This document shows positions 1-64,000 of a DNA stretch of 64,000 nt, piece after piece. The position numbers and the translations under genes are program-made. The number at the start of each line of letters is the position of its first letter. The stretch's first letter is position 1. The notes beneath the pieces were generated by a model. The model saw only the letters and a list, made by a program, of their open reading frames with translations, did not search any database and was not told the origin of the DNA. The DNA comes from Eutreptiella sp. 'Long Island Sound 2002' (taxonomy: Eukaryota > Euglenozoa > Euglenophyceae > Eutreptiales > Eutreptiaceae): contig OZ038384.1 of assembly GCA_964036045.1 (NCBI GenBank), positions 25,411,000-25,474,999 of the forward strand. The letters are read 5' to 3'.

Positions 1-907
1 GAGGGAGTCCTCATGCAGTGTGGGCGGAGGCGTCGACTCCTCAAACCACCAGTTTCCCAGGCAGACTGACCGAGGTCAGGAGCACCGGAGGCCGCCATCC
101 GAATGCAAGTGCGTCTGCGAATCGGTAGGCTCACACTGGGACTGACAGTGGCGGACCGCTGGGAGTGTAGTCAGGCAACTGGGCTTCCCGCCTGGCGCCA
201 TCAGGATCTCCACATCACAGCGAAAAGGGCAACACGGTATCACGGGCACTCAAACAGTAGAATATGTTCTGCGGTACTGGTCCAGGCTGGACCATATGTA
301 AAAACATGTAAACGGCGACTCAGGGCGCCTCTGTATCCCGATTCGTGGTGAAAAACAGTCCATCCCTCAGCGATGGGCTGATGACACTTAACATACAGAT
401 GCACATATCCTGGAGGGCAGAAAAGCACAACAAGCGGGGTAAATAGGCGTGTAAACACACTCTGGACAGAGTGCCAAACCACGCCACGGTCAGGATAAGG
501 CAAATGCAGGAGGGTGGACAGGAAAACGCCTGAGTCCAGGCCATATATAGTCTGCAGACACACGTCGACTGGTCTGGATCCCGCAAATGCCATGGGACCA
601 GACCACACACCAAAAATCGCAATGCCGATGACAGCGGCATCCGTTGCGCAACGTCGTATGGGCTTCAAGGCCCCAAGAGCTCAGAAAAAGGAAGGTCAGT
701 CGCTCACCTGGTTTCCCAAGGATTCAGCAGGGGGGGAGTGACGAATAGAAGAAGAGAGGGGCCATCCTCCTCTGGATTCAGCAGGGGGGGGTATATGGCC
801 ACTCTGATGGCAGGTCACCGAAAGATGGAAGAGAGCAAGCAAGTAAGGGACGACCCGTCGACCTCACAAGCGCTGAAAACACATCAGGGGAGAGCTCAGG
901 GCGCTGA
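1..907 (-). repeat. 3' non-coding part of Ty3-A, N family (truncated by the window edge)
   Basis: This stretch lies downstream of the Ty3-A pol stop codon, reading on the minus strand. It is nearly identical to 43993-44919, the equivalent region of Ty3-N, apart from small indels and substitutions, so both belong to one family. I see no conserved protein in it. The family's polypurine tract and 3' LTR are not in this copy and should lie to the left of position 1. Short ORFs here look like chance frames. Confidence 0.75.
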
Positions 908-3900
908 TCAGGCACCCCTGGCCGCAATCGCCCGGGTGAGTGCTGCCAAGTCCGAAACGTGGATCTTGGTCTTGTGCTTGCGGATGTACTCCATGAAGGG
1001 AGTATTGACCCGCGGCACGAACGAGGAGACGGGTTCCCAGGTGTCGTGGGACGGCCCATAGCCTCGCCAACGAACCTTGAACTCCAGACCTCCGGGTGCC
1101 GAGGCTTTCGGACGCTGAGCCAGGATCTTCTCGACTGTATAGTCGTCCTGCTCCGCATAATCGTCGTCCGAGTCAGCCTCATGTGGGGCGTAGCTCAGGG
1201 ACACATGCTGGCCACGGAGGTCGGGTTCCCGCACACGGAGCTGACTCTCGTGGCGCTCCCGGAACTGTCCGTGACCCACCTTGATGCGGTAGGTGTCCTC
1301 ACCAATCCTGCGGACCACCTCGCCGGGTGTGAACCAGGTCTTGGTGCGGTGGGTGCCCATAGGGCGGGGTCTGATCACCCACACCGGGTCTCCCACCCTG
1401 AACTTCTGCGCTGTCGAGCTCGGGGCGGACTTCTGACGCTCAGCATGCTCCTTCTCGAGCTGCTGGCGGATGTCCCGCGCCGTTTGCTCTTGCCGCGCGA
1501 AGAATTCCTTGGCATCCATAGCCATGCCATCACCAGACAAGGGAAGTCCCCTGCCCAGGGGGTTTCTGCCGAACAGAATCTGGTGAGGGGACAAACCGCC
1601 CGGAGTGGGGGTGTCATGATGGGCCTTCAGAGCAGGCCACATCTCCTCAAACCAGTTCCGACGTGGATTGGTGATGTGGATCTTGCGCAGCTTCTCGAAC
1701 AGCTGCCGTCCAGCCACTTCAGCACGGCCGTTAGACCGGCTGAGATAGGCGACGCTCTTGGCGTGACGTATTCCCATGAGGGAACACATAGCCTTGAACC
1801 AGCCACCAGTAAACTGGGGCCCTCGGTCACTGCAAATGGTGCGGGGGATGTCAAAGACGGTCAGCCAATGACGAATCATCATGACTGCCACTTCCTTGGC
1901 AAGCAACCCCTTTTTGCGTGCTGGAACGGCTACAACGTAGCCGCTGTGGCGGTCCACACAGAGAACCACACAGTCAAAGGTCTCCTTGCCAATGTGCACC
2001 TCGGGCATGGAGAAGACGTCCATGGCCACGCTCTCCATGGGCTGGTCAGGAACCGGGGTCCATTGGGGTTCCCCCTTGACGTTCCGGTTGTCCGGATTGC
2101 AGGCCTGACAGACCGAACAACCCTTCCTGACCTTCTTGATGGCGGTGTAGAGAACGATGTGGTCGATCTCGAACCGGCGCTGCATGTCAAGGGCTTGCTT
2201 CTTGACCCCTGGGTGCAGCATGTGGTGGTGCCAAGCTTCACAAAGCTGGAGCAGCCGGGACTCCGGTACTAGCAGCTTACCATTCCGGTAGAGCTTGCCA
2301 TCTTCCTCGGTCAGCCCCTTTGGCCACTTCTGCCCGTCATCAGGGTCGGTCACAGCCCTATACTCGGCCGCAAAGGCCTCAGACTTGGCGTAGTCGTCGG
2401 TCCAGTCATCCTGGAGGCAAGACTCCGGGAAGAGGTGCTTGTCGGACTCAGCTCCATCAGGGGCGAGTACTCTGGGCGCTCTGCTCACCCTCGACGCGAG
2501 GGGGGCATTCGCAGCCATGACGACGAAGCATTTTGCACCCTCCTCCTCCATCAGGCGCTCCATTTCAATGATCCTCTTGGCTTCAGCGGTCTCAGCCTCA
2601 TCGCCATGGGCAGAGATATCCTGCATGCCCTTGCTGGCGGGATAGGCCCACCTACTGAGACAGTCCGCCACTATGTTATCCTTTCCAGGAATGTAAACAA
2701 CCGTAAGGTCGAACTTGGCCAAGGTCTCATGCCATCTTGCCCGTCGGGAGGCGGGACCTGAGGGGGTGTCCACGTGCTCCTTGTGCCACGACTGCAGACT
2801 CTGATGGTCGGTGCAGACGGTGACGGGATGGAGGGCTATGTACCCAGCCCATTTCCTGAGAGCCATGACGATGGCATACGCCTCCTTTTCACGGGGCGTC
2901 CACGTCCGTCTCTGGCCTTCCGCCAGGACTCGGCTCCAGAAGGCCACGGGCACGTGCCTCCCGTCGTCAAGCACTTGCTCCAACACAGCGCCAATGGCGT
3001 AGTCGGAAGCGTCGGTGCGCAGGACGAACCCTCGGTCGGGATCCACGAGGTGCAGACCCACTGCGGATAGCAGCGCCTGCTTCATCCCCTCAAAGGCACG
3101 GTCGGACTCAGCTGTCCAGACCAGAGCCTTCTTGGACCCCTTCTTGGTCTCCTCTCGGTTGCCCTTGAGCATGGTCGTCATGGGGGCTGCATACTCGGCA
3201 TACATTTTGATATACCCCGAGTAGTAGTTGCAGAACCCCAGATATGCCCGTAGCTCAGAGACCGTCTTGGGCTTTTCCCAGTGCACAATCGCAGCCACCT
3301 TGCCAGGTATGGGCTTTCGCTGCCCGTTCCCGACTACGTGGCCAGCGAAGACCACATCGCTTACCGCAATGGTGGCCTTGTCACTGCTGCCCGTGAGTTT
3401 GTGCCGAACCAGAAGGTCGAGCACTCGAGTGACGTCCCTCTCGTGTGCCTCCAGGAGCTCCTCGTAGCTCATACTGGGGTCCCCGGACGCGATGATCACG
3501 TCGTCCACGAAGGGGTCCGCACAGTCGCGCACCGGCTCAAGCAGGTTCTCCAGCATCCGCTGAAAAGCCGCATTGCCGTTGGTAACGCCCATGGGCATCA
3601 CCTTCCACTGGAGAGGTCCAAGTGGGGTGCTCATGGCTGTGCAGGCACGGGACTCCTCGGCGAGAGGCATCTGATGATAACCATGTTTCAGGTCAATCAC
3701 CGTGAAGATCCTCCGCCGGTGTTGCTTTTGCAGCATGTCCTCAATGAGGGGCAGCGTATAGCTGTCGTGCTGCGTTTGGGCGTTCAGGCCGCGGTAGTCG
3801 ACCACGAGCCGCCACTCACCGGCAACCTTCTTGGGGACGACGAAGCACAGAGAGGCCCATTCGGAGTGGCACGGCTCAAGCCAGCCTCTCTGGATGAAGT

Positions 3901-5278
3901 CACGGAGGATCTTCTCCATGGCCTCTTTCCTCTCGCCCCTCAGGGCAAACTCCCGGTGCCGATACACACGGGGGTCCTGCTTCAGTCGTATCTTGGCCTC
4001 GCCATACGGTCCACGCACCGGTGGGGGAAACACAGGCTTACCGCTGAAGAAGGTATCACCATACTTCTGCTTCAGCCTGGCCCTCAATGCCTGGATCTTG
4101 GGGCAGTCATCGGACTCCGCCTTGGTTTTTCCGGGCACTTGAACCACGGAGCTTACTTGAGGGGTAGCGACCCCGCTCGGTTTCGGCTCAGGTGGTCTTC
4201 CCAGGTGGCCCAAAGGGCCATCTCTGGTCTTGCCTCGGAACAGATCGCCGTAGGTGGGTGGGTTACCGCCAGGCGGCTCGTCTTGGCTGGACATGTGATC
4301 CAGCACCCTCTGTACGAAGGTATTCCCGTCATAGGAACCGCAGACGATTGAGTCCACTTCCCACCAGGCTTTGTCCTGGCCTTTGCCCTCACGCTGGTTT
4401 CCCCAGTCGTGAAAGGGCTGATCCATATACCCCTGAACCAGATCCCACTCCTCTTCAGTGAGGGGGTCTTCCAAATCCGATTCTTCGATGTCAACAGGGG
4501 GAACCGCAAAGCATTGCCGCCAGGGCTCTGCTATGATGCGGTTGACACACACGAAGTCCGTGGCGTCGGCCTGATCAAGGCCCCCATCCACATAGTGGAA
4601 TTCTGTTGGCCATCTCTTGGGTGGCATGGGCTGTCCCTTAGCGTCCTGATAGACACTCTCTCCAGCCGGTAGGACGACCTTGTTTAAGGTCATGTTGGTC
4701 AATGAGGCTACCCAATGTCGGGTACTTTCCTCCTCGGTGCATCCCATAGGAACAACCAGCACTGCCTTGGAGCGGTCCTTGCGAATCTTCGCTATCGCTC
4801 TTGGAATGTCCCAACGGGGGCAATGGATCCACATCAATCCCTGATGCGGACCCCAGTGCTTCTTCCACGCGGAGTCCTGTGCGCTCCAGTACTTCTCACA
4901 CAGCCGAAGATGGGCGGAGGTTCCTGAAGAGAACGCATCCTGGGCCAAGACTGGCCCCCAAGGCAACAGCAGCGACGACAACAGCCCTGAGATCAGCTCC
5001 AGGAGCTCCTGCGGTGACGACGACGATCCCAGCAGAGGTCTTGAGGAATTCTGGACCCTGCAGCAGCTTGACAAGTGGCGTGGACTTCTATGATGGTTGA
5101 TCCTTGAAGCGACGACAGCATGCTGCGCGGAAGGCGCTGCTCGTCCACCAGTAACCAAATCAGGCGCGTTAATTCGTCGCCTTGGGTTGGTTGACCCTCC
5201 GGGAGGTCCCTTCCTAAATAGGCGTGGGGCGCCTTGGGTAGGAAATGACCCTAAATCCCCCAAATCAGGTGCGTTCAT
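908..5278 (-). CDS. pol: Ty3/gypsy chromovirus Pol (RT, RNase H, integrase, chromodomain), Ty3-A
   Basis: This is an uninterrupted 1456-residue frame that stops with TGA. It holds the enzymes that copy and integrate an LTR retrotransposon. In order: reverse transcriptase (about residues 410-640, catalytic Asp in VIDLKHGYHQ near 529 and FVDDVI near 591); RNase H (about 740-860, with TDASDYA and CTDHQS); an HHCC integrase zinc finger (about 1010-1055, HHHMLHPG then CSVCQAC); the integrase core (Asp in MDVFSMPE, Asp in ICSDRGPQF, Glu in NGRAEVAGRQ); and a C-terminal chromodomain (about 1379-1435, FKVRWRGYGPSHDTWEP). Similarity to the Ty3-N copy starts only near 4945 (AFSSGTSAHL). The first ~110 codons come from unrelated sequence and a tandem array, so gag, protease and the true start are missing. 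The enzymatic part appears intact. Family assignment is secure; activity is unknown. Confidence 0.93.
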   Translation of the reverse strand: MNAPDLGDLGSFPTQGAPRLFRKGPPGGSTNPRRRINAPDLVTGGRAAPSAQHAVVASRINHHRSPRHLSSCCRVQNSSRPLLGSSSSPQELLELISGLLSSLLLPWGPVLAQDAFSSGTSAHLRLCEKYWSAQDSAWKKHWGPHQGLMWIHCPRWDIPRAIAKIRKDRSKAVLVVPMGCTEEESTRHWVASLTNMTLNKVVLPAGESVYQDAKGQPMPPKRWPTEFHYVDGGLDQADATDFVCVNRIIAEPWRQCFAVPPVDIEESDLEDPLTEEEWDLVQGYMDQPFHDWGNQREGKGQDKAWWEVDSIVCGSYDGNTFVQRVLDHMSSQDEPPGGNPPTYGDLFRGKTRDGPLGHLGRPPEPKPSGVATPQVSSVVQVPGKTKAESDDCPKIQALRARLKQKYGDTFFSGKPVFPPPVRGPYGEAKIRLKQDPRVYRHREFALRGERKEAMEKILRDFIQRGWLEPCHSEWASLCFVVPKKVAGEWRLVVDYRGLNAQTQHDSYTLPLIEDMLQKQHRRRIFTVIDLKHGYHQMPLAEESRACTAMSTPLGPLQWKVMPMGVTNGNAAFQRMLENLLEPVRDCADPFVDDVIIASGDPSMSYEELLEAHERDVTRVLDLLVRHKLTGSSDKATIAVSDVVFAGHVVGNGQRKPIPGKVAAIVHWEKPKTVSELRAYLGFCNYYSGYIKMYAEYAAPMTTMLKGNREETKKGSKKALVWTAESDRAFEGMKQALLSAVGLHLVDPDRGFVLRTDASDYAIGAVLEQVLDDGRHVPVAFWSRVLAEGQRRTWTPREKEAYAIVMALRKWAGYIALHPVTVCTDHQSLQSWHKEHVDTPSGPASRRARWHETLAKFDLTVVYIPGKDNIVADCLSRWAYPASKGMQDISAHGDEAETAEAKRIIEMERLMEEEGAKCFVVMAANAPLASRVSRAPRVLAPDGAESDKHLFPESCLQDDWTDDYAKSEAFAAEYRAVTDPDDGQKWPKGLTEEDGKLYRNGKLLVPESRLLQLCEAWHHHMLHPGVKKQALDMQRRFEIDHIVLYTAIKKVRKGCSVCQACNPDNRNVKGEPQWTPVPDQPMESVAMDVFSMPEVHIGKETFDCVVLCVDRHSGYVVAVPARKKGLLAKEVAVMMIRHWLTVFDIPRTICSDRGPQFTGGWFKAMCSLMGIRHAKSVAYLSRSNGRAEVAGRQLFEKLRKIHITNPRRNWFEEMWPALKAHHDTPTPGGLSPHQILFGRNPLGRGLPLSGDGMAMDAKEFFARQEQTARDIRQQLEKEHAERQKSAPSSTAQKFRVGDPVWVIRPRPMGTHRTKTWFTPGEVVRRIGEDTYRIKVGHGQFRERHESQLRVREPDLRGQHVSLSYAPHEADSDDDYAEQDDYTVEKILAQRPKASAPGGLEFKVRWRGYGPSHDTWEPVSSFVPRVNTPFMEYIRKHKTKIHVSDLAALTRAIAARGA

Positions 5279-5393
5279 TCGTCACCTTGGGTTGGGAATC
5301 GACCCTAAAAGGCACGAGAAATTCGTCGCCTTGGGCAGGAAATGGCCCTAAATTCAGGCGCGAGGAAGTCGTTGCCTTGGGTTTGACCCTAAA
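5157..5393 (+). repeat. Imperfect tandem array, about five units of 42-62 bp
   Basis: The unit is roughly AAATCAGGCGCGTT, then ATTCGTCGCCTTGGGT, then GACCCTAAA. Copies start near 5157, 5219, 5263, 5310 and 5352 and differ by substitutions and indels. The first codons of the open Ty3-A frame fall in this array, which explains its repeated NAPDL peptide. The array probably belongs to the sequence at the broken 5' side of Ty3-A rather than to a gene. Confidence 0.6.
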
Positions 5394-5743
5394 TAATTTT
5401 TTCCGAATTTATTGAATTATTGATTTCCATGCCCATGGAGAAAAAGGGCCAATATGTGCGCCTAAGCGCCATCAGTCAGGGCGGAAGGCCCTGCAGCGCC
5501 CCTGGTTTGGTCACCAGAGGCTACGAGGAGTGCCAGGGACCAGTGTGGTCGCCTGGGGGGCAATTGCCCTATGAATATTTCAAGATCAAAAAAAAAATTT
5601 TTTTTTACATGTGTGTGGCATGTAAATTACTCACGAAGCCCCCCCCCCCCACTGTCCTGCTGAGTCAGAGTTGAAACCAGGGCACTGCAGGGGTCAGAGC
5701 GCCTCCTTGGCCTTGCCTTCCTTTGGATATAGGCAAGGCTTCT

Positions 5744-6623
5744 AAGGAGGGGGGTGAAGCGGTATGGGGTGCTTCACCCATACCCGCTGCCCAGCCTGTG
5801 GCGCTCTTCGCCAGGCCAGATCAGGAATTTTCCTGTTGATGCTACGGCATCCTGATTTCTGTGGGATTTCTGTAAAATACCCCAGAAATCGTCATTTTAC
5901 GTCTTTTTGGGCTGGCGACGACAGTCGTCGCCTGCGCGACGCAGCTCCAGATCGAAGTTTTACTCTTCGATTTCTAAAGATTTTAGGCAATTTTATTATT
6001 GTTTTATCGTTTTTAGAACTAAAAGATTATAGCGTGACCCTTTTTGCGGCGTTCCGCGAAGGTCCATTTTTGCGAAAAGTGGCACGTTCACGCATTTTTC
6101 AAAAAATGCTGAGGCGATTCCAGGAATCGCCCAGACGCCCATGGCGTAGCCCAACAGTGGGGCTTTTCATATGTAGGTTGAATTGGTACAGAAACCCCTC
6201 GTGTCGGCTACGCGACGCGTTGGGGGGAGACGCGTGAAATGAGTGTTTTTGGCTCAAAAATCACTTTATTTCAATGTTTTTCGCCCAAAAACCACTGTTT
6301 GGCCCAGTTTGGGCAGGATCTCAGTGGAGATCCTGATGGCGACGCCTCGTAGCCGTCAGATTTTCTGATGGCGGCGACGCCGCCGCCTTCATTTCGCCCC
6401 TTTTTCTAAGCTATTTTATAGTTTAGAGATGATACATATACATTGTACATGTCAACGCATTTATTTTGTTACATATACCATCTCTTTGTTCATAGACGCC
6501 AGATTGTGTCCGCGGACGCTCCCCGTGGGGTGAGCAAGGATTCCAAGACCATTTACGCAACTCCAATGGAATCGAAGTTTGGAATAGACTTCATGTAGTA
6601 CTTGGAGAGGTTGGGGTGATGGG
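5744..6623 (+). repeat. Polypurine tract and probable LTR start of an unidentified Ty3-like element
   Basis: AAGGAGGGGGG (5744-5754) is followed at once by TGAAGCGG. The same eleven-base tract precedes the Ty3-N 3' LTR, which begins TGAAGCGC, and a similar tract precedes the Ty3-O 3' LTR, which begins TGAAGCCG. I infer a plus-strand LTR beginning at 5755. Sequence after the first eight bases differs from both LTRs, so this would be a third family. I could not find the far end, a second copy or a target-site duplication. The rest of the stretch is AT-richer with no recognisable gene. Confidence 0.35.
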
Positions 6624-7552
6624 TTGAAGGATTTTCGATTTTTCTGTGGACGCACGGACATCACCCCCGCCGAAAATGCTTCACTACCCCGGGGACGCGG
6701 CCCCGTACCTGAACCAGGCGCGGGCCACGTACCCGGGGGGAGTGTCCGAGCTGGATGCGGCGCTCCACCTTCTACACCCACCGGACGAGGACCTGGAGGT
6801 GGGCGAGGTCACGGTTTCGTGGAAGACGCGGACGAGGCGTCCGCCCGCCCCCGGCCGACCAACCCGGTGTACGACGGCACCAGGCCTACCCCCCCGTACG
6901 CCATCGTCTGCGAGGCGTTCCCCAGGGAGCCCACTTGATGCCCCGCCCTCCCGCCGGCGACGCACGCGCCCCGCAGCTGGGCTAACCCAGACCTGTCCCC
7001 CCCCCTCTCCAGAACCAGGGGTGCCCACCACAGGGGGCAGGTCCTCTGGCAAGAGTGCCCTGGCACCCCCCTGCTCCTCCTCGTCGTCGCGACCCGCGGG
7101 GACCCGGGGCGGATCCTGGGGATCACCCCCACCCACCTCTATGGGGCAACACCCGTACCCCGCCCCCCCCTCCCGGCGCCCGCGGCGCGGGACGGAGTAC
7201 ACACCTTCCTGCGAACACAGGAGGTCACCGCCGTTACGGGGGTCCACCTGGTGCGGCTCCCCCCGACAGGACTCGACGACCCCCGGGGGCCCAGGGCCCT
7301 GGGCCCCGCCCCAGACTGGGAGCTATGGCGCAACGCGTGGGCCGCGTGGCTCCCCTGCCTCCCCTCCCAGTGCCGGTGGATGGCCGCAGGCCCCCGGCCG
7401 TGCGGGGCTGACGCCACAGCCGGCCCCCCACCCCCTCCCCCCCTCCCCCCCGCAGAGCGCCACACGGCACTGCCCACGGCACGGCACTGATGCACCAGGA
7501 GGTAGTGGGAAGGGCGCGCCAGCCACCACGCATGCCTACCAGGGTAACAGTG

Positions 7553-9660
7553 ATGGCAAACTCCGATGGGTCCCCCCAGCGGGACGACCGCCACCACCGC
7601 CGGTCCCGCTCCCGCTCCCCAGCCTCCTCCCCGGAGTGGACAGGGGAGACCCTCGCGGAGCGCGAGGAGCGGAGGCTGGCGGAGGCGGCGGTGCTGGTCG
7701 GGCCGCCGCCGCCGGCCCGGGGGCCTGAGCCAGCCGAGATGACCGCCTCCGCCGCCCAAGCAGCCACCCCCGCCACCCCGCCCCGGGAGGGGGCCCCAGA
7801 CGCGCAGGAAGCGGAGACCGCAGCCCGAGCGAGCCACGCCGCGGCCCTGACCGCGGCCCCCGGCACGCCGCCGACACGGGGGCAGCCCCGGCGCAGGAAC
7901 CGGGCGCATCGCCGAGGGCTGCCGCAGCCGCAGAAGAGAGCAAGAAGGGCGCGCGAGGGATTGCGACCGCGGCCCCGGCGGGCCGCACCACCGCCTCGGC
8001 CGACTAGGCCGCGACCCCCAGCACGCCGCGAAAGCGGGGAACAGACCCCGCACGGGCCACGGGCGCCTCGTTGGCGGCCGCCACAGCAGCGAAGGAGAGT
8101 GAGGAGGGCGCGCGAAGGGCTGGGGCCGCGACCCCGGCGAGCCGCGACACCGCCTCGGCCGGCCACGCCGCGACCCCCAGCACGCCGCGAACGCGGGGGA
8201 CGGACCCCGCACGGGCCACGGGCGCCTCGCCGGCGGCCGCCGCAGCAGCAGAGGAGAACAAGGGGGGCGCGCGAGGGGTTGCGACCGCGGCCCCGGCGGG
8301 CCGCGCCACCGCCTCGGCCGGCCACGCCGCGACCCCCAGCACGCCGCGCAAGCGAGGAAAGAACCCCGCACGGGCCACGGACGCCTCGCCGGCGGCCGCC
8401 GCAGCAGCAGCAGTGGGCAGGGAGAGCGCGAGGTACCGCGCCCACGCCAACCCCACCCACACCCACACCAGCCCCCCCAAGCCGTTCCCCCCAAAGCCCT
8501 TCCCCCCGGGGCGGGAGCGGCACGTCCGCCCCCCGGCGCGCGAGCGCTCGCCGCCGGGCGTCACGCTGCCGCAGCTGCAAAGGCAGCGGGACGCCCGGCG
8601 AGTGGTCCAGGAAGGGTGCAGCAGCGGGGGGGAGCAGAGCGCAGGCAGCGGACGGCGCGACTCGGGGCAGGGGGCCGGGAAGAGGCCAGGGCACGGGAAG
8701 GGCGCGCAGGGGCACGGGCAGGGAGCCCAGGTGCAGGGGGCAGGGCGAGTGGAGGTGGGTGAGCGGGCGGGCCAGGGCGTGGGGGACGGGAGGCGGGACC
8801 CGCGACACGGGCAGGGGGCTGGAAAGGGGCCCAAGGGCAAGGGCAAGGGCGCCGCGGGCCCCAAGGGACAGACGGGACGGGGCAGGGGAGCCCAGGGGGG
8901 AGGACGGCACGAAGGGAGGGGGGCAGAGGGCGGGGCGCCCCCGCAGCCGGACGTGCAGCCGGTGAGGTGCATTCCCCCCGGCATCCAACAGATGCCGGCA
9001 CACCACACCCACCACCACCACCACCACCACCACCACCACCTCTACAACATCGACCCTGACGCCGGCGAGCTCGTCCCCCCCCAAGGCCTACGACCCCGGC
9101 ACCAGCCAGCCCCCCCCGCGCCGAGGGCGGAGCCGGCGCGGATGGCCTCGGCGGAGGGGGGGCGGGGCGCAGCATCGGCGCCGCAGGCGCAGGGGCAGCG
9201 AGGGGGGCCGGCACGGGGGGCAGAGGGGGGCCGGCCATGGGACCGGGACTGGGGTGCGGTCCCGGACCCTCTGGGGGAGGAGACCCTCCCCCTGGTGGGG
9301 GAGGTGTACGGGTGGTTGTGCTGGGCCAACCAGGGGACCTCCAGGAGGTCGAGGAACCGGCCCTTCGATGCCGTGCTCCTCCGGAGGGACGGAGGAAACC
9401 GAGAGGTACCCCCGGGGGGGTGGGCAACCCCAGAGGACCATGAGAGGGTCCTCAGGTCAGTGATCCGGGCGGCGTGGCCCGACAGGGAGCCGACGTGGCC
9501 GGCCTTCCTGGAAGGGGGAGCGGTGCTCCGCATCACGGATTTGGACGCCAACAACTGGCTCCCCCGGGCTTTGCGCAGCGCCCTCGCCCACTGGCGCTAC
9601 CGCCGGCACAACCCGCCGCCGCCACAGCCCCAGCCCCCACACAAGCGGCGGCGCAGGTGA
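7553..9660 (+). CDS. Element X repetitive His- and Arg-rich protein (broken frame)
   Basis: I do not recognise this protein. It appears to start with ATG at 7553 (MANSDGSPQRDD), runs through an RS-rich stretch and enters Ala/Pro/Arg-rich 53-residue repeats. The repeats change frame near 7880, and TAG at 8005-8007 interrupts the first full unit; the frame is then open to the stop ending at 9660. After the repeats come a Gly/Gln/Lys-rich basic segment, a run of ten histidines preceded by HHT (about 9001-9042), and a better-structured C-terminal part (9230-9600) with several Trp residues, for example GEVYGWLCWANQG. A basic RRRR tail ends it. The basic, low-complexity character would suit an RNA-binding LINE ORF1, but that is inference. 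Heavy GC bias keeps other frames open, so frame choice rests on repeat conservation. Confidence 0.45.
7838..8484 (+). repeat. 159-bp (53-codon) tandem repeats inside the element X ORF
   Basis: Equivalent codons (GCC GCG ACC CCC AGC) begin at 8008, 8167 and 8326, exactly 159 bp apart. A more diverged unit lies upstream near 7838. Each unit encodes a peptide around AATPSTPRTRGTDPARATGA followed by an Ala-rich stretch. Spacing in multiples of three supports real coding in this frame. Confidence 0.8.
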
Positions 9661-11177
9661 TGGCCCAGACGGCGGATACGAGAGAGTGGGGGGGGGGGCT
9701 GCGCCCCCCGACCCACGCCCCCCCCACGGTACGGCACGACGCATCAGAGCGTGCCACCTCCCGCGGGAGGGAGTGCGGAGACAACGAGCGCGGGGGGGGA
9801 ACCTGCTGCCCCGCCGCCCGCTAACCACTGACCGCTAACCCTCACGGCCACCCCCGGCCGGCCAGCGCCGCGCGACAACGGCCAGGGGGATGAGGCGTCC
9901 CAGCGAGCGCCTGCACGAGGATCCGGCTCTAGGTAGAGGAGGGGGGGGGAAGGGCGCGACCCCCCAGCCGATGGCTGGCCCCCGGGGCCAGGACTGCCAT
10001 GCCGCCCCCCCCCCCCACCCCGGCCGTCAGGAGGCGTCGCCAGGGGACCAAAGGCCCCCCCCCACTCCCCCCCCCCTCCCACACAGGCCCGAGAGCGGGC
10101 GGGGGGGCGCCCCCCCCCCCCCCGCACCCACCCCAGCTGGGGAGCCACAGGCGCGGCCCTCCGCCCCCACGGGGCCGGGGGGGCGCCCCCCCCCCCCAGG
10201 AGGGACGGCGACGCGGAGGGGGGACCGGCAGCTGGACCTGCTCCCGCCAACCCACACCGGCGTGCTGGAGCAACGCGCACAACGGAACAGGAAGGAGGGC
10301 GCGCCCCACATAACCCTCCCGTAACCACAGCCCACTCAGGGATGACAGAGGGGGGGTTGAGGTCTGCTAGGGCCCCCGGGGGAGCGGTCCACGGGCCGCC
10401 CCTCATGCCCCCCCACCCCGGGGCGGCACTTCAGCCCCGACCGCACGCGCACGCCGGAAGGGAACGCGCCGGCGACACGGAGGGGCCAGGATGGAGTACC
10501 GCAGGCCGCCGCCCGGAAGGAGAGCAGGGAGGCCGCGGCGCGACACCCCCCCCCCGCCCTTCCACGGGCCCGCAGGCCGCGGGGGCCCCGGCCCCCGCCC
10601 CCCGAGGCAGGGGGGATGGTCCCCCCCCGCCCGAGAGAGAAGCCGGAGTGCGACCCGCCCCCCCGCCCCAGCCGCCGGCTCCCATGGGGGCCGCGGAGAA
10701 CAAGCGAGCCCACGCCTGCGCACTGGGACGCCGCACAGATCGTACCCAGAGAAGCCTGGAGAGCACGAACCGGAGTGGTATGGGGGGCCACGCCCCCCAT
10801 GGACAGCACAACGCCAGTGACGCCCGCTTTGTTGCCTGCCCAGGGAAGGCAGAGGGACGGAATGAGGCAGAGCGACCCCCCGCCCTACAGGCCCCGCACC
10901 GGCCGCACAACCGGGGGGTACGGCGCACGCCCCCCCCCCCCCCAAGCCTGCCCCCCAGCATGTGAACGCCACGGACCCGCCCCGCGGCGCGCAGCCCCCA
11001 CAGGGACAGAGCAGGGCCCCCACACCCGCACGCCCGCGCCCACAACACGTGGATCGCGGACCCCGACAGCCCGCCCAGTGGGCGGGCAGTCGGGGGCGGG
11101 GGAGCGCATGACCCCAGACGCCCCACGCAACGGTAGAAGGCACCCCCCCCGGGGACGCCCTGCCGCCACCTCCACAA
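9661..11177. other. Non-coding, homopolymer-rich interior of element X
   Basis: This stretch is dominated by runs of G and C, many 7-12 bases long, on both strands. Several overlapping frames stay open because of composition, but none shows a domain or conserved pattern. It could form G-quadruplexes and is a likely place for sequencing or assembly length errors. If element X ever had an ORF2, it is not recognisable here. Confidence 0.5.
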
Positions 11178-12040
11178 CCCCAAGCCAAGTAGGGGGGAAC
11201 CGGGACCGGACCACCCCCCCCCAAGCACGCCGGACGGAGCAAGGGACCGGGGCAGGACACGCGGAGGGGCACGGACCACGTGGAACGGCCCTACCAGCGC
11301 CCAGTGCCGGGACCACGCGAGATGCGCACGCCACACCACCCAGGGGGGGGGGGAGCGGACACCGCGGAAGCGCGAGCGCACAGACACGAAAGGGACACGC
11401 AAGGACTACCAGAAGGGCAACCGGACCGAGCGCGCGGAACGCACAGACCGCGTGGAATGGCGTACCAGCGAGCGAGGGTAAGGGACACCCGGACGGGACG
11501 GACCGCCACACGCAACGCGGAACACGCGAGGCGGGGAGGGGGAAACGAGAGAGACACGACGCCAGGTACCGGCCCAAACCCCCCGAACCGGCCGCGAGCG
11601 CCGCGCACACACAGACGGGGCCCTGCACCCGCCAAGGCAGTAGTGGCGCACAGCGCCACGCCCCAACCCCTAGGCTAGGCAGCCTCCGCGCCAGCCCAAG
11701 GGGGTCCCACTGGCGACAAGCCAGTAGCACGGGCCGGGCGGCGCCGGCGCCCCGGGCGACCACGCATCGGGGGGGCGACGCAGTGGGTAAGCGCCCGCAG
11801 CCACGGCTGCGAATTGATGCACTGACCGGGGAGTGGCGAAACGAGGAAGCCGGGGAAGGACGGGGCTCCGAGCTCTGTGAACCCGGGGGACTCCGCCACC
11901 AGGCAGGAGGTGCGTCTTGGAGGGCCCCACACTAGGACCCGGTGGGGAGGATATCACCTGGCCCGACCAGGTGGCCCCCCGGGGCCGAAAGGCGTCTAGT
12001 ACCCGCAAAATCAAACCTCAAACCTCAAACCTCAAACCTC
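11178..12040 (+). repeat. Element X 3' region with heptamer tail
   Basis: This ~860-bp segment is repeated at 54924-55773 with scattered differences. A short hairpin is kept in both copies (GCAGCC/GGCTGC near 11800; GCAGC/GCTGC near 55543), next to a tRNA D-arm-like CAGTGGGTAAGCGC. The end is four heptamers here and three in the other copy. It most likely acts as the 3' UTR recognised by the reverse transcriptase; the hairpin's role is inferred. Confidence 0.7.
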
Positions 12041-13047
12041 TGTCATTTTCTGCCCAGGCCCTCTTATTCTTCATGGATAATGCTATGAATGAGGCCTTGA
12101 GGGCTCTGAACTCAGCTAGCTTGCAGCGGTACACCGATTTGCAATGCCCCAAGGCCCGGCGGCGGCGGTTGAAGGCTGTTTAGCGGCTGGTGCGAGTTCT
12201 ATTGGGGGATCCCAACATGGTGTGTGGCACCAACACGGAAGCAGAATTTTGTTTATGTGGTGGCCTCTCACATCATTACTCCAACTCCTCTCAGTGTAAT
12301 GCTATGTACACAATGCTGGTAGGTAACATACACCATGGGTCAGGCGACACCATCACTCACCAATAGCGAGCACAGACATGCCTCGTGTTCCCTTAGTGCT
12401 CTGTGTCCACAGACAATGCTCACAACACATTCCAGTTGTGTCGTCCAACGCCAGCAGCCAGCGGTGGAACTCAAGGATATAGTGACACACCTGTGTGCAG
12501 TTTATCATCTGCACTCACCTGGCATCCATTGTGCACACCTACATTAGCATCACATTATATTGTATGCAGTGCCGTGCACTGCCATCAGACCTGCAGGTCC
12601 TGACATGTCCTGAGGGGAAGAAAGAAGCCATGGTACCCTGGCCATAAGGCGCCACAAGGTGCAATAACACCACAAGCTCTGTCGGTTCCGGCAACACCAA
12701 ACTGCCCAACAAATCATACTACACACACAAAAAGATACCTTACCGGGAGATACCCAAGTACTGTATGAGGACAGCACACCTACTACGCATTTCAAGCCAC
12801 GGCAAGCTATGCCGCACTACATGCCGACCGCCCATACCGGGACTCGAACCAGCGCTCCCCAGACCTTGGGGCAAGCGCACGACCGTTGTACTACGACGAT
12901 GGGTACCCTCTATATACCTTCGGCACTATAACAACAGAATTGCCAGTACACACCGCCGAACAAAACATTCATTACATACAGGGGGTAGTTTAGGCATGGC
13001 GCCAGGGGCGCCGATACCCTTCAAGCCTGTGCTCAGGCGCTCACGTC
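12041..13047. other. Unassigned sequence between element X and LINE-1w
   Basis: This is lower-GC sequence with no gene I can support. A short frame continues from the element X tail to a TAG at 12181-12183, but it carries no recognisable domain. A tRNA-like pol III promoter pair is noted separately. Confidence 0.4.
12824..12905 (-). promoter_or_regulatory. tRNA-like pol III box A and box B (tRNA relic or SINE head)
   Basis: On the minus strand, TAGTACAACGG (12893-12883) matches the box A consensus and GGTTCGAGTCC (12850-12840) matches box B exactly, about 32 bp apart as in tRNA genes. A D-stem GTAC/GTGC can form. The acceptor stem and a standard anticodon loop (T33) do not form, so I do not call a functional tRNA. 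A tRNA-derived SINE or tRNA pseudogene fits best. Confidence 0.4.
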
Positions 13048-13463
13048 TCAGGACACACTAATTACAGAGACATTAGAATGAATGGAAGGGGTGTCATCAC
13101 CCGAGGACGAAACATCGAGACGTCTTTGGCCACTGGTGTATGCACCGCTGGAAGCAAACTTGTGTGTAAGGTGTAAAACTGCTTTGTCAATGATAGGGGC
13201 CTCTGTGGGCAAAAGGTGCCTGACGACTCGCCCTCTTGGCGCAAAAAGCCACTGGGCACCCGCCCAGCGAAGCCACTCTATCACATGACATCGAGGACCA
13301 GACCAGTGCATGGTTGTGGGCACAGGAAGAAAGATGAACCTCCCAGGTTCTCCCGTAAGGGTTCAGTTAGCACCAACTGCAACAACTTCTGTGGGCAAAA
13401 AGGTGTCCCCCAGCCCGCCAAATTGGCAAAAGGCCACCAGGCACCCGCCCTTTGAGGCTGGTG
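13048..13463. other. 3' flank of LINE-1w with an imperfect ~190-bp repeat
   Basis: Two related segments around 13186-13262 and 13385-13455 share CTGTGGGCAAAAAGGTG-like and GGCACCCGCCC motifs. This may be the LINE 3' UTR. I see no gene and cannot fix the LINE 3' end. Confidence 0.35.
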
Positions 13464-14207
13464 CTACTGGAACAACCTTCTGGCTACAGGCGTATCCCCT
13501 TCTGGTTCATCCACCGTGGGAATGAAGTCCTGATCACCTGGGGGCATCGGTGTGCCCCAGATGCCTAAGTCTGCTCCCAAGTCCACATCAATGTAAAAAT
13601 CAGTAGCAAAGTGTGCGTGAACTGGCGTTCCATCAGATCCAGAGCAGGGTCGCCTCCTAGGCAACAGAGTTTCATTGAGGATCTCTGCTCTGCATTGCAT
13701 TCTGTCTGTGTGTGTTACATTCAAAGCGTTGCAACTCCTACCCAATTCAGCCAGGTCATTGGCTACTTCATTTCCTTTGATATCACACTGAGAGGGGAGT
13801 AGCACCGTTCTGAGCTCTCTTCCTGGCATGTTCAACAACTGAAGGAAGGCGGTCCAGCAATGTACGTTACCCACCGGTGCGGTCGAACACCTGCAACCAT
13901 TGTCTTTCCATTTCTGCATCCCCCCCTTGATGGCGTCATTTACAATTTTGCTATCCAACGCAATCAAAATTCTACTTGTAGTGAAGTGTTCCAGAACCCA
14001 GAGCACAGCAAATAGTTCGGCAGCATTGTTCGTCTGCGTCTCTCCCTCCGGATTCGGCATGGCATGCTTTATCCTAAGCTGTGGGCAGCAGACTCCGAAA
14101 CCACCCACCCATCCCACCAGGTCCATACGCACAAAGGACCCATCTGTGTAATATACAAGCCACTCTCTAGACAAGTAAGGATGCAGCTCTGCTAACGCCG
14201 GAGCCAC
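13464..14207 (-). CDS. LINE-1w RNase H domain
   Basis: This RNase H fold removes RNA from the RNA-DNA hybrid made by the LINE RT. The four acidic positions are visible: Asp in YYTDGSFVR, Glu in TNNAAELFAVL, Asp in ILIALDSKIV and Asp in KGNEVANDLAE. The domain covers about residues 17-155 of this 247-residue frame and lies at the C-terminal end of ORF2, as in RNase H-bearing LINE clades. The tail after it (FIPTVDEPEGDTP) has no clear domain. A frame change separates it from the zinc-ribbon part upstream. Confidence 0.8.
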   Translation of the reverse strand: MAPALAELHPYLSREWLVYYTDGSFVRMDLVGWVGGFGVCCPQLRIKHAMPNPEGETQTNNAAELFAVLWVLEHFTTSRILIALDSKIVNDAIKGGMQKWKDNGCRCSTAPVGNVHCWTAFLQLLNMPGRELRTVLLPSQCDIKGNEVANDLAELGRSCNALNVTHTDRMQCRAEILNETLLPRRRPCSGSDGTPVHAHFATDFYIDVDLGADLGIWGTPMPPGDQDFIPTVDEPEGDTPVARRLFQ

Positions 14208-14422
14208 CCTTGCTTCCTAATTGACTTTGCGTCGTTTAGATCGCTGACTGCCCTGGTGAGTAAAAAACCAATCCCCATAAAAATTCTCGGTACTAATGTA
14301 CCTGTGTTAAGGAGCTCAAGTATTGCATAGCGTAGAGAACGAAAATAGGAGGAAAAGCTGCTAGCACCCGGCCATTTGGCCAGCTCCATCAGCTTCTGGG
14401 CCCATACTAACAAAAAGGTGTC

Positions 14423-14869
14423 CTACTTGCGCCCGTCAGGCAACGCATTAAAACGGAAAAGGCAACGTGTGACCCCACGTTGCCCGTCGTGCTGTCCACA
14501 GCACTTCATACCAGGCAGGGTTGTGTGGGTCTCCACCTCACCTGTGCTTGCAAATTGCAAAATTGAGTGTGATATGCCATGCACATCAATGTAACTGCCC
14601 AGAGCCTTGTCAATGCAATCAGCTGCTACCTTAATCAACGAAAAGTGAAACAGGAAGTGCAAATTGTCCTCATCAGCTCCGCAGATGGGACATCCCACAA
14701 TGTGCCCTGTAAGTGGCTGTATTCTGTCCTCTATGCTTAGCTTACCCCACAACGCACAATGTATGAAGTCCCTTAGCTGTGGAGGATAATGATTGGGCTT
14801 GAAGTATTTCCAAGGAAACTCTGACTCTTTGCAGAAGGCAACTGGAAGAGTGAGAATGTGTTTGACCAT
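14423..14869 (-). CDS. LINE-1w ORF2 zinc-ribbon segment between RT and RNase H
   Basis: The segment contains GCPICGADEDNLHFLFHF, a CxxC followed by two histidines. It matches the position of the cysteine/histidine motif that follows RT in many LINE ORF2 proteins and probably helps bind target or RNA. It is one part of a larger ORF2 that is now split by frameshifts. Confidence 0.6.
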   Translation of the reverse strand: MVKHILTLPVAFCKESEFPWKYFKPNHYPPQLRDFIHCALWGKLSIEDRIQPLTGHIVGCPICGADEDNLHFLFHFSLIKVAADCIDKALGSYIDVHGISHSILQFASTGEVETHTTLPGMKCCGQHDGQRGVTRCLFRFNALPDGRK

Positions 14870-15284
14870 ATCTCGGGATCCCGAGGTCTCCCAAAAGCTG
14901 GTACAAGAGAGCTCAATTGGATTTCAATGGGCACAGTGCAACAGTCTCCTGGCAGCAATGCGGTAAGGGGGTTTGTATGTGTGTGCTATTCCTTTAATCA
15001 GAGCGTCATGAGAGATGTCATGCCAATACACTACTCCTTTCCTGACAAGCTGAGGACACTGATAGCTGTGATGATTCTCATTTTGTCACAGCGCATGGTG
15101 CCACAGAGGCACGTTATGCAAGGGGACCAGTGTGATACATACGGTTCATCCCGCTACTTGAGCCACGAAAAGCTTTTACCTGACAACCCCGAATAAGGCA
15201 CATGCTTCCACTCTGTGATGCCTATTTGCAACAGTGGTAAGAACCCTGGATGCAGGACCAGCCCAATGCGGTTGGACCAATCAG

Positions 15285-15803
15285 TCATTGGCTGCACAAT
15301 GTCGGCCGATAGTTTGTGTGGTTGCCTAATGAAGTTAACAAACATGTGTGCAAACTGCCAATGCAGGTATGCCTCTGCCTGCAAAAGTTGGACCCTCCTT
15401 TCCAGGCTGTGGCAGTGTTGGTAACGTGACGGACCAACTGGTAAGCTTTAATCCCACGCAATATATATTGCGGAGCTGTGAGATGACCGAGTCGTTGGGT
15501 TTGATACGCTGGGGCTGTGAAATTCAAGAGCGGCAGAATCCAAATTTTGAGAATCAGTACCCTTTCGTTCACATCCAGTGGTAGCTTACGTAAAAACTGT
15601 GCTCTTTGCAGTGCAATTGCTAAGCATTCAGCAAACGCTTGTTCTGTTGTGATATGGCCAATCCAGACCCCCAAATATTCCAACTTGGATACAATGAGGA
15701 GTTGGATGTCCCTGTAATCAGCCGGGCTCAGGTCCCCTTTCAGGTTTAGCTTGCTCTTGTCCACATTCATTTTAAGCCTAGACAACTTAAAAAAAATTCG
15801 CAA
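15285..15803 (-). CDS. LINE-1w ORF2 RT thumb/connection segment
   Basis: Just downstream of the RT palm, LKMNVDKSKLNLKG and LEYLGVWIG are typical LINE post-palm motifs (the K-x-x-YLG block), followed by an Ala/Leu-rich helix (AIALQRAQFLRKLP). It overlaps the RT frame by 37 bases in another frame, so a frameshift lies near 15780-15800. Confidence 0.65.
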   Translation of the reverse strand: MRIFFKLSRLKMNVDKSKLNLKGDLSPADYRDIQLLIVSKLEYLGVWIGHITTEQAFAECLAIALQRAQFLRKLPLDVNERVLILKIWILPLLNFTAPAYQTQRLGHLTAPQYILRGIKAYQLVRHVTNTATAWKGGSNFCRQRHTCIGSLHTCLLTSLGNHTNYRPTLCSQ

Positions 15804-16408
15804 TCTGTGTAAACTTGCATTACCATAGCATGCACATGTGTACTCCGACCTGTAAAGATTAAAGCCAAATTGTCAACATACCTCCGTGGTACTGCACTGG
15901 GGCAGTGCTGCTGTACATCATACAACAAAGGGGACACCATGAGCACAAACAAGTAGGGTGAAAGCGGATCGCCCTGTCTGATTCCTGACTGAGCCACATG
16001 CACAATCTCATGCACAATTTGTCCATGGACAATGTATTTGCGTGGTTCTCTTGAAAGCGCAAGAATGACTTGAATCAAAAACTGTGGGATACCCATGACT
16101 TGGAACACAACAACGCAGAAGTTGAATTGTATGGTGTCATATGCTTTACAGAAGTCTACCGAGAGGAACGCACCATGCTCCATATGAAACCACCCTCCCA
16201 TTGTATCCCAGATATGCTGAAAGATCCTCCTACCACGAATTGAACCTTTCTGGGACAGGGGAACAAGGTAGTCAATGCAGGGTTCCAACGTAATGAACAG
16301 TATGTTGCTGAACCATTTGAGTATCACATTCTGAAACGCAATTGGTCTCAACTGCTCAACTTGTGGGACTCCTGAAATCTTCGGCACGGAGTAGATCAGT
16401 GCTACCAC
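15767..16408 (-). CDS. LINE-1w reverse transcriptase palm
   Basis: RT motifs are in order: LIYSVPKISG and QLRPIAFQN (fingers), the catalytic Asp in FLSVDFCKAYDTI, SGIRQGDPLSPYLF, and RYVDNLALI at the catalytic loop. The last should read Y/F-A-D-D; here the second Asp is Asn, so this copy is probably inactive. The true frame continues upstream past a TGA near 16548 (TTLN-stop-LKKGPSPGEDG), where the conserved pre-RT block GPSPGEDGIP is seen. Confidence 0.8.
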   Translation of the reverse strand: MVALIYSVPKISGVPQVEQLRPIAFQNVILKWFSNILFITLEPCIDYLVPLSQKGSIRGRRIFQHIWDTMGGWFHMEHGAFLSVDFCKAYDTIQFNFCVVVFQVMGIPQFLIQVILALSREPRKYIVHGQIVHEIVHVAQSGIRQGDPLSPYLFVLMVSPLLYDVQQHCPSAVPRRYVDNLALIFTGRSTHVHAMVMQVYTDCEFFLSCLGLK

Positions 16409-16931
16409 CCACTTGGGTGGTATGACTTGTGTGTCAAATATGCGATGTACAGTGGAGTCAATTTGAGGAGGAAAGGTCTCCCCCGGGGTCTGATAAAAGT
16501 GTGCTGGTATTCCATCCTCACCTGGTGAAGGCCCTTTTTTGAGTCAGTTGAGTGTTGTGACTGTGAGCGAGTAATCATAGGGTCGTAGGACCAAACCTGA
16601 CTGCACTGAAGTCCGCGGAATTTCGGGAGGCTTTTGAGATACATGGTGATTTCCGAAAGTGTGCTGGTGCCATGCACCATTACTGTGTCCCGGAAACCTT
16701 TCATCTTTCCTGCTACGTCCAGTGGATTGGTAACAATACGCTCACACTCACGAATCGCACACACCGTCCTGACATTGTTCAGTTGTTTCATCAGTCTGTA
16801 TAACTGATTCACCCTTTCATTGCATGCAAGATCAAATTCCTCATCCTGAGTCAAGAGATTCTGCAGTTTCCCCAGTACAGTCTGTCCCTGAAAATCTTGG
16901 TGTAAATTATCATCAATGTGGCTGAGTGCCT
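16402..16931 (-). CDS. LINE-1w ORF2 segment between endonuclease and RT
   Basis: This frame joins directly to the endonuclease side of the LINE when the DNA transposon is left out. It encodes the linker seen before RT in LINE ORF2 proteins, helical and without a catalytic motif. A frameshift near 16620 moves the real frame to QSGLVLRPYDYSLTV, which leads into the RT. Confidence 0.55.
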
Positions 16932-16933
16932 TA

Positions 16934-16948
16934 TCCCTGCGTGCGCGC
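16934..16948 (+). repeat. Left terminal inverted repeat of the DNA transposon
   Basis: TCCCTGCGTGCGCGC is the exact inverse of 22770-22784. The neighbouring subterminal motifs are variants of GCGCGC within TAGCGCGC. Confidence 0.9.
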
Positions 16949-17307
16949 AATGTTGCATTTTTTCCATAGTGCGCGCAAATTTTCAAAAATACGACCTTTA
17001 TAGCGCGCCTATTGCGCGCGCTCTACCGCGCTATATTGTCCCGTTTTTCAAATTTTTCAAAACCGGAAAATGTTTCAAAACCATGGTTTTTCCAGTGTCC
17101 TGCGTTTCTCAAAAACCCCTTGCTTTTCAGAAACATTCCCTGTTGCTCATTCAACCCAAGACACATGCAGAAACACTGTCTGAAAGGTCTGGAAAGTGTG
17201 CAACAGTACAGGTCCTCACAGACGAAAACAGTGTAGCGCGCGCAACATATTTACAACGCGCGCTAGGAGCCTTATGGCGCGCGCTATACCAGGTATAGCG
17301 CGCGCTG

Positions 17308-20300
17308 TCATTCAGTGATATCCTTAATGGTTTGGACCACCACTTTGGCCTCCCACTCCTTCTCCCATTCGGGTCTGTGGTCTTCTGCCCCAGTGGCAGC
17401 TGGGGCTGCATCCCCTTCTTCCTGTCGGCTTGGGTCGCCTTCTGGGGTTGCTCCTTCTGGTGCCTCTTCTTCTTTCGGGGCTGCTCCTTCTCCTTCTTGT
17501 GGCGTGGCCGCTGGTGCCTCTTCTTCTTGTGGTCCGGCTGGTGCGTCGTCTTCTTGTGCTGCTGCTGCTGCCGGGGCTGGTGCCTCTTCTTCTTGTGCAG
17601 CTGCTGCTGGTGCTCCTGCTGCTGCTGCAGCTTCGGCAGGTCCCTTGTCTCCTTGTGGGGGGGCTGGTGGCTGGGCTGGTGGGTCTCCTTGGGGCTTCTT
17701 CTTCTTTGGGGTTGGTGGCTTGGACGGGGACATCCTCATGGTCTTTGGGTCAGGGCAGAGCTCCTTAATCTCATCGGCCTCGTACGTCTCCCACCACGAC
17801 TGCCACTTGCCCAACTCCTCATACGCTTTGCTTTTGGCGGAGAACACCTGGCAGCTGGGCATGAACTCCGACCAGTCGTCCTCTTCCTCCTCCTCCTCCC
17901 CTTGTTGGCTGGGGCTCCACTGATCGTTGGGGATGATGACGGCCACGTGGTCCTGAGGGGCCCTCCTGGCGCCTGCTGGCTTGATTTCGGCTCCCTCCAC
18001 AATCATTGGCGCGATCGCAGTGGTGCAGTAGATGATCAACCGAGGTTTGTAGCCGTCTTTGTAGGACCAATCTCGGCACTGCATGAGCTCATCTCTTGCC
18101 TCCTTGTCCGCGTCGGCTCTGCTCTGCTGCTTGGCCTTGGGAGCCGTACTGGGTGGGGTGGAACTGCAAGGACCTCCTTGTTCTTGTGGCTGGTCTGGGA
18201 CTGAGACAGGCTGCTTCGGTGCTGGCTTTGATGCGAGCTGGGGCTGGGGTGCCTGCTGCGGTGCCGTCTTGCTTGCCTGGTAAGAGTAGCGCGGAGGCAT
18301 AGCACAGGCATAGCACGCGCAATACGGAACATAGCACGCGCGACGAGATGCATAGCACGTGCAATGACGACGATAGCGCGCGCTGCATTACCTTTTCTGC
18401 TTTCTCCTCCTCTGCTTTCTTCCGTCTCTTCTCCTCCTCTTCCTTCTCCTTCTTCTCCCTCTCCTTCTTCTTCCTCTTTTCCCCCTCATCCTTCTCCTTC
18501 TTCTTCCTCTTTTCGTCCTCTTCCTTCTTCTTCTTCTTTGCTTCGTCCTCTTTCTTCTTGGCCTGTTCCGCCTGACGTTGGACTCTCTGTGCCGCCTGTG
18601 CCATCAGCTGCTGGTCGGCGGTCTTCTGGGCAAGGACCTTTCCATGCGGGTGGGGGGGCTTAGCGGTGTGGGAGGCGGTGATGGCTGGTGGTAGGTGGCT
18701 GGTGGCTGCAGGCTCCTCGGTACGCTTCTTCTTGGGCCTTGGGACTGTCACGGATTCCGTCTCCGGCACGGCAAAGGCGTCGGCCCAGTCCACCTCCAGC
18801 TCCTCCAGCTGCCGCTTAGCCCGGGCCAGCACCGGGGAGGGGCCTTGCTCCTTCCGTCCGTCAAGCCAGTCGGCCGCATGCTTGTACTGCCCGGCAATGT
18901 CCGCGGGCACGCTGATCATCAACGGCCCTCTGCGGGATCCCAGGCACAGAAGCTGCTCGAAGCTGCCAACCTACGTGACAATGGGACAGAAGGTAGGGCC
19001 GTAGCGCGCGCAAAAAAGCAAATCGCGCGTGCTACAACAAATGAAGCGCGCGCAACAATGTCGAAAGCGCGCGCAATGGCAAACATAGCGCGTACCTGTG
19101 GCTGTGCCAGTTGTTGTTGTTGTTGCTGCTGTTGCTGGGCCATCTGCACCCGCTGCTGCTGCTGGAGCAGCTGCAGTGTTGCCTGCTGCACGGCTGCCTG
19201 CTGTTGGAGCTGCTGCTGCTGCACTTGCTGCTGCTGCGGCTGCTCCTCGTCCTTGACTGCCGTGGTTTTGACTTTGGCGCCGGTTGCAATTGCCCTTGCG
19301 GCACTGGCTCCTCTTTTGGCTGACCCCCGCATCAAACTGGCACCCGCACTTCTCACCGAGGCGCACTCGTTCTTGAAGGCCATTGCCCCCGCGTTGGTCG
19401 CGTTGATGAAGCTCGGTGGGTCCTTGTTGAAGTAGAAGTGGTGGACGGTCTTTGCGATGGCACCCGGAGGCGTGTGGGTCCGAACGTGACCCCACCCATA
19501 ACTTGCCCAGCACGAGAACAGCAGCTCGTACTCCTCCACCTTGCAGTGTCTACAGGCAGCTTGTCCTTCTTGGGTTGGCACGGAGGGGTTCAACAGGTTG
19601 TGGAGACTGCACCAGGTGCCAGTAATGCTCTCGTCATACCAGCAGGGTTTCACGGCTCTGTCTGGGATCTTGGCCGTGGCCGTGGCCCTTTGGCGCCAGA
19701 ACTTGTAGAAGGCCACCTCGAAGAGGTAGGCCGGTGTCACGTCCTTCAGCCATGCCCAGTTGGGCCCTTGGGCGCAGATGGTGCTGTTTTGGTTGGGCCA
19801 GATTCGGTTCTTGAAGTCGCTGCTGAAGGCGAAGCCCTGACGTGGCCCGGGTGGGGGAGACTGAAACTGTGCTTGCACTTGGGGTTGCTGCTGTCTTGGT
19901 TGGACCTGCTGCTGCTGCTGCTGCCGCTGCTGTTCTGGGCTGCCGACGTGCTGGGCCGCAGCCTGCACTTGCTGCTGCTGCATTTGCTGCTGCTGCTGCA
20001 CTGGCAGTGGGCCGAAGAGCACTTGTTGCACTTGGCCCACTGGAAGACTGCCGCGCACTGGGGAGCCCAAGGTGGGCGACCCACCAGCAAAAAGCATGGG
20101 AGACAGCTGCTGTGAGGCACCTCGTAACGGGGACTGCGGCGCAGGCCACAGAGGCTGAGTTGGGGAGAACTGGGTCAGCTGCTGGGACAGCGTCTGCGGG
20201 AAACAGGACAAAGCAGGCGCAACCAGGACGTGCGTAGTGCGCACAACGAGACAGCTAGCACGCACAATGAGATCGTAGCACGCGCAACGGAAACAGTGGT

Positions 20301-20495
20301 GCGCGCATCGGAAACAGTAGTGCGCACGGCAAGTACCTGTGGCTGCATGCTCCACGGCGTCGTCGACGGCTGCTGCAGTCCCGGTTGTACAGCTGCATGT
20401 GGCGGTGGTTGCGGTGTCGCACCTGCTCCTGTGGACCCTGCAGCAGTTGTTGGCGATGCTGCAGGAGGCGGATACCCCCAGCCCACGGGCTGCAT
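17308..20495 (-). CDS. DNA-transposon second gene: Gln-rich / Lys-Glu-rich accessory protein (4 exons)
   Basis: Proposed exons are 20495-20337, 19. 20193-19096, 18970-18392 and 18276-17308, all joined in phase 0, giving about 934 residues. Exon 1 is Pro/Ala/Gln-rich. Exon 2 has glutamine runs around a compact, Trp- and Cys-containing region (FSSDFKNRIWPNQNS; CRHCKVEEYELLFSCW) that looks folded and may bind zinc or DNA. Exon 3 starts VGSFEQLLCLGSRRGP and ends in a long Lys/Glu coiled coil. Exon 4 has a second compact part (CRDWSYKDGYKPRLIIYCTT; DHVAVIIPNDQW; WQSWWETYEADEIKELCPD) and an acidic Ala/Glu/Pro-rich tail. I do not recognise the family. Its place beside the putative transposase suggests an accessory protein. 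The start codon is uncertain. Confidence 0.65.
18277..18391 (-). other. GT-AG intron built of GCGCGC-type motifs (115 bp)
   Basis: Minus-strand GTAATGCAGC to CTCTTACCAG, phase 0, between KAEK and ASKTAP. It contains about four spaced copies of a CGCGYGCTAT motif like that in the transposon ends. Confidence 0.8.
18971..19095 (-). other. GT-AG intron built of GCGCGC-type motifs (125 bp)
   Basis: Minus-strand GTACGCGCTATG to TGTCACGTAG, phase 0, joining the QLAQPQ exon to VGSFEQLL. Five motif copies are spaced at about 20-25 bp. Confidence 0.8.
20194..20336 (-). other. GT-AG intron built of GCGCGC-type motifs (143 bp)
   Basis: Minus-strand GTACTTGCCG to TTTCCCGCAG, phase 0, joining SMQPQ to TLSQQL. 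Motif copies are more diverged (TGCGCACTAC, TGCGCGTGCTAC). Confidence 0.8.
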
Positions 20496-20792
20496 GGGCA
20501 AGAGGGTTACATTAAAGTACCCCTGTTCCAGCAGTAATACAAAAAGGAAAATGCAGTAACAAAAAAATCGAAAGCACCAAAACAAACGGACGAAAAGGAA
20601 CAAATCAATGCATTCCAAATTCCAATCAATGCATTCCAAACGCTTTAAGTGCGTAGTCATAGCACGCTACTTCCGACTATATATCGCGATTTCAAGGGTT
20701 CCGGCGCTTGGAAAACAGCATAGCGCGCGCGATAGTGATCATTGCGCGCACTAGATAACATGTAGCGCGCGCTAAAAAACAAATAGCGCGCG

Positions 20793-22595
20793 CTACCACA
20801 GTTCCTCATCCGCAAAATATGCCCGAACCTCGTCAGCCAATTTTTGTGCATTGCACAGGTTGCTTCTGGAGTTGCCATTCCACCTTGGTACTTCAAAGTA
20901 CAGGAACAGACGCTCATTAACCTGCCTGAGCATCTTCATGCGGCGGGACACCAGGGTTCCTGCCCCCCCACCTCTATCACAAAAGGAGGACCAAATGTCT
21001 TTCAGCACCCTGTTGCTCCCTTCCAAAAGATCACCCGAAAACATTCCTAGGCCATAGGGCCTTATGGCCTGAATAGTGACTGTTGCATCGTGCAACATCC
21101 AGTTTATATAAGGTGATCTCATTGCTGGACAAATCCACCTCTGGAAAGCCTGGGCAACCTCTGGAGCCTGCAATGCACCCTCTTCAAACATTGTGCCATA
21201 CATGTCCCCCAGTAGTATGTACATGGCAACCACTGCTGTGTGCGTTCTCATGTCACCCCCAAGGAGGGGGGCCAGGTCCTCCCAAACCTTTAGAAGGCAC
21301 CAAGTCTCTTCCCCATCTGGCTCTGCCGTCCCCTGTAGTGCTATGTGACAACCAGACCTGTGAAGAATAGCCTGAACAGAGACCCTAGTACTGGGACGCA
21401 CAGACTTGGCCAATCTGCGTACCAAGGCAGTAACCTGCCTCCCTACAAAAATCAGAAGGTGCAGAACACATGGTAGAAGGTGACGCCGCCTCAGAGGCAC
21501 CTTCAACAACCTGCTCTGGACAACACCAAATATATCCATGGGCCTGCACTTGGCCCCAGGTGCAAGAAGCCCTAGCAACTGCTCATCTCGCTCGGTGGTT
21601 CTATCCACATCCTGTTGCAACCACGTTGCACTGGACTTGCACCACGTCATGTAAGTGAACAGACTACCTGCCATCCAATGTGTAGTGACATCCGACAACC
21701 GACGCAGCCAAGGGCTATCCCCACCGCATAAAATCCTACAGCGTCTGGATGCACCCCGGATGGGAACCACACCACTGTCAAGGGCACTCTGCAAAAAAAG
21801 GAAGATTGTTAGCCCAGACCTGGGACAACACAGAGGTGGACTTCTCACCACAAAGGGCGACGTTAACAGTCCAGTGGTAGGACAACGTCCTTGCCAAGTG
21901 ACCATGGTTGGCAAAGGAAATGGACATCTGGCACCACGATTCCCCCCCACAAGGCAACACATCCCCCCTCACAATGATCCACAGCTCTCCTTGGCACTCC
22001 CTGGGGTATTGGAGGTTAGAAACAATGGAATCAAAGGAAAATATATATCCAAAAAAGTGCTGCAGGGGCCACTGCGAAAAGACTGTGACCCGATCTGTGT
22101 GCACGGCAACCTCTAAATGCTGCGTACTTGCAAGCTGGTTCCATTCTGTGGCGAAACTAGCATAAGAGGCGAGAGAACAAAGGTGTGTGGGGACCTTACT
22201 TCTCGTCCAAGTAATCAAATCTTTGTACCTGAGGAAAATAGCGCGCGCAACATGGGGACGTAGCGCGCGCAGAAGTCAACGAAGCGCGTGCTATGAGCGG
22301 AAGTGCGCGCAATGTCACATGCAAAGCGCGCGCAATAATACCTTCTTCTTGGAATCTTCAGGAGCAGGACCAAGTCCACCACCGACAGGGGTGTGACGGC
22401 GTTGGCAGCCTCGGTCCTGCGACGCTTCTTCTCTGCTTCAGACACGGGGACCCTTTTTTCCAACCTGGCCCACAAAGACCGTTGGACGGCAGACCCTGAG
22501 CAAAAAAACTCAACTAGGTCCGCCAAAAGGTCCTCGTTCTTCCACAGGGACCACCCATAGTGGGGGCCCAAAATGTTTGCAATCTTCCCTGACAT
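20793..22595 (-). CDS. DNA-transposon first gene: putative transposase (3 exons proposed)
   Basis: Proposed exons are 22595-22342, 22228-21820 and 21788-20793, about 552 residues, ending ADEELW-TAG. The first junction (phase 2, RRR then YKDLITW) is well supported. The second needs a 31-bp intron ending TTTTTTTGCAG, or else hides a frameshift. The N-terminal part (ILGPHYGWSLWKNEDLL) may start further upstream. Near the C-terminus, YINWMLHDATVTIQ then MFSGDLLEGSNRVLKDIW resembles the end of several eukaryotic DDE transposase families, where a Glu in an F-x(4-6)-E-x-x-N context is catalytic. That assignment is inference. No early catalytic Asp is obvious. Confidence 0.5.
22229..22341 (-). other. 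GT-AG intron built of GCGCGC-type motifs (113 bp)
   Basis: Minus-strand GTATTATTGCG to TTTTCCTCAG, phase 2, joining IPRR to RYKDL in the putative transposase gene. It carries five motif copies. Confidence 0.8.
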
Positions 22596-22769
22596 TAACA
22601 GCGTCAGATGCGGTGCCGGAAGAATCTGAAACTTTAGAAAAATAGGCTTTTTTGCCCTGCTTATTAGGACATGGGGTTACAAACCCAAGACCCCGAGCCA
22701 TAGCGCGCGCTATGCTGCGCGCTATAGTTTTGTAGTGCGCACTGAGCCGTCGCGCGGCAATACCCTGTA
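22596..22769 (-). promoter_or_regulatory. Subterminal motif array and probable 5' region of the transposon genes
   Basis: Between the right TIR and the first gene lie several GCGCGC motifs (22690-22780). An open frame continues upstream of ATG 22595 (FQILPAPHLTLL), so a further 5' exon is possible; GGTATTGCC near 22763 could be a donor. Promoter function is inferred from position only. Confidence 0.35.
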
Positions 22770-22784
22770 GCGCGCACGCAGGGA
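22770..22784 (-). repeat. Right terminal inverted repeat of the DNA transposon
   Basis: On the minus strand this reads TCCCTGCGTGCGCGC, identical to the other end. It lies upstream of the first transposon gene, so transcription probably starts between here and 22600. Confidence 0.9.
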
Positions 22785-22786
22785 TA

Positions 22787-23539
22787 TGCAGCCGCATGTG
22801 TTGGAGGCTCAATTCCCCGATCACTGACAATATCCATCCCTCACCTAACACTCTGTTGACCGAGTCCCGATATAATACAGAAACAACCTCACTGATGCCT
22901 TTGGAATTTCCCGTCCTAACCGGACTGTAATGCGCTGCCGCCTCGCCTCCCGTATCAAGGAGGCTGACACATCCCACCAATCCTCCGCATCTTTTGAGAT
23001 GGATTCCAACTGTCGTCGAAGTGCGTTTCTGGAGGCGTCACAAGGGAGCATTTCCAGACATACCCTATGTCTATGACCCTTCTTCGAGCGAACACGCGCT
23101 GTAATGGCCACAATAACTGCTTTGTGGTCACACTGTGCTAGAAAAGTGGCAAAGGCTCCGCCTATACAACCCACATCACAGTCACTCACGTGCACTTTGT
23201 CGAGCCTCCTTAGAATATGCGGTGTAGTGGATGTGTGTTCATCTAATTGTTGCGGTGTATGCGTTATCTGTCTTTTGACATTTGGTATAATAATAATAAT
23301 AATAATTGGTGTAATATGTCTTGATCTCTGTAGATCACACCAAAACCATAAGTCCAGCCACAAGGGTAGAAATGTAGATCATCATGATTCAGAAATAGAG
23401 TGACCCAAGAGTCACTTAAGTTCGCTGAAGCCAGGGCCCCCAGCTCAGCTTCCCTCCTCTGCACAACAGCAGAGGTATGGGTGCTGTCAGCCCACAGGCT
23501 ATCAACTCCGAGTATTGTTACCGAGTTGTGATCACACAA
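22787..23539 (-). CDS. LINE-1w endonuclease, C-terminal half
   Basis: CDHNSVTILGVD lies where the GDFN block of APE-type LINE endonucleases is expected, and CDHKAVIVAITARV carries the terminal catalytic Asp-His. The two parts are in different frames, with a change near 23270-23360 beside an (AAT)n microsatellite. The frame then runs to the transposon insertion point (LQHMRLH). This endonuclease nicks target DNA to prime reverse transcription. Confidence 0.65.
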
Positions 23540-23572
23540 GAGTATGAGATGTCCCTCAAAGTTCTTGATGAT

Positions 23573-24043
23573 TTATTCAATCAATAACCATTGTTCGTTG
23601 CGCAGCGTGGGTAGGTGGTGCAAGTGACCCACCATGAAGAAAACTTTAGAACCAGAAATATGTCTAAGGTATACAAACATGAGCCTGGGGGAGAGTGAAC
23701 AGCTCGAAATGTGTTCCCACACATTAGTCCAATATATGGCTGAAGCACCCCTTCCACCTGGATTCACGTTACCCATGAAGTGAAAGGATCTCAGTCCGGC
23801 CGTCCGGTGAACGGAAGTGTAGTCATCCCATAGCTTGCCATGAGGCTCTTGAGCTCCCATGCCAAAAATTCTATGTTTGACTGCCGCTCCCAACAAGAGT
23901 ACATGCCTTTGATACTCCCTGTCCCCTCGAGTCACATCCGTGTTTAACCCATTGGCATTGTAGGTCATCACGAAGATGTTGTCTGTGAATGGGCACGTGT
24001 CCACTCCCCCACTTTGGAGGGCAATGTCCTGTAGGATACTCAT
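23573..24043 (-). CDS. LINE-1w endonuclease, N-terminal half (start of ORF2)
   Basis: FVMTYNANGLN and GMGAQEPHG are the first Asn and catalytic Glu blocks of an apurinic-type endonuclease, followed by GRGASAIYW and VFFMVGHLHHLP. The start codon overlaps the ORF1 stop as ATGA (24040-24043), suggesting coupled translation. The frame ends at TAA (23573-23575), probably a mutation because the domain continues downstream. Confidence 0.75.
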   Translation of the reverse strand: MSILQDIALQSGGVDTCPFTDNIFVMTYNANGLNTDVTRGDREYQRHVLLLGAAVKHRIFGMGAQEPHGKLWDDYTSVHRTAGLRSFHFMGNVNPGGRGASAIYWTNVWEHISSCSLSPRLMFVYLRHISGSKVFFMVGHLHHLPTLRNEQWLLIE

Positions 24044-24228
24044 TTCTTGGGTCCTTCAGATGCCAGACTCCTTTTGCCACACAGTTTCGCAAAGGTCAGC
24101 AGGCTCTCATCGATATCCATGTTGACTTCGACATTGGAGGATGAACTTTTCTCTTGATTGGCTTCACGTCCCGCTGGTTTGTTTTTGACATTTCTCAAAG
24201 CATTATACAGGGGGTGGTAATAGTTCAT
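24040..24228 (-). CDS. LINE-1w short ORF1 or its C-terminal remnant
   Basis: A 62-residue hydrophilic peptide (NALRNVKNKPAGREANQ) ending KK-TGA, with its stop overlapping the ORF2 ATG. It has no recognisable domain. It may be only the end of a longer ORF1 whose start is lost. Confidence 0.4.
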   Translation of the reverse strand: MNYYHPLYNALRNVKNKPAGREANQEKSSSSNVEVNMDIDESLLTFAKLCGKRSLASEGPKK

Positions 24229-24702
24229 ATATGTAGCGGTTGGTAAAAGGTGATTTTAGAAGTGTTTTTCATGCAGCGGTTGGTAAAAGGCTGGTGTTTT
24301 TCCATGTAAAGGTTGGTACCGACATCCTCTTTTTTTGATTACCTTAATGTTTCTTTGTATTTGTACAACACTGGTACTATTTCTTCCTCGTTTTTTGAAA
24401 ACATTACACTTTTTTTTTCTACACCTTGCAGTCTTGCTATCTGTGTAAAATGTTTTATCTCTTTTTTTTTCTTCAAAACCTGCTCTCCTTTATGTGCTGA
24501 AAAACCTACACTGTTTCTTTTTGTCACTCACTTCTGCATTCAAAATGCCGTTTTTTTTACCTACTGAAATATTGTTTGTTTTTTTTTGTCACTGACTTCT
24601 ATGTTGAAAATCCGGTTTTTTTTATATTGTTTTTCTTCTCTGATGTGGTCAGAGTTCCTGCTTTTTTATGAACCACCATTGCCGTGCGCAACTCGCGTGA
24701 AT
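24229..24702. other. T-rich stretch with short repeats; left flank of Ty3-O
   Basis: CGGTTGGTAAAAGG occurs twice (about 24237 and 24277), and a third related AAAGGTTGGTA lies near 24308. Two ~45-bp related segments with TTTTTGTCACT-ACTTCT lie near 24518 and 24583. No gene is visible. It could be the 5' UTR of LINE-1w. GAAT at 24699-24702 is the target-site duplication of Ty3-O. Confidence 0.5.
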
Positions 24703-27058
24703 TGAAGCCGGTTCGGACCCCCCTGGCCATCTTCAGGTCACTTGGGGTGTGTATCTATGTGCCGGCAAGCCGCCATTGGCTGATATCATACTCTCTCATC
24801 CACCTGACCTAAGCCGATGTAATAGTGTGATAGGTTTGGCTATTCCGGCTATGAGCGGCCATATTCAGTACCGAGGCGCCGCCAGCTGAGATTTATATAT
24901 CAGAATATCAGGAATCAATAGGGTTTTTTTATCATAATGTTTCCGTAATTTTTCCGCCTTCCGTTCTGATGGTCAATGTATCGGCGACTGTCAGTTAGCT
25001 CGCGATTTTGCGGTAACCGATTGGTTAACTGTTATTTCCAGATATTTTGGCGGAAACCCCGATGAAGGGTCAGATTTCATCAGTAAAGGGTTCGTTGCTT
25101 CCGCAATTTTCTAAATATGCACTCGAAATTTTAATCTGAATTTTTCGCGATGTCGGAATCGGATTTTCGACTCCGACATCGCCGCACTTGATTTGGTCTT
25201 CTTCGAGTGGTCATACTCTTTTCCCTATGCCCAAATCAGGTTTCCCTTATATCGGCCACCCATTTGACTTGGAGATATAAGGGAAACAAAAGTGATTCGT
25301 GGGACCACTTTGAAGGGCCATATCTACGCGTGAGTGCGAGGAAAGAGAACAAGGAATGTTGCGTTGCAATTGCCTCAGTCCCAAATTATTTTTAGTAGGG
25401 TCCAACACCTTAGGTCGTCATACACACTCGTTGTATCATAGGATCATGGTCATCATGGTAGAAACTTGTTTATAACTTGTTGACCATGTGTCCGGACTTG
25501 ATATTATGACTTTCGAGTGTAGCACATGAGTCTTGCGGTTGCATAGCATCTTTCTTTCGGTTCCCGGGTCCATTTTACCCAAAGTTATGACCATGGAGGG
25601 GCATGGCATACCATGGTGGGAGCCAATTTTAAGGGATATGTGTGATATTGGTAGTATATGTCTTGATATGCTCACGCCCATGTTTTATATCTTCGTGTGG
25701 CCGAAGAGATGGGGAGCCACACGTGACAAGGGCTTTGCCCATGTCCCAATTGTGGAATTCAAAGCGCTAGACTAAGTCTACCGCGTATGTATTGCTCATG
25801 GTGTGTTTGGCAAAGAGATCCATGAGTGCACTCCCATTTTCATGGGGCATGTAGATATGAGTGGCGAAGGTATCTCCATCCGCCTGATCGGGGATCCAAG
25901 TGGGGGAATTGTTCGCAAATTGTTCCAATCATTTGTATATTGAACCATGCGCGGATATCATGGGTGAGCATAGAGATATACTATCATGACAACTTTGTAT
26001 TTGGACATATTTTCATGTTTTTGACCTTAATTTTTGCTCATTTTTGCGTTTTGTGTACTTACCTGGTTGGTAAACAGCAAGAAGCCTATAGAGAGTCGAA
26101 CCATGGTATGTTGTTCATATGTTGGCATATGCGTTGGAGTTGAACACCACCATATGCCGGATCGCGTACTCCATTTGGCTTGGCGCACGAAGGATTACAA
26201 GAATTGGTCTCAAGATCATGGGCTGACTTGGGCAGTGCAGGGCGCCCATATCCGAAGGGGTTTCGAGTAGAAAGTGGGCATGTTCATGAGCGTGAACCTT
26301 TGGTGTCTGTACTCCATGAATACTAGACTTCGATTCCATACATACTTTGAGTCTTCAGATAAGTGGTAACTTCATTTTTGAGCATATATTTGATATATGG
26401 CCAATATGGTGTGAATTGGCAGTTTTTGGCATGTTATGAGTTCAAACTCATGGGGCATATCTCCAAGCCCATTCGACGCCAAGTCCAACCAAGGTTGTGT
26501 CAGGGTAGGGCATGGTCCTGAGTGCCACTCTAGGCCATGACACGCCACCCCCCCTATTGGGCTAGGATTTAGAGGCTTGGGAATGAACACTTTTTAGGGG
26601 TTATGTAGTGACTTGTGACACATGTAACCTAGCCATGCACTTGGACCTGGTTCAAGGCATCACAGTGGTGAGTCAAGGGGAGGTCTTGAGTCCAAGGAAC
26701 GAAGGGTACATGGCAGTGATGGTGTATGCTACTATCCTTCCTCACATTTGTTATTATTGTGCTCATATGCCAATTTCAGGGCTTTCCTCTTTGGTGCAAT
26801 TCTTGTACATGCCCGCCACCGTGGGACGACCGGTGTGCTGAACGGAAGCCCGCAGTGTGGATTGGATTGTGCATTGGGTTATTGCTGTATTTGTGGGATC
26901 TGGTTGCTGTTCAGGGTTGAAGGGGGATAGTATTTTCTATATTTTTGGATTTGGAACCCTGGAATTTGATAAATGCAATCGTTGATCAGGAGCAAGTCAT
27001 CAGGGGTAACACGCGGAAGGGGCACAGCAGGGGCCGGTCCTGGTAGGGAGCTTCTTTA
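24703..27058 (+). repeat. Ty3-O 5' LTR
   Basis: 2356 bp, TG...TA ends, closely matching 59995-62350. Small ORFs inside occur in both copies but show no domain. It should carry the promoter; no TATA box is singled out. Confidence 0.92.
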
Positions 27059-27072
27059 TGGTAGCAGAGGCG
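27059..27072 (+). other. Ty3-O primer binding site, initiator-methionine tRNA type
   Basis: TGGTAGCAGAGGCG starts at the base after the LTR. Its first twelve bases match the complement of the 3' end of eukaryotic initiator tRNA-Met (TGGTAGCAGAGG), the usual primer of many Ty3 and copia elements. Confidence 0.85.
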
Positions 27073-27227
27073 TACCTGCTGCCCCTACCTACCCCCGACC
27101 TGGGGACTTGGGCCCCTATGAGCCCTGCCCAAGTACGCCCCGGGTGCGTATAGTGGACTCGGTGGAGACCACGCCGGAAGTGGAAGCCCGAAGAGAAGTA
27201 CGACGTTCGGGAAGAGGAGGACTTGAC

Positions 27228-30032
27228 ATGGAGGACCTGGTCTCCATGTGTGAGCGTCGCTGCCGAAAGGCATGCAACCTCCGCTCCGCCGCGGAGGACT
27301 CTGAGGAGACATGCCATTCAGGCAGCAGTGGAGGACGGGCCCGGCGCTACCGGAAGCGCAGGTCACCCAAGCCCGCGGCAGCGGACGCCAGGGCTATGGA
27401 TACGGACCCCAGCCCGGTCAGGCTGTGGGACTCCGAGGGGCACTCCGAGGACTATCGGACAGCCTATGAGCAACCTTCGGAGTCGGAGGAGACGGCCAGG
27501 CCGCCAACAAGGGCAAACACGGCTCCAGGACCCAGCCTGGAGCATGACGCCGAGGCGTTGGAGAGGCCCACCAGAGCCAGAACGGCGCCTGTGGCCCGGC
27601 ACACGGAGTCAACGCGGGATAGCATGGGCGACACACCCATGGCGGAGGATTCCGAGGCGCCGGGAACCGCGGGATGCGCCGGATCAGGTGGAAAGGAGGC
27701 TGAGTGCCACTGCGAGCACGTGTCCTTCCTCATGGGCAAGTACCCAAAGATGGGGATGGACGCCATCGTGCATCGCCTCGACAGCCTGGACAACGCGAAG
27801 GACGGCCTAGAGGAGGACGTCGCGGGGATCTTGGATGACTAGTCGGCCGCGGAGAGAGACATGGCGGAGCTGCGAGCGGAGCAGGCGCGGTACCGGGAGA
27901 ATCTGGAGCTGGCCCTGCAGAAGCAGCAGCGAGTGGTGGACAGCCTCCTCCACCTGGTGGAGGACATGTCGGGACGCCTGAAAAGGCTTGAGGAGCTACA
28001 ACCCCTCGCCCCGGGTCCGGAGCTCCCGGCAAAGCCGGCCGCGGCAGAGCTGGTGAAGCGGGTTAAGACCCTCCTGAGCGCCATGGAGAAACCCATGGGC
28101 GGCCCGGCAGAGGCACCATACGCGCCTCCGCGTGTCGACCCGGGTGCGCTGCCGTTTGTTCCCATGTTCAGCGAATCCACAATGCTCGGGGAACACACGG
28201 CACCGGCCGAGTCCATGCGGGAAGGGCACGTAACCACGGACCCGAGGAGCCTGACGGTACACATGTCCCATGCCGCCCAGGATCTACCGATCACTACGAC
28301 TGCCCACGCAGTTTATGCGGAAGAGGAGATCCAGAGCCAGACCATGCAGGGGCGAACCATGGGAAGCGCCGACGGACATGGTAGAGGTCATCCGAGCGGA
28401 AACCTGTGGGCGAAGGACCCCAATACGGGGATATGGACGGCCGGAGGAGCAAGTCCTTCCCGCATTCCAAACCCCATGGGTTCAGGCCAAACTGGACCGC
28501 ACTCCATGGAGGAGAGGGATGTACGGGGAGTGTACTCACACCCCCCGGCCACAGGTGGTATCCTTCTCTGTGGAGTGGTGGCTGGTGACGTCGGAGACGC
28601 CATCAGGATTGACGACCTCAGGGGAATCAAAATCCCCTACTATGATGGCAACCCCTCCAACCTGGACGACTTCATCCTGGATTGGGAGGACTTCGCCGAG
28701 GAGGTCGTCGGCGAGATGCGGGGAGCGCCGCGGGACAAGTGGGTATGCCGGACATTCCCACACCGGCTGGCGCAGGACCTGAAGGAGGAGCTGCAGGATC
28801 AGATCCGGGAAGGACTGATCCATGCGGAGCAGGCCTGCCTCCAGTGGTTGGAGGATGAGGAGCGGCTGGACGCTCCGAACCAGAAGCTGGAGGACTTGTG
28901 GTCCATCCCGCTGCAGCTGGACCGCGGCGAGTTGCGGGTCCGGCAGTGGAACCGGTGCCTGCGGAAGTACCGACGGAGCCTCAAGCTGGTTGAGGACTGG
29001 AACGAGTCCAGCGAGATCCGTCACCTACTGAAGGACGTTCTGCCCGGCCACTGGAAGAGGCGAGTGGAGGACGAGGAAAAGAAGCGAGCCAAGAAGCGGG
29101 TGGTGGTGAGGATCATGGCGGCGGAGGATACCCATGCGGGTATCATGGAGTTCTTCAGGAGGAACCTGGGCGAGCCAAACCGGATGTTGCAACTGAAGAA
29201 CGCCGTGTACGTGGAGGTGTTTGGAGACACCATGGGGCAAAGGTTGCTGCGCCTCAACAACGTGGAGTGGAGGCGCGGAGAGCAGCTGAGGATGCAAGTC
29301 ATCTTCGCCCGCATGAGCCTGGACGAGATCGTGAAGTACATCACGGTGGAGTTGAAGCTCAATGCGAAGAACGAGGCCCACGTGCAGGATCGACATGGTC
29401 ATGGAGAACGAGGCCACCGAGAAGACCGCCATCATCGAGAGCTCCAGGAGGACACGGCCAACTCTGCGGAGGATGGTAGTGGAAGTGGCCAAGACCACTG
29501 GTCCAGGGAGGGTCACGAGGAGGCCCATATCTTCGCGTTTGTGGCGCACAACGTGAGGGAACATGGGCAGGATCGGTCCAGATGGAACCGGGTGGGACCC
29601 AAGAAGAACAGAGAGCCAAGGAGGATCCGGAACCCACCGCTCTCGTTCCGAGAGTACAGGTCTCAGCACGACGGGTGCTGGGTCTGTTATGGCAAGGGAA
29701 ACAACCATGCACACGACCACTGTCAGTGCAAGGTGTATGAGGCGGACAAGAAGGCCTACTTCGCCGCCCACCCCGACAAGAAGCCCAAGGAGCAGCGGAT
29801 TGCCGATTGGAATGCCAAGGGCGGAGACGGGGGAAAAGGCCAAGGCAAAGGCCAAGGGAAAGGCGGAGGAAGAGGCTATGGTGGTGGACCTGGCCAAGAC
29901 CGACGAGTGAGGTCGATCGAGGAGGTTGCTGAGGACATGTTGAGGACGTTGGAGGAACTCAAAGCCCAGCAATGTGGTGGACAAAATCCTGGCGGATCGC
30001 AGCTGGAAGGGGCTGTACGAAGTCAAGTCTAG
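27228..30032 (+). CDS. gag: Ty3-O Gag, interrupted by one in-frame TAG
   Basis: Gag forms the virus-like particle that packages element RNA. The first ATG in frame after the primer site is 27228 (MEDLVSMCERRC). An acidic, low-complexity region follows, then TAG at 27840-27842, with the same frame open again to 30032. Next come a coiled coil (AELRAEQARYRENLELALQ), a capsid-like core (ISIPYYDGNPSNLDDFILDW-type block near 28640 through EDWNESSEIRHLLKDV) and a zinc knuckle CWVCYGKGNNHAHDHCQC (29676-29729, CX2CX10HX2C), followed by a Gly/Lys-rich basic tail. It ends in TAG (30030-30032), after which the protease frame continues in phase. Confidence 0.85.
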
Positions 30033-31202
30033 AGGAGCCCCCACGGGAGTGGGACCTCGGAGGTCTCTCCTCCGAAAATCAGTGGAATCCCAGAGAAAGC
30101 GAAGGCACATCGGGTGCCGAAGAACGCTCCAGAAGAGCCAAAACCACTGAGTTTCGCCACTTCCAACCCCTGGAGCGCCCTGCCAAGGGAAGTACATGTG
30201 GGTACGGGACATGGCAAGAAGGAAGGAGCGACCACGGAGAGCCCCGTGGATGGGCAGGACCAGCCCAAGATCTACACCATCCGTGACCATACCCTTGAAG
30301 TCCTGATGCACCCGGACGTGCTAGACTTGCATGCCGTGAGAGTCATCCATACGCCTCATGGTGACGAGCGGCAGTTGCACTTGAAAGTGCGAGTACGGTG
30401 CGGACGAGAGGAGAAGGTGGTGGATGTGTCCGTGGATACGGGTGCCCAGGTGAGCCTGGTCCAGAGAGGGTTGTTCAAGGAGGAATTCCTGCAGCCCAGC
30501 CGGAGACCGGTCCGCCTGAAGGTCGCCAACGGAGAGATTATGGGTGGTGGCACCCATGAGGCCACTATCAGTATGGAATTCTGGGAGCATGAGCGCTTGA
30601 ACCGCCCTGATTTGGCGAAGAGAAGCACTCCATCCGGGAACTTCTATGTGGCCGACATCACAGATTGGGATATGATCATGGGGTATGACTTCATGGTGGC
30701 AAACGCCATTGGAGCCCTTCCCCATGGTGCAACGCTGGTCCGGGAGGATGATGAATGCCTCACATCGCTGTCCACGGACTATGCATGCGGATCATCCCAA
30801 TGGAATGCTGAGGAAGAGGATCGGATCGTCCAAGCGGTGCAAGCTGTGGGTGCCAAGTCCAGAGGAGACCGTGGAGTTCAGCTCACGGAGTATGGAATGG
30901 CGCCGCAGGTGTATGCAAGGATGATCCAGACACTGGGAGCCGAAGCGCCCGAGACGAAAGTCTTCGCTTCCCGGGTTGCCCCACTTTTGCGGAAGTGTAG
31001 GAGGCATTGGCATCGAGGAGACTCAGCATGGCAGAGGCACTGGGGTTTGAAGGAGTGGGGGCCCATGTATTGGCATGGCTCCCTGGACGATACCAGACGT
31101 ACGGTGGAGAAGATCGTCGCGGATAGGGCGAAGGGGATCCTGGTCATAACCGGCATAAAATCCACCCCATGTCCGCTGGAGGGTCTCAGGTCGACGCTGG
31201 AC
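30033..31202 (+). CDS. pol: Ty3-O protease and start of Pol, cut by Ty3-N
   Basis: This frame is in phase with gag and follows its TAG directly, so a Gag-Pol fusion would need readthrough. The retropepsin is clear: VDTGAQVSLVQ (active-site Asp), LKVANGEIMGGGTHEA (flap), and WDMIMGYDFMVA near the C-terminal end. A linker follows (WQRHWGLKEWGPMYW; GILVITGIKS), corresponding to the linker upstream of RT in Ty3-A. The frame stops by chance six bases inside the Ty3-N LTR and resumes at 54837. Confidence 0.85.
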
Positions 31203-34017
31203 TGACGCGTTCCCGTGGGGGGCCTGGCCACGGGACGCTGCGGTGACACGCACAGGCAAGCAAGCAGGCAAAGCACTGCGCTCACAGGGGCATCATTACG
31301 CTCGTGTCATGAGACAAAACGTTTCAGGATCCTTGCCACTCTGCAACGAGGGAACAGAAGTATGTACAGCAACACATCAGGATATGTACACATGGGGTTA
31401 AGACTGGACTGGGGTAAGGGCATCACAGGACAATAGACGCTCAGTCCCAACTCGTATCCCAATCCCAGGTCCGACCCTCTCAGTGGCTGGCGGGGGCGGG
31501 GGCTCAAACACAACCCATGCCCTGCTCAGTCCGGACCCTGAAACCCTGCCAATAGGGGAGATGTACCGCCCAGCCACAGGCGAGTTCCTGGGAACCAAGG
31601 GGCTCCAAGGCTAACCGACAGTGGCTCCCCATGCTCCCTTAACAGCAGGTCCCACCTCCCTTCTGAGCGAGAGATATGGCCCCGCCATTATCCCCTAGGA
31701 GTTGGTAGCTGAAAATGGGCTGTTTCAGCCCAAACTGACATTAGCTCAAAAATCTCCTAAATTGACCCCTTGTTGGGAGCCGCCAGCGGTAGGGACGAGG
31801 CAACTGACCCTATGTCCTTCGCATACGAACTCCCTGGGGCCCTCACCCAACCTTGTTTCCTCTGAGGTCCCGGCATCAGGGCACCACGGGTTCGTCAAGT
31901 GGGGTCATAATTGCAAAAATGGCAAAATCGGCCGTCTCGGGCGACCGTCCAGGGTAGGAAACCTTGGCGATATTGACGCGCCAAGCCTTGATCCACAACC
32001 CTTGATATCCCCTTTGGTCCCATGCCCTGGGTTATCGCTTGCTGTCACGCTGGCTGCTTACTGTTCACCGAGGGGATGACCACACTGACGGGGCAGAAAG
32101 CAACATGCGGTGCAAAGGGGGGGATCATGGATCGCACCAAAAGTTGAAGAACTCCGGATGAGCCGGAGGAGCAAATACGAAACTCAATGGCGTTCAACCC
32201 TTGGTCATATGCTACAATAATCGCCTTCCCTTCCTGGCTAGGTTGCTTGCCCCATGGAGATATGGTAATTCCAATATGGCATACAATGGCAAAAACAGCG
32301 AAATTTGGCCAAAATGGCCCGCACTCATGATTCCATATCTCCATGGCCACGGCGAGGATTCTTTCAACCAAAGATGCTATAGACATATGGGACTTAGGTC
32401 CCAATATATGCTGCTTGCCAACCTTCATGGTCGCCTCTACCAATTTTTCCATTGAAGAGAAAATGACACACAAATGGGGCAGAATGGCAACATACCCCAA
32501 ATTGGGTGACTCACAACTCTCCCATCGAGAGGAGAGGCCACATGGGGAAACACCCCATTCGATGCGGGTTTATGTGCCCTCTCCGAATCGCCCTTACCCT
32601 TGCTCAAGTGGCGCACGCAACTCCGGGGGTGAAATCAGGGGGAGATGGGGTTTGTGGCCATTCCGGACAAAACGGCCAAAATTCACCCAAAAGTGGTCCC
32701 TCCAAATATCGTATATCCGTACTACAAGAGAAACGAGCCTCGGGCTTTTGCATGGATGCAAACCGAAGCTTTGCTTCCCTTTTGCAACAAGGGTTGAGGT
32801 TCAAAGCATAATGGAAACATTTTTAACACCTCAATCCTTGAAGCACACTATTTATGGGAAAAAGTGCATACATCGGCGATATTGGCATGTACATATCTTC
32901 CGGTCATTGAGGAACAAAAATATGAGCAAACACTTTTGGAGTAGGCCCATAGTAGGTGCTTTCAAATATGCACACTATGGTTAGATTGTCTCCGCCCACT
33001 CGTGTCATTAGTGCTTGCATATGAGCGCGTGTGCAAAGAGGCAATATGGCACGCGTGCTCACAAGGCGAAATTATATAAAATAGAAGACAAGGTTGTAAA
33101 AATCAACCAAGCCATCCACGATGTCCTTCTTGGTCTTTACTTTACATATTGCTCTGATTCGAGGCTCAACTCCCCATAGGCTTCGAGTACGAGCCTCGGG
33201 GGTTTGGCCATTTTGGCCTAACCTTCGACCAAAATTTGCCCTGTTTCGAAAATAGACTTTTGGTACGTATTGAATTGCGTGGAGCCATCGTTGAGTTGGC
33301 TCGAAAAGCGAGAATGGCCTAGGGTTCTTGGTCTTGTGACCATTGTGTTCGGTTATTAACGCTCATGCTCACAAGGCCACAAAGTTAGCGTTTGCGCACG
33401 CAAACGACTTGCATTTGCGAGACCCATAGGCTGCCTAAAACACCGCCATTGCCCGCTTCCCTATACAAAATGATATGCCCGCGTGAAAGGGGCATGGATG
33501 AAAGGTATAGGGGGGAGATGTAAGGTTCCATCCAAACTCAGGGTCCTTGAGAACCATGAGTTCGCACGATCGACGGAAAGCCTTGCGCGTTGATTTTCTC
33601 GAAGACGCAACGGCGAAAAATTCTGGTGAACACACCAGATGAAAGTACATTAAATACCCTCTAGATTCAGCCCTTAAGTTCTCTTAGAACCTCACAGGTA
33701 CTCGAGAAACGTTCATCACAAAACTCGCCACGGAGAAGCCACGAAGGCGCGCGAACAGGCGACATCCGGCAGCGATTTCACGACAATTAGAAATCGCGGT
33801 AGAAATCGGGTATTTCACGGATTTCTGCCCGAAAATCGATCAAGACAATAAAATTACGGTAATTCTACATCGATTTATTGGTTAGAAATTGGATTCCAGA
33901 TTTCGCGGGTTAGAGAACAGGGATATCCCGCTGACAGCCGGTGTCAACGGCTTCCGCACGGGTGTGACGGCTCACAGGCCTCCGGGCCATGGGCCATAGG
34001 TTCTGGGTAGCGCTTCA
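31203..34017 (-). repeat. Ty3-N 3' LTR
   Basis: 2815 bp. The minus-strand start TGAAGCGC follows the polypurine tract; the end is ACGCGTCA. It matches 52030-54832 closely and is 12 bp longer, mainly because of a short GGGGCCTGGCCACGG-type segment near 31215. Confidence 0.9.
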
Positions 34018-34028
34018 CCCCCCTCCTT
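34018..34028 (-). other. Ty3-N polypurine tract
   Basis: Minus-strand AAGGAGGGGGG directly precedes TGAAGCGC, the LTR start. It would prime plus-strand DNA synthesis. The identical tract occurs at 5744-5754. Confidence 0.85.
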
Positions 34029-34325
34029 AGAGCAAACCCTGGGGGGGGCTCGATAACACCCAGGCATGGCAGCGGGTACCCAGGACCATCCCCTGAAGGG
34101 GGGGGGTGTCACATCCTCATTTCAGGCTGATTCGTAGGTTAGGCTGCCCAATTCCCACAGCAAGACAGGTACGGTGCTGTAGCTGTTAGTAACTGCAAGT
34201 ATTTTTGAATGTTCTTAACCGCATCAACTTGTTCTGGGGCTGACGTCCCCCAATGAAAGTATTTACATCAACATATAAGGATATGTACACGGCTGCTCTG
34301 ATGGTTAGGTTAGATGAACGCTGAT

Positions 34326-35548
34326 TTACCCTGTGGGGAAGGGGGGGGGTTCCGGAAGGGGCGGGGGGCTGAAGGGGTCGAGAGGAGGAGACAGAAGTTC
34401 GCTGGATGGGCGGAAAAAATTCCGGATGTCCGGGGAGGCGTTGGAGTGGGGGGGGGCAGGGGCAGACGGGCCTGGGCACCTAGTAAGGGTGGGCCTTGAG
34501 GGGAGAGGTAGGCGTGTTTGACGGTAGCGTGCCTTGGAGCTTGGGGGTGGGAGGGGGAGAGCGGTCTTGGCGCGCTTTGGGAGCGCCCAAACGATTGTGG
34601 CCTGATGGGTGTGTGGTGATCGATGGCGTTTGTGTGGTGGCCGTGGGCGTGAGTGCTGAGGAGGGCGGGGAATGGCCGAGAGGGGGGGGGGGCGTGGTGC
34701 GGATGCGCGGCTGAACGGGCGTTTGGAATTTTTGGGCGCGCGGCGCGTGGTTGGTTGTGCTTTGGCTGACGCTGGCTTGGACGGTTTTTTTAAGGCGTGT
34801 TTAGGGAGAGGTGGGGGGTGCTGGTATACGGGGCGGGTCCGAGAGGGCATGTGGACGGAGGTATTGAACGCACCGTGCGAAACTGAGAAGGGGTTGAGAG
34901 GGTCGGAGGGGTGCGCCCAAAGTATTCGGTCCCAAGGGAGAGGATTCGAACACAGCCAATCATGTGCTTGGTGGACAGCCTTGTCCAGGTGCTTTACGCG
35001 TTCCTCCAGGGCTAGGCCAAGCATGGCTCTGTGCTCGGCGCGGCTGGAGCCCGGGATCGGCTTGGAGAGGCAGGACCATAGGGACTTAGGTACCAGAGTT
35101 CTCATGAAATTCCTGCGGTCAGCCTTTGTGGGTCCAGAGAGCCACCAGTGCAGGACAATGGGGCTGAAAAGGGTTCCCCAGGAGGAGACGTATGCCTGGA
35201 CGTGCTGGTCCAACGCTTTGCAGAAGACAGGCATGATACAGGGTCGAAAGGATGGTGCTGTCCGCACCTGGAACAGTGGTAGTCGTGGAGCATATTGCTC
35301 CACTGGTGCCCGTGCACATTGTAGCACCCGGACGCCAGCTTGAAAAACAGGGATGAAAACCAGGAAGTTTTGTTGTACAGGCTGAAGCTGGGGCCGACCG
35401 CTATGTTGCAATGGGAATGCCGCGGCAATAGGTGGCGGAATTGCTGTACCTTAAACTTGTGGAGGACAGGCAGGTGGTGTACCGCCACTGAGCCCAGTGG
35501 GGGGGGGGGAGGAGGTCCGGGGTAAAAATCAGGCTGTGAGCTGCCCAT
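34326..35548 (-). CDS. LINE-AlkB ORF2 C-terminal segment with Cys/His motif (two frames)
   Basis: In the frame from 35548, LHDYHCSRCGQHHPFDPVSC is a CxxC...C motif like the zinc-binding part found in LINE ORF2 tails. Near 35230 the likely frame changes to PVFCKALDQHVQAYVSSW and LFSPIVLHWWLSGP, which continues through a Leu/Ala helix (EHRAMLGLALEERVKHLDKA) and a long Pro/Arg/Ser-rich tail to a TGA-type end near 34326. Function is inferred from position only. Confidence 0.5.
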
Positions 35549-36564
35549 TTAGAAAAATGGTCGCAGATTTCGTTGCCAATAAAATTGGCGTGACCTTTAA
35601 TCCACATGATGTGGAGGGGGTTGGTAATGAGAAGTAGGGCGCTGTGTAAGGCGACGGTCCATGTGTCGTCTTGGAACGGGCTGGGCCTACGGACTTGGCA
35701 TTTCTGGAGGGTGGACACCACCTGTTCGTTGTCAATCAACAAACATACTTCGTATTGGGAAAGTTCCCTGTGGATCCAGCGAATGGCTGCTACCGGCCCC
35801 CAGAACTCTGAACCCAGAGAAGAGGGATGCGGTGAGGATAGGCACAGGACTCTGGTTGTACCGTCGGGTAGAAAGGCCGTGATGGCGGCCGCATGGCCGG
35901 ACTCACCGGAGGAGCCATCAGAATATAGCCACACCCGCTGTAGGCCGGGGGTCGGCGGCCTGGTCAGTGCCTCCGCGGCATCGTGGCATCCCCACTCGTC
36001 GAGAGACTTCTTCTCTAGGTAGTGCTGTGCCTGCAGAGCGAAGAGATGGCCGTGTTGGCTGATTCCCATTGCGTGTGCGTTGTGCGGTGGCGCTTGGGGT
36101 TCGGGGATGGTCGCTTGAGGGCGCAAAAAATCAGGGACTATCTGGAAGTGAGAGGGGCGGGAGTAATCCATGACGGCGTGGCATGGCATGTGCATGGTGT
36201 AGGACGTGTGGGTATCCACCGAGTAGACCCCGTCGTAGAACGAGACGTTGGCCCATTTGGAGGTGGCCTCGGTCACTCTTCCTGTGGCCTGTCCTGATTT
36301 GAACCTAATGGTTAGCTGGGTACCAGGCGTTAGATCCCGAATAGCAGTGGGTCTCCACGGGCCTATGCTGTGGAAAGATATGCCAAGGGCATGGATGGAG
36401 TCCATAAAAGAGTTTTGCACCGGGTCCGAGGCCCTCTGGTTCGACCTAAGTAAAGACTGGACGTACAGGGGGCCAACTGACTTTCGGGCAAGGCCGCAAA
36501 GGGCCCGTAGCCCATAGTTCACTGTGGCAACGTGGACGCTGTGCGGTAGCAACTTCATTCCCAA
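35401..36564 (-). CDS. LINE-AlkB ORF2: post-RT region and RNase H
   Basis: About 220 residues of unassigned post-RT sequence precede an RNase H: Asp in VWLYSDGSSGESG, Glu in LGSEFWGPVAAIR, Asp in VCLLIDNEQVV and the last Asp in GHANFIGNEICDHFSKW. All four metal ligands are present. The frame ends at TAG (35401-35403), but the conserved continuation is in another frame entered at the G-run near 35498. Confidence 0.78.
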   Translation of the reverse strand: MGMKLLPHSVHVATVNYGLRALCGLARKSVGPLYVQSLLRSNQRASDPVQNSFMDSIHALGISFHSIGPWRPTAIRDLTPGTQLTIRFKSGQATGRVTEATSKWANVSFYDGVYSVDTHTSYTMHMPCHAVMDYSRPSHFQIVPDFLRPQATIPEPQAPPHNAHAMGISQHGHLFALQAQHYLEKKSLDEWGCHDAAEALTRPPTPGLQRVWLYSDGSSGESGHAAAITAFLPDGTTRVLCLSSPHPSSLGSEFWGPVAAIRWIHRELSQYEVCLLIDNEQVVSTLQKCQVRRPSPFQDDTWTVALHSALLLITNPLHIMWIKGHANFIGNEICDHFSKWAAHSLIFTPDLLPPPHWAQWRYTTCLSSTSLRYSNSATYCRGIPIAT

Positions 36565-36605
36565 CCCTCCCTTTGGGCGAGCCGCGAAACGGTCTTCCGG
36601 GGAGA

Positions 36606-37161
36606 CTAGACGTGTGATGCTGCGAGACGCAACTCCCGCCCAGATAAGTGCCTGAAGCTTTTCGAGCTGGTTGGGGGAAGAGAGTGGGTGATTAAGCGGT
36701 AGGCGAGTGCTGGGACCAGCTGAGAGTTCGTCAGCCGGACCTTCTCACTAAGTGTAAGAGGCAAGAGAGAGAGCCGGGCAAAATAACTCTGGATCTCCGC
36801 CTTGAGCATGTGAAACAGGCCCTTTGCCTGGTGGCAAGTAAAAAGATAAACCCCCAGGTATTTATAGCATGTGTGCGGGCGACCCGTTTTTTTGTTGTAC
36901 GTGTGGAACTCAGAGCCCCTGGGTGTCAGAAACTCTTTTTGGGGGGCTGTGCCACTGGCGTCCCCAGTCCCTGGCTGGCCCATCGAAGTAGTTGAGGCTG
37001 TTTTGGACGTAGTTGACGTCCTCACTTCTGATCAGGATGTCGTCGATGTAGGCGTGGTGGCTAGTGCGGGCATTTGCCCGGGGGGGGGGGGCACAGTGGC
37101 AAAAAAATGGTGGAAGAGGGAGTTGAGATAGAGAATGAAGAGTAGGGGGGAGAGGGGACAT
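36606..37161 (-). CDS. LINE-AlkB ORF2: RT catalytic loop and thumb (two frames)
   Basis: SHHAYIDDILIRSEDV (37060-37020) supplies the RT Y-x-DD motif missing from the upstream frame. After another frame change near 36930, NKKTGRPHTCYKYLGVYLF and the helix LFHMLKAEIQSYFARLSLL form the thumb. The G-run next to the first break makes an assembly or sequencing length error possible. Confidence 0.7.
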
Positions 37162-39696
37162 CCTTGTCGGAGGCCCCTGGTTTGGAGGTATGCGTGGGGA
37201 GTGCGGCCATTGATGATGGGGCTGTCTTGAGGGAAGGAGTATATATGCTTTATGAGAGAAATTGTGGAAGCAGAAAAGTTTGCCCGTTCGAGGACGGTCC
37301 AGAGTGTGCCATGAGGCACTGAATTAAAGGCTTTATTTAAATCGATGAACAGCGAGTAGCTTTTCTTCGACTTTGCATAAAGGGCTTTGAGGTGATACAG
37401 ATGATCAGCGCATTGGTGGCCGGGAAGGCCACGGTGCTGGATTTCTGAAAGGATGTCGTGTGCAAAAGGCTGAGCGCGCAGGTGTTTGCAGGCAAAAGTG
37501 GCCAAGAGTTTGTAAATACAGTTTAAGAGGGCAATAGGACGGTAGTTTGAAGGGGAGAAAGGGTCGCCTTTTTTATAAAGCAAACATATTTTTGCGCATA
37601 GCCAGTGCGGCGGCAGCGGCGAGTGGAGGAAGCGGTTTAAAATGGAGTGAAAAAAACGTTGAATGGGTTCCGGACAGAGGGCCAGGATGTAGTTGTTTGT
37701 TTTGTCCGGCCCCCCGGCTTTTGATGGCTTACTGTGCTTTAAGTGGTTCTGGAACTCCTGCCAAGTCACAGGAGGTATGTGGTCGTTCTTGGCAGAAACA
37801 GGGCATGTGGGAGAGTGGGACAGGACCTCGTCGACGAAGTCCTGGGGGGGGGCGTAATCTGGATGCCCTCCAAGATGAAGCAGGGTGTCCCCAAAAACTT
37901 TAGCTACATCCGCCGGGTCACTCAGGAGCTCTTTGGTGGCTGGATCTCTGACTACGAGAGGCTCTAGGTCTTTAGGGCAGAGGGTGCGAGCAACAGTGGT
38001 TTTCATTTGGACCCCTCGGACCAGACTACTGTGAAGCTTTCTCTTCGCTTTGGTTTCGTCCGAGGACCGTAGGGTGTTTACCACGGACTGAACTTCCGCA
38101 ATGTGCTCGGGAAATGCTGGGGAAGAAGGAGGCGGGGGTGAGCGTAATAATTTCCTGAGCTTGCCGTAGCCCTCTTGGTCCTTGCGCTGCGGCTTCGGAC
38201 GCGTGATTTTGTGGTACGCAGACCCAACCTGCATAAGGAGAGAGTCAGTGGCGGCGATGACCTCTTCCAATGGGGCCCTGGCAGGGGCGTCCTGGAGGTC
38301 CCGGCACCAGTCGGAGATGAGCCGTATGCTGTTGGAGAATTGTTGCTTCTCGTCACTAGAAAGCTTCCGAAAAATGCAAGGGGGGAGTGGGGGCTGAGAC
38401 AGAAGGATCGGGGAGGGGCACTGGAAGACCGCAACCACTGGGTGGTGGTCGAAGATGGTGTAGTCCGTGAGGACCGACGCATCCAGAAGGGGAAAGTGCG
38501 ACACTAGGCGAGGGGACGCAAAGATGTAATCCAGCCTTGCTTCGCTGTCCCAGCGGTCGCTTGCGTAGCGGGTGTAGTGCCTGAGGGAGGGGTGCTCTGA
38601 CCTGAAAGTGTCCACCAACCTAGCTGGGAGGTATTCCATCTCCCCCGTGAGCCAGTGCCACTCATGTAGATCGACCAAGCTGTGCTGGTCAAGTTCGGGA
38701 TCCAGAACGCAGTTAAAATCACCCCCCAGGATGTGATTGGGATGGTCGTTGAAATAATAAGCAAGGACTCGCTGTATGGTGTCGCGGTACGGAGCTCGGG
38801 CCCCCGTGCGCACCGGGGGGGAGTAAACTGAGAAGACGTGTAAGGGAGTTGCCTCCGGTAGGGATATTTTGGCACCACAGATAAGGCCGTCGCTGTCTCT
38901 GGGCGGGACACAGCTGGTATATCTCGCGATGCGCGGGCCTGCAATGACTGACACCCCGTGTCTGTGGCCGCAGACATTTGAGAAGACCTTAACGCGGTCA
39001 TTGCCGAAGGCGTACCGCTGTGGGAGGAGAGGGGGAGAGTTGAGCTCCTGGAGGAGTATAATGTCATATCCCTCGTTTAGGAAATGCAAGATTGCCGCGG
39101 GTGTGTTCTGGCTCTTTGCCGTGTTGAAGGACACGACACGGATGGCCGGGACGGAGGGAAGAGAAGGGGGGGGGGCGGCGCAAGCGTTTAGGTCTGAAGG
39201 GCTTGTGCACTTGGGGGGGAGGGGGGAAGGAGGGTGTCCGAATGGAGGAATAGCGGGCACCCAGTGGGGAGTCCGGTGTCAGAAGCGTTGGTATGTGGGC
39301 GGGGTCCTCATTCTGTATTGAGGGGTCGGGTTCGCACTGTTCTAGTGCAGAAATCCGAGAGTGAAGTGCTTGTGCGTATGCTTTGGGCGGGTGGCGTAAG
39401 GCCGTGTCACAGGCAGTGCGAAGAGAGGGGTGTATAGCCAGGTCTGTGGCGACACTTGTGTCTGGGACCAATATTCTCGGATTGATGTGTGCTTGATCCA
39501 CAGGGAGAATCTCCGCGATGCGAGAGACGGTGGCGGTGAGGGAGGCACCGTGCACGCCCACGCGGGCGAGGACCTCTTGACACCGTCTCATGTTACTACT
39601 ACTGCGGTGGCACTGACGGGCGGGAGGGGGGCAGAAAGAATATGGGGAGGGGTAGCATTCGGTAGACTCATCAGAGCTTCCCACAAGGGGGACCAC
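37032..39696 (-). CDS. LINE-AlkB ORF2: APE endonuclease and reverse transcriptase (with frameshift)
   Basis: An N-terminal linker (39696-39064) runs in one frame and the enzymatic part (39260-37032) in another; they join near 39150-39230 beside C-rich runs. Endonuclease: VVSFNTAKSQN, DIILLQELNSP (catalytic Glu), VFSVYSPP, LGGDFNCVLDPELDQ, RLDYIFASP and FDHHPVVAVF. RT: AKICLLYKKGDPFSPSNYRP, SLFIDLNKAFNSV (catalytic Asp in FID), GLRQGCPLSPLLFILYLN. The frame is lost just before the catalytic YIDD at a run of G's near 37085. It prints element RNA into a nicked target site. Confidence 0.88.
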
Positions 39697-39932
39697 AGGA
39701 TTTTGTGGTCTGGTACACAGTGAGCACAGATCAGCCCGGTCAGGGCATACCTGGCGGTCACAGGGGTTAAGGAATTCATGTTACGTACAGGGGGAGTGGT
39801 AGAGCGATGGCCTTGCCATGCCTGAGAACATGCAATAATGGTGATGGAGGGTATGTGGGGTCTTAAAGCGAAGACCACGTCTCGTGTGCACAGAAGGGTG
39901 GCGCCGGGTGTAGGATCCTTAATTCGTCTCAT
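39588..39932 (-). CDS. LINE-AlkB ORF2, N-terminal piece
   Basis: ATG at 39932 lies 14 bases before the end of the ORF1 stop codon, in another frame, so ORF2 may be translated by reinitiation. The 114-residue piece (RRIKDPTPGATLLCTRDVV; YALTGLICAHCVPDHKILW) has no known domain. The frame appears to shift near 39650-39690 into the endonuclease-RT frame. Confidence 0.45.
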   Translation of the reverse strand: MRRIKDPTPGATLLCTRDVVFALRPHIPSITIIACSQAWQGHRSTTPPVRNMNSLTPVTARYALTGLICAHCVPDHKILWSPLWEALMSLPNATPPHILSAPLPPVSATAVVVT

Positions 39933-42900
39933 GTTGCTCTGGGTCCGGGGGCTCTGAGGATGTCGTATGGAGGCCCGTTCCTACACCAGTGTGACGGAAG
40001 ACAAGGGATACCCTGGAGTCTCGGGAAATGCGCCGCTTCTCCACTGTGTCATAGTCGCGAGCTGGGATTTGGTGCTTCCATTTGTCGCGGGCTTCCCCAG
40101 AAAGTAGGAGGAGGCTGCGGCGCTGGAGGAAGACTTTTTGCCTTTTCTTAAAGAGGGTGGATCCGGGGAGGGGACGCGGTTCGAAAACCATTTCCGCACC
40201 TGACCCAAAGGAACCATCCAGGACATAAGGGCCTAGTTGAGGGACGTCTACGTGGCTCCTCAGGCCACTGCCAGGCTCGTATCGAGCCACTGACCACATA
40301 TTGGGGCATAAGAGAGAGGAGGGCAGGACCTGGGCGCAGGCACAGAATGCCCGTAGCCCAATCGCTTGAATAAACTCAGGAGGGGTCGGTTCAAAAGGTT
40401 CAACTTCTTTTGATTCTGGATTGTACCTGAATCCGAAATGAAGCATTGTGCGGTGCCCCTCATACAGCCACTGGTGATCCTCATCTGCACTGTAGGACAT
40501 CACTAGGGCTTCTTCTTCTTCCGGGATGGGGTCGAAAATTTTCCCCGTTTGGAGGTGGAGCTGTGCAATTTTTTCTGTGAGGGAGAGGGGCTTGCTTGTG
40601 GACAGGTAATGGTCCCTCGCGAGACTTAGTTGTTCCACGCTGCCGTAGGCAGTCGCCGCCTCGATGACTCGTGATAGGAAATCCTGGGCTTCCGAAACTA
40701 GGGGGTTGGCGGGAGCCAAAAGGTTGTCACGCGCGGCCGTGTCGGGGCATTCGGGGTGAAAGACGAGCTGGGACACAGTGAAGCCTTCTGCAAGGATTGC
40801 GGATTCGTAATGAGCGTATTTCACTCGGTAGACTCGCACCTTAGCCATGGGGGCGCTGAACAAGGAAATGTGCCGAACCTTCCCAAGCAGGGAGACCCCG
40901 AACATTACATCAACGTCCGGCGTGGATGACGGGGCGTGTACTTCTACCAGTTCTGGGTCAGGAGGTTCGGGGAGGGGGTTGAAGCAAGCCTTCACCGGGG
41001 AGGGTGGGGGAGGGGCATCCCTGTGCACATTTGGAGGGGAGGCGGAGAGGTCCACTTTGTGTCCCGGGTGTTTAGAGCGCCAAGAGGAGTATCCTCCCCA
41101 AGAGATCATGGCTCCCGTAGTGCGCCGATACGTGACCAAGTTATTCTCTTGGAAGAGCATGTAACTCATGGAAGTGAGGGAGTCTCTTTGGGGGAGCAAG
41201 GGGGTGTTGTGATAGTTCATGCACACGTTAAACTCGTGTTGTGTTCTGGGAATGGCCCCTAGGATGCCGCACCGCCGCGCGGCTTCGCTAGTAAGGAGGG
41301 ACTTCCACACGTCAATTTGTTTGAAGTCCGGCGTGGCCTGTTTGTATGCTTTTGAAGGTACAACTTTGAAAGTTTTGTCCTTCCCTAGGTCGGAACCACG
41401 GATGCAAAAGACCTTGCCGAGCGTCCACAAAGGGTGTTGCAAGATGGTGGAGAGAAGCTTCTCGGCGAGGGGGGTTGGAAAGGTGTAATCGAAGCGGAAC
41501 ATATGTTCGGATGATGATTGTAGAGGCTGTATGCGTTCCTCCGGAAAGAAAGCATTTTTGGAGTTGACCGAGATGTGGTCGTTTTCGAAATGGAAAAGGC
41601 GGTTGATGAGGACAAAAAAATCCCGGGCGTTGCCAGGGCGCCGCCTATACTCTCCTCGTTCCCGCTTGGATTTTTTGGAAAGCTCTTTTGGAGAAGAAAC
41701 GGTGAAGTTCGGGAGCAAATGCCGTGCAACTTCGAATCGTAGCGTTGTGCGCACCGCGGCCACTTGGACGGTGCCGTCTACCTTATTTATGGCCCATTGT
41801 AGGGAGGTGTGAGGGTGCATGATGTCGCGGTAGCGGATGTGTGCGTGGTGCTTGTGACGGGTGGAGAGGTGAAGGTGAAAATATGGGTATTGAGAAGAGT
41901 CAAGCAAGTTGAGCCGCACCGAGCCATCGGGACTAGGCGACGGGTTGTACGTATTGGCATCCGAAAGTCGGTCTACTCCACATACCCAAGGGGCAAGGGA
42001 GATCATGCCGGGATTCAAGGGGTTCATGTAGAGGGTCTCCGCCGAAAGGTTGTCTTCCATTCCCGGGAGAATGAAGAAGCCTTCGTACACAACACCGGAA
42101 TCAAAGGCTTCTTGCAAGGCTTCGTTGATGGCATGGGCCCACTCGGTCCATGTGTTGCCGTATTTGTACTTGGAGTTGTAGTAATCTTGTGGGTGTGGAA
42201 AAATGTAGAATTTTGGGTGGTGATGAAGGATGTCTTTGAGGTACCTAAAATTATCATGTCCAATTGTGGAGTAGGCATTGTTGCCAGAGCAATCAATGTC
42301 ATGGAAAAAGGTGCACCCGTCGCTCGCGCAAAGGTCTATTGTTGGGTGTACTTGATCATAGATCGCTTGCTTGTGGTGTTTCTCTAACACGAGTTGATTT
42401 GTATCAACTCCTAAGGTGTCTTGGACATGCGTTTCTCCCCATAGTGCTTGTTGATCGTGTGTGTTGATCTCACCTTTATGTTTAACCAAGAATTTTGCAA
42501 AGGCACCATCCGGGGCAAGGGAAGGGTTGAAGAAGGGTTTTCCAGAATTACCATCCGTTTCATCAGGAGTAGGGTCTTCCCCGTCTTTGGCCTTTTCGTG
42601 TGTCCCTTCGGGAGACGGAATAGCGCTTGGCGTAGATTGCTCCTCACGCGGCGTTAAGAGAGAGTTGTCGGGCTCAACCTCATTGGTTTTCTTTGCGTTG
42701 TCGTTGAGAGCGGCGTTGTTGTTCATTGCCGAATCTCCACACGGGTCTTCGCGACTTTCTTCTTGTTGTTTCAACTCTTCGGCGTCACAAGGATGGCTTC
42801 CTTCGCTGTTCTCGTGCGTGCCTTCGGCTTTGTTGTTCATTGCCGAAACTCCACACAGGTCTTCGCGAACTTCTTCTTGTTGTTTCAATTCTTCGGCGTC

Positions 42901-43332
42901 ACATGGATGGCTTCCTTCGGTGTTCTCGTGCGTGCCTTCGGGCACGGAGTCTTGCACCTTCTCGGAGTTGGTTGGCGGAGCGGGCGCTTGGACTTGATGT
43001 TGTGGTTCTTGGGCTCCTTTTCCTTTGGCGGTGTGAGCCGTTGTCTCGGCGAGTGGGAAGAGTTCTTTTGCCACATCTTCGGGTTGTTCATCGTCTGAAA
43101 TGACATTAGATGACGTGCCTTCCTCATGTGACGGAGAAAGGTCGAGTGAAGGGTGAAATGGGTCGTTCTCGCGCTTGGCGGGCGCAAACGTGGGGAGAAG
43201 CCGACTTTGAGTCAGTTTGGCGTCCACTCTAGCCTGAGTTCGAGCAATGAAACCTTTCACGGACTTTAGCTGTTTGCTTTCCGTCCTGTCCTTTGCGGAA
43301 CGTTCCTTGAGCCCAACTTGCGACATTGCCAA
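39919..43332 (-). CDS. LINE-AlkB ORF1 with C-terminal AlkB-type Fe(II)/2-oxoglutarate dioxygenase domain
   Basis: 1137 residues, uninterrupted. The N-terminal third is hydrophilic, with 38-residue tandem repeats (EGTHENTEGSHPCDAEELKQ and a second copy). The middle (about 300-880) looks folded but matches nothing I know. The C-terminal ~180 residues are AlkB-like: RTMLHFGFRYNPES, NMWSVARYEPGSGLRSHVD (iron ligands H1027 and D1029), SFGSGAEMVFE, LLLLSGEARDKWKHQIP (third ligand H1087) and RVSLVFR (2-oxoglutarate pair R1107 and R1113). Every expected catalytic residue is present. AlkB proteins oxidatively remove alkyl groups from nucleic acids; some plant RNA viruses carry such domains. A role in protecting or demethylating element RNA or cDNA is inference. 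The stop overlaps the next ORF's ATG. Confidence 0.88.
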   Translation of the reverse strand: MAMSQVGLKERSAKDRTESKQLKSVKGFIARTQARVDAKLTQSRLLPTFAPAKRENDPFHPSLDLSPSHEEGTSSNVISDDEQPEDVAKELFPLAETTAHTAKGKGAQEPQHQVQAPAPPTNSEKVQDSVPEGTHENTEGSHPCDAEELKQQEEVREDLCGVSAMNNKAEGTHENSEGSHPCDAEELKQQEESREDPCGDSAMNNNAALNDNAKKTNEVEPDNSLLTPREEQSTPSAIPSPEGTHEKAKDGEDPTPDETDGNSGKPFFNPSLAPDGAFAKFLVKHKGEINTHDQQALWGETHVQDTLGVDTNQLVLEKHHKQAIYDQVHPTIDLCASDGCTFFHDIDCSGNNAYSTIGHDNFRYLKDILHHHPKFYIFPHPQDYYNSKYKYGNTWTEWAHAINEALQEAFDSGVVYEGFFILPGMEDNLSAETLYMNPLNPGMISLAPWVCGVDRLSDANTYNPSPSPDGSVRLNLLDSSQYPYFHLHLSTRHKHHAHIRYRDIMHPHTSLQWAINKVDGTVQVAAVRTTLRFEVARHLLPNFTVSSPKELSKKSKRERGEYRRRPGNARDFFVLINRLFHFENDHISVNSKNAFFPEERIQPLQSSSEHMFRFDYTFPTPLAEKLLSTILQHPLWTLGKVFCIRGSDLGKDKTFKVVPSKAYKQATPDFKQIDVWKSLLTSEAARRCGILGAIPRTQHEFNVCMNYHNTPLLPQRDSLTSMSYMLFQENNLVTYRRTTGAMISWGGYSSWRSKHPGHKVDLSASPPNVHRDAPPPPSPVKACFNPLPEPPDPELVEVHAPSSTPDVDVMFGVSLLGKVRHISLFSAPMAKVRVYRVKYAHYESAILAEGFTVSQLVFHPECPDTAARDNLLAPANPLVSEAQDFLSRVIEAATAYGSVEQLSLARDHYLSTSKPLSLTEKIAQLHLQTGKIFDPIPEEEEALVMSYSADEDHQWLYEGHRTMLHFGFRYNPESKEVEPFEPTPPEFIQAIGLRAFCACAQVLPSSLLCPNMWSVARYEPGSGLRSHVDVPQLGPYVLDGSFGSGAEMVFEPRPLPGSTLFKKRQKVFLQRRSLLLLSGEARDKWKHQIPARDYDTVEKRRISRDSRVSLVFRHTGVGTGLHTTSSEPPDPEQHETN

Positions 43333-43619
43333 GAAAACGGCGTTGCGAAGCTAGGCAAAGGACGGCGCTCACGATTGCGGTTTTGCGCTAGGCAAATAAA
43401 ATTGACGGCAAGGTTGTTGCGCTTGCCTCGGCTCCAAATTGCGGCTATGGGACCTTTGATGGTAATCCACGGCTTCACGGGATCAGCCCAGAACTTGAAC
43501 AGCCCGGGATTTTTGTTAATCACCGAGCAGCCTGGACTGCTGGTGGATCCATCAATAAGTTTCTGAGGGTCAATCGAAAAAAAATAGACACTCAGAAAGT
43601 GTTTAGTAACTGCAAGTAT

Positions 43620-44919
43620 AGTATCAAGTATCAAGTCGCGGGTCCTGGCGGCGATTATTTGCATCCAAAGGACCCGTTAACCCATACCAGGTGCACCGGG
43701 TGCTGGCTGCGACGGTCACTACCACAGTGGCAGTGGCATACACGGCCAACATAGCCGTCACACGACGACCGAGGTGGTCCCACAGGTCGAAAGGGACCAC
43801 AAAGATCCATCAGGCTACCCCGGGCTTCCCAAGGCCGCAGGCTGGGGGAGAGTCCCCACGGGTCCTTCCTTGGGCGCACCATGTCCATATCCACGACGCG
43901 AGTCCAGAGTGGTACAGTCGAACGAGCTCCTCCTTAAGGGATCGGGCATCAAGGTCGTCTTTTCCCTCGCCCTATTACCACGAAGGCCATGCATGAGGGA
44001 GTCCCCATGCAGTGTGGGCGGAGGCGTCGACTCCTCAAACCACCAGTTTCCCAGGCAGACTGACCGAGGTCAGGACACCGGAGGCCGCCACCCGACTGCA
44101 AGTGCGTCTGCGAGTCGGTAGGCTCACACTGGGACTGACAGTGGCGGACCGCTGGGAGTGTAGTCAGGCAACTGGGCTTCCCGCCTGGCGCCATCAGGAT
44201 CTCAGCCCGTGACAGCCACTAGGGCACACAGTATCACGGGCACTCAAACAGAAGAATCTGTACTTAGGTACTGGTCCCGGCTGGACCTCATGTACGAGCA
44301 TGTACACGGTGACTCAGGGCGCTCTCGTATTCCGATTCGTATACCCTCGGGGGGGAAAAACAGTCCACATCTCGGTGATGGGCTGACAACAGCTAACATA
44401 GAGATGCACATATCCTGGGGGGCAGAAAAATAAGCAACAAGCGGGGTAATAGGCGTGTAAACACACTCTGGACAGAGTGCCAAACCACGCCCCGGTTAGG
44501 ATAAGGCATATGCAGGAGGGTGGACAGGGAAACGCCTGAGTTCAGGCCATATGTAGTCTGCAGACACACGTAGACTGGTCTGGATCCCGCAGGTGCCATG
44601 GGACCAGACCACACACCAAAAAATCGCAATGCCGATGACAGCGGCATCCGTTGTGCAACGTCGTATGGGCTTCAAGGCCCTAAGAGCTCAGAAAATGTCA
44701 AGGTCAGTCGTCCTGCCTGGTTTCTCAAGGATTCAGCAGGTGGGGAGTGACGACATGAAGTGGAAGAGAGGGGCCATCCTCCTCTGGATTCAGCAGGGGG
44801 GGTTATATGGCCACTCTGATGGCAGGTCACCGGAAGATGTAAGAGAGCAAGCAAGTGAGGGACAATCCGTCGACCACACAAGCGCTCAAACTGCATCAGG
44901 GGAGAGCTCAGGGCGGTGA
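43620..44919 (-). repeat. 3' non-coding region of Ty3-N
   Basis: 43993-44919 corresponds to 1-907 of Ty3-A. 43620-43992 is the continuation, and it resumes at 34185-34029 on the other side of LINE-AlkB, ending at the polypurine tract. No protein is evident. Confidence 0.75.
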
Positions 44920-45264
44920 TCAGGCGCCCCTGGCTGCAATCGCCCGGGTGAGTGCTGCCAAGTCCGAGACATGGATCTTGGTCTTGTGCTTGTGGATGTA
45001 CTCCATGAAGGGGGTATTAATCCGCGGCACGAACGAGGAGACGGGTTCCCAGGTGTCGTGGGACGGCCCATAGCCTCGCCAACGAACCTTGAACTCCAGG
45101 CCTCCGGGTGCCGAGGCGTTCGGACGCTGAGCCAGGATCTTCTCGGCGGTATAATCGTCCTGCTCAGCATAGTCGTCGTCCGAATCAGCCTCATGTGCGG
45201 CATAGTCCAGGCACACATGTTGGCCACGGAGGTCGGGTTCCCGCACACGGAGTTGAGCTCTCGT
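44920..45264 (-). pseudogene. Ty3-N Pol remnant: chromodomain end
   Basis: The end of Pol is retained: YTAEKILAQRPNAS, FKVRWRGYGPSHDTWEP and the C-terminus ALTRAIAARGA, nearly identical to Ty3-A. Upstream, at about 45264, the sequence jumps into an inverted segment. The part equal to Ty3-A about 1242-4100 (RT, RNase H, integrase) is absent. Confidence 0.85.
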
Positions 45265-46729
45265 GGCTTTCGTCACCTGAGCACCATGTGGAATGCCAAT
45301 GGATCCACCCCGAACGCAATCAGCCCGAAGTAGCCGCGCTGGGCACTGAGCCAACTGGGCCAGCAAACCAGGAGTACGGCGTAATGCCGGAAGTGGCGAG
45401 CCGAGTGGTTGCAGACCTGGGAGCTTCGGATCGGGCCCTGGATGCGTTCTCTTCAGGAACCTCCGCCCATCTTCGGGTTTGTGAGAAGTACTGGAGCGCA
45501 CAGGACTCCGCGTGGAAGAAGCACTGGGGTCCGCATCAGGGCTTGATGTGGATCCATTGCCCCTGATGGGACATTCCAAGGGCGGTGGCGAAGATACGCG
45601 AGGACCGCTCCAAGGCAGTGCTGGTTGTTCCCATGGGATGCACCGAGGAGGAAAGTACCCGACATTGGGTCCTCTCATTGACCAACATGACCTTAAACAA
45701 GGTCGTCCTACCAGCTGGAGAGAGTGTCTATCAGGACGCTAAGGGACAGCCCATGCCACCCCAGAGATGGCCGGCAGAATTCCACTATGTGGATGGGGGC
45801 CTTGATCAGGCCGACACCACAGACTTTGTGTGTGTCAACCGCATCGTGGCGGAGCCCTGGCGGCAATGCTTTGCGGTTTCCCCTGTTGACATCGGAGAAG
45901 CGGAAGACCCCCTCACTGAAGAGGAGTTGGATCTCGTTCAGGGGTATATGGATCAGCCCTTTCATCACTGGGGAAGCCAGCGTGAGGGCAAAGGCCAGGA
46001 CAAAGCCTGGTGGGAAGTGGACTCGGTCGTCTCTGGTTCCTATGATGGGGATACCTTCGTAAGGAGGGTACTGGACCACATGTCCAGCCAGGACGAGCCA
46101 ATCGGCGGTAACCCACCCACCTACGGCGATCTGTTCCGAGGCAAGACCAAAGATTAACTGAGCCGCCCAGACCTCGGCAAGGAAATCCTCCTGCAAGGTC
46201 GCTTCTACGAGGCCGAGATATACTGGGACATGATCGTTGGGTACGACTTCATGATGGAGATGGACTCCGGCATCCTCCCGGCCCAGGCCTCGATGACCCT
46301 GTACCAGGACGACCAGCTCTCTGGCTTTCGTCACCTGAGCACCATGTGGAATGCCAATGGATCCACCCGGAACGCAATCAGCTCGAAGTAGCCGCGCTCG
46401 GCACTGAGCCAACTGGGCCAGGAAACCAGGAGTACGGCGTAATGCCGGAAGTGGCGAGCCGAGTGGTTGCGGACCTGGGAGCTTTGGATCTGGTCCTGGA
46501 TGTGTTCTCTTCAGGAACCTCCGCCCATCTTCGGGTTTGTGAGAAGTACTGGAGCGCACAGGACTCCGCGTGGAAGAAGCACTGGGGTCCTCATCAGGGC
46601 TTGATGTGGATCCATTGCCCCCGATGGGACATTCAAAGGGCGGTGGCGAAGATACGCAAGGACCGCTCCAAGGCAGTGCTGGTTGTTCCCATGGGATGCA
46701 CCGAGGAGGAAAGTACCCGACATTGGGTG
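45265..46729 (+). pseudogene. Inverted, internally duplicated segment of Ty3-N (protease end and early pol)
   Basis: This segment codes on the plus strand inside a minus-strand element. 45265-46155 holds the pol linker (FRHLSTMWNANGS; EKYWSAQDSAWKKHWGPH; GNPPTYGDLFRGKT). 46158-46729 holds the protease end (YWDMIVGYDFMMEMDSG) and then the first 406 bp of the same linker again. 45265-45670 and 46323-46728 are therefore direct repeats. The right junction is inside the protease (NHREL). Inversion plus template switching would explain it. Confidence 0.8.
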
Positions 46730-47345
46730 GTCTCAGCTCACGGTGGTTCACGAACTGCAGCCCAATGGCCGCTTCCTTCGTGCCTCCCACCATGTACTGG
46801 CCGTTCGCCACCTTCAGCCTGACAGCACTCCGACTGTCGATCAGACACTCTGGCGGAAGTAGGCCAGCCTTGACCAAGCTGACCTGAGCGCCCGTGTCTA
46901 CCAACACGTCGAAGACCTTCTCCACTTCCCCGCATAAGGCACGGACCTTAAGATGCAACTGCCGCTCACGCCCCACTCGGCGCACGGCGTGCAAGCTCAG
47001 GATCTCCGGCCGTTCCAGAAGCTCAGGAAGCGACTGGTGCAGGTCGTGGACAATGGGCTCAGGCTGCCCATCTGCAGCATCCAGCTGCGGTCCGGGTGAT
47101 CCTCTGATACTCTCGGATAGATCTTGAAGTACATCAAACACATTCTTGTTCGCGAAGGATGGAAGGGTGCAAGGGTTCGTGCCTTCACTTGCTCTCACCC
47201 CGCCACCGCGACTGGGTGCCGGACCGGGCCTTCCGCCCGCGGCAGTCCCTTTGTGCTTACTGACTCCCGACTGGGATGGTGTGGCGCTTCCCACGACACC
47301 ATCCTGCGACCGCCCTAGCTGGGGCCCTTGGCTGCAGGGGCTCCG
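46730..47345 (-). CDS. Ty3-N protease, N-terminal half (truncated by rearrangement)
   Basis: In phase with gag and directly after its TAG. VLVDTGAQVSLVKAG holds the active-site Asp, and LKVANGQYMVGGTKEAAIG is the flap. The protein breaks off at FVNHREL, where the inverted segment starts. Its homologous C-terminal half lies at 46158-46320 on the opposite strand. Confidence 0.8.
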
Positions 47346-50300
47346 CTAGGGGGCGTCAGTTGTGGAAGTAGAGGTATTTTCCTCCGCATTAACCTCGTTG
47401 ACACCCTTCCTCCTTCCCCTATTCCTAGGCTTCTTGTCCTTGTCCTTGTTCTTGTCTTTCTCGTTGTTCTCCTTGTTCTTGTCGTCCGACCTGGGGACCC
47501 AGTTCCTCTTGATCTCCTGGATCTCCTTGGCCAATTCGGTCCCCACCGACATCAGCTTGCAGCGCTCGTCCTTGTCGACCTCCACTTTGGCCTCCCGGAT
47601 ACCCGCAGGTGCACGCTTCTTCGACCCGTGCGCCTTCTTGTAGGCCTCTGTATCAGCCTGGTGGATGGGGCATGTTCGGTGGTCATCGTTGAAGCCTTGC
47701 TTCCTCCCATAACACACGAAACAGCCCTGAGGGTGAGCTCGTATGAACTCCCCAAAGGACAGCGGAGGGTTGCCAATGCGACGAGGGTCCCTCTTCTCCT
47801 TCTTCTTCCAACCCGGCTGCAGGGGCTTCCAGCTTCCCCGGTTGCTCCCCGCGTTCAGGTTGTTGGCCACGAAGGCACAAACGGCCATCTCGGCGGGCTC
47901 ATCGTCGTCGTCATCGTCGTCGAGAGCCTCACCGCCATCGGTTCCCGCTGGGTCCATGCCAGCTTCCCCGCCAGGCCCCTCGCCAACGTAGTTGACGTCG
48001 CGGTCGCCGGGCCTCAACCCGCGGGTGTGGTGGAGGTTCTGGTACTCCTTGAGCACCTCCTCTCCAACCCACTCCAGGATCTCGTCGCAGCTCAACAACG
48101 CCGGGATGGCCTGCAGACGGATGGTCTGGCCGCTCACGTCACACTCGTCAAGGCGCCACATCGCGGTTTTCTCGCGGTCGCCCTAGACGGTGATGAGGAG
48201 AGCATTCCGCAGGGAGTGCCGTTTGACATCCCGGGCCACGTTCTTCTTCGTCCAAGCCACCACGTTCGTATGATACTCTTTGGGGAGCATCATCTTGACG
48301 GTGTGGTTGGACTTGGCCCTCTTGGCTTCCTCCTTGGTGACGCTCTTGATCCATGCTTCCAGCAGCATGGAGAGCAGGCGAGCCTGCTCGTCACCCTCGT
48401 TCCAGTCCTCCACGTTGCGGCGGAAGAGGGTGTATTGCCCTTGGAAGTCTCGCCAGTCCCGTAGGCGGATCTCCCGTCCATCATGCTGAAGCTTGATGGA
48501 CTTCCACCGTTTGGCAGCCACCTGGGGAGCGTCCACCCTCTCCTGCTCGTTGAGCCACTTCTTGGCTTCCTTGAGGGTCTTGATTTTCCCCTCCTTGGTC
48601 GCAACGAAGTATAGCTCTTGGAGCACTTCCGGCAGGCGGTACCTGAACCGTCTGAAGACATACTTCTCCGCATCTGCGGGATCCATGTCCTAAGTGACGG
48701 TCACCCCCCAATCGTCCAGCTTCTCCAAGAAGCGGTCGAGGTTGAGGGGGTTGCCATCGTACATGGGGGGCTTGATGTCCTTCAGGTCTTCCCACACGGC
48801 GGCATCCGCGGCCTTAAAGACCATGAACGCCGGCCGCGAGGTCGACCGAGGTTCCCATCGGCCTCTCCCACGGACTCCCACGGCTGCCACTTCCATCTCC
48901 TCCCCGGTATCCGTGTGGCCACGCCGTGGTTCCTCCATGTACGCTGAACCTAGATGTTCACGCCGTACCCCTTCCATGTACGCCTCCTCATCACGGCGCC
49001 GACGGCTGCGTTCAGCGGCCTCCCGTCGTACACCACACGGCGGGGAAATGTCGAACTCCTCCAGGTCCAGGTCCAGGTCCTCACCTCCGCCGACATCCCA
49101 CTCCACGTCTCCTCTGGGGACCTCATCCCTGAGTCCACCATAACGTCCACCAGCCATTGGGATTGGCACCAAGGCTGGTGCGGGGCGTCGGGGGCGTACC
49201 GGTGTCCGCGGTGGAGCACGGCGGTTGTGGTACTCCGCGCTGAGCCACTCATCACGCCAATCCTCACTGCCACTGCCGGGCGGCACGCGCTTGTTGCGGC
49301 GGCCCGCGCTGTGGTGAGAGGGGGCGCTGAGAGAGCGGGTACTGGCGCTGGGGCGACTCCTGGGGGCTCCGCCGGGGGCGTGGGGTCTGCCCGGACCTGG
49401 TCCGGGTCCCCAGCCGTCGTCCGACGAGCCAGACTCCAGGGGTGGGTGGTCGCTGCTGACGCTCCCACGGCCTTCCAGCGCGTCCAGCCTCTGCTGCAGG
49501 CCGCTGATGACCTTGTTCAGCGACCTGGTCTCGCCCCTGGCGATGTCCAGCAGCTTCTGGGTGGCAGTGGTGACCTTGGCGCTCTTGACCATCTCGATCT
49601 TGGCAATTTCCAGCTCCCTCTGTGCGCGCGCGGCGACCCTGGCGATGCGAGTCATCTCGCCCTTGCCCGTGTCTACCTCGCGCTCGAGGGACTGGACCCT
49701 CCTGCGGAGGTAGACAATCCACCGCCAGGTGGTATCCGGGTCGCCGTTCCCTGGTGGGTCGTCGGGGTCTCCAGGGGGTCCTCCAGGAGGGCCTCCGCCG
49801 GGTCCGCCCGGTCCAGGGGGTCCTCCCCCGCCCGGTGGTCCGCCTCCAGGGGGTCCACTTGGTGGGCGTCCTCCAGGGGGTCCTGATGGTCCTCCGCCAG
49901 GGGGTCCCGGTGGGTCCGAGGATGGGGGCTTCTTCGAGTAGTCGAAGTCCATGTCATCATCCTCGTCCATGTCGCCCCACCTGGGCGTCTCGGTCTCGGA
50001 AGACTCCGAGCTTCGGTAGGGAGGAGGGGGATCCTCATCCTCACCTTTCGGCTCCATGGAGACGTCTCCGCCTCCTCCGCCAGCCACTCCTTGGCGATGT
50101 CGGCGGCCTCGTTCATCCCCGTCGCTGGCGGTGAAGAAGGGGTCGCTGTCGTTGGGGTGTCCGCCCGCTGGCCTCCGTGACCTCTCGGGGGTCTTCCCCT
50201 TACCCTTCCTCCGTCGGTAGGCAGTGGGGCCACTGCTCCCACTGCTGCCCGTGTCCACCTCCTCTGGATCCAGCGCCATCTTGGAGGAGGCGTCCCCTTC

Positions 50301-51572
50301 GAAAAGCTTTCGAAGGGTCTCCACTCGGGATCCTCCCGGTGGAGTCTCGCGGCGGAGCTTGGCCTCCGCCTCCGCCATTGCGGCGGCCGTGGCTGCGGCA
50401 GCTCGCCTTTCGGCCTGCTCCCGGGCACGAGCCGCCTCGGCTTCCCGGGCCTGCTGCAGCCGAGCCTTCTCCGCTTCTAACGCCGCCAGCTCTGCCTCCG
50501 TCTTGGCCCTCTCCTCAGCGACCTTCCGTCGCGCGGCCTCGATGGCGTCCTTCTTGGCGGCGTCCGCCTGGGCCTTAGCCGTTGCCTCGGCGTGGGCCCT
50601 TTCCTCCGCCTCCTTCTTTGCCCTCTCTTGGGCAAGCGCCTCTTCCAGCGCCTTCACCTCGGCCTCCTTGCAGGCAACGGCCTCCTGCGTCAGGCGGGCT
50701 TCCTCGGCGGCTGCTGCCACCTCACCCTTGACCTGGGCAGTCGCTGCCTCATGGGCGGCTGCGGCCGTGAGTCCGGCCGCAATGGCCGCCACGGTCGAGG
50801 CGTGGATGGCCATGCCATGCGCCCACTCCGCAGCCTCCTGCTGGGCGATGCCGACGGCGCCCTCCATGGCAGCGTTGTGCTGCGTGGCCCGTTGCCGGGC
50901 AACCTGAAGGTTGCAGGGCACCCCACAGGCGCGCTCACAGGCGCGCGCCACGTCCCTTTGGTCGGGAGCGACGCTGCTGCTGGAGCTGGCCTGGTCGGCC
51001 GGCATCCTCCCGCGGTGGGCCGACTCCACGTCGCTGCTGGGGCCTGACTTCCTCAGGAGCAGCGGACGGGGTTTGGCCTTGGCCTGCTTGGCGACTTCCA
51101 GGAAGTCGCCAAGGGTGGTGTGGCCGGGGTGGCGACCGCCATTGGCCCGTTGGGGGCTGTGGGCCCGGGTTCCGCCCCTGGCGCCTTGGGCGGCTTCGGC
51201 GGCCAGGGATTCCTGGTACTCCCGCCACTTCCTGTCCCGCCTCCTGTCCCCGGCAGAACGCTTCTCCTTCCCAGGAGACGCGCTGCTGCTGCTGCCCTGC
51301 AGCCTGCGCTCGTTCCCCAGCTCCGGAAACTCCTTCTCGATCATGTCCCACATGGAGACGTTGATCGAGGCGCCCGACGGGTACTCGTTGGGCTTCTCGT
51401 CCTCCTCAATCCCGTCGGGGCACAGCCCTTCGCCGGGCCTGTCTGGGCGGGTCCAGACCCTCCAGCGCTTGCGGCGGAAGCGGTACGCATACCCTTCCAC
51501 CCGCAGCCAATCCTCCACTGCCCGCAGGCGGTCCTCGCCCATGTCCTCACGGAGCTCGAAGCTCTCGGGCAT
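47346..51572 (-). CDS. gag: Ty3-N Gag, with in-frame TAGs at 48690 and 48183
   Basis: A very long Gag, about 1400 codons in one phase. Order: a small N-terminal domain with a Trp/Arg-rich segment (YAYRFRRKRWRVW); a long Ala/Glu coiled coil (about 50350-50900); Pro/Gly-rich repeats (about 49720-49930); a second coiled coil (EREVDTGKGEMTRIARV); a capsid-like core (IKPPMYDGNPLNLDRFLEKL through EDWNEGDEQARLLSMLLEAW), with TAG at 48692-48690 and 48185-48183; an acidic loop; the zinc knuckle CFVCYGRKQGFNDDHRTC (47723-47670); and a Lys-rich tail. It ends with TAG (47348-47346) followed by CGG, with the protease frame in phase. Core and knuckle align with Ty3-O Gag, though the N-terminal parts differ. 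Confidence 0.8.
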
Positions 51573-52029
51573 GCCGCCTTCGCACTGGGGATTGCTGTGG
51601 CGTTAGTGCTGCCCCCACAGCAACCCACGCAGTAGGTGCGCCGCATGGGGGTGGGTCTGCCGCCACGTCTTGCCCGCCTCGTCCCAGTTCACCATCGGTG
51701 CTCTCGATGGAGTGGTCCTGGGGGGGTTGTTGAGGGGGGTGATGTAGCACTTGACTGGGAGTGCGGCCGATGCTGGTCGGCCGGTGGTTGTGGAAGTGGT
51801 TGCTGTAGCTGGGAGTGCGGCCTTGCTGGTCGGCGGAAGGAACTCGTTGATGTCGGAGTTCCCGTCCCTGCACTTCCTTCACGGACTCGGCGCTGTCGCT
51901 GGGCGGCGCTGCGGGCCGCTGCGCTGCGCTGCGAGCTGCGAGCTGCGAGCTGCTGCGCCACGCTGCTCGGGGTTGGTGGCCCCGAGTGGCACGCAAGGGA
52001 TGGGTAACCCCGCGGCGGTGAAACGCTTT
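51573..52029 (-). other. Ty3-N 5' leader between LTR and gag
   Basis: About 457 bp with no gene. It contains short GAGCTGC-type repeats (51930-51955) and two related blocks (CGGCCGATGCTGGTCGGC; CGGCCTTGCTGGTCGGC). A primer binding site is not apparent next to the LTR. Confidence 0.5.
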
Positions 52030-54832
52030 TGACGCGTTCCCGTAGGGGACACTGCGGTGACACGCACAGGCAAGCAGGCAGGCAAAGCACTGCGCTCACA
52101 GGGGCATCATTACGCTCGTGTCACGAGACAAAGCGTTTCAGGATCCTTGCCACTCTGCAACGAGGGAACAGAAGTATGTACAGCAACACATCAGGATATG
52201 TACACATGGGGTCAAGACTGGACTGGGGTAAGGGCATCACAGGACAATAGACGCTCAGTCCCAACTCGTATCCCAATCCCAGGTCCGACCCTCCCAGTGG
52301 CTGGTGGGGGCGGGGGCTCAAACACAACCCATGCCCTGCTCAGTCCGGACCCTGAAACCCTGCCAATAGGGGAGATGTCCCGCCCAGCCACAGGCGAGTT
52401 CCTGGGAACCAAGGTGCTCCAAGGCCAACCGACAGTAGCTCCTCATGCTCCCTCCACAACAGGTCCCACCTCCTCTCTGAGCCAGAGATATGGTCCCGCC
52501 ATTATCCCCTAGGAGTTGGTAGCTGAAAATGGGCTGTTTCTGCCCAAACTGACATTAGCTCAAAAATCTCCAAAATTGACCCCTCGTTGGGACCCGCCAG
52601 CGGTAGGGACGAGGCAACTGACCCTATGTCCTTCGCATACGAACTCCCTGGAGCACTCACCCAACCTGGTTCCCTCTGAGGTCCCGGCCTCAGGGCACCA
52701 CGGGTTCGTCAAGTGGGGTCATAATTGCAAAAATGGCAAAATTGGCCGTCCCGGGCGACCGTCCAGGGTAGGAAACCTTGGCGATATTGACGCGCCAAGC
52801 CTTGAATCACAACCCTTGATATCCCCTTTGGTCCCATGCCCTGGGTTATCGCTTGCTGTCACGCTGGCTGCTTACTGTTCACCGAGGGGATGACCACACT
52901 GACGGGGCAGAAAGCAACATGCGCTGCAAAGGGGGGGATCATGGATCGCACCAAAAGTTGAATAACTCCGGATGAGCCGGAGGAGCAAATACAAAACTCA
53001 ATGGCGTTCAACCCTTGGTCATATGCTACAATGATCGCCCTTCTTTCCTGGCTAGGTTGCTTGCCCCATGGAGATATGGTAATTCCAATATGGCATACAA
53101 TGGCAAAAACAGCGAAATTTGGCCAAAATGGCCCGCACTCATGATTCCATATCTCCATGGCCACGGCGAGGATTCTTTCAACCAAAGATGCTATGGACAT
53201 ATGGGACTTAGGTCCGAATATATGCCGCTTGCCAACTTTCATGGTCGCCTCTAGCTATTTTTTCCATTGAAGGGAAAATGACACACAAATGGGGCAGAAT
53301 GGCAACATACCCGGAATTGGGTGACTCACAACTCTCCCATCGAGAGGAGAGGCCACATGGGGAAACACCCCATTCGATGCGGGTTTATGTGCCCTCTCCG
53401 AATCGCCCTTACCCTTGCTCAAGTGGCGCACGCAACCTCGGGGGTGAAATCAGGGGGAGATGGGGTTTGTGGCCATTCCGGACAAAACGGCCAAAATTCA
53501 CCCAAAAGTGGTCCCTCCAAATATCGTATCTCCGTACCACAAGAGAAAGGAGCCTCGGGCTTTTGCATGGATGCAAACAGAAGCTTTGCTTCCCTTTTGC
53601 AACAAGGGTTGAGGTTCAAAGCATAATGGAAACATTTTTAACACCTCAATCCTTGAAGCACACTATTTATGGGAAAAAGTGCATATATCGGCGATATTGG
53701 CATGTACATATCTTTGGGTCATTGAGGAACAAAAATATGAGCAAACACTTTTGGAGTAGGCCCATAGTAGGTGCTTTCAAATATGCACACTATGGTTAGA
53801 TTGTCTCCGCCCACTCGTGTCATTAGTGCTTGCATATGAGCGCGTGTGCAAAGAGGCAATATGGCACGCGTGCTCACAAGGCGAAATTATATAAAATAGA
53901 AGACAAGGTTGTAAAAATCAACCAAGCCATCCACGATGTCCTTCTTGGTCTTTACTTTACATATTGCCTTGGTTCGAGGCTCAACTCCCCATAGGCTTCG
54001 AGTACGAGCCTCGGGGGTTTGGCCATTTTGGCCTAATTTTCGACCAAAATTTGCCCTCTTTCAAAAATAGACTTTTGGTACGCATTGAATTGCGTGGAGC
54101 CATCGTTGAGTTGGCTCGAAAAACGAAAATGGCCTGGGGTTCTTGATGTTGTGAGCATTGTGTTCGGTTATTAACGTTCATGCTCACAAGGCCACAAAGT
54201 TAGCGTTTGCGCACGCAAACGACTTGGGTTTGCGAGACCCATAGGCTGCCTAAAACACCGCCATTACCCGCTTCCCTATACAAAATGATATGCCCGCGTG
54301 AAAGGGGCATGGATGAAAGGTATAGGGGGGAGATGTAAGGTTCCGTCCAAACTCATGGTCCTTGAGAACCATGAGATCGCACAATCGACGGAAAGCCTTG
54401 CGCGTTGATTTTCTCGAAGACGCAACGGCGAAAAAATCTGGTGAACACACCAGATGAAAGTACATTAAATACCCTCTAGATTCAGCCCTTAAGTTCTCTT
54501 AGAACCTCACAGGTACTCGAGAAAAGTTCATCACAAAACTCGCCACGGAGAAGCGACGAAGGCGCGCGAACAGGCGACATCAGGCGGCGATTTCAAGACA
54601 ATTAGAAATCGCGGTGGAAATCGGGTATTTCACCGATTTCTGCCCGAAAATCGATCAAGACAATAAAATTACGGTAATTCTACATCGATTTATTGGTTAG
54701 AAATTGGATTCCAGATTTCGCGGGTGAGAGAACAGGGATATCCCGCTGACAGCCGGTGTCAACGGCTTCCGCACGGGTGTGACGGCTCACAGGCCTCCGG
54801 GCCATGGGCCATAGGTTCTGGGTACCGCTTCA
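52030..54832 (-). repeat. Ty3-N 5' LTR
   Basis: 2803 bp, pair of 31203-34017. No primer site starting TGG lies beside its inner end (minus-strand AAAGCGTTTCACCG), unlike Ty3-O. Confidence 0.9.
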
Positions 54833-54836
54833 GGAC

Positions 54837-57800
54837 TCCATCACCCTGAACGAGGTGTCATTCGGGCCAGAGGAGGAGTTGTTCATCGACGCCAAGGGTG
54901 TATCAATGCCCTCCCCGCGTCAACCCCAAGCCAAGTAGGGGGGAACCGGGACCGGACCGCCCCCCCCCAAGCACGCCAGACGGAGCAAGGGACCGGGGCA
55001 GGACACGCAGAGGGCACGGACCACGTGGAAAGGCCCCACCAGCGCCCAGTGCCGGGACCGCGCAAGGTGCGCACGCCACACCACCCAGGAGGGGGGGGAG
55101 CGGACGCCGTGGGAGCGCGAGCGCACACACACGAAAGGGACACGCGGGGACTACCAGAAGGGCAACCGTACCGAGCGCGCAGAACGCACAGACCGCGTGG
55201 AATGGAGTACCAGCGAGCGAGGATAAGGGACACCCGGACGGGACGGCCCGCCACACGCAGCGCGGAACACGCGGGGCGGGGAGGGGGATACGAGAGAGAC
55301 ACAACACCAGGTACCGGCACGACCCCCTGAACCGGCCGCGAGCGCCGCGCACACACAGACGGGGCACTGCACCCGCCAAGGCAGTAGTGGCGCACAGCGC
55401 CACGCCCCAACCCCCAGGCTAGGCAGCCTCCGCGCCAGCCCAAGGGGGTCCCACTGGCGACAAGCCAGTACCACAGGCCCGGCGACGCCGGCGCCCCGGG
55501 CGACCACGCATTAGGGGGGCGGCGCAGTGGGTAAGCGCCCGCAGCTACGGCTGCAAATTGGTGCACTGACCGGGGAGTGGCGAAACGGGGAAGCCGGGGA
55601 AGGACGGGGCCCCGAGCTCTGTGAACCCAGGGGACTCCGCCACCAGGCAGGAGGTGCGTCTTGGAGGGCCCTCCACTAGGACCCGGTGGGGAGGATATCA
55701 CCTGGCCCGACCAGGTGGCCCCCCGGGGCCGAAAGGCGTCTAGTACCCGCAAAAACAAACCTCAAACCTCAAACCTCCCCGCGTCAAGCGTGGGGTACCA
55801 AGGCTTTCCTGGTGGATGGGGCGCAAGCCCAGCCCACAGGTGATGAAGCATTCATCCGTAGGGTGGAGGCGGTGCCCATGAAGGTCATGTTTGAGCCCAA
55901 GGAGGGGACCGATCAGCCAATCGATGGCATTGACATCCTGTCCCACTCCGAGATCGACAATGTCGTCAACTACATGCGGATGGGGATGCACGACCGTGTG
56001 TCAGCCAAGAAGAGGCGGGCCATGGTCACATCTCCGCATTGGTGGGATGACAAGATGTTGGTCACCGGCAAGTACGAGAAGGATGAGTTCGTGGCGAGGG
56101 TCATGGATCACATCGCGGACCAATATGATGGTCCGGTTAGGGTGGGACCCGCCGACATGGGATTTTCCAAGAATGGGTGCCGAGAGCGACAAGAACCAGC
56201 CCGATGCCGCAAATTTTCGAAGATTATCGGTGGGAAGCATGCCCCACGACGATGAAGACGGCATATCGGACGAGGAGAAGTCCTACTTGGACCCGGAAGA
56301 GGCCTACACCGCAGTGCGGTCGGTTGTATCGATACCGAAGCAAGCGGCTGAAGAGGCCCAGGAGAACCCGAAGGTCGCCGAGCTGAAGGAGAGGCTGATC
56401 AATGCCTATCCCCGGCTATTCAGTCGCGTCGCCAACAGGAACCCTCCAGATCGTGGCAGGTTTGGCACAGCGAGGATCAAGCTGAAGCCGAACCCCAAGA
56501 TCTATCGTCATCGGGAGTATCAACTTCAGGGCGATCGGGCCGAGGCCATGAGGAGGTTGTTGGCCGAGTTCATTGAGCGAGGATCAATCGAACCCTCCGA
56601 CAGTGAGTGGGCCAGCCCAGCCTTCATCGTGCCCAAGAAGGAGAAGGGCGAGTGGAGGTTGGTGGTGGACTACAGGGGTTTGAACGAGCAAACCGAGCAC
56701 GACTCGTACTCGCTTCCCCTGATCGACTCCATCCTCCAAAAACAACAGAAAAAGCGGATCTTCACGGTGTTGGACCTCAAACACGGTTATCACCAGATGC
56801 CGCTACACCCGGACTCCAGGGCCCTGCACAGCGATGTCGACGCCGCTGGGGCCCATGCAGTGGAAAGTGGTGCCTATGGGCGCCAAGAATGGCAACGCTG
56901 CTTTCCAGCGCATGATGGAGGACCTACTCGGTCCTGTCCGGGACTGTGCCGATCCCTTCGTGGATGACATCATCATCGGGTCCGGCACGGAGAACATGAC
57001 TGAGGACGAGCTCATCGACGCGCATGAGAAGGATCTGCGCCGAGTGCTCAGCGAGTTGGACAAGCACAACATGGTGTGCAAGCCCACCAAAGCCTCACTC
57101 TTCGTGAAGGAAGTGGAGTTCGCGGGTCACGTGGTTGGTCACGGGCAACGCCGTCCCATGCCTGGGAAGCTGGCGTCCCTGCACCACTGGGAGAAGCCCC
57201 AGACCATCAGCGAACTCCGGTCCTTCATGGGGTTCTGCAATTACTATTCGTGCTATGTCTGGATGTATGCAGAACTCTCGGGGCCGCTGCACAAGATGCT
57301 GCAGGTGGGGAAGTTCCATGGCCGGAAGGGGAGCACGAAGAAGCTTGCCTGGACCCCTGAGGCTGAAGATGCGTTCAGCCGCCTGAAGGAGCGACTCCTG
57401 GGGCAGCTGGGGTTATTCCTGGTGGACCCGGAGAAGGGATTCGTGCTACGGACGGACACCTCGGACTATGCTGTAGGGGCAGTCCTCGAGCAGATCCGGG
57501 ACGACGGGACTCATGTTCCCGTGGCGTTTTTGAGTCGAATCCTGGCCGAGGGCCAACGCCGCACCTGGACCGCGAGGGAGAAGGAGACGTACGCCATTGT
57601 TTGTGCGCTCAGGAAGTGGTCTGGCCACATCGGATTGCAACCGGTGGTGGTTTGCACGGACCATCAGTCCTTGCAGAGCTGGCACAAGGAGCATGTCGAC
57701 ACCCTCTCTGGACCGGCGGCAAGGAGGGCCCGGTAGCACGAGACGTTCGCCAAGTTCGACCTCAGCGTCGTGTACGTCCCGGGGAGGGACAACACTGTGG

Positions 57801-59600
57801 CAGATTGCCTCAATCGATGGGCCTACCCCGCGGGCAAGGCCTGGATGGACATATCCAGCCATGGGGACGCCGAGGAGACCGAGGAGGCCAAGCGCATCAT
57901 CGAGATGGAGAAGGCCATGGAGCAAGAGGGGGTCAAGTGCTTTGTGGTGATGGCAAACCGTACGGACCTGGCCAAGTTCCGGGGCGCCCGCGTCCAAGCT
58001 ATTCGAGAGGAAACCCTCGAGCAATGGATGGTGGCCCCTGTAGAGCTAGTCAGGTCGGTGCTCACAGAGGACTGGTCGGATGACTATGCGGCATCCGACC
58101 ACTGGAGCAAGTACTGGAATGCCATGAGCGCCCCGTCGGACGACGAATGGCCCGAGGGCTTGACCGAGGATGGGGACAAGCTGTTCCTCAAGGACAAGCT
58201 ATTGGTCCCTGAGTACCGAATGGAGGAGCTCATTGACCACTGGCATAATGCCGAGCTCATGCATCCTGGTCGGGACAAGATGCAGCAGGACCTGGAGTGG
58301 CGCTTCAAGTTCCCACCGGGGTACTACGCCCTCCTGGACAAGTACTGCAGCGACTGTGCCGTGTGTCGGGCCACGAAGAGCCCGAACCACTCCACAGCGG
58401 GCAACCCGGTGTATACGGCTATCCCGGAGGCCCCTATGCGGTCTGTGGCCATGGATGTGTTCGCCATGCCTGAGGTCACCGTAGACGGAGAGACCTACGA
58501 CTGTGTCATCCTGGCGATGGACAGGCACAGCGGGTATATCGTGGCAGTCCCGGGCAAGAAGTCCAAGAAGAAGGACAAGAAGGACAAGCATGAAGTGGGG
58601 CTGCAGGCCAAGACCGTCGCTAATGCCATGATCAGGCATTGGCTGACGTCTTTCGATGTCCCAGCTGTCATCTGCAGCGATCGGGGCAGTCAATTCGTGG
58701 GGACGTGGTTCAAGACGATGTGCAAGCACATGGGGATTCGGCACGCCAAGACCGTGGCATACCACAGCCGGTCGAATGGCCGGGCTGAGGTGGCCGGGCG
58801 GCAGATGTTCGAGAAGTTCCGCCAGGTGCACATCGAAGAACCGGGCCGGAATTGGTACAATTCGCTGTGGAGGGTACTCCAAGCGTATCACGACCTTCTG
58901 GGGCCCACTGGACTGTCGCCCCATCGCATCCTGTTCCTACGGGATCGAGTGTCACGCACTCTCCCGTGGTTGAACCATGGCAAAGTGGCCCGGGATGCGA
59001 ACGCCATGATGGCTGAGGCGGACGACACGGCGGCCAAGGTGTGCAAGGCACTGCAGGACGAGCATGACAAGAGGGCCAAGTACTTCAAGCAGGGAAAAGT
59101 CCAGAAGTATGCTCTCCAAGACACCGTGTGGGTGGAGCGGCACCACAAGGATGTCCTGTCCAGGCATCGGCAGGCATCTTGGTATGTGCCGGGGGTAATC
59201 GTGCGGAAGGTCGGGCAGGATGTGTATGCGGTTCGTGTGTGGGATAACAAGATCCTGGACCGCGACCATACCCAGCTTCGTCCCCGAGCACCAGACCCCA
59301 GCGGACGTCCCGTCACCTTCGAGTTCACGGCCGGCGATGTGGACTCGGACGACGAGGGTGAGGACGACGACTTCACCGCCGAGAAGATCCTGGCGGACAA
59401 GCCGGACCCGGGGACGCCCTGGAGGGAGGCTCTATAAAGTCCGTTGGAAGGGATTCGCCGCATCCAGAGACTCGTGGGAGCCTCCGAGCAGCTTTGTGCC
59501 GAGGTACACCACAGTCTGGATGGACTACCTGAAGAAAAAGAACATTTCTTTGGATGTCAAGGACGTGTTGGTCCATTTGGTGGCTGCAGTAGCACCGTAA
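54837..59600 (+). CDS. pol: Ty3-O Pol: RT, RNase H, integrase, chromodomain (interrupted and frameshifted)
   Basis: It continues the 31202 frame at SITLNEVSFGPEEEL, is interrupted by element X (54924-55773) and resumes in frame (RQAWGTKAFLVDG). RT: FTVLDLKHGYHQ (56760) and FVDDIIIGSG (56956). RNase H: TDTSDYAVGAVLEQ and CTDHQSLQS. Integrase: HNAELMHPG...CSDCAVC finger, MDVFAMPE, ICSDRGSQF, NGRAEVAGRQ, with a lysine-rich insert GKKSKKKDKKDKHE near 58555. Chromodomain: LYKVRWKGFAASRDSWEP, then LVAAVAP-TAA at 59600. Breaks: frameshifts near 56165, 56825 and 59420, and TAG at 57734-57736 where Ty3-A has Trp. This copy is inactive. Confidence 0.9.
54924..55773 (+). mobile_element. 5'-truncated copy of element X inside Ty3-O pol
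   Basis: 850 bp matching 11178-12040, ending in three CTCAAAC-type heptamers. The flanking duplication is CCTCCCCGCGTCAA (54910-54923 and 55774-55787; its first bases overlap the tail, so the exact length is 11-14 bp). The Ty3-O frame is continuous when the insert and one duplicate are ignored. Confidence 0.88.
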
Positions 59601-59983
59601 TGGATCCCCCTTGGCATTTTTGTTTGTTTTTGTGCTTGGGAGATGGGTGAGGGCGTTCATCCGGGGATTTTCGGGCCTTGATTGGCCATATACCCCCTTC
59701 ACTCGATCTCCACCTATATATTTCACTGTGGTATACTTATTTAGGTGGACCGACGACGTTTCTCTATCTTTGATCCCCTTGGTCCATGTTGTAGATCAAG
59801 AGGAGACCGGATATGGCGTAGGGCACCGATTATCAGTGTCCTCACCCCTCCCTTGGGGCATGGGGGACGCCTACGACGTGTGTGGGGCCTCCATGTGTCC
59901 TTGGGACATGGGGGGGGGGGTGTGGAGCCCATTGGGGTCCTCCTGTCCTCTCTTCAATGACTTCCGAGCGGTAACAAAGCTCT
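59601..59983 (+). other. Ty3-O 3' untranslated region
   Basis: Non-coding stretch between the Pol stop and the polypurine tract. No gene or domain is visible. Confidence 0.6.
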
Positions 59984-59994
59984 GAGAAGGGGGG
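59984..59994 (+). other. Ty3-O polypurine tract
   Basis: GAGAAGGGGGG directly precedes the 3' LTR start TGAAGCC. The primer for second-strand synthesis is expected here. Confidence 0.85.
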
Positions 59995-62350
59995 TGAAGC
60001 CGGTTCGGACCCCCGTGGCCATCTTGGGGTCACTTGGGGTGTGTATCTATGTGCCGGCAAGCCGCCATTGGCTGATATCATACTCTCTCATCCACCTGAC
60101 CTAACCCGATGTGATAGTGTGATAGGTTTGGCCATTCCGGCTATGAGCGGCCATATTCAGTACCGAGGCGCCGCCAGCTGAGATTTATATATCAGAATAT
60201 CAGGAATCAATAGGGTTTTTTTATCATAATGTTTCCGTAATTTTTCCGCCTTCCGTTCTGATGGTCAATGTATCGGCGACTGTCAGTTGGCTCGCGATTT
60301 TGCGGTAACCGATTGGTTAACTGTTATTTCCAGATATTTTGGCGGAAACCCCGATGAAGGGTCAGATTTCATCAGTAAAGGGTTCGTTGCTTCCGCAATT
60401 TTCTAAATATGCACTCGAAATTTTAATCTGAATTTTTCGCGATGTCGAAATCGGATTTTCGACTTCGACATCGCCGCACTTGATTTGGTCTTCTTCGAGT
60501 GGTCATACTCTCTTCCCTATGCCCAAATCAGGTTTCCCTTATATCGGCCACCCATTTGACTTGGAGATATAAGGGAAACAAAAGTGATTCGTGGGACCAC
60601 TTTGAAGGGCGATATCTACGCGTGAGTGCGAGGAAAGAGAACAAGGAATGTTGCGTTGCAATTGCCTCAGTCCCAAATTATTTTTGGTAGGGTCCAACAC
60701 CTTAGGTCGTCATACACACTCGTTGTATCAGAGGATCATGGTCAACATGATAGAAACTTGTTTATGACTTGTTGAACATGTGTCCGGACTTGATATTATG
60801 ACTTTCGAGTGTAGCGCATGAGTCTTGCAGTTGCATAGCATCTTTCTTTCGGTTCCCGCGTCCATTTTACCCAAAGTTATGACCATGGAGGGGCATGGCA
60901 TACCATGGTGGGAGCCAATTTTAAGGGATATGTGTGATATTGGTAGTATATGTCTTGATATGCTCACGCCCATGTTATTAATCTTCGTGTGGCCGAAGAG
61001 ATGGGGAGCCACACGTGACAAGGGCTTTGCCCATGTCCGAATTGTGGAATTCAAAGCGCTAGACTAAGTCTACCGCGTATGTATTGCTCATGGTGTGTTT
61101 GGCAAAGAGATCCATGAGTGCACTCCCATTTTCATGGGGCATGAAGATATGAGTGGCAAAGGTATCTCCATGCGCCTGATTGGGGATCCAAGTGGGGAAA
61201 TTGTTCGCAAATGGTTCCAATCATTTGTATATTGAACCATGCGCGGATATCATGGGTGAGCATAGAGATATACTATCATGACAACTTTGTATTTGGACAT
61301 ATTTTCATGTTTTTGACCTTAATTTTTGCTCATTTTTGCGTTTTGTGTACTTACTTGGTCGGCAAACAGCAAGAAGCCTATGGAGAGTCGAACCATGGTA
61401 TGTTGTTCATATGTTGGCATATGCTTTGGAGTCGAACACCACCATATGCCGGATCGCGTACTCCATTTGGCTTGGCGCACGAAGGATTACAAGAATTGGT
61501 CTCAAGATCATGGGCTGACTTGGGCAGTGCGTGGCGCCCATATCCAAAGAGGTTTTGAGTATAAAGTGGGGATGTTCATGAGCATGCACCTTTAATCTCT
61601 ATCCTCCATGAATACTAGACTTCGATTCCATACATACTTTGAGTCTTCGGATAAGTGGTAACTTCATTTTTGAGCATATATTTGATATATGGCCAATATG
61701 GTGTGAACTGGCAGTTTTTGGCATGTTATGAGTTCGAACTCATGGGGCATTTCTCCAAGCCCATTCGACTCCAAGTCCAACCAAGGTTATGTCAGGGTAG
61801 GGCATGGTCCTGAGTGCCACTCTAGGCCATGACACGCCACCCCCCTCTTTGGACTAGGATTTAGAGGCTTGGGAGTGAACACTTTTTAGGGGTTATGTAG
61901 TGACTTGTGACGCATGTAACTTAGCCATGCACTTGGACCTGGTTAAAGGCATCACAGTGGTGAGTCAAGGGGAGGTCTTGAGTCCAAGGAACGAAGGGTA
62001 CATGGCAGTGATGGTGTATGCTACTATCCTTCCTCAGATTTGTTCATATTGTGCTCATATGCCAATTTCAGGGCTTTCCTCTTTGGTGCAATTCTTGTAC
62101 ATGCCCGCCACCGTGGGACGACCGGTGTGCTGAACGGAAGCCCGCAGTGTGGATTGGATTGTGGATTGGGTTATTGCTGTATTTGTGGGATCTGGTTGCT
62201 GTTCAGGGTTGAAGGAGGATAGTATTTTCTATATTTTTGGATTTGGAACCCTGGAATTTGATAAATGCAATCGTTGATCAGGAGCAAGTCAGCAGGGGTA
62301 ACAGGCGCAAGGGGCACAGCAGGGGCCGGTCCTGGTAGGGACCTTCTTTA
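59995..62350 (+). repeat. Ty3-O 3' LTR
   Basis: Same length and ends as the 5' copy, with scattered substitutions. It is directly preceded by a polypurine tract and followed by GAAT. Confidence 0.92.
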
Positions 62351-62354
62351 GAAT

Positions 62355-62510
62355 TAGGAAAAATGCCCACAAAAAAAAAAGTGCTCTCGTGTGCAAATCG
62401 TCCAACCCTACAGACTTCACTGCCCTTTGAGGGACATGTCGCTGTTGCAAAGGATGAACCACATATTCAATTTGATCAATTCGCTGTTGTTCAAGAGGAA
62501 ACAGGAGGTA
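62355..62510. other. Right flank of Ty3-O
   Basis: It begins right after the GAAT duplication and contains a ten-base A-run. I see no gene. Confidence 0.5.
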
Positions 62511-63978
62511 CTACTCTCTTTCACTCATGGTAAGCATCATTGCACAGCTCAGAGTGCCTTCATCATCCGAAGTCTGCACTGCCTCCCGCGCCTCCCTTGC
62601 CCTTTGCCTGTTCTCCCTGGCCACACGCTGAGCATCTACATCACGTGGTGCAGCACGAAACCTTTTGGCAAGTCTGTCCAACCGGGTCTCAGCCCTCCTC
62701 TTTGCTGCTCTTTGTACAGGTGGTGTGCCTGGGACTGACAGGACGTCAATGTTGTCCTCCACCTCTGCCCCAGAGGCTCCATCTGCCTCTGCCTGTGCCT
62801 CTGAGGCTTCCTCTGAATCTGAAACATGACCAGGAACAACAGACAGCAAAGGTGCAGGCATGGGGATGGCTGCTGAAGGGCAGGGGACGTCCACATCATC
62901 TACAGATTCTGTCACTGGCACCTCTGTAAACACCATGTTCCAGCTGCTGAGGATGTGTGTGGTTGTCAAAGGGGATGCAGCCCATTCAGCAAGCCAAGTT
63001 ACAAGGAGCGCCTTCATCGTACGCTCGGTGCTATCCAGCTTGGAGTGCTTTGGCAGCAGTCCATCGTGGATCTTCAGGCAATGGTCAATGTGGCGACGCT
63101 TCAGTCTGTCGTGCTCTCATGCCTGGATTGATGACCTGATCGCCAACATTGCTGACATGGCTGCGACGAGCGCGGCCAAAGAAAACATACATATGTGGCC
63201 GCGCCACAAAAAACTATAAGTTCGCCACCCTTATTTCATCGTCGTCGACGCGCTTCAACTCGTCATCGTCGAGATGGCTTCCAACCCAGTCCATGATGAC
63301 GACACATGGGTAATTCTGCGCCACGCCATGGTCGCGTCTGTCCTTCGCAACTTCAGTGTCGACCTTGATCATCAGGCGTTTGAACGTGTCACCAGTCTGA
63401 CACTTCTTCTCTGCGTGGTCTTCGTGCATGTAGGATGGCAGGCCCTGAGGCAGGTCGAGACGCGCATGGCGGCGCCCTGTCTTTCCTCTGCGCAACACTT
63501 GTAGTACCTTTACGGTGCCTTCACGGTTGACCACAGGCGTGGCCGTGGCCTGTCGCTTGTCAGCGCTGCTGTAGTGTCTGACCTATTTGTCTCCGGCTGC
63601 ATACCCTCCGCGCAACTTGGGCGCGTACTGGAGGGGCGTCCCGTCCAGGCCCAACTCCGCCCACGGCGGCAGCGACTGGGGTTCACCTTCAGGGATACGC
63701 ACACCATACTTTTGAGGCTGCTCAACGAGGTCCGAGAATTCACGTCTCCATTTGTTGTCGAGCGCTAATTCAGACACTGTAGAAGGCAGCCGCTCAGTCG
63801 TGATCTTCTTGAGACAACCCATCTTGTGCCTGGGACGAAAGTTTGCAGCCCATTGGCGGTCCGAAACAGGAGCAAGACCAGGCCCACGAGACCTCTCAGC
63901 GACTGTTCTTCCAAGCGCCGCAATGGTGTCCAGGTCAATCACGGCAGCCTCATACTTCAACTCTTTGATGAACTTCAC
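62511..63978 (-). pseudogene. Decayed, probably DDE-transposase-like gene
   Basis: One minus-strand frame runs from beyond the listed 63978 start (ETIVKFIKELKYEAAVIDLD) through TAG 63585-63583 and TAG 63216-63214 to about 63130. It then shifts frame and continues from about 63110 to 62511. Recognisable parts are a substrate-like block CLKKITTERLPSTVSELALDNKWRR, PCVVIMDWVGSHLDDDEL (a D-x(3)-SH pattern as in DDE transposases), SHVSNVGDQVINPGMR, RRHIDHCLKIHDGLLPKHSK, STERTMKALLVTWLAEW and a C-terminal acidic then Arg-rich helix. The call rests on that Asp-His pattern and on the setting; a host gene cannot be excluded. The start is outside the window or upstream of 63978. Confidence 0.4.
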
Positions 63979-64000
63979 AATGGTCTCCTCCTCGGTGCGG

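Follow-up and report, generated by a model that had tools for sequence, protein, structure and literature searches.

Organization of the element and its termini

The analysed window, a 64,000-nucleotide stretch of the Eutreptiella sp. 'Long Island Sound 2002' genome, contains a two-ORF, APE-endonuclease LINE (non-LTR retrotransposon), an assignment based on the endonuclease (EN) and reverse transcriptase (RT) encoded in ORF2 downstream of ORF1, on target duplications and on dispersed copies (Table 1). The rbcL of the host finds its best PDB match in 1gk8, a Chlamydomonas structure. As originally predicted, the 1137-codon ORF1 lies in one open frame and the element is bounded by an exact 17-bp repeat. 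The ORF1 frame opens with TTG; its first ATG is the third codon (43326), giving 1135 codons, and other copies start at this same ATG (MSQVG...). ORF2 is broken (frameshifted), again in agreement with the prediction, since EN+RT and RNase H sit in separate frames. In the related copy L039, the N-terminal piece of ORF2 is joined to the EN region without a break, and in L041 the ORF2 frame is open and matches human L1 ORF2p and R2-type RTs in a sequence search of PDB entries. The succession of ORF1, APE endonuclease and RT, together with the target duplication, resembles that of L1-type and other two-ORF LINEs, from which the element differs by an AlkB domain on ORF1 and an RNase H domain on ORF2.

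Table 1. Features of the element, in positions of the window
Feature	Position	Strand	Remarks
Whole LINE	34203-43602	minus	9.4 kb, flanked by 17-bp target duplication
5'-side target-site duplication, TTAGTAACTGCAAGTAT	43603..43619	.	Exact 17-bp match to the 3'-side copy
Element 5' terminus, CACTTTCTGAGTGTCTATTTTTTTTCGATTG...	43562..43601	-	Motif search in loci and alignment with L040
ORF1	39919..43332	-	Uninterrupted frame, 1137 codons from TTG
RRM-like beta-alpha-beta-beta-alpha segment	40747..40956	-	ORF1 residues 793-862; predicted in AlphaFold2 models
AlkB-type 2OG-Fe(II) dioxygenase domain	39982..40542	-	About residues 931-1117 of ORF1; PF13532 and catalytic residues
ORF2 N-terminal piece	39064..39696	-	Open frame downstream of ORF1, without Pfam match
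ORF2 piece, APE-type endonuclease and reverse transcriptase	37032..39260	-	PF03372 E=3.4e-9, PF00078 E=1e-22
ORF2 piece between RT and RNase H pieces	36606..37025	-	Open frame, no Pfam match
ORF2 piece, RNase H	35401..36564	-	PF00075 E=1.1e-6
3'-side target-site duplication, TTAGTAACTGCAAGTAT	34186..34202	.	Directly after the element end ...AACATTCAAAA

The 5' terminus is common to the window element, which belongs to family A, and to a second family, B, over ~41 alignment columns (alignment with L040). Its motif was recovered in six of nine loci tested (L009, L012, L018, L040, L041 and L044) and was not found in the other three (L026, L039 and L043). At the 3' ends, comparison of families A and B gave a similarity score of 27 against a maximum of 31 in 50 shuffles, and thus no similarity above that of shuffled sequences. 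The two ends of the window element differ by eye. Target-site duplications were sought in six long loci: L040 has one of 18 bp, L044 yielded only a 12-bp A-rich candidate and none was found in L041, while the search in L039, L042 and L043 had no 5' motif as a starting point.

The AlkB-type domain and its predicted structure

Cells use domains of the AlkB kind to remove or alter methyl marks carried by RNA and DNA. The end of the window ORF1 matches PF13532 (2OG-FeII_Oxy_2) over residues 966-1113 (E=2.7e-11, 44.5 bits, cut-off 31.2 bits), a significant result for the profile check proposed with the original prediction, and carries the predicted AlkB residues at the expected positions, namely the HxD pair H1027/D1029, H1087, R1107 and R1113. 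The same profile is above its cut-off in P0001 and L041, and reaches 28.0 bits, under the cut-off, in P0019, a 52%-identical relative. The domain had also been described as intact, which does not hold for the window copy: it keeps the catalytic residues but lacks, between residues 937 and 938 (about 40521), 13 residues that the remaining family-A hits inspected possess. When an undeleted copy is modelled, this missing stretch includes the first strand predicted for the AlkB region. Of 37 related hits, 34 retain both the HxD...H metal triad and the two distal arginines; in L014, L017 and L020, one of the catalytic or Arg positions is altered.

The only model of the window protein, that of the whole ORF1, is poor (mean pLDDT 33), and no fold is therefore claimed for residues 1-790. 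For the undeleted copy L012, a confident AlkB fold with a complete double-stranded beta-helix was modelled behind the RRM-like segment, the latter reaching pLDDT 54-74 in the whole-ORF1 AlphaFold2 model and about 64-77 in the L012 model. The RRM-like stretch of L012 and L041 gave no Pfam match whatever at E<=10, and a search of NCBIfam returned no match for ORF1 of either copy. Fold comparison of the L012 model ranked ALKBH6 above ALKBH8. Alignments with the RRM/AlkB structures of ALKBH8 begin at model residue 5 or 3, with an rmsd of 21.6 Å over both domains, the RRM-like segment being of moderate confidence. Further fold matches include ALKBH2, ALKBH3 and AlkB, in structures solved with DNA, as well as grapevine and cherry virus proteins, among them polyprotein and methyltransferase/helicase entries. 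Because the matches span RNA, DNA and tRNA enzymes, the substrate is not readable from the fold.

Related copies, a second family and selection

The best 41 of 6184 candidate copies were scored, a choice that favours complete copies, and all 41 extend to the AlkB end of ORF1; the endonuclease adjoins this end in 29 of the 30 copies fetched. Family B shares with family A about 24% identity in ORF1, 38% in EN/RT and about 30% in AlkB, and displays the ORF1(AlkB)-EN/RT order in all six loci read, with both frames open in one. In five family-B copies, the AlkB region shows a dN/dS of 0.24 (p=6e-9), a pattern of changes consistent with purifying selection. The measurement of dN/dS over the domain had been suggested alongside the original prediction; in the subgroup of family A that contains the window, the value is 0.82. 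Only 10 majority-codon differences in AlkB (dN/dS 0.28) separate the two family-A subgroups. In the AlkB tree, A and B form a single clade with weak support (77/49), and a grouping of A and B with a further group, C, against the rest is neither established nor rejected (p-AU 0.206).

Many copies, from two families that diverged deeply, have the AlkB-type domain at the same position, and its changes in family B fit purifying selection. That the domain genuinely belongs to ORF1 of this LINE is well supported, and the search for other copies of the same order came out in favour of the original prediction. The HxD string is held by four of 21 related proteins (P0001, P0002, P0012 and P0019) and absent in 17, as assessed by a search for two exact strings in which a changed motif would be missed. 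These 17 proteins end at scattered points of ORF1 and not at one domain border, as broken or mispredicted copies would; this is weak evidence, and a sister family without AlkB may still exist. P0021, the only family-B database match, with 110 member sequences, stops before AlkB and counts against the domain being always present, unless it represents a broken or mispredicted version.

Proposed function and relation to known systems

The presence of AlkB at the end of the first protein in two very different families suggests an element that edits the chemical marks of its own RNA. We lean slightly towards a LINE with an RRM-AlkB ORF1 whose product demethylates element RNA, the domain having been acquired in a single capture. 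ORF1p would coat the RNA of the element and, through the AlkB domain, oxidatively remove methyl groups from it inside the RNP. Demethylation may then lift repression acting through RNA methylation and thereby increase retrotransposition; alternatively, the same increase might come from clearing base methylations that block reverse transcription. A single capture, from a cellular gene of the ALKBH8/ALKBH6 kind, would have preceded the split of families A and B. According to one report, m6A on LINE-1 RNA promotes retrotransposition in human cells (PMC12786077), and demethylation therefore need not help the element.

The domain might instead act on host tRNA or mRNA, tuning translation or stress to the benefit of the element in an ALKBH8-like manner, which we consider unlikely. 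ALKBH8 acts on wobble uridines and carries a methyltransferase domain after AlkB. It is the best solved match by sequence for both LINE families (3tht/3thp), and the human protein likewise has an RRM followed by AlkB, an order that is predicted only from models in the LINE. In addition, L045, probably a host gene and itself ALKBH8-like (1e-33), is the closest to the window and L041 AlkB domains among nine host-type AlkB proteins compared by BLAST. Against a host-RNA role, identity of the LINE domains to L045 is only about 23-33%, the fold ranking places ALKBH6 first, and a Pfam search found no methyltransferase profile in ORF1, which ends just behind AlkB. The ~790 residues ahead of the RRM-like segment are a further difference from ALKBH8.

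Enzyme folds are known in general to be reused as non-catalytic binding modules, and a catalytically dead AlkB scaffold, kept for nucleic-acid binding only, would accord with this precedent and with the residue losses in three of 37 hits; conservation of the metal triad and Arg pair in the remainder, including family B at its low AlkB identity, makes it rather unlikely. A role in repairing alkylated bases of the cDNA or of the target DNA while target-primed reverse transcription proceeds, to which the DNA-bound structures among the fold matches could point, appears quite unlikely, as the sequence is nearest to ALKBH8 and not to DNA-repair members and the domain resides on ORF1 and not on the EN/RT ORF2. 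To a chimeric assembly, or a fusion confined to the window copy, we assign practically no probability: nothing was found in its favour, it is refuted by two families and by many loci, on different contigs, that share this architecture, and target duplications on two elements also speak against it.

Orchid (Phalaenopsis) Ty3/Gypsy elements carry an ALKBH5-like AlkB ORF, whose product binds RNA and acts in vitro as an m6A demethylase (PMC9289625). Both are retrotransposon lineages that acquired an AlkB-type domain and have retained it, cofactor residues included. In the orchid system, an LTR element has AlkB as an ORF of its own, which nests within the ALKBH5 homologues, whereas here the domain ends ORF1 of an EN/RT LINE, is nearest among solved structures to ALKBH8 by sequence and to ALKBH6/8 by fold, and is present in each of the two families despite their deep divergence. 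In plant RNA viruses, AlkB is part of large replication proteins and not of a LINE ORF1. These viruses, in the Alpha- and Betaflexiviridae and Closteroviridae (PMC9289625), are likewise selfish RNA-copying elements with an AlkB domain of their own. Consistent with the original remark that AlkB is not known as a standard part of LINEs, the literature searched, with most subscription journals, preprints and Repbase outside its scope, yielded the domain in orchid Ty3/Gypsy elements and RNA viruses and in no other LINE.

Taken as a whole, a LINE lineage with its own RNA-modifying RRM-AlkB module, obtained from an ALKBH8/6-like gene before the families split, selected since and editing the methylation of element RNA in the RNP, so that this RNA evades repression or can still be read in target-primed reverse transcription, is a proposal that we hold tentatively, at somewhat under an even chance. 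Should this hold, a non-LTR retrotransposon has its own means of editing RNA methylation. It would provide a natural system to test for a restraining or a promoting effect of RNA methylation on retrotransposon mobility, a debated matter on which reports for plant LTR elements and human LINE-1 differ (PMC12786077). The LINE would also be a third kind of RNA-copying element with an independent AlkB capture, beside plant RNA viruses and the Gypsy elements of orchids, and captures by all three would suggest that elements copying RNA are generally hindered by base methylation.

Copies of the AlkB-ended ORF1

The LINE in the window is a 9.4-kb element (34203-43602) bounded by a 17-bp repeat, in agreement with the target duplication of the original prediction. 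Its ORF1 lies in one open frame and its ORF2, downstream, is split into pieces in different frames, as had also been proposed. Profile search placed a match to PF13532 (2OG-FeII_Oxy_2) in the C-terminal part of ORF1 (residues 966-1113, E=2.7e-11), bearing out the predicted AlkB domain, with H1027, D1029, H1087, R1107 and R1113 at the positions assigned to the catalytic and arginine residues; by sequence, this end also matches ALKBH8 of the PDB (5.2e-10). Inspection by eye revealed a duplicated unit (EGTHEN.EGSHPCDAEELKQQEE...) in the N-terminal part of ORF1 (42700-42960, minus strand), varying in copy number among element copies. The frames spanning 44920-51572 look, by eye, like a Ty3/Gypsy element adjoining the LINE.

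Features of the LINE and adjoining frames, in window coordinates
Feature	Position	Strand	Basis
ORF1, 1137 codons	43332 (TTG) to stop at 39919; first ATG 43326	minus	open frame
ORF2 piece, endonuclease and RT	37032-39260	minus	open frame and profile matches
ORF2 piece, RNase H	35401-36564	minus	open frame and profile match
Frame ending in chromodomain-like stretch	44920-45678	minus	by eye
Long gag-like frames	48183-51572	minus	by eye

An ORF1 search of the 2.28-Gb assembly, in which the best 41 of 6184 candidates were scored, showed that all 41 copies reach the ORF1 end (query residue 1137; 1136 in one), with full-length coverage in 37, 24 of which are stop-free. An endonuclease follows the AlkB-ended ORF1 by no more than 1.5 kb in 29 of 30 fetched copies, the window's included. 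In the exception, L037, the first ORF1 is followed immediately by another partial one with AlkB (L037:4675-5937), and the 1.5 kb read contains no endonuclease, which may reflect a nested or tandem insertion. Accidental presence of AlkB in the window's LINE is ruled out by the other copies sharing this arrangement.

Scanning the assembly with PF13532 (150 of 1107 candidates scored) yielded 151 matches. Besides copies also found with the ORF1 search, 22 places were read (L001-L008, L039-L044 and L045-L052), selected by rank and variety and not at random. Eight are LINE ORF1s (L039-L044, L047, L050), and four belong to another multi-copy AlkB group (L048, L049, L051, L052). The remaining ten encode other AlkB proteins and are probably host genes; one of these, L007, contains stops.

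A second LINE family and a third AlkB group

The AlkB domain is part of the ORF1 protein in a LINE that has transposed, and is retained in two families. In locus L041, representing family B, ORF1 spans 916 codons and a 1584-codon ORF2 frame carries PF03372, PF00078 and PF00075; relative to the window's element (family A), ORF1 is ~24% identical and the endonuclease/RT part 38%, with AlkB at the same place in ORF1 (PF13532, 6.6e-14). The arrangement recurs at L040, L042 and L044, where the frames are broken; at L047 and L050 an endonuclease comes after AlkB. Between the families, AlkB identity is ~30%, of the same order as in the remaining protein parts, consistent with the domain and the element having descended together. 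The AlkB tree groups A and B with weak support (77/49) and neither shows nor rejects their union with a further group, C (p-AU 0.206).

The first ~41 nt are nearly identical between the families (window 43562-43601; L040:1071-1111) and may constitute a promoter or RNA signal; this motif occurs in six of nine loci tested, and was absent from L039, L042 and L043 in the search for target-site duplications. That search gave 18 bp for L040, only a 12-bp A-rich candidate for L044 and none for L041. Comparison of the 3' ends of A and B detected no similarity above shuffles.

A third multi-copy AlkB group comprises L054:3280-4377 (G000:C12:6438500-6445500, coinciding with L049), L048, L052 and L051. 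Its 365-residue frame combines a Ser/Glu-rich N-terminal part with an ALKBH8-like AlkB (PF13532, 9.5e-13). L048 and L052 show 92-97% DNA identity, the likeness of L048 extending outside the ORF; for L051, protein identity is ~43%. No obvious RT was seen by eye among the ORFs listed in the 7 kb around L054; the group may represent either the ORF of a different mobile element or a gene that was retrocopied.

Damage and selection in the AlkB domain

The window's AlkB domain had been described as intact; however, 13 residues are absent after residue 937, and extra residues occur there in 35 of 37 hits spanning the site. Two hits lack them: the locus in the window itself and the family-B locus L044, whose alignment contains gaps. 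In the predicted structure of L012, an undeleted copy, the missing stretch corresponds to residues 154-166 and includes the AlkB region's first strand (158-161). The window's copy is therefore damaged. Across the 37 hits, the HxD/H/R/R set is retained in 34, the exceptions being L014 (Asp of HxD), L020 and L017 (last Arg).

Purifying selection on AlkB is clear in family B and modest in family A. In the window's own subgroup selection is relaxed, a pattern that dead insertions would be expected to show. In family B, dN/dS is 0.24 (p=5.8e-9; 42 synonymous versus 25 nonsynonymous changes over 166 codons in five of six loci, L042 omitted), counted against the commonest codon with shared ancestry left unmodelled; pairwise, four copies give 0.17. 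Between the two subgroups of family A, dN/dS is 0.46 in pairwise comparison and 0.28 when majority codons are compared, the latter from only 10 changes; within subgroups it is 0.82 in the window's and 0.44 in the other.

Database relatives and possible function

Among 5.8 billion proteins, 21 relatives were found, all from ENA (20 of family A, one of family B), by a search detecting only sequences with 5-residue words in common, so that relatives elsewhere may have been missed. The most distant family-A protein, P0019, is 52% identical over the full length, its PF13532 score falling under the cut-off; the sole family-B match, P0021, ends before AlkB. The HxD string is missing from 17 of the 21, whose ends are scattered. 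The assembly also contains a plastid-type rbcL (contig C2205) nearest to 1gk8, the enzyme of Chlamydomonas, which makes a green alga the probable host. Large contigs carry additional long rbcL frames free of stops (G000:C7:94068808-94069734, C2:24394161-24395087 and C2:94527090-94527986), which would be either plastid DNA inserted in the nuclear genome or artefacts of the assembly.

None of the papers found in our search for AlkB or dioxygenase with retroelements describes AlkB in a LINE; most subscription literature and Repbase lay outside its scope. According to PMC9289625, the one paper that appeared relevant, an ALKBH5-like ORF of an orchid Ty3/Gypsy lineage demethylates m6A RNA in vitro, and AlkB is named in three plant virus families. 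A review (PMC12786077) describes AtALKBH9B as demethylating ONSEN RNA in stress granules, thereby freeing it, and human LINE-1 as promoted by m6A.

The domain could alternatively act on host tRNA, as in ALKBH8, serve DNA repair, or have a binding-only role. Under a demethylation model, which we consider the most likely, the ORF1 protein, as the putative RNA-binding protein of the element's RNP, would carry the dioxygenase to element RNA and strip base methylation from it, which may either relieve repression or keep the template readable for RT.
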